Assembly (NCBI GenBank): GCA_022709995.1
Contig: JAKLHU010000001.1
Location: 1-22,363, forward strand
Origin: Verrucomicrobiota bacterium
GTDB taxonomy: Bacteria > Verrucomicrobiota > Lentisphaeria > Oligosphaerales > Oligosphaeraceae
Reading direction: 5' to 3'
Length of the DNA: 22,363 nucleotides
Both the position numbers and the translations under genes were made by a program. The notes beneath the pieces are model-generated. The model saw nothing but the letters and a program-made list of their open reading frames with translations, made no database searches and had not been told where the DNA came from. Each line of letters starts with the position of its first letter. Positions within the stretch are counted from its first letter, which is position 1. Shown piece by piece: positions 1 through 22,363 of the stretch.

Positions 1-186
1 GAGGCGAGCGAAAACGAGCTCCGGTGTGTGTTTCAAGTTGACAAGGTCTCGCCCAGCTTCCATGTCCGGCTGCCGCATCCACAACAACGGGTGCCAGCCC
101 GTTGCGAGGGCGGGGTATATGACGCGCGCTCCGAGACAGTGACCGTGCCCGGCGGCAAAGGCGGCGAAGTCGTGCTGCGATTTTAG
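1..186 (+). CDS. C-terminal fragment of an unidentified protein (5' end outside window)
   Basis: The frame beginning at base 1 is open for 61 codons and stops with TAG at 184-186. The last residues read ETVTVPGGKGGEVVLRF, an alternating hydrophobic/polar pattern typical of a closing beta-strand in a beta-sandwich, as often ends glycoside hydrolases or secreted PVC proteins. No motif identifies the family, so no function is claimed. The stop codon is followed immediately by a heptamer repeat array, so nothing else is co-transcribed at short range. The alternative is a chance open frame; 61 codons without a stop in GC-rich DNA is weak evidence, and the call leans on the plausible C-terminus and on the repeat array starting right after the stop. 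Confidence 0.5.
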   Translation, partial: EASENELRCVFQVDKVSPSFHVRLPHPQQRVPARCEGGVYDARSETVTVPGGKGGEVVLRF

Positions 187-275
187 TGGACAGTGGACAG
201 TGGACAGTAATGGACATTAGTGGACAGTGGACAGTGGACATTAGAAGACAATGGACAGTGGACGGCCGTGGACAG
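187..275. repeat. Degenerate TGGACAG heptamer tandem array
   Basis: About nine copies of TGGACA(G) occur in 89 bp: three perfect head-to-tail copies at 187-207, then copies at 211, 221, 228, 235, 252, 259 and 269, separated by short TAA/TTAG interruptions. The array begins directly after the stop codon of the upstream gene. There are no spacers of constant length, so it is not CRISPR. It is a simple-sequence repeat, likely variable between strains; no function can be read from it. Confidence 0.8.
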
Positions 276-474
276 AACTGATGCTGGGCCTTGCGTCCCA
301 TCCCCACTTATGCGTCCCACTCGCCCCATGCTCTTCATGTAAGCGTCACACTGCCGGCAGGGCTGGGAGGAATAGGTCCACTGCTCCTTGTTTTGGGGTT
401 CTGGCACACGGTGGCAGGCGTGGTTCCACCAGAGCCGTTGCCGGTCGCGAGGAGTGCAAATGCGTCTTCGGCGG
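276..474. other. Intergenic stretch without a convincing gene
   Basis: Together with the heptamer array and promoter this forms the 382-bp gap between the first gene and the zinc-finger gene. It holds a direct repeat TGCGTCCCA at 292-300 and 311-319. It also holds a potential hairpin at 397-436 whose arms GGTTCTGG (397-404) and CCAGAGCC (429-436) pair over 8 bp with one G-U. Overlapping open frames exist on both strands but are biased by the repeat and show no protein-like features. I see no tRNA or known structured RNA here. Confidence 0.5.
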
Positions 475-503
475 TTGCAATTCACCGTCTTTCGTGGTAT
501 TAT
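475..503 (+). promoter_or_regulatory. Sigma70-type promoter for the zinc-finger gene
   Basis: A -35-like TTGCAA (475-480) and a -10-like TATTAT (498-503, 5 of 6 to consensus) are separated by exactly 17 bp. This places a start site near 510, about 60 bases ahead of the ATG at 569. It is the best promoter match I found in the window and lies just where one is expected. A strong AGGAGG ribosome site at 558-563 follows. Confidence 0.6.
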
Positions 504-568
504 TTAGCAGGTGCTTGGTTCTTTCCGGAAGGAGAAGTCTTGCGGTCTTTTAGTCACAGGAGGCGACA

Positions 569-1000
569 ATGAGCAAGCCAATCAAAGGAAGCGTCTGTCT
601 GAATCATCCGAATAAGGAGGCGGTGGCGCGCTGTGCGACCTGCAGCAAGCCGGTGTGCGGAGCATGTGCGCAGGTTCATGACGGCGGCACGTATTGTTCG
701 CAGCTCTGCTATGACAATGCCAAGCGGACGGGCATGATGGTCGAGGACGTCGAGCGTCGAAAGGCGAAGGCCAATTTCCGGCGTCAATTCAGAATTATCA
801 TCAATCTGCTGATCCTGGCGGCAATCATCGGCGCGGCCTATTATTTTTACACCAGGAACAAGAGCAAAGTTGACCAAACCTTGAAGGAAGCCAGCCAGAC
901 GGTTCAGCAGAAGACCACTGAGGCGGCGGAGACAATCAAGAAGAACACCGTGGAGCGCGAGTCGAAGTACAAGCGCGAGCGGGAGAGTGCGTTGCAGTAG
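569..1000 (+). CDS. B-box-like zinc-finger membrane protein with coiled-coil tail
   Basis: A 143-residue protein. Residues 10-47 carry a Cys/His array (C10, H13, C22, C25, C30, C33, H37, C43, C47) with B-box-type spacing, so it probably binds two zinc ions. A basic stretch (about 63-75) precedes one transmembrane helix at about 74-94. The tail (96-143) is rich in Lys, Glu and Gln and looks helical or coiled-coil. By the positive-inside rule the zinc finger should be cytoplasmic and the tail outside. Small B-box-plus-membrane proteins are recurrent and mostly uncharacterised in bacteria. AGGAGG at 558-563, five bases before the ATG, fixes the start. It is followed 138 bp later by the dapF-like gene on the same strand. 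Function unknown; a scaffold or protein-interaction role is a guess. Confidence 0.85.
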   Translation: MSKPIKGSVCLNHPNKEAVARCATCSKPVCGACAQVHDGGTYCSQLCYDNAKRTGMMVEDVERRKAKANFRRQFRIIINLLILAAIIGAAYYFYTRNKSKVDQTLKEASQTVQQKTTEAAETIKKNTVERESKYKRERESALQ

Positions 1001-1138
1001 GCGTTCCCCAGGCGACGTGGCTGTCTTGGCGAAGGCGAAGCCGCTGTTTTCAGAATCGCGCCGAGGCGCACAAGCAGTCTCGCCGGGAGCGCCAGCCGCG
1101 GTCGGGATCGGTTTGGATTGGAGAGGATACACGCGAAG

Positions 1139-2041
1139 ATGCATTTTTGGAAATATCATGGTTTAGGCAACGACTATCTTGTTCTGGAGCCGGCCAGTCT
1201 CGGCGGCGAGGTCTTGCCAGAAGAAACCGTGCGGCGAGTCTGTCACCGTCATTACGGCGTCGGTTCCGACGGTGTCTTGCTGGGGCCGATCTGGCCTTGG
1301 GCGGCCGATTTCCGCGCGGTATGCTCGGCGGCCGGCGTGGATGCCGAGGCCGGCAAGCGCATTCTCTGTGCGTTGCGCATTTTCAATCCGGACGGTTCCG
1401 AGGCGGAGAAGAGCGGCAACGGGCTGCGGATTTTTGCCCGCCACCTCTATGAGCGTCATGGCATTGGCAAAGGCATGGCCTGCCGGGTCGCGACTTTGGG
1501 CGGCGTGGCGGAAATCACGGTACACGACCCGGCGGAGCGCATTGAGGTCGCGATGGGAAAAGTGACATTTGCCAGCGTGTCGATTCCGGTCACCGGACCG
1601 GCGCGGGAGGTTCTGGAGGAAGAGATTGACATCAAGGGCCGGCGCTTTCGCTTCTGCGCGGCTTCGGTCGGCAATCCGCACTGCGTGGTTCTTGATGACG
1701 CCGGCGAAGCGGACGCCGATTTCGCCCGGGAGTATGGCCCAGGCATTGAGACGGCGGCGATTTTCCCGAAGCGGACGAATGTCCAATTCATGCGCGTCTT
1801 AGGCCGACATGACCTGTCGATTGAGATTTGGGAGCGCGGGGCCGGCTACACGTTGGCTTCCGGCAGCAGCGCTTCCGCCTCGGCGGCGGTCGCGGTCCGG
1901 CTGGGGCGGTGCGCCTCGCCGGTGGCAGTGCACATGCCCGGCGGGGAGCTGGTGGTGGACGTTTCCGCGGACGGCCAGATTGTGCAGACCGGCCCGGTAG
2001 GCAAGGTCTGCGAAGCGGATTGGACCGGCGACGGCGTCTGA
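1139..2041 (+). CDS. dapF: Diaminopimelate-epimerase-fold protein with both catalytic Cys replaced by Ser
   Basis: 300 residues, close to the usual 275-300 of DapF, which interconverts LL- and meso-diaminopimelate for lysine and peptidoglycan synthesis. Family hallmarks present: YHGLGNDYLVL at the N-terminus, VGSDGVLL (41-48), FNPDGSEAEKSGNGLR (82-97), GNPHCVV, and ERGAGYTLASGS (232-243). In characterised DapF the CGNG and ACGSG cysteines are the two acid/base residues; here they are Ser92 and Ser241. The His of NPH and the Glu-Arg of ERG are kept. There is also an extra ~20-residue segment at about 59-79, with two Cys, between the ADF and LRIFNPDGS motifs, where DapF is normally continuous. 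The start is the ATG at 1139, which begins the conserved MHFWKYHG; GGAGAGG (1120-1126) lies upstream. It may be a divergent epimerase or a racemase with another substrate. The family is certain; the activity is not. Confidence 0.85.
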   Translation: MHFWKYHGLGNDYLVLEPASLGGEVLPEETVRRVCHRHYGVGSDGVLLGPIWPWAADFRAVCSAAGVDAEAGKRILCALRIFNPDGSEAEKSGNGLRIFARHLYERHGIGKGMACRVATLGGVAEITVHDPAERIEVAMGKVTFASVSIPVTGPAREVLEEEIDIKGRRFRFCAASVGNPHCVVLDDAGEADADFAREYGPGIETAAIFPKRTNVQFMRVLGRHDLSIEIWERGAGYTLASGSSASASAAVAVRLGRCASPVAVHMPGGELVVDVSADGQIVQTGPVGKVCEADWTGDGV

Positions 2042-2099
2042 GCGGTTGCCGGTAGGCACTTTTTTCAACAGGACTATTATATAGGAAAGGGCACGTGCG

Positions 2100-2732
2100 A
2101 TGACATGTTTGCGTACTGGCGAGCTGGTGTTGTTTCAAGGCGACAGTGTGACTGATTGCGGGCGTTCGCGCGACAACGACGCGCTTCTGGGCGGCGGCTA
2201 CGCCGGCATGGTGGCGTCCCAGTTCAGCGCGGCGCATCCGGAAATGAATGTGCGGTTTTTGAATCGCGGCATCAGCGGCAACCGGGCGCGGGACCTGGTG
2301 GCGCGCTGGCAGAACGACTGCATCGCCCTGAAGCCGGATTGGGTTTCCGTGCTGATCGGCATCAACGACACCTGGCGGCGCTTCGACCGGCAGGATCCGA
2401 CGTCGACCGAGGATTATGCGGCCAGCTGCCGGGAAATATTCCGTCGCGCGCGGGAGGAAATCAACGCTCGCCTGCTCATCTTGGAGCCGTTTGTGTTGCC
2501 ACATCCGGAGGACCGCAAGGCCTGGAGGGTTGACCTTGACCCGAAAATCCATGCCTTGCGCGAGCTGGCGGTGGAGTTTGACGCGGTGTATGTTCCGTTG
2601 GACGGCTTGCTGGCGGCGGCGAGTTGCCGCCGGGCGGCGACGGCCTGGTCGGGGGATGGCGTTCATCCGACGTCGATGGGCCATGCGTTCATCGCACGGC
2701 AGTGGTTGCAGGCGGTTGCCGCCTTGGGATGA
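2100..2732 (+). CDS. SGNH/GDSL-family hydrolase (esterase-like)
   Basis: 210 residues with all four SGNH blocks: GDS with nucleophile Ser16 (block I, 14-16), NRGISGN (55-61, block II Gly), GIND (87-90, block III Asn) and DGVHP with Asp186 and His189 (block V). Such enzymes remove acyl groups from carbohydrates or lipids; in PVC bacteria they are commonly linked to deacetylating plant or algal polysaccharides. No signal peptide is visible, so it is probably cytoplasmic. AGGAAAGG at 2083-2090 supports the ATG at 2100. It lies 58 bp after the dapF-like gene and 56 bp before a lipoprotein gene, likely in one transcript. Substrate unknown. Confidence 0.9.
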   Translation: MTCLRTGELVLFQGDSVTDCGRSRDNDALLGGGYAGMVASQFSAAHPEMNVRFLNRGISGNRARDLVARWQNDCIALKPDWVSVLIGINDTWRRFDRQDPTSTEDYAASCREIFRRAREEINARLLILEPFVLPHPEDRKAWRVDLDPKIHALRELAVEFDAVYVPLDGLLAAASCRRAATAWSGDGVHPTSMGHAFIARQWLQAVAALG

Positions 2733-2788
2733 ATGGGTCGGGCCGGGTGGCCGGGGCATTCGTCCGGTCATCGCAAGGAGGGTTGCAC

Positions 2789-3334
2789 ATGAAGCCGGCA
2801 AGGGCGAAATCCATTCTGTCGCTGATGGTTGCCGCGGCTGCCTGGCTTTTGCTCCTGGGTGCGGCGGGTTGCCGGCGAGAGGCCGGCAAGTCGTATTTTC
2901 GGGAGGCGATGCGGCATTTGGACGACAATCAGGCCCTGCAGGCGGTTCCGGCCTTTGAGCTGGCGATTCTGCATGACGACCACGTGTTTGACGCGCATGT
3001 GCAATTAGGCCTGTTGAGCGAACGCCTGCCCGGGCGCCAAGTGCAGGCGGTATGGCATTATCGCCAGTGCCTGGCGATGGAACCGGATCATCCGCACCAG
3101 GTGGCCATCCGGGAATGGCTGGCGCGGGCGGAGAAGGCGTTGCTGGCGGAACTGCGGGAGCAGCTGGAAAAGGACGGCGAGGAGGAACGCAAGCAGCGGG
3201 TGCGGATTCTGGAGGAGCATGCCCTGCGTCAGAAGGAATGGATTTCGGAGTTGTCGCAGGAGAACCGCGAGTTGCGTCAGCGCTTGGCCGAGCTGCAAGC
3301 CGGCGGCAAGGTTTCCCCTGGCGGCGGGAGGTGA
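2789..3334 (+). CDS. TPR-like lipoprotein with coiled-coil C-terminus
   Basis: 181 residues from the ATG at 2789, chosen because AAGGAGGG (2775-2782) sits six bases upstream and because this start gives a signal peptide. Residues 1-27 form a basic-then-hydrophobic signal ending GAAGC; Cys28 is the likely lipidated residue, although the -3 position is Ala rather than the preferred Leu. Residues about 34-101 read as two tetratricopeptide-like helical hairpins (alternating Ala/Leu positions, then CLAMEPDHPH). Residues 115-171 are a long Glu/Arg/Leu helix, probably coiled coil. Likely an envelope-anchored scaffold. No enzymatic motif is seen. The frame remains open upstream to 2624, but that part overlaps the SGNH gene. 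Confidence 0.8.
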   Translation: MKPARAKSILSLMVAAAAWLLLLGAAGCRREAGKSYFREAMRHLDDNQALQAVPAFELAILHDDHVFDAHVQLGLLSERLPGRQVQAVWHYRQCLAMEPDHPHQVAIREWLARAEKALLAELREQLEKDGEEERKQRVRILEEHALRQKEWISELSQENRELRQRLAELQAGGKVSPGGGR

Positions 3335-3527
3335 ACGACAGGCGGGCATGAACACATGGCTGGCGCCCTGGCGAGGGCTGCCGGCGGTAACGGTTGCCTT
3401 TTCCAGGCGGCGTTCTGACGGCATTTCCGGGGGCTCGGGCGGTTCATGGCTGAGGAGCGGGGCCAAGCATTGATTTTCACGGGCGCATCATGACAAGAAC
3501 CCAATCCATTCAGACAAGGAGACAAGC

Positions 3528-4217
3528 ATGAAAAGGCGGCAATTCACTCTCATTGAGATGCTGGTCGTGATTGCGATCATGGCGATTTTGGCGGCGATGC
3601 TGCTGCCGGCTTTGAGCAAAGCGCGAGAAGCGGCCCAGAGCACGGCCTGTGTCAACAACATAAAGCAGGTCGGCATGGCGATTCAAATGTATGAAATGGA
3701 GATGAAGCGTTTCCCGGCGTTGACGCAGACCGACAACTGCTATGTCACCAACTGGGCGTCGGACCTGTACTTGAACGGCTACATCTCAACCAACCAGATT
3801 TTGTTTTGCCCGATGGCGCGCGTCCGGGCAGTGGCGAACCAGGCCTGGTGCGATCCCGGAAGCACGAATAATTGCGTCGTGTATCCAAAGAGCGTTTGGT
3901 TGTATCTCTACCCAGGCTATGGGGCCAGTCCGAATTTGATGGATCTCAAGAAAGCCATCAAGATGGCGTCGGTGCGACGGACTTCGGAGACCTTGATGAT
4001 TGGCGATTCGGAGAACCGCGACAGCAACTACGTTCCGGCCTACTGGATCGTCCGGCAGCGGGCCCCGAGCGCGGCGCCGTCGCCGCGGCATCGGACATTT
4101 TCACAGGCGAACATCTGCTGGGTGGACGGGCATGTGTCTTCTGTTCTGAATCCGGTCATGGAACTGCAGAAGCCAAACGCGAGCGACGCCAACAAGTATT
4201 TCGACGTGTTGAAATAG
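3528..4217 (+). CDS. Type II/IV pseudopilin-like protein (prepilin N-terminal methylation motif)
   Basis: 229 residues. A five-residue leader MKRRQ precedes [20 protein letters not shown], the class III prepilin motif with the conserved Glu at mature position 5 (Glu10) and a ~20-residue hydrophobic helix. The residue before the cleavage site is Gln, not the canonical Gly, as I recall for the large pseudopilin families of Lentisphaerota. The middle has four Cys (71, 94, 108, 116), perhaps disulphides after export. The C-terminal part has [16 protein letters not shown], where His188 and Asp200-Gly201 form an H-x11-DG variant of the H-x9-DG motif seen in PVC pilin-like proteins. AAGGAGA at 3516-3522 fits the ATG at 3528. 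It probably forms or decorates a secretion or surface structure; the role is unproven. No other secretion genes are nearby, which is typical of these scattered paralogues. Confidence 0.9.
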
Positions 4218-4227
4218 CCGTTGGGGG

Positions 4228-4243
4228 CCGGCGCGGCCGGTTT
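4228..4243 (+). terminator. Short GC hairpin after the pseudopilin gene
   Basis: CCGGC (4228-4232), loop GCG, GCCGG (4236-4240), followed by TTT, starting 11 bases after the pseudopilin stop codon. The stem is short and the T run is only three bases, so it is at best a weak terminator. Confidence 0.3.
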
Positions 4244-4359
4244 CGCGCCGAATGTGGGCATCTGCCTTCTAACGTGTTGTCGTGAAAAGCCCGCGGCCGG
4301 CGAGCCGAGAGGTGTTTTCCATTTTCCGATCACCGTTTTATCGCCGTTGGAGCACATTC

Positions 4360-5400
4360 ATGGACAACGAGTTGCGTGCAATAAAGTTCAACCGCCCGGA
4401 CTATATTCCGATGACTTTTGCGGTCAACTCGGCGTGCTGGCATCATTATGATTTTCAGGCGCTGTGCGATTTCATGCAGGAGCGGCCGTTTTTGTTTCCC
4501 GGTTTTCGGGTTCCGGCGGCGCCCTATCGGCCGGCGCACGGCGTCAATGCCCGGCGCGGCCAGCCGTTTCGCGACGTCTGGGGCTGCACCTGGGAGACGT
4601 CCGAAGATGGCATCACCGGCACGGTCGTCGGGCATCCCCTGGCGGACTGGGCGGCGTTCTCCGCCTATCGCGGCCCCGATCCGGCGCAGACGGACGGCCT
4701 GGACATCATCGACTGGGAGAACGTCCACGGACGCCTGGCGTCGCGGCGTCAATCCGGGCAAGTGGTCAAGGGCAGCCTGCCGCACGGGCACACTTTTTTG
4801 CGGCTGCTTTATCTGCGCGGCTACGAGAATTTGATGTACGACTTTGCCGACGGCGAACCGCACATCGAGCGTTTGTGCGCGATGGTGGAGGCTTTCAACC
4901 AGGCCGTGGTGGAGCGATATCTTGAGGCCGGAGTGCAGGTGTTCGGATTTCCGGAAGACCTCGGCATGCAACGCGGGCCGATGGTGTCGCCGGAGCATTT
5001 CGCCCGCTACATCCAGCCGTCGTATCACCGGCTGATGACGCGGGTGCACGACCGTCAGGCGCTGGTGCACATGCATTCCGACGGCGACATCCGCGCCCTC
5101 GCGGGAATGATCCTCCGTTCCGGCGTGGATATTTTCAATTTGCAGGACAATGTCAACGGCTTGGACTGGATTCGGCGGGAGCTGAAGGGGCGTTTATGCA
5201 TCGAGTTGGACATTGACCGCCAAAGCACGTTCACGGGCACGCCGGCGGGAATCGACGCGATGATCCGCGAAGAGGTGGCGACTTTGGGCAGTCCCGAAGG
5301 CGGGCTGATGATGATCTATGGGCTGTATCCCGGAGTGCCTTTGGAGAATGCCCGCGCGGTCGCGGACGCGATGATCACGTATGCCGGATATTTCAACTGA
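4360..5400 (+). CDS. Uroporphyrinogen-decarboxylase-fold protein (UroD/MtaA-like superfamily)
   Basis: 346 residues from the ATG at 4360, where the conserved N-terminus begins (MDNELRAIKFNRPDYIPMTF); GGAG at 4349-4352 lies eight bases upstream. The upstream GTG at 4282 would add 26 unlike residues. Family features: RDVWGCTWE (71-79), FPEDLGMQRGPMVSPEHFARYIQP (197-220) and HMHSDGDIRAL (237-247). In corrinoid methyltransferases such as MtaA the last motif carries a zinc-binding H-x-C; here it is HSDGD with no Cys, as in a large uncharacterised PVC subgroup. True haem-pathway HemE motifs are absent, so porphyrin decarboxylation is unlikely. It sits before a secreted hydrolase and a sugar-isomerase-like gene, suggesting a role in carbohydrate breakdown, possibly handling a modified or methylated sugar. 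That role is inference. Confidence 0.85.
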   Translation: MDNELRAIKFNRPDYIPMTFAVNSACWHHYDFQALCDFMQERPFLFPGFRVPAAPYRPAHGVNARRGQPFRDVWGCTWETSEDGITGTVVGHPLADWAAFSAYRGPDPAQTDGLDIIDWENVHGRLASRRQSGQVVKGSLPHGHTFLRLLYLRGYENLMYDFADGEPHIERLCAMVEAFNQAVVERYLEAGVQVFGFPEDLGMQRGPMVSPEHFARYIQPSYHRLMTRVHDRQALVHMHSDGDIRALAGMILRSGVDIFNLQDNVNGLDWIRRELKGRLCIELDIDRQSTFTGTPAGIDAMIREEVATLGSPEGGLMMIYGLYPGVPLENARAVADAMITYAGYFN

Positions 5401-5529
5401 CGGCGGAGCGCGCCGGGCGGCGGCATTCGGCTGTCGGCGGCGCCGGCTGGTCTGGAAGCCGGTCGATGGCTGGCCAGTGGCCGCCCCGCGGCATCTCAAG
5501 ACAACCGATATTCTGGAAAGGAAAGAATC

Positions 5530-8421
5530 ATGCGTTTAGCTGGTGTCGGACTGGCATTGTTCCTGGCGGCCGCGGGTTTGTGCAGCGCGGCGGCTGACTT
5601 TCTTCGCGACGACTATACCTCGCCATTGACGCTGGAGAGCCGGAAACGGGTGGCTGACCGGCCGGCGCTGTATCCGGAAGTCCAGTACAAATACGCGTTG
5701 TTCCAGAATTATCTCGGCATGTACATTGACCGGCCGCTGTTTTTCGACCGTTCCCTGCGTCCGGAGCGGTTTGCGTATCTCACGGCCGAGTCGTACTTCC
5801 GCGAGATTGCGACCATGCGCCGGTACGGCTTCACCGGTTCCGGCAGCCTGGCGCTGGGGATCATGAATTTATACAAGCAGGTCAATGGTTTTCTGGATGC
5901 CGACCCGGCCCGGGCGGCGGGGCACCAGGAATACGTCCAGTTCGCCTTTGGCGAGATGGGGCGCTTTTCGGCGGACAACCGGCAGCTGCAGCAGGCGCGC
6001 GAAATCCTGGGCATCGCCCTGAAGTCGCCGTACGCCGGCCGGATGAACGGCAAGCTGTTCATCTCCACCTACAATTCCGCTTACATCCCCTTGGACACGA
6101 TGCGGGAATTCCTCGGCGCGCTCAGGTCCGAATTCGGGGACACGTTCCTGATCGCCGGCGGCCTGGTCGTCGACCATGCGGACAACCAGTACTACCGCGA
6201 GCACGGCTCATGGCCGGAGGATATCCAGGCCAAGTATCGTGCGAAGCTGACGGATGTGCTGACGGTTTTTGACGGCGTGCAGCTGCCGGTCGGCAACCGG
6301 CGGCATGGCACGGAGTACACCACGTACCTGGATTGCGGCATCTACGAGAAATACATCCTGCCCATGACGCTGGAGCTCACCGCCGAGGCGCGTTTTTCCG
6401 GCAAGCTGCTGGGGGCGGTCCTGACGCACGGCTACATCAACCACATGAGCGGTGTCAATCATGGCGAATATGGCACGGCCTCCCTGCGGAAAAGCCTCGA
6501 CCAGCTGCTGAAGGTCAATCCCGACTTCATCGTCTTCTTCGAATGGAACGAGTACAACGAGAACACCTGCTTCCAGCCGACGCTGACGAATTCGCTGGCG
6601 TTGCAGCGCCTGCTCAAGTATTACAACCTCGTCATCAATGGCGGGGAACCGGCGCCGGAAGCCGGCGATGATATGCAGACGCCGCCCCTGATCCTGTCCC
6701 ACCGCGAGACGCTGAAGGTCGGCGAAGTCCTGGAGTTTGAATTGTTGAACGTCCCCGACAGCCGGGAACGGCAGACTTACACGGCCCGGCTGCGGCTGCT
6801 CGATGCCGCGGGAGCGGCGGTGGTGGAGTTTCCGCAAGAGACTTTCGACCGCAGCGTGCTGCGCGCGGTCACCTATCGCGTGGCCACGGAAGAGCTGGCG
6901 CCCGGGGTGGTTTTCCTGCCCGAGCTGACGGTCAGCCGCCTCGACGGGCGCCAAGACGTGTATGCCGACCTGCAATATGTCCGCCTCCTGCCGACGTTCT
7001 GCTACAACTACAAGACCATCCGGCAGCCGTTGCGGGACCTGCTGCGGCCGGAGCAGGTGCAGTTCACGGCGGTCCGGCAGGCCGACGGCAGCGATGCGCT
7101 GGCGGCGACCATCGCCGTGACGGAGCCACTGGCGGCGGTCGAGGTGACCGACTACGGGCGGGATTTCCATGCCGTCGATCCCAGCCAAGAGTTTGACCGG
7201 GAGAAAAACTGGCTTCTGATCGGCAGCCTGACGACCCGGCAGAGCGGCCATCGGCAGATTGAACTAAGCGTTCCCGGCAGCACGGACTGGCAGTTCCACC
7301 CCTGGTGGCGCCCGAACATCATGTTCGGCGACTGGAAGCGGCAGGACGGCGTAGTCACGTGCAACACGCTGGTCTGGGCGACGGCCAACGACTTCATCGT
7401 GTCGATACCGCGGACGGACGCGTCCGCCGAGCTTTGTTTCAAGGTCGACGGCGAGGAACGCCGGCTGGCCCTGGCGGATTTCCTGTCGGTAGGCGCCTGG
7501 GCCTGGCAGTATTCGACGTGTCGCCTGGCCTGGCGGCTATGCCAGGAGCTGCCAGACACGGCGCCCTGCCCTGACACCTTGCAGTCGTCGTTTGCGGTCA
7601 ATCTCACGTCCGCCCGGCGCTATCCGATGTATCAGCTCCGCGCGGTCACGCGTTCCGGGCGGATTTACCGCGGCCGTCCGGTCCTGCCGGTCGCGCTGCC
7701 GGGGGCGACGCGGGCGATTGCGATTCATTCCGAGTTGCGCGACCAGGTGTCATCGGTTCCGGTGTGCGCGGCGCTGCTTCCGGAACTGCGCTATGCGATT
7801 CGGCCGCCGGAATCCGGCGGAGCGATCATGACGAACGACTTCGACCCCTTCTTCCATGCCCAGCTGGGCGGCGGCTATGTGTATGGCGAGGCCTTCCACA
7901 CGATGCCGCTGCCCCAGGGACGGCAAGTGCCGGAGGTCGTCGTCGAGGACGGCAAGCCGGCCCTGCGATTCGACGGCGGCAGCTATGTGACCATGCCGAA
8001 GGAGGCGTTTCCCCGCGGCAGCTTCACGCTGGAGTTCGAGATCAAGCCCGACCCCGGCCAGGACGCCTATGTGCTGTTCCGGCATTTCGGCCAGATTCTC
8101 GGGTCGGTGACGCTTTTTGTCGAAGGCGATGAATTGAAGCTGGCGTTTGGAGACCGCGAGCAAGTCAAGGCCCATGACTTCCCCTCCGGGCTCCAGATTG
8201 AACGCGGACAGTGGTCGCGGGTCGTGGTCTCGTACGACCTGGCGTCCTTCCGGTTCCAGGTCGGGGACCGCGTCAGCACGGCCCCGACCCCGCGACGACT
8301 GCTGGCGCTTTATTTCCGGCCGGGAATTTTCGGAGGGCACGACAAGGTGGAATTCGGCCTTCCGGCCGGCGCCCGCTATTATTCCGGCTTGATGCGGGAT
8401 TTGGTCATCCGGCACTGGTAG
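5530..8421 (+). CDS. Large secreted protein: GH71/GH99-like TIM barrel with C-terminal LamG-like domain
   Basis: 963 residues. A Sec signal peptide (1-22, cleavage near CSAA-AD) shows export. Residues about 55-365 look like a (beta/alpha)8 hydrolase: LGMYIDRPLFFDRSLRPERF, then a Tyr-rich segment, then FFEWNEYNENTCFQPT at 336-351. The WNE segment resembles the strand-end acidic motif of GH71/GH99-type enzymes; Glu338 and Glu341 are catalytic candidates. Residues about 385-490 are a beta-rich domain, about 560-760 are unassigned, and about 810-960 form a concanavalin A/LamG-like fold (ALRFDGGSYVTMP, FTLEFEIKPD, GLMRDLVIRHW). GGAAAGGAAAG at 5515-5525 precedes the ATG. It probably acts outside the cytoplasm on a polysaccharide. 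The family assignment is by motif resemblance only; substrate unknown. Confidence 0.8.
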   Translation: MRLAGVGLALFLAAAGLCSAAADFLRDDYTSPLTLESRKRVADRPALYPEVQYKYALFQNYLGMYIDRPLFFDRSLRPERFAYLTAESYFREIATMRRYGFTGSGSLALGIMNLYKQVNGFLDADPARAAGHQEYVQFAFGEMGRFSADNRQLQQAREILGIALKSPYAGRMNGKLFISTYNSAYIPLDTMREFLGALRSEFGDTFLIAGGLVVDHADNQYYREHGSWPEDIQAKYRAKLTDVLTVFDGVQLPVGNRRHGTEYTTYLDCGIYEKYILPMTLELTAEARFSGKLLGAVLTHGYINHMSGVNHGEYGTASLRKSLDQLLKVNPDFIVFFEWNEYNENTCFQPTLTNSLALQRLLKYYNLVINGGEPAPEAGDDMQTPPLILSHRETLKVGEVLEFELLNVPDSRERQTYTARLRLLDAAGAAVVEFPQETFDRSVLRAVTYRVATEELAPGVVFLPELTVSRLDGRQDVYADLQYVRLLPTFCYNYKTIRQPLRDLLRPEQVQFTAVRQADGSDALAATIAVTEPLAAVEVTDYGRDFHAVDPSQEFDREKNWLLIGSLTTRQSGHRQIELSVPGSTDWQFHPWWRPNIMFGDWKRQDGVVTCNTLVWATANDFIVSIPRTDASAELCFKVDGEERRLALADFLSVGAWAWQYSTCRLAWRLCQELPDTAPCPDTLQSSFAVNLTSARRYPMYQLRAVTRSGRIYRGRPVLPVALPGATRAIAIHSELRDQVSSVPVCAALLPELRYAIRPPESGGAIMTNDFDPFFHAQLGGGYVYGEAFHTMPLPQGRQVPEVVVEDGKPALRFDGGSYVTMPKEAFPRGSFTLEFEIKPDPGQDAYVLFRHFGQILGSVTLFVEGDELKLAFGDREQVKAHDFPSGLQIERGQWSRVVVSYDLASFRFQVGDRVSTAPTPRRLLALYFRPGIFGGHDKVEFGLPAGARYYSGLMRDLVIRHW

Positions 8422-8488
8422 AACAACGGGACCCGCGGCGAGGCGTCAACCGGCGTTGTCCGAGTCATCAACCCAGGTATCCAAGCTC

Positions 8489-9955
8489 ATGAACATCGAT
8501 CGTCGAAAACCCCTGACCGCCCATGTCGGGCTGCTTGCCATTGGCCTGGACACCTACTGGGAGCAATTTCCGGGTCTGCTGGAGGAGATGCGCAACAAGA
8601 CTGCCGTCCTCCGCCAAAAACTGGCGCAGCACCAGGTGAAGGTCTATGACCTGGGCATGGTTGACAACGCCGAGAAAGCCTATCAAGCCCTGCCGGAGCT
8701 GCTGGCGGCCGATCTGGACGTGCTCTTTGTCGACATGGTGACTTACGGCACCAGCGCGACTTTCGGGGCTATCGCGCGGGCGATGCCGTGCCCAGTCGTG
8801 CTGGTTGCACTGCAACCGCTTGCCGCCATGGCCTACGAACGCGGCACGACGTTCATGCAGCTCTGCAATGACGACATCTGCTCGGTCCCCGAATTCACCG
8901 GCGTCGCCATCCGCATGGGCCGGCCGGTCGCCGACCTCGTCATCGGAATGCTCCAAGGCGATGCGATGGCCGATGCCGCCATCGCGGAATGGTGCCGGAT
9001 TGCCCACGCGCGCCACGACCTCCGCAAAGCCCGCCTGGGACACCTGGGACACGTCCTCGAAGCCATGCTGGACATGCAGACCGACCCCACCGCCCTCACC
9101 GCCGCCTTCGGCTGCCACGTCGTCCAATGCGAACCGGACGAAATTCTGGAGGAATTCGCCCGTCTGCAGCCCACCGCCCCGGACGTCGAGGCGATGTCCC
9201 GCCGCATCCTTGACTTCTTCGATACGCCGGACCCGGTTTCCGACCCGTTGACGACCAAACTGACCGCCGCGGACCTGCTGATGGCCGCCCGCGCGGGAGC
9301 GGCCCTGGAGCGGTTCATCGCGAAAAAACGCCTGGACGGGCTTGCCTACTATTATGAAGCCGGAGCCGAAACCGACATGCGGCGCCTGGTGACGAATTTC
9401 ATCGTCGGGAACTCGCTGCTGACCGGGGCGGGTTTTCCCATGTGCGGCGAATTCGACATCAAGACCTGCATTGCCATGCTCATCATGGACCGCCTGGAAA
9501 TGGGCGGCAGCTTTGCCGAATTCCATCCCATCGACTTCACCCGGGACACGATTCTGATTGGCCATGACGGCCCGCACCACGTGAACATCGCGGACCGCCG
9601 GCCGGTCCTGCGCAGCCTGAAGAAATACCACGGGAAGCCGGGCCACGGCGCCGGCGTCGAATTCAACATCAAAACCGGGCCGATCACGATGCTCAGTCTT
9701 GGCGTCAAGGGCAACGGCCAGTTCAAATTCATCCTGGCGGAGGGCGAATCGCTGTCGCATCCCATCCCGCCGACCGGCAACACCAACACGCACGGGCGCT
9801 TCCACCCGGATCTCCGCACCTTCCTGCGTCGCTGGTGTCTGGAAGGGCCGACGCACCATTTCGCCCTCGGCGTCGGACACCACGCCAAAACCATCGCCAA
9901 GGTCGCCAAGAGCTTCGGCGTCGAAGCCGTCATCGTCTCAGGAAAAAACGACTGA
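8489..9955 (+). CDS. L-arabinose/L-fucose isomerase-like protein
   Basis: 488 residues, about the length of AraA (~500). The AraA/FucI-type metal-binding signature can be followed: GAGFPMCGEFDIKT (313-326, Glu321), SFAEFHPIDF (341-350, Glu344), ILIGHDGPHH (355-364, His359) and PTHHFALG (454-461, His457). These correspond to E. coli AraA Glu306, Glu333, His350 and His450, which hold Mn2+ for aldose-ketose isomerisation. The N-terminal half (GLLAIGLDTYWEQFPGL, VYDLGMVDNAEKAY) fits the Rossmann-like part of the same family. The overall sequence is unlike true AraA, so the sugar is uncertain. The ATG at 8489 is preferred over an upstream TTG at 8456; the ribosome site is weak (AGG at 8475-8477). 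It lies 67 bp after the secreted hydrolase, which could supply its substrate, and ends before a strong hairpin. Confidence 0.85.
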   Translation: MNIDRRKPLTAHVGLLAIGLDTYWEQFPGLLEEMRNKTAVLRQKLAQHQVKVYDLGMVDNAEKAYQALPELLAADLDVLFVDMVTYGTSATFGAIARAMPCPVVLVALQPLAAMAYERGTTFMQLCNDDICSVPEFTGVAIRMGRPVADLVIGMLQGDAMADAAIAEWCRIAHARHDLRKARLGHLGHVLEAMLDMQTDPTALTAAFGCHVVQCEPDEILEEFARLQPTAPDVEAMSRRILDFFDTPDPVSDPLTTKLTAADLLMAARAGAALERFIAKKRLDGLAYYYEAGAETDMRRLVTNFIVGNSLLTGAGFPMCGEFDIKTCIAMLIMDRLEMGGSFAEFHPIDFTRDTILIGHDGPHHVNIADRRPVLRSLKKYHGKPGHGAGVEFNIKTGPITMLSLGVKGNGQFKFILAEGESLSHPIPPTGNTNTHGRFHPDLRTFLRRWCLEGPTHHFALGVGHHAKTIAKVAKSFGVEAVIVSGKND

Positions 9956-9957
9956 AG

Positions 9958-9995
9958 GCGGCGGCGGAAAAGCCGGTGGCTTTGTCCGCCGCCGC
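9958..9995. terminator. Bidirectional hairpin between convergent genes
   Basis: A 17-bp stem with a GGT loop (9975-9977) and one bulged G at 9984. Pairing runs from 9958-9974 with 9978-9995; the core arms are GCGGCGGCGGA and TCCGCCGCCGC, with an inner AAAGCC/GGCTTT. It lies in the 50-bp gap between two convergent genes, two bases after the isomerase stop codon and 10 bases from the other gene's stop. No T tract follows on either strand, so classic Rho-independent release is uncertain; a role as a transcript-end stabiliser is possible. Confidence 0.6.
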
Positions 9996-10005
9996 GGCGT
10001 CGAGT

Positions 10006-11730
10006 TCACCTGGGCGTGTCTTGTCTCCGGATGTGGACGACGGCATAGATTTTTATCCGCTCCGCCGGCACCGCCACGATGCCGGACGCGACGTCCAGGG
10101 GGATTTCCTCGGGAAAATCCGGCGAGAACAACATTGCGCCGGAGGCTTTTTCCGCCGCCAGCCGCACGGGCGCCGGCGCGGCGCCGCCGCAGTTGACGAT
10201 ATGGACCAGGATCCCGTCTTCGGTCCAGACCGCCCGGACCAGCAGAGAGGGCGGCGCCGCCAGGACCCGCACGGGCGCCGCCAGCGCGGCCAGCTCCCCG
10301 ACGGCAAACTCCTTGAGCGGCCGGCGGGAGGGGAAGAGGGGGACGGCGCGGCGCTGGCCGCAGGCGTCCCTGGCGCCGGCCTCTCCGGTGGCGATGATTT
10401 TGCCTCGGTAGCCGCCCAAGTCCAGGTCCGGCAGACAGACGGCATGTGGTATCACCAGGGCCTGATAGGGTTCGAGGGCGGCGGCGTTGAGTTCCGCTTC
10501 GGTGATCACGGCGAACTGGATATGGGCTGCCGTCAAAGCCTCGTTCCAGCCGCGATATTCCGCCACGAAGTCGTTATTTTCGCACGTATACTGGTCGCGC
10601 GTGGAGGCGGAAAGCAGCAGTGCCACGGCGGCGGCCGGGCGGGTTGCCCGACGGAGCAATTTCCAATGGCGGTCTTCCCACTGGAACAGCCGTTTCCATT
10701 CCGCCACGTCGGCGGGGACATCGCTCAAGTTGTCCTTCGGGGAAAGCGACCGTTGCATCAAGGCGCTGCCGCCCACCCATGGCCGGCCAGCGTGTGCCAG
10801 GCGTAGGGCGTAGGTGAATTCGATGCCGTTGGTATCGCTGATGCCGAGAATCGCAACCGGCGCCTGCCAATGGTTTGCCAGGCCCTGGTAGGCGGCGCAG
10901 TTCAGCACGGCATGCGGCCAGTTGTCCTTGAGCCGGCGGTCGCAGATTTCGGTAAACAGGATGCTCGTTCCACGCATGCGCTCGTCGTTGTTTTCGCCAT
11001 ATAGCTGGCTGTGCCAGGGATTCGGCTCGTCATTTTTGCATCCCATCAGCGGGATGCCACCAATGGCGTCCCGCAGGCCGGCGTAAAAGTCCCCGACCGA
11101 GCGCAGCCGGAAGCGAAGCCACGCCGGCCAGGCCGGACGGTCAAAATCAACCTCCGGCAACGGCCCGCCGAACTTTTCCAGGCAATGCAAGCAAACGCAG
11201 TCGCGCCAGCCGCTGCGGAAATAGACTTCATCCGTCATCATGCCGTCCACCCGGGTCTCTTCCACCAGTTGTTTAGCCAGGCGATAGTACAGGCGCTTGA
11301 AATCGGGGTTGTTGAGGCACCACAGATACCAGCCGTTCCAGGCATCGATATGGGCATACTGGCCCGTCGCGCCGTCTATGGAAAGCATAGCCCGTTCCGC
11401 TGGCCCGAGGCCGTCCAGCGTCGGCCCGGCGAACGAGCAAGTCGAATGGTAGAAGACGCGCAGTCCGGCGGCATGGGCGATGGCGACCGCGCGCGCAATG
11501 GCGGCCCGGACCTGGGCGCTGACGCCCTGGTGCTCGTACAGAACCAGCCGCCGCAGGCCTTCAATCATCAGCGTGTTGAAGCCGGCGTCCCGCAGTATGT
11601 CCACTTCGCGCCGGATGGCGTCGTCATCGTGAATGCCGATGAAGACCGGGTCCATGCACGGCGCTTGCATGCCATCCACGTTGTCCAGGCATTTCTTGAA
11701 AGACCAATTGACGGCCCGCATGTCGTGCAT
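10006..11730 (-). CDS. GH42-like TIM-barrel protein with GATase-like domain
   Basis: 574 residues without a signal peptide. Residues about 25-330 look like a TIM barrel: FIGIHDDDAIRREVDILRDAGFNTLMIEGL, RVFYHSTCSFAG (91-102), and VDGMMTDEVYF (161-171) followed by the Cys cluster C178-x-C180-x2-C183. Glu168 in the TDE motif is a candidate catalytic residue. Residues about 360-450 resemble the glutamine-amidotransferase-like trimerisation domain found after the barrel in GH42 beta-galactosidases (PYQALVIPHAVCLPD), and the C-terminus is a small beta domain. The Cys cluster recalls the zinc site of some GH42 enzymes. GGAAGG lies just upstream of the ATG (complement of 11728-11730), a Shine-Dalgarno much like that of the secreted hydrolase. 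Probably acts on oligosaccharides in the cytoplasm; the activity is inferred. Confidence 0.75.
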   Translation of the reverse strand: MHDMRAVNWSFKKCLDNVDGMQAPCMDPVFIGIHDDDAIRREVDILRDAGFNTLMIEGLRRLVLYEHQGVSAQVRAAIARAVAIAHAAGLRVFYHSTCSFAGPTLDGLGPAERAMLSIDGATGQYAHIDAWNGWYLWCLNNPDFKRLYYRLAKQLVEETRVDGMMTDEVYFRSGWRDCVCLHCLEKFGGPLPEVDFDRPAWPAWLRFRLRSVGDFYAGLRDAIGGIPLMGCKNDEPNPWHSQLYGENNDERMRGTSILFTEICDRRLKDNWPHAVLNCAAYQGLANHWQAPVAILGISDTNGIEFTYALRLAHAGRPWVGGSALMQRSLSPKDNLSDVPADVAEWKRLFQWEDRHWKLLRRATRPAAAVALLLSASTRDQYTCENNDFVAEYRGWNEALTAAHIQFAVITEAELNAAALEPYQALVIPHAVCLPDLDLGGYRGKIIATGEAGARDACGQRRAVPLFPSRRPLKEFAVGELAALAAPVRVLAAPPSLLVRAVWTEDGILVHIVNCGGAAPAPVRLAAEKASGAMLFSPDFPEEIPLDVASGIVAVPAERIKIYAVVHIRRQDTPR

Positions 11731-11867
11731 GGATGTCCTTCCTTTCCATAAACTGATGGGCGGGGCAAATGCTCACGCTGGCAAGAACAGAAAAAACGCT
11801 TCCCGGAACTTCGCCGGGTGGCCAGCCAAAAACGCAACCGTGAATTTGGGATAGTACGTATCAGGAA

Positions 11868-11875
11868 CCCGCTAC
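11868..11875. repeat. Target-site duplication, left copy (CCCGCTAC)
   Basis: CCCGCTAC directly abuts the left end of the miniature transposon and is repeated exactly at 12000-12007 on its right side. Length 8 bp matches the duplication made by IS66-family transposases. Confidence 0.85.
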
Positions 11876-11999
11876 GTAATCGGTCACCCATTGAGAATTG
11901 AGCGATAGAGGAGTCAACGCTTGAGCGCCTCAGGGCCTGAGGCGCCTACTTGGCGCGCCTGTCCACTAGGACCGCCATTATCAATGGGTGACCGATTAC
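11876..11999. mobile_element. 124-bp MITE with IS66-like ends
   Basis: The element starts with GTAATCGGTCACCCATTGA (11876-11894) and ends with the exact reverse complement (11981-11999), a perfect 19-bp terminal inverted repeat. It is bounded by an 8-bp direct repeat CCCGCTAC. IS66-family elements characteristically have ends starting GTAA and make 8-bp duplications, so this is probably a non-autonomous derivative moved by an IS66-type transposase elsewhere in the genome. The interior (~86 bp) has no coding capacity but contains a perfect hairpin at 11925-11945 (GCGCCTCAG, loop GGC, CTGAGGCGC). Because repeats and duplication are exact, insertion is likely recent. It lies between two divergently transcribed genes, about 145 bp upstream of the GH42-like gene. 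Confidence 0.88.
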
Positions 12000-12007
12000 C
12001 CCGCTAC
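12000..12007. repeat. Target-site duplication, right copy (CCCGCTAC)
   Basis: Exact second copy of the 8-bp sequence at 11868-11875, immediately following the right terminal inverted repeat. Removing the element and one copy restores a continuous intergenic sequence. Confidence 0.85.
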
Positions 12008-12436
12008 GAACTCGCGGGCGGCATAATTCAATGGGGCTACCGTTTGGGAAAACGGGCTGATGTCAGGCCACAAAGGAAAAAGTAGCCGCCAGCAAGGCAT
12101 TTGCAAGCGGATTGCCGAAGTATCATCCCATTTGGGGTCATCGCTCTGTCTTGTGGAGCAGCAGGGCAATCTCCGGCCGCGACCGCTCGTATTCGCCACA
12201 AGAGCGAAGGATTGCCGAGCCGTTCCGAAAAATTCCGCCGGGCCATTGCTTTCCTTCCGCCCGGGTGTATTTTCATCATCGGTCAAGGGGCAGTCGGCGG
12301 CACGGCTTTACACAACGCAATGTTACGTGATTCATATGTCAATTCATCCCATGGTCTTTCTTCCGCATCCTTCCCGGGCGGGAGTGACCGATAAAACAAT
12401 CATTGGGCCAATGGTTTACAAAGGGGACAAGTCATC
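12008..12436. other. Long leader/intergenic region before the second SGNH gene
   Basis: With the MITE this makes a 706-bp gap between divergent genes. A short inverted repeat CCGTTT-GGGA-AAACGG at 12040-12055 could be an operator or a small hairpin. A possible -35 TTTACA at 12307-12312 lacks a good -10 at the right distance. AAGGGGA near 12421-12427 is the ribosome site of the next gene. Small open frames here (for example within 12060-12452) have no protein-like features, and I see no tRNA or riboswitch. Confidence 0.45.
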
Positions 12437-13087
12437 ATGGCATGGGGTATGAAGAACATCATAATCTGTCTTTTTGGCTCTTCGATCATGGAAGGGCGCA
12501 TTGGCGTCCAGGATCCCAACGACAGATGGTACAACGTGTTCCAGCGGTTGTTGTCAAGGGCTCATCCCGACACTTGTTTTCCGATCATCAACAGCGCGGT
12601 GGGTGGCGAATCGACGCGGGAAATCATGCACCGGTTCGACCGGGACATCCTGTCCTACGGCCCGGACTTCTGCCTCTTCATGGTCGGAGGGAACAACCAC
12701 GACTGCCTGAACCCGCAACGCATCCTTGCCGAAGGCGAAATCCAACGCCTCCTGGAAAACTTTGTTTCGCGGCTGCCGGCGAAGACCAAACCCGTCGGAG
12801 TCGTCCTCAACCCGGTTGTGGACGAATGGCACTTCGCCACCCGGCACCCGGCCTACAAGGACTATCTAGAATCCTTCCACGGCAGTCTTGACGCCAGCCT
12901 GAATCCGGAACGGGCAGTCGCCCGCGCCTTCTACCGCCAACACGGCTGGCCGCATCTTGACCTCTACGCGCTGATGTCAGACGATTCCAAGAAATATGTT
13001 CTATCCGAGGACGGCATTCACATGAACTTGGCCGGCCACGCTCTATTCGCCCAAGAGATGTTCCACCTCGTGGATGGCCTGCTGTAA
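12437..13087 (+). CDS. SGNH-family hydrolase with GSS in place of GDS
   Basis: 216 residues. SGNH blocks: LFGSSIMEG (12-20; the usual Asp of GDS is Ser15, nucleophile Ser16), NSAVGGEST (block II Gly), MVGGNNHD (block III, Asn kept) and SEDGIHMN with Asp192 and His195 (block V). The fold and triad are therefore intact despite the block I change. No signal peptide is seen; the hydrophobic stretch IIICLF is the buried strand before the nucleophile. AAGGGGA about nine bases before ATG 12437 supports this start; a second ATG at 12449 is possible. It is unlike the other SGNH protein in this window in length and detail, so not a recent duplicate. Probably an esterase or deacetylase for a glycan; substrate unknown. 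Confidence 0.85.
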   Translation: MAWGMKNIIICLFGSSIMEGRIGVQDPNDRWYNVFQRLLSRAHPDTCFPIINSAVGGESTREIMHRFDRDILSYGPDFCLFMVGGNNHDCLNPQRILAEGEIQRLLENFVSRLPAKTKPVGVVLNPVVDEWHFATRHPAYKDYLESFHGSLDASLNPERAVARAFYRQHGWPHLDLYALMSDDSKKYVLSEDGIHMNLAGHALFAQEMFHLVDGLL

Positions 13088-13106
13088 AGGACGCTTCGGC
13101 GCCCGT

Positions 13107-13125
13107 CCGCGCGTTGGGCGCGCGG
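13107..13125. terminator. GC-rich hairpin between convergent genes
   Basis: CCGCGCG (13107-13113), loop TTGGG, CGCGCGG (13119-13125) gives a perfect 7-bp all-GC stem centred in the 41-bp gap between two convergent stop codons. There is no T tract on either side, so terminator function is plausible from position and stability only. Confidence 0.4.
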
Positions 13126-13128
13126 CCT

Positions 13129-14484
13129 TCACATGATGATGGAGCCGCCGGCCTGCAGCAGGCGCCTGGTCTCGGCGCTGTCGATGCGCGAGATTCCGCC
13201 GCCGCTTTGCACGGCCTGCCAGGCGGCCACGCCGGCCGCTTCGCCGCACTGGTTGAGGTTGACCATGACGCGGACGGCGCCGAACGCGTCGCGGTCGGCG
13301 TCCAGCATGCGGCCGGCAGCGAGGACGTTGACGGCGCCCCGGGGGATCAGGCAGCTCAAGGGCATCTGGTAAAACGGCAGCACCTGGCCCTCGGGCAGCC
13401 AGCGCCCGGAATGGATGCGTTGGTCGGCCTTGTTGACGCGCACCGTGCCGTCCAGCGACTTGAAGGTGATGGTCGCGTCCGTATCATTGTGAATGTCGAC
13501 CGGGTACGTGCCGTTGCCGATGGCGTCGGGGAAGCGGCGCCCGGCCAGCAGCTCCTCGCCGGTGAGCGTTCCGGCGGACTCGATGTGCAGACCTTCCCGG
13601 ATGCCGATCGCCGAGGGCAGCGCCTCCAGGCAGATCGGCCGGTCCGGGAATTCTCGGCGGAGCATGTCGAGAATGGCTTTGATCTGGCGGCGGGACGTGA
13701 TTTCCGCGCGGGTGATTTCATCGGCGTCGTTGCAGTCGCATTGCAGGACTCGCGTTCCGGCGAGCATGTAAAGCTGGCTGTTGGGAATGGGCATGCCCCA
13801 GAAGTAGCCGCCCGGCAGGTCCGGCAGCTCTTCGCGGTACTTGTCCATGCATTGCCGCAAGTTAAAGCCGTCCGGGAAGGACCAGCCGCTGAACCGGGCG
13901 CAGCTGGTCGGCGGCTGCGGGTGTTCGGGCCGGCGCATGGCCAAGCCGGCGCCACGCGCCAACACGCCATCGCCGGACGCGTCGATGAACACCCGCGCCC
14001 GGATGGCGAAACGGCCCGACTTGTCGTCGGCGACAATCGCCTCCACCTGGCCGGGGCCGGCCATGACCGCCTGCGAGAAAGACGTCTGCAGATACAGGGT
14101 GATGTTTTTCTCGGCCGTCACCATGGCGTCGAGTTCCAGGGTGAGCTCCTCGGAATTCAGGCGGATGCCGTAATAGTCGGTCGGCTTCCGGAAGGTAGTG
14201 CAGGCGCCGGTCTTCTCCAGGCGCTCGAGAGTCTCGAAAGTCAGCCCGCCGATGATCTGCTGTTGGCGGGTAATGTCGAACAGCGAGTGCCACATGCCGA
14301 CCAGCCCCAGGGTGGCCACGCCGCCCAAGCGGTTCGACTTTTCCAGCAGCACGACCTTCGCGCCCAGGCGCGCCGCCCGCAACGCCGCAAACACGCCCGT
14401 GCAACTGCCGCCAACGACGCAGATGTCGGCTTCGATCTTGACGGCCACCGTCTCGGGCGGCAGCGTAATCCTGCTTTTGTCCAT
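13129..14484 (-). CDS. FAD-dependent oxidoreductase (FAD_oxidored/PF12831-like)
   Basis: 451 residues from the ATG at 14484. The N-terminus has the dinucleotide-binding fold ADICVVGGSCTGVFAALRAARLGAKVVLLEK; the middle Gly of GxGxxG is Ser. It is followed by RLGGVATLGLVGMWH, a conserved segment of this family. The second FAD-contact region reads FIDASGDGVLARGAG, and the C-terminal FAD site is NVLAAGRMLDADRDAFGAVRVMVN. These enzymes are abundant in PVC and gut bacteria near glycan genes, and their substrates are mostly unknown. Start choice: the open frame extends to 14592, but conserved sequence begins near MDKSRITL; AAAGGA and GAGAAGA lie upstream. An ATG at 14496 is the alternative. It is 104 bp downstream of the serine hydrolase on the same strand. 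Confidence 0.85.
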   Translation of the reverse strand: MDKSRITLPPETVAVKIEADICVVGGSCTGVFAALRAARLGAKVVLLEKSNRLGGVATLGLVGMWHSLFDITRQQQIIGGLTFETLERLEKTGACTTFRKPTDYYGIRLNSEELTLELDAMVTAEKNITLYLQTSFSQAVMAGPGQVEAIVADDKSGRFAIRARVFIDASGDGVLARGAGLAMRRPEHPQPPTSCARFSGWSFPDGFNLRQCMDKYREELPDLPGGYFWGMPIPNSQLYMLAGTRVLQCDCNDADEITRAEITSRRQIKAILDMLRREFPDRPICLEALPSAIGIREGLHIESAGTLTGEELLAGRRFPDAIGNGTYPVDIHNDTDATITFKSLDGTVRVNKADQRIHSGRWLPEGQVLPFYQMPLSCLIPRGAVNVLAAGRMLDADRDAFGAVRVMVNLNQCGEAAGVAAWQAVQSGGGISRIDSAETRRLLQAGGSIIM

Positions 14485-14588
14485 GGTTCTTCTCATTCCT
14501 TTGTCATGATGGCTTCGCGCCCCGGCCCAAGGCAGCGGAGGCGGCCATGATGCAGCCGGGATGCACGGTCCGCCACGTGGTTTTCTCG

Positions 14589-15629
14589 TCATGGCTGGCG
14601 CAGCAGCCGGTCGATAATGGCAAAACGGTCCCGCTTGGCGCGCTCGTAGTCGCCGCAGCGCGTCGTCAGGACGATGGCGAAAAAGCGCCGCGGCACATGC
14701 ATGAGTATGGTTTGGCCGCTCCAGCCGGAATGGAGCAACGCGCTGCCGAAGGCGTCCTCACCCAACAGCCGGTCCCAGATGACCCATCCCAGGCGCCGAT
14801 AGCCGTCGAGCTGACTCTGGCGGTCCGGGGCCGCCTCGGCAAAGGAAGCTTCGGAGAACAGCGGCGACTGGCCGGGGACGGCGCCATGCCGCAAATAGCA
14901 GCGCAGCAATTTTGCCAGATCAAGGGCCGTCGTGAACAGGCCGGCATTGGCGGTGCTGCCGCCATCGCGGTAGATGCGGGCGGCGACGAAGTCGGAAATC
15001 CGCCCCGGCGCGTCCGTGCCCATGGTCTGAGCCAGCCGTACGCGGCCTGCTGTCGCCGGCGGCCGGCCCAATCGCGAATCCGCCATGCCCAGCGGCTGGA
15101 AAATCTCCTTGTCGCAGAAATCCGGAAGACGGCTGCCGGCGCAGCGTTCCAGGATCATGGCCAGGAGGATGTAGTTCCAGCAGGCGTACTCCGTCTGCGC
15201 GGCCGGCCGGCGCGGCGGCGGCGTGACCAGCATATTGCGCAGCATCTGCGCGCCCGATTCGTCAAAGTACAAACGCTGCTTCTGGCCGGGGACATCGCCG
15301 AAACCCGACGTGTGGTTGGCCAGCTCCCGCACGGTGACCGGCCGAAACAGCGGCGCCCGGAAGTCGGGGAGGTACTCGGTGAACGGAGCGTCGAAGTCGA
15401 TCAGGCCGCGGGAATGGCATATCAGCAGCGCCGTGATTCCAGCCGCGGCCTTGGTGACGCTGGCGACGTCGATGACGGTATCCAGGCGCATGGGTATTTG
15501 CCGCGTGTTTTCGGCATGGCCGGCGCACCGCGCGCAGACATCGCCGTCCACCGTCCCGGCCAGGACGGCGGCGCCGTGAATAACCCGGTCGTCGATCCCG
15601 GCTTGCAGAATGGCCTCAATTTCAGGCAT
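14589..15629 (-). CDS. Serine hydrolase of the class C beta-lactamase/esterase family (PF00144-like)
   Basis: 346 residues. The catalytic SxxK motif is ASVTK (Ser57, Lys60). The second motif, normally YxN, is EYACWNY with Tyr148 and Cys at the Asn position, a substitution I recall in esterase-like members. The third motif, KTG in beta-lactamases, is LLHSGWSG (His300-Ser-Gly). Other family features: RELANHTSGF (101-110), GLFTTALDLAKLL. No signal peptide is seen, so it is probably cytoplasmic, making antibiotic resistance unlikely and an esterase or peptidase role more likely. It starts 67 bp after the stop of the SpoIIE-type phosphatase on the same strand and may be co-transcribed. The ribosome site (GGAAAG/TGAG) is moderate. 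Confidence 0.87.
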   Translation of the reverse strand: MPEIEAILQAGIDDRVIHGAAVLAGTVDGDVCARCAGHAENTRQIPMRLDTVIDVASVTKAAAGITALLICHSRGLIDFDAPFTEYLPDFRAPLFRPVTVRELANHTSGFGDVPGQKQRLYFDESGAQMLRNMLVTPPPRRPAAQTEYACWNYILLAMILERCAGSRLPDFCDKEIFQPLGMADSRLGRPPATAGRVRLAQTMGTDAPGRISDFVAARIYRDGGSTANAGLFTTALDLAKLLRCYLRHGAVPGQSPLFSEASFAEAAPDRQSQLDGYRRLGWVIWDRLLGEDAFGSALLHSGWSGQTILMHVPRRFFAIVLTTRCGDYERAKRDRFAIIDRLLRQP

Positions 15630-15696
15630 GACAACTCACTTTCCAAACAACGGCCGTCAGCGCCTCTGGGCAGGTCCGCCGAGGCCGCCCCGCCGC

Positions 15697-17955
15697 CTAC
15701 AAGTTCTTGCTGACCGTCAGGACATTCTGCCCGTCAAGGTATTGATAGTCCACCGCGTCCATGCTCTTCTTGACCAGGTAGATGCCGAGCCCGCCGACTG
15801 GCCGCTCCTCGGCCGGGAGCGTCACGTCCGGCTCCGGCCGGGCCAGCGGATTATAGGGCACGCCGCGGTCGCGGAACTGCAGCACCACCCGCGCCGGCGG
15901 CCCCGGCTCCGGCCAAAACGCGACCGTCGCCTCGCCGGCGCCGGCGGCATACGCATAGCGCGCGATGTTGACGAAAATCTCCTCCGCGGCGACCTGAACC
16001 TGGTTCTGGACCTTCACCGACGCGTTGAGGCCGGCCAGCCGGGCGCCGACAAACTCCTGCAGCGCCTGGACATTCTCGACGGTCGCCGCCAAAACCACCT
16101 CGGCGGCGGCCTCGGCGGCGGCCCCGTGATATTCCAAAGTCAACATGGTAATGTCGTCCGCCTGCTGGGCCCCATCGGCAAAGGCATCGATCGCGGCCTT
16201 GATTCCCGCCAGAATCTGACTGAACGGCGCATTTTCCGGGGTGATCGCCTGCAGGGCCTGGACGAGGCTTTCCTCGCCCCACAGTTGTCCGGCGCTGTTC
16301 TGTGCCTCGGTCACGCCGTCGGTATACAGAACCAGCCGGTCGCCCGGAGTCAAGACAATCTGGTGACTGCGGTAGTTGACGTTATTCATGCCGCCCAGGA
16401 CCAGCCCCGGACGGATACGCAAGTAGTCATAACCGCCCTGGCGGCGCTTCAGAAGCGGCGGATTGTGCCCGGCGTTGACGCACTCCAGGCGGCCGCTGCT
16501 CAATTCCAGAATGCCCATCCAGGCGGTCACGAACATGCCGGCCTCGTTGTTCTCGCAAATCTGCCGGTTGCCCACGGTGAACACCTCGGCCGCCGACAGG
16601 CCCGAGGCGGCCAGATTGTGCAGCAGAGTCTTCGACGTCATCATAAACAAGGCCGCCGGAATGCCCTTGCCGGAAACATCCGCGACGAGAAAACAGACGT
16701 GGTCGGCGTCGATCACCTGGTAGTCGTAAAAATCACCGCCGACTTCCCGGGCCGTGTGCATGACGGCGCCAAGGCTGAACTGGGGATGATCGGGAAAATC
16801 CGGCGACGGGTCCGGCAGCCCCGAGACTTGAATCGCCTGCGCGAATTTCAACTCGGCGTCAATGCGGGCCGCCGTCTCCCGGATGGCGTTTTTCAAGGCC
16901 GCGACGGTGGAGTTGATGCCCTCGGACAAGGCCTTGAACTCGTTCGAGTTCTCGACGTCGACCTTGACTTCGAGGTCGCCGCGGGTGATGAGCTCCAGGG
17001 AGGAATTGACCTCGTAGATGCCGTCGATGACGATCCGCTGGACCAAAATCGACACCAGCACGAAAACAACGATGAAGAGCAGCACATTGACGACGACCAG
17101 CACCCCGATCACGGCGTTGCGGCTGATGTACATTTCATTCTTTGGCAGGATGCCGATGATGCGGTAGCCGTGATGCTCCTGCGCCACCCCGAGGTAGTCG
17201 ATGCCGCCCACCGTGACGTCGAAGCTGCTTTTCCGCAGCAGGGCCGGGCGGTTCAGGCCGGCCGCCATGAGCTCCGACAAGCCAAATTCCGACCAGCTGT
17301 AGCTCAAGACCTCGTGTCCGCGGCAAATCATGATCGAGCCATGGTTGCCGATGCGGAAGCCGGCCGCTATGCCGCGGATGTCGGCCAGCTTGGCCGCCTC
17401 CAGCAGACGCCGCGGGTGATAGCCGATCTGCACGATGCCGGGCGCGTCGCGCCTGGCCACACCGGCATACTGGAACAACTGGTGGTCGATGCCCTTGGGC
17501 TGCGGGTCCTGCACCAGGGCAAAGGCCGGGTCGGTCAGCGCCGGCAGAAACGCGGCCGACTGCGCGGCGCCGGCCATGTCATAGCCTTCGTAGGCCCGCG
17601 GAATCGAGGCGATCAGAATCCCCCGGGCGTCCGAGACGTGCAGCTCGTCGACATCGAGCAGCAGGCGGGTCGACTCCAGGTCATCCGGCGACGACAGCAT
17701 TGCCGGCGACAGCTCCACCAGCCGCGCCAGGGCCCGCGCCTTGCCCAGAGCCATCGTGCTGGTCAGCTCCGTGACCCGCCGGAGATTGTCCTCCATCGTC
17801 GTCAATTGCCGGCGCGCGTCGGCAATTTTCAACCGGATCAACGTGAGGGCATTGTCGCGGGCCTGCCGGGTCTGAATCAGAAAGGAGAAGGCAAAAGTCA
17901 AGGCAAACGCCGAGGCGATGAAAACAAACAGCCATTTCTGAAACGTCTTCCGCAT
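15697..17955 (-). CDS. Membrane sensor SpoIIE/RsbU-type phosphatase with C-terminal RsbW-like kinase domain
   Basis: 752 residues from the ATG at 17955. Layout: TM1 8-28; extracytoplasmic sensor 29-278, Cache-like (ELHVSDARGILIASIP); TM2 281-303; HAMP about 304-355; SpoIIE PP2C domain about 395-608; HATPase about 620-752. Phosphatase metal-site motifs are intact: GGDFYDY (406-412), ADVSGKG (425-431), YTDGVTE (544-550), QADDITML (598-605). The HATPase has an intact N box (AAEEIFVNIARYAY, Asn663), DRGVP (696-700) and GGLGIYLVKK (721-730). By analogy with RsbU and RsbW it should dephosphorylate, and may also phosphorylate, an STAS antagonist in response to an external signal. The STAS gene lies 22 bp upstream, so that is the probable substrate. 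GGAAGGAA (17966-17973) supports this start; an upstream in-frame TTG at 17985 would overlap the STAS gene. Rare pairing of opposing activities in one chain. Confidence 0.92.
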   Translation of the reverse strand: MRKTFQKWLFVFIASAFALTFAFSFLIQTRQARDNALTLIRLKIADARRQLTTMEDNLRRVTELTSTMALGKARALARLVELSPAMLSSPDDLESTRLLLDVDELHVSDARGILIASIPRAYEGYDMAGAAQSAAFLPALTDPAFALVQDPQPKGIDHQLFQYAGVARRDAPGIVQIGYHPRRLLEAAKLADIRGIAAGFRIGNHGSIMICRGHEVLSYSWSEFGLSELMAAGLNRPALLRKSSFDVTVGGIDYLGVAQEHHGYRIIGILPKNEMYISRNAVIGVLVVVNVLLFIVVFVLVSILVQRIVIDGIYEVNSSLELITRGDLEVKVDVENSNEFKALSEGINSTVAALKNAIRETAARIDAELKFAQAIQVSGLPDPSPDFPDHPQFSLGAVMHTAREVGGDFYDYQVIDADHVCFLVADVSGKGIPAALFMMTSKTLLHNLAASGLSAAEVFTVGNRQICENNEAGMFVTAWMGILELSSGRLECVNAGHNPPLLKRRQGGYDYLRIRPGLVLGGMNNVNYRSHQIVLTPGDRLVLYTDGVTEAQNSAGQLWGEESLVQALQAITPENAPFSQILAGIKAAIDAFADGAQQADDITMLTLEYHGAAAEAAAEVVLAATVENVQALQEFVGARLAGLNASVKVQNQVQVAAEEIFVNIARYAYAAGAGEATVAFWPEPGPPARVVLQFRDRGVPYNPLARPEPDVTLPAEERPVGGLGIYLVKKSMDAVDYQYLDGQNVLTVSKNL

Positions 17956-17977
17956 GAGGTCGCCATTCCTTCCGGGT

Positions 17978-18277
17978 TCAGACAAACGTCAGGATGTCCG
18001 TAAAACCCGTCATCTCGAAAACCTCCATCACGGCGTCCGGGACGCCGCGCAGCACCATGGCGCCGTGCCGGCTGCCCATCTGCTTCTGCGCGGCCAGGAT
18101 CACCCGCAGGCCGGCCGACGACACATAGTCGACGGCGGCGAAGTCGAGAATCAGGCTGGTGACGGCGGCGTCAATGGCCTTCAAGTCATGTTCCAAGGCC
18201 GGCGCCGACGTGGTGTCCAGCCGGCCGGCGAGGCTCACCGTGAGCTCCGCGCCGCGCAATTCTTTGCTGATGTTCAT
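17978..18277 (-). CDS. STAS-domain anti-sigma-factor antagonist (RsbV/SpoIIAA-like)
   Basis: 99 residues, the whole being one STAS domain as in SpoIIAA and RsbV. The key motif is LDFAAVDYVSSAGLRVIL (44-61); Ser53/Ser54 is the expected phosphorylation site, preceded by a strand and an acidic residue as usual. In partner switching the unphosphorylated form binds an RsbW-type kinase and frees a sigma factor or another target; phosphorylation by the kinase and removal by a SpoIIE-type phosphatase toggle it. The ATG at 18277 has AAGGG five bases upstream; a TTG at 18292 would add five residues. It lies 20 bp after the ABC-ATPase fusion and 22 bp before the phosphatase, so all three are probably one operon. 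No sigma factor is encoded in the window. Confidence 0.93.
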   Translation of the reverse strand: MNISKELRGAELTVSLAGRLDTTSAPALEHDLKAIDAAVTSLILDFAAVDYVSSAGLRVILAAQKQMGSRHGAMVLRGVPDAVMEVFEMTGFTDILTFV

Positions 18278-18297
18278 GCTGCCCTTGTCCAATCCGG

Positions 18298-19383
18298 TTA
18301 TGATTTCAATTTGAGCCTGAGCTTGTTGCGTTCCCCGCTCCGGGAGTAGTCCGCGTCCCGGGTCAGCCGGCTGATGATCAGGCGCGGCAGTTCGGTCGCC
18401 GCGGCCGTGTCGGCCAAGGGGTCGCCGGCGGCGCCCGCATAGTCGAAGAGGAGTTCGGTGTCGCCCTGCTCGTCGGAACAGCCGACGGCGATCTCGACGC
18501 TCTCCGCCCGCGGGAAAAGCAGCTGGAAGAGCATTTCCTCCACGACCAGCTGCACGTTGCGGACCTGCTTGCGGTTGAGAAGATGCCGCTGGCAGAATTC
18601 CTCCAGCTCGGCGTTGAGGCGAAAGACGTCGAAGTCACGGCCGGTCGCCGTGAACCGGTACAGGCTGATCTTGTTGAGGAAGGCGCGCGTCTTCTCCTGC
18701 TGCGGCGAGGTGAAAATCCGGGCGGGAGGGCCTTCTTCGAAAATCACCCCCTCGTCCATGTAGAAGACACGGGTGGAGACGTCGCGGGCGAACTTCATTT
18801 CATGGGTGACGATCATCATGGTCATGCCCTGCTCGGCCAGCCTGCGGATGACCGCCAGGACTTCGCTGACCATGGTCGGATCCAGCGCCGAGGTCGGCTC
18901 GTCAAACAGGACAATCGACGGGTTCATGGCCAGCGTCCGCGCGATCGCGACGCGCTGCTTCTGTCCGCCGGACAGCTCGTCCGGATACGCCATGGCCTTG
19001 CCCGCCAGGCCGACGGTCTCCAGCAGCGCCATGCCCGCGTCATAGGCCTCCTGGCGGCTTTTCCGCAGCAGCGTCTCCGGCCCGAGCATGATGTTCTCGA
19101 TCACCATCAGATGTGAAAACAGATTGAACGACTGGAACACCATGCCCATCTTCTGGCGCAGCCGGTAGATGTCCGCCGACGACGAGGACAGGTCCACGCC
19201 GTCGACCAGGATCTGCCCGCCGGTCGGCTTTTCCAAGTGGTTCAGGCAGCGCAGAAACGTGCTCTTGCCGGTTCCGGAGGGGCCGATGATGGAGATGATC
19301 TCCCCCTGGCTGATCTCGGCGTTGACGTCGCGCAAGACCACCGTGTCCCCGAACTTCTTCTCCAAGTGCCTGACTGTGATCAT
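18298..19383 (-). CDS. Amino-acid ABC transporter ATPase fused to a degenerate HATPase (RsbW-like) domain
   Basis: 361 residues. Residues 1-245 are a GlnQ/HisP-type ATPase with every motif intact: Walker [10 protein letters not shown] (34-42), Q-loop Gln84, LSGGQ (137-141), Walker B IVLFDE (157-162) and H-loop His194. A normal family member ends near 245. Here 115 more residues align by pattern with the kinase domain at the end of the neighbouring phosphatase: [13 protein letters not shown] (277-289) matches its N box, [11 protein letters not shown] (313-323) its DRGVP box, and [16 protein letters not shown] (331-346) its GGLG box. But the Asn is Gln287, and the DxGxP and GxG signatures are lost, so ATP binding there is doubtful. 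It could bind the STAS protein as a pseudokinase. The ATG at 19383 overlaps the permease stop (ATGA), with GGAGGTGAG just upstream, so translation is coupled. Confidence 0.9.
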
Positions 19384-22363
19384 TTTCTCACCTCCACCTT
19401 CTTCAGCACCCGGGGGCGTTGCCGCGGATCGATGCGCCTTTCCGCCAGCGTCAGCAGCGACGCCAGCAGATACGCGAAGACAAAATAGACCAGCGCCGTC
19501 GCCAGCAAGGGGAAGAACGCCTCGTAGGTCCGGCTGCGGATGATGTCGCTGACCTTGGTTAGATCCTGGATGGCGATGTAGCCGATGACGGAGGTCATTT
19601 TGACGGTGGCGATGACTTCGCCTTTGAACACCGGCAGCACATGCCGGGCCGCCTGCGGCAGCACGATCCGGAAAAACACCTGCAGGCGATGGAAACCAAG
19701 CGCCTCGGCCGCCTCGATCTGCCCGCGGTCGATGGCGTCCACGCCCGCCCGGAACATCTCGGCGGCATAGACGGCGAAGTTGATGGCAAAGGCCAGCACG
19801 GCAATGGCGATGGCATTGACATCGACATGGCCGAAAACGACATAGTACAGAATCATCAGCATAACCAGAATCGGCGTCCCCTGGACGCCGCGGATGAAGG
19901 TCTTGGCCAGAACCACGGCGGCGACATGACGGCTCCGCCGCAACGCGCAGACGCCAGCCCCCAGCACCGTGCCGAGCAAAATGGCCGAGATTGAGACCAG
20001 CACGGTGACGCCCAGCCCGCGCAACACCAGGCGGTAGCGGTCCTCCACCAGGAACGTGCTGACAAAGCTGCTCCGAAACCGTCCGCGCCAAGACGCCCGG
20101 CCGGCGGCCGTCCCTGGCGCCGCCGCGGAATCGTCGCTCATCAAGACCACCACCCCGCCATGGTAATTCGACTCGCTGAACAGCACATTCTGCGCCCGCT
20201 CCGGTGTCATGACAATCCCGCCCACCCCGATGTCCGCCTTGCCGGCGATGATCGCCGGCAGCAACGCCGGAAAATTGACGGTCATGATCTCCAGCCCGCG
20301 CCCCATCTTGCGGGCGATGCGACTGACCATGTCGACGTCAAAGCCAACCGGCTTGCCGTCCTTGATGTAGGAAAACGGCTCCAAGCTCGGGTCCATGACC
20401 AGGCGCAGAACGCCGTTCGGACCGGTGGCGGGCAGCGCCGCCACCACGCGGCGCTTCTCGTCCGCGCCGAACCAGATGGCGTCCAGTTCCGCCAGCGTCC
20501 CATCCGCCCGCAGCGCACGGATGCCCTCGTTGATCTCCCGGCACAAGGCCTCGCTGGCGCGGTTCAGGACAAAGGCATAATCGGCGCTGCTCAGCACCTT
20601 GGGCATGATCCGCAGCCCCGGCGACCGCGCCACGCACAGACGCGCCAGCGGCTCGTCGACGATGACGGCGTCCAGCTTGCCGTTTTTCATGCTCAAGAGC
20701 ATGTCGGCCATCGCATCGTAGTACTCCGGAATGGCGGCGGGAAGATGTTCCTTCTGCAACTGGTCGAACACCGACCCAGTCAACACCCCGACTTTTTTGC
20801 CTGCCAGGCTGACGCCGCTCGGGGCCGACTTCTCGCGCCGGGCCAGGAGATAAATCCCGCCCGTATAGTAGCCTTCCGTGAAATCGACGTTTTTCAGCCG
20901 CTCCGGGGTGATGGACATGCTGCCCCCGACCATGTCGGCCTTGCGCGCCATCAGCGTTTCCAGAAGCCCCCCGAAGCTCGCCGGCGTCGGCTGGAACACC
21001 ATGTTGAGCTCATAGGCGATGCGCGCCGCCAGCTCGACGTCATAGCCCAGTGACCCCCCGTCCGGCCCGACATAGCACATCGGGACGTTGACGTTGTCAT
21101 GATTGAAGCGCAGGACGCCGCCGCTGCCGTCGAAATCGGGACGGTAGTCGAGGGCCGGCATCGCCTTGCCCTCGTCCGAGGCGTTGAACCAGCGCTCCTG
21201 CATGACCTTGAGCGTCCCGTCCGCCTTCAGTTTGCGGATGACGGCGCTGGCCTTCGGCCCGAGCGGATTGCCCTTGGTGATGGCGAAGCCGTACTGGTCG
21301 ACGCACACCGGCTCCGGCACCAAATGCAGGCGCGGAAACTGCGCTTCCAGCAGCCGGCCGACCGGCTCGTCAACGCCGACCGCATCGACCTTGCCGCCCT
21401 CCAGGGCCACAATCATCGACGACAAATCATTGAAGTACTGATGCCGCACCTGCTTGATGCGGCGATCGATATGGAGGTCGAACACCGTCCCCGACAACGA
21501 CGCCACCGTCTTGCCTTGGAACGCGTCCAGAGCCGACGGTTTAGCTGCCAGACGGCCCTTCCTGACCAGAGCGCAAACCCGGGAATCGACGTACGGTTTT
21601 GACAGATGCATGGCGCGCCGTCGTTCCGGCGTGTCGTTCAGGCTGGCGACCAGCAGGTCGATCTTCCCGGCCTCGACCGCCGCCACCAGCGCCTCGAAGG
21701 TCATGGCCGTCACCCGGGCCCGGGCGTTCAGAGCATAAGCCAGGCGGTGAATGAATTCAACGTCAAAGCCGGTCAGCTCGCCGTTGCCGGCGTAAAAGCT
21801 CATCGGCTCGTCAAGTCCGAACGTCCCGACCTGCAAGGTCAGTTCCGGCTGAGCGGCTACCGGCAGAGCCGGCATTTCGACCGCCTGGCCGGACATCCAG
21901 CGCCCGTACATGTTCTGGTACGTGCCGTCGGCCCGATAGGCCGCGATGAAGTCGTTGACTTTGGCCAGAAGCTCAGGCCGCGCCAGCGAAACGCCGACCA
22001 CGATGTTCTGTTCGCCAAGGTCGTCCGGCAGCAGCGCCAGGTCGGGATTCTTGGCGACGACGTATTCGAGGGCGTGGCGGTCGTAGATGTAGGCGTCGAC
22101 CTTGCCGGTCTTGACCGCCACATACGCATCCGCATGCGTCGTCTGATAGCTCAACCGAGCCCGTGGAAACAGCTTTTCGCCGACGGTCATGGCGGCGGCG
22201 CCGGTCGGCAATGCGATGACGTATTCCGGCGCGTTCATCTGCGCGAGCAGGGCCGCCTGCTCGGACTCCAGGCGCTCGATCGCGGCGGGCAGGGTCTCGA
22301 GCTCGCGGGTCTCCTTGTAGCTCAGCTTGATCCGCTCGCCGCGGCGCGTGCCGGGTGGCGGCG
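19380..22363 (-). CDS. Polar amino-acid ABC transporter: tandem substrate-binding domains fused to permease (5' partial, chimeric N-terminus)
   Basis: Open from the window edge to TGA at 19380-19382. Numbering from the internal ATG at 22238: residues 7-115 are the second half of an SBP_bac_3 domain ([33 protein letters not shown]); 132-352 a full second one ([36 protein letters not shown]); 374-592 a full third one ([33 protein letters not shown]); 608-700 only the first lobe of a fourth ([21 protein letters not shown]). Then comes a permease, 720-935, with about five transmembrane helices and the EAA loop [27 protein letters not shown] (838-864), which docks the ATPase. GlnP-like binding-protein/permease fusions are known, but this many modules is unusual. 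The 41 codons before 22238 look like an ABC-F protein, so the real start and signal peptide are not here. The ATPase gene overlaps by 4 bp. Confidence 0.88.
22221..22363 (-). other. ABC-F (Uup-like) coding segment joined in frame to the transporter gene
   Basis: Read on the - strand, the last ~140 bases encode [13 protein letters not shown], then [20 protein letters not shown], then LAQMNAPEY. The KLSYKE-RELE-LP-IE-LE-EQ-AL pattern is the charged helical linker/C-terminal region of Uup-type ABC-F proteins, cytoplasmic ribosome-associated ATPases. After NAPEY (about 22221) the frame switches without a break to [11 protein letters not shown], the start of lobe 2 of a binding domain, skipping lobe 1 and any signal peptide. 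A natural fusion would put a periplasmic module behind a cytoplasmic ATPase, so a chimeric assembly or a rearrangement is more likely. Confidence 0.75.

Follow-up and report, generated by a model that had tools for sequence, protein, structure and literature searches.

What is the output of a partner-switching module whose neighbour is an importer? The question is raised by the window, the whole stretch of 22,363 nt analysed here (GCA_022709995.1, JAKLHU010000001.1), which is the entire contig of a 64%-complete genome. Its minus strand carries a closely packed row of four genes, which encode SBP-permease, ABC ATPase, STAS protein and, last, a membrane sensor. The original prediction had placed them on one strand with a 4-bp overlap and gaps of 20 and 22 bp, and the ORF coordinates agree: the permease stop at 19380 overlaps the ATPase gene (18298-19383) by 4 bp, 20 bp separate the ATPase from the STAS gene (17978-18277), and 22 bp separate the latter from the sensor gene (15697-17955). 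It had also stated that no sigma factor was adjacent, and none was found among the 15 distinct window ORFs scanned. The features are the following.

19380..22238, minus strand: multi-SBP ABC permease of the amino-acid type (P0002), truncated at its 5' end where the contig stops; ORF and Pfam (SBP_bac_3/BPD_transp_1)
21891..22220, minus strand: first SBP half, matching the fold's second half (profile 137-247 of 251); independent canonical SBP profile
20124..20417, minus strand: last SBP half, immediately preceding the permease part and matching the fold's first half (profile 28-126); canonical SBP profile
19425..20045, minus strand: permease transmembrane domain; Pfam
22243..22361, minus strand: ABCF/Uup-like C-terminal domain, in frame, at the contig end; PF16326, 7.5e-12
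18298..19383, minus strand: GlnQ-type ABC ATPase (P0003) with C-terminal RsbW-like domain; ORF, Pfam and TIGRFAM-type models
18301..18666, minus strand: predicted pseudo-RsbW domain (ATPase residues 240-361); AF2 model, PDB matches, lost ATP-site residues
17978..18277, minus strand: RsbV-like STAS protein that retains the phospho-site motif Ser-Ser-Ala-Gly; ORF, Pfam, alignment
15697..17955, minus strand: membrane sensor (P0005) with Cache-like sensor, SpoIIE phosphatase and intact RsbW-type kinase domain; ORF, Pfam
17086..17874, minus strand: Cache-type sensor domain, residues 28-290, as modelled; AF2 model and PDB matches
16129..16707, minus strand: SpoIIE/PP2C phosphatase domain; PF07228, 6.7e-50
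15706..16089, minus strand: RsbW-type kinase domain; HATPase_c_2 (PF13581), 4.4e-18, alignment columns

The next minus-strand genes after the sensor encode, according to Pfam, a beta-lactamase-family protein and an FAD-oxidoreductase. They are not conserved neighbours, since in a related locus (L004) an opposite-strand gene comes after the sensor.

All elements of a partner switch were found: a STAS protein with a conserved serine, a HATPase kinase with an intact site and a SpoIIE/PP2C phosphatase. The STAS protein matched Pfam STAS (6.3e-16) and the antagonist model TIGR00377 (66.6 bits, cut-off 53.45), and its Ser53/Ser54 were invariant in 11/11 aligned rows; the MlaB model NF033618 gave 19.8 bits against a cut-off of 90. 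Kinase and phosphatase, both intact, reside in the sensor protein, the kinase domain retaining N-box Asn, G1 Asp, G2 Gly and ATP lid in the alignment columns; five relatives have a separate RsbW gene. The sensor had been predicted as Cache-HAMP-SpoIIE-HATPase. SpoIIE and HATPase were recovered by Pfam and a Cache-like domain by modelling; the HAMP part was not recovered, as Pfam reported neither Cache nor HAMP on this sensor and found HAMP only in the related sensors of L020 and L037. The AF2 model of residues 28-290 (pLDDT 84.9, from 10 sequences) appears Cache-like and matched sensor domains such as TlpQ, WalK, PscC and Mlp24 in the PDB. An amino-acid ligand was considered for it and not assigned, because the ligands of the matched domains are diverse and an rmsd of about 7-10 was obtained for those matches that cover both Cache lobes.

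The key to the question may lie in the C-terminal domain of the ATPase. Pfam detected ABC_tran (4.3e-35) in this protein and, below threshold, HATPase_c_2 (E 0.008, residues 256-357). This weak call was settled by the structure model, since the AF2 model of the domain (pLDDT 96) has the RsbW fold: among its closest PDB folds were UsfX, SpoIIAB, RsbW and SiaB, and the top-ranking solved structures comprise kinases that were crystallised together with a STAS partner (UsfX-RsfB, SpoIIAB-SpoIIAA, RsbW-RsbV). Sequence searches of the PDB with the ATPase domain and with the window's kinase domain alone returned no match, so that the fold assignment and the mapping of residues depend on the model and on a 9-sequence kinase profile.

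N-box Asn, G1 Asp and G2 Gly were jointly kept in 0/92 ATPase domains as opposed to 43/43 RsbW-type domains, and the ATP lid was deleted in 91/92 and 0/43, respectively. The 43 RsbW-type domains, two of them MATE-attached, were selected by a score of >90 bits against a profile that had been built up from the kinase of the window, a choice by which degenerate kinases are under-sampled; identical, N-containing and short domains were left out of the alignment of kinase-site columns. The G1 Asp was kept in none of 195 ATPase domains and the last G2 Gly in 8/92; the N-box Asn was still there in 101/195. By sequence and model, the domain is thus classified as a pseudokinase of the RsbW fold. It should not phosphorylate STAS, because G1 Asp, last G2 Gly and ATP lid are lost.

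The available text on the RsbW-RsbV crystal structure names Arg23, Asp42, Lys44, Ser48, Glu49 and Tyr118 as RsbW residues in contact with RsbV (PMC7340262). At the corresponding positions of the 195 ATPase domains, Glu49 was Glu in 175, Ser48 was Glu in 172, Lys44 was Gln in 143 and Arg23 was Asn in 119, the mean best-residue frequency across the domain being 48%. The other two of the six positions were poorly conserved (Tyr118, best residue 39/195; Asp42, Asn in 85/195). Of the 120 nearest ATPases listed, 10 are already marked by Pfam as having a HATPase domain, and the names given to such ATPases, where there are any, are generic transporter ATP-binding only.

The importer itself is of the GlnQ/GlnP amino-acid type (PAAT), as it combines a family-3 SBP (TIGR01096, 273 bits, cut-off 256), a HEQRo-type permease (TIGR01726, 53.5 bits, cut-off 42.2) and a GlnQ-type ATPase (GlnQ was the best ATPase model with 300.9 bits, under the equivalog cut-off of 379). 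On the permease, Pfam recognised SBP_bac_3 in four stretches together with BPD_transp_1; a relative in L005, which like L084 belongs to the cultured Oligosphaera ethanolica, measures 997 aa. The last ~120 bases of the contig, in the permease frame, encode the C-terminal domain of an ABCF/Uup-like ATPase (a PF16326-type domain, for which we presume the label Uup). No second copy of the terminal 158 bases was found elsewhere in the organism's own, incomplete genome. Judged from its sequence, this segment is probably a mis-join and not part of the importer system.

The SBP modules are out of register: in profile matches the second half leads and the first half ends, a circular permutation observed in the window (20124-22220), in L005, L020, L022, L033, L054, L205 and L208 and in others. 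The shortest importers of this type consist of second half, first half and then permease. A profile made from 14 stand-alone canonical SBPs gave the permuted order in all 8 domain-bearing ORFs to which it was applied, and complete canonical modules in both of the domain-less ones. Overall, all 65 domain-bearing ORFs with complete 5' end were permuted, with 1-8 units each, as compared with 0/11 fused ORFs beside an intact domain-less ATPase, all 11 of which were canonical (9/11 are 5'-cut). Some operons carry two locus numbers; after deduplication, 64 permuted and 9 canonical ORFs remained. Left out of these counts were three permuted ORFs called domain-less whose ATPase lies beyond the sequence end (L075, L079 and the second of L076), five permuted ORFs without adjacent ATPase, and three domain-bearing 5'-cut ORFs classed 'other', all three ending in the first half. 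The SBP array precedes the permease in 55/65, the permease there following the first half at the SBP hinge; in 10/65 a single chain begins with the permease, continues with the permuted pair and ends with the ATPase. In glutamate receptors, the channel is likewise inserted at the SBP hinge. The array may fold as permuted units or, alternatively, as canonical modules whose ends pair. By eye, the N-termini of the SBP-permeases at L005 5011 and L020 3228 resemble lipoprotein signals (FSGC).

Is the gene row more than a local arrangement? The original prediction had set a neighbourhood search beforehand, and the gene order was indeed found beyond this contig; the linkage recurs across phyla in several orders, in Lentisphaeria/Verrucomicrobiota, Bacteroidales, Clostridia-type Firmicutes and a Coriobacteriales genome. 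A scan of GTDB species genomes yielded 80 loci, 73 of them with the ATPase domain. A STAS domain was present in the flank of 11/73, or of 12 if L004 is counted, where the same four-gene order occurs and the STAS gene is partly masked by N; at the other 61 no STAS was seen in the flank examined, many of these flanks being short. Among the eleven, STAS lies within a longer ORF at a contig end in L022, on the opposite strand in L029 and L041, and 4.8 kb away in L026. On a list of 40 loci, biased in that it was picked after the locus survey had been seen, 11 had STAS in their flanks, where 0.58 were expected from STAS density.

A sample of 194 genomes of the window's phylum, which we take to be Verrucomicrobiota in GTDB, contained 11 ATPases with a domain match of at least 60 bits (matches <60 bits, L100, L103 and L107, and the stand-alone RsbW loci L095-L099, L101, L102 and L104-L106 were left out). 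STAS followed at most 310 bp downstream on the same strand in 7/11 and was not next door in 4/11. As controls served the 30 best-scoring GlnQ-type loci of the same sample. Six carry the domain (L150 weakly) and were set aside, two of the six having STAS within 1.5 kb; of the 24 without the domain, none did (Fisher 5e-5 for 7/11 against 0/24, with related sequences and no phylogenetic correction).

Five of the seven linked loci are five-gene rows (L204-L208) of SBP-permease, ATPase, STAS, separate RsbW and sensor/phosphatase, in which the STAS gene, not the kinase gene, adjoins the ATPase; in L207 a small unannotated ORF separates the two. Elsewhere, the order was phosphatase-RsbW-STAS-permease-ATPase (L020, L037), single-chain permease/SBP/ATPase-phosphatase-RsbW-STAS (L057, L062), STAS-RsbW-permease-ATPase (L010), ATPase-phosphatase-STAS (L209) and, in a Clostridia genome, sensor/kinase-STAS-...-permease-ATPase (L201). 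L012 has sensor-ATPase-RsbW-SBP, with the kinase gene adjoining the ATPase and STAS not seen. That the genes have been joined repeatedly and in varying order speaks for a functional tie, and coupling of the importer with a partner-switch module, as proposed originally, is strongly supported by these genome comparisons.

Domain and STAS also go together where close linkage is absent. In a sample of 245 genomes from the class of Lachnospiraceae bacterium JC7, presumably Clostridia, the ATPase domain occurred in 8/245 and a close STAS (E <= 1e-26) in 28/245. Seven of the 8 domain genomes had such a STAS, compared with 21/237 others (Fisher 9e-7; 6/7 and 7e-6 without the centre genome; no phylogenetic correction). 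Within 1.5-kb flanks, STAS was found at none of 13 Clostridia domain loci, one of which, in G337, is fragmentary and lacks the ABC part; in three of the seven genomes domain and STAS share a contig, 7-17 kb apart. In the phylum sample, STAS at E <= 1e-22 was found in 42/194 genomes, among them 8/11 domain genomes, and was not found at this threshold in the other 3/11. A Bacteroidia sample had the ATPase domain at E <= 1e-12 in 1/198, the centre genome, and a close STAS in 2/198. Because the two co-occur in genomes despite the missing linkage, STAS likely acts in trans there.

We regard it as rather probable that the importer itself is the output of the module. A signal would bind to the Cache-like domain of the sensor and set the balance between its RsbW-type kinase and its SpoIIE-type phosphatase, and with it STAS phosphorylation. 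Unphosphorylated STAS would dock on the ATP-less RsbW-like domain of the ABC ATPase, phosphorylated STAS could not, and docked STAS would alter ATPase activity or assembly and so change transport. The sign of the effect is a guess; activation upon docking would be favored by analogy with MlaB-MlaF and SiaC-SiaD. STAS binding, the effect on transport with its sign, and the ligand are what we infer from the observed gene linkage, folds, intact and lost kinase sites, conservation and co-occurrence. The original prediction let information flow the other way, from transporter state to STAS through the ATPase domain. This direction could not be upheld: since the kinase site of the ATPase domain is lost and intact kinase and phosphatase are in the sensor, a role as receptor, hence output, would fit better than an input of transport state. 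Its remark that the output could be the transporter fares better.

The main rival retains the transporter as input and is, to our mind, unlikely, though a serious contender. Here the pseudokinase domain would pair with the active RsbW kinase and report the transport state, so altering STAS phosphorylation, and the true output would lie elsewhere, for instance in gene expression. Pseudokinase-kinase pairing is a common regulatory scheme. RsbW is described, in the available text, to dimerise through helix 1 and strand 1 (PMC7340262), and an ECF sigma gene near L010 and a RsbW-STAS-RelA_SpoT row in L203 offer other possible outputs. Against this, no sigma factor target was found alongside, either among the scanned window ORFs or among the 10 ORFs scanned beside four of the five five-gene operons (L204 4, L205 1, L206 2, L207 3); it is the STAS gene and not the kinase gene that adjoins the ATPase in these five operons (L012 showing the reverse); and the Glu in contact with the STAS serine is retained despite the lost ATP site.

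Clearly less probable is an action of the module on an unlinked sigma/anti-sigma target, the ATPase domain being merely a structural dimerisation element and the co-location reflecting shared nutrient regulation. STAS, RsbW and SpoIIE do form the classical anti-sigma set, and many domain-bearing relatives lack a linked STAS. The closest solved relatives of the ATPase domain are nevertheless partner-switch kinases, and the linkage recurs in several orders and phyla and was absent from all 24 control ATPases without the domain. We give little credit to direct binding of STAS to the ABC core with an incidental C-terminal domain: MlaB on MlaF is a precedent, with phospho-site Thr52 at the interface according to the available text (PMC7367683), but STAS linkage tracks the C-terminal domain in the phylum sample and the STAS protein scored far under the MlaB cut-off. 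A chance neighbourhood or assembly artefact, for which one could cite the probable mis-join at the contig end, is hardly credible given the same order in L004 and five related operons from other assemblies, and chance co-location was rejected on the two counts given above (7/11 against 0/24; 11/40 against 0.58 expected).

A second transporter family bears on the importer as output. In Acetobacterium dehalogenans (L006) and in L008, phosphatase and RsbW genes lie between a MATE-HATPase_c_2 transporter and the ABC importer on one strand, and further such transporters occur near importers:

L006 1059-2801 and L008 1153-2895: MATE with C-terminal RsbW-like HATPase domain
L030 11717-13468, L044 3062-4852 and L041 10808-12814: MATE-HATPase near importer (HATPase match under cut-off in L041)

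One protein (P0129) unites MATE, HATPase and STAS; its HATPase match is under cut-off and that of its relative P0248 over it. A corresponding fusion of ABC ATPase and STAS was not seen among the best 120 of 124 longer STAS proteins. Where an organism is named, the MATE-HATPase relatives of P0129 belong to Methanobrevibacter, an archaeon and hence without sigma factors. All four MATE-HATPase genomes of the Clostridia sample are among the 28/245 with a close STAS (Fisher 1.4e-4, no phylogenetic correction), in a search with one fragment as query, which will have missed distant copies. The idea that the MATE-attached domains are pseudokinases was rejected, as 11/14 distinct domains keep the three catalytic residues, with lid and G2 start altered; from their sequences they may be active kinases. 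They thus support transporters as STAS partners and not the pseudokinase point. More tentatively, and at somewhat less than even chances, we propose a widespread class of 'switch-tagged' transporters (permuted-SBP ABC importers and MATE) that would be direct partner-switch outputs, their RsbW-like domains reading or writing the phosphorylation of a shared STAS protein. If this is true, sensor phosphatases would set nutrient and efflux traffic without transcription, apparently also in Methanobrevibacter for the MATE type.

Partner switches are known chiefly as sigma-factor controls, but STAS/RsbW/SpoIIE sets without obvious target also occur. With RsbU/RsbV/RsbW and SpoIIE/SpoIIAA/SpoIIAB the present system shares STAS antagonist, HATPase serine kinase with intact site, SpoIIE phosphatase with sensor, and the conserved STAS serine; it differs in that an ABC ATPase with a dead RsbW-like domain stands where the target would be and no sigma factor was found in the scanned window ORFs. 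SiaABCD of Pseudomonas aeruginosa, as far as the source excerpt goes, also has a kinase, a phosphatase and a small antagonist with an enzyme instead of a sigma factor as output, and SiaB is among the closest folds to the ATPase domain. That output is reportedly the diguanylate cyclase SiaD, and a transporter and a pseudokinase receptor domain are said to be absent there.

Among precedents for a STAS protein on an ABC ATPase, MlaFB would by analogy come closest. In the available text, the STAS protein of MlaFEDB sits on the ATPase and its ~25-residue extension, not on an RsbW-like domain, a phosphomimetic at the MlaB STAS site weakens MlaF binding, the authors raise phosphoregulation as an open possibility, and no kinase or phosphatase is named (PMC7367683). 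The same text mentions C-terminal ATPase domains of MetNI, ModBC and MalFGK as thought to gate transport on ligand or protein binding (PMC7367683). GlnPQ-type importers resemble ours in tandem SBDs fused to the permease and a GlnQ-type ATPase, as excerpted (PMC8025302), and differ in that here the SBP array is permuted with 1-8 units, not in canonical order, and the ATPase has an extra domain. The SBDs of GlnPQ-type importers are canonical. The domains of MetNI, ModBC and MalFGK are, to our knowledge, ferredoxin-like or TOBE and not RsbW-like, and we know of none co-encoded with a STAS/kinase/phosphatase set.

Among the matches listed from the open-access literature (titles and starts of abstracts, subscription papers and bioRxiv lying outside), we found neither such a system nor a permuted SBP array, and the available part of a review of STAS-only proteins holds no occurrence of 'ABC transport' or 'MlaB' (PMC8256260). 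The parts are known; their wiring and a dead-kinase receptor on an importer appear undescribed. Should the reading of the importer as output be right, orphan STAS/RsbW/SpoIIE modules would gain an output, an importer ATPase physically tagged with a kinase-dead RsbW, which would bear on the question raised by MlaB, whether STAS control of ABC transporters is phosphoregulated. With kinase, phosphatase, STAS and transporter in one operon, it would also allow the post-translational control of nutrient uptake to be studied in a compact system that can be reconstituted.

Some further observations concern the neighbours. Purine-related genes lie near three of the five five-gene operons: a xanthine/uracil permease 44 bp upstream on the same strand (L205 307-2001), an adenine deaminase, likewise on the same strand, 12 bp downstream (L206 5827-7509) and, further away, a HIUase (L204 10539-11237). 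Given these neighbours, the importer may take up something other than a simple amino acid. Fusions of STAS with an APH-type phosphotransferase were common among the longer STAS relatives, among the matches listed (L201 7820-9563, L121 4360-5958, P0126-P0245); in L201 such a fusion, an HD_4 protein and a 5'-nucleotidase lie between the sensor-STAS pair and the importer. A 407-aa protein without Pfam match adjoins the STAS gene in L202 (2322-3545) and resembles, by eye, two degenerate HATPase repeats. The ECF sigma gene of L010 (10181-10783, Formimonas) lies 1.1 kb downstream of the domain-bearing ATPase with one ORF between. In L203 (17611-19486), RsbW, STAS and a RelA_SpoT-domain protein stand in a row on one strand, and from this gene order the last of them is possibly another partner-switch output.
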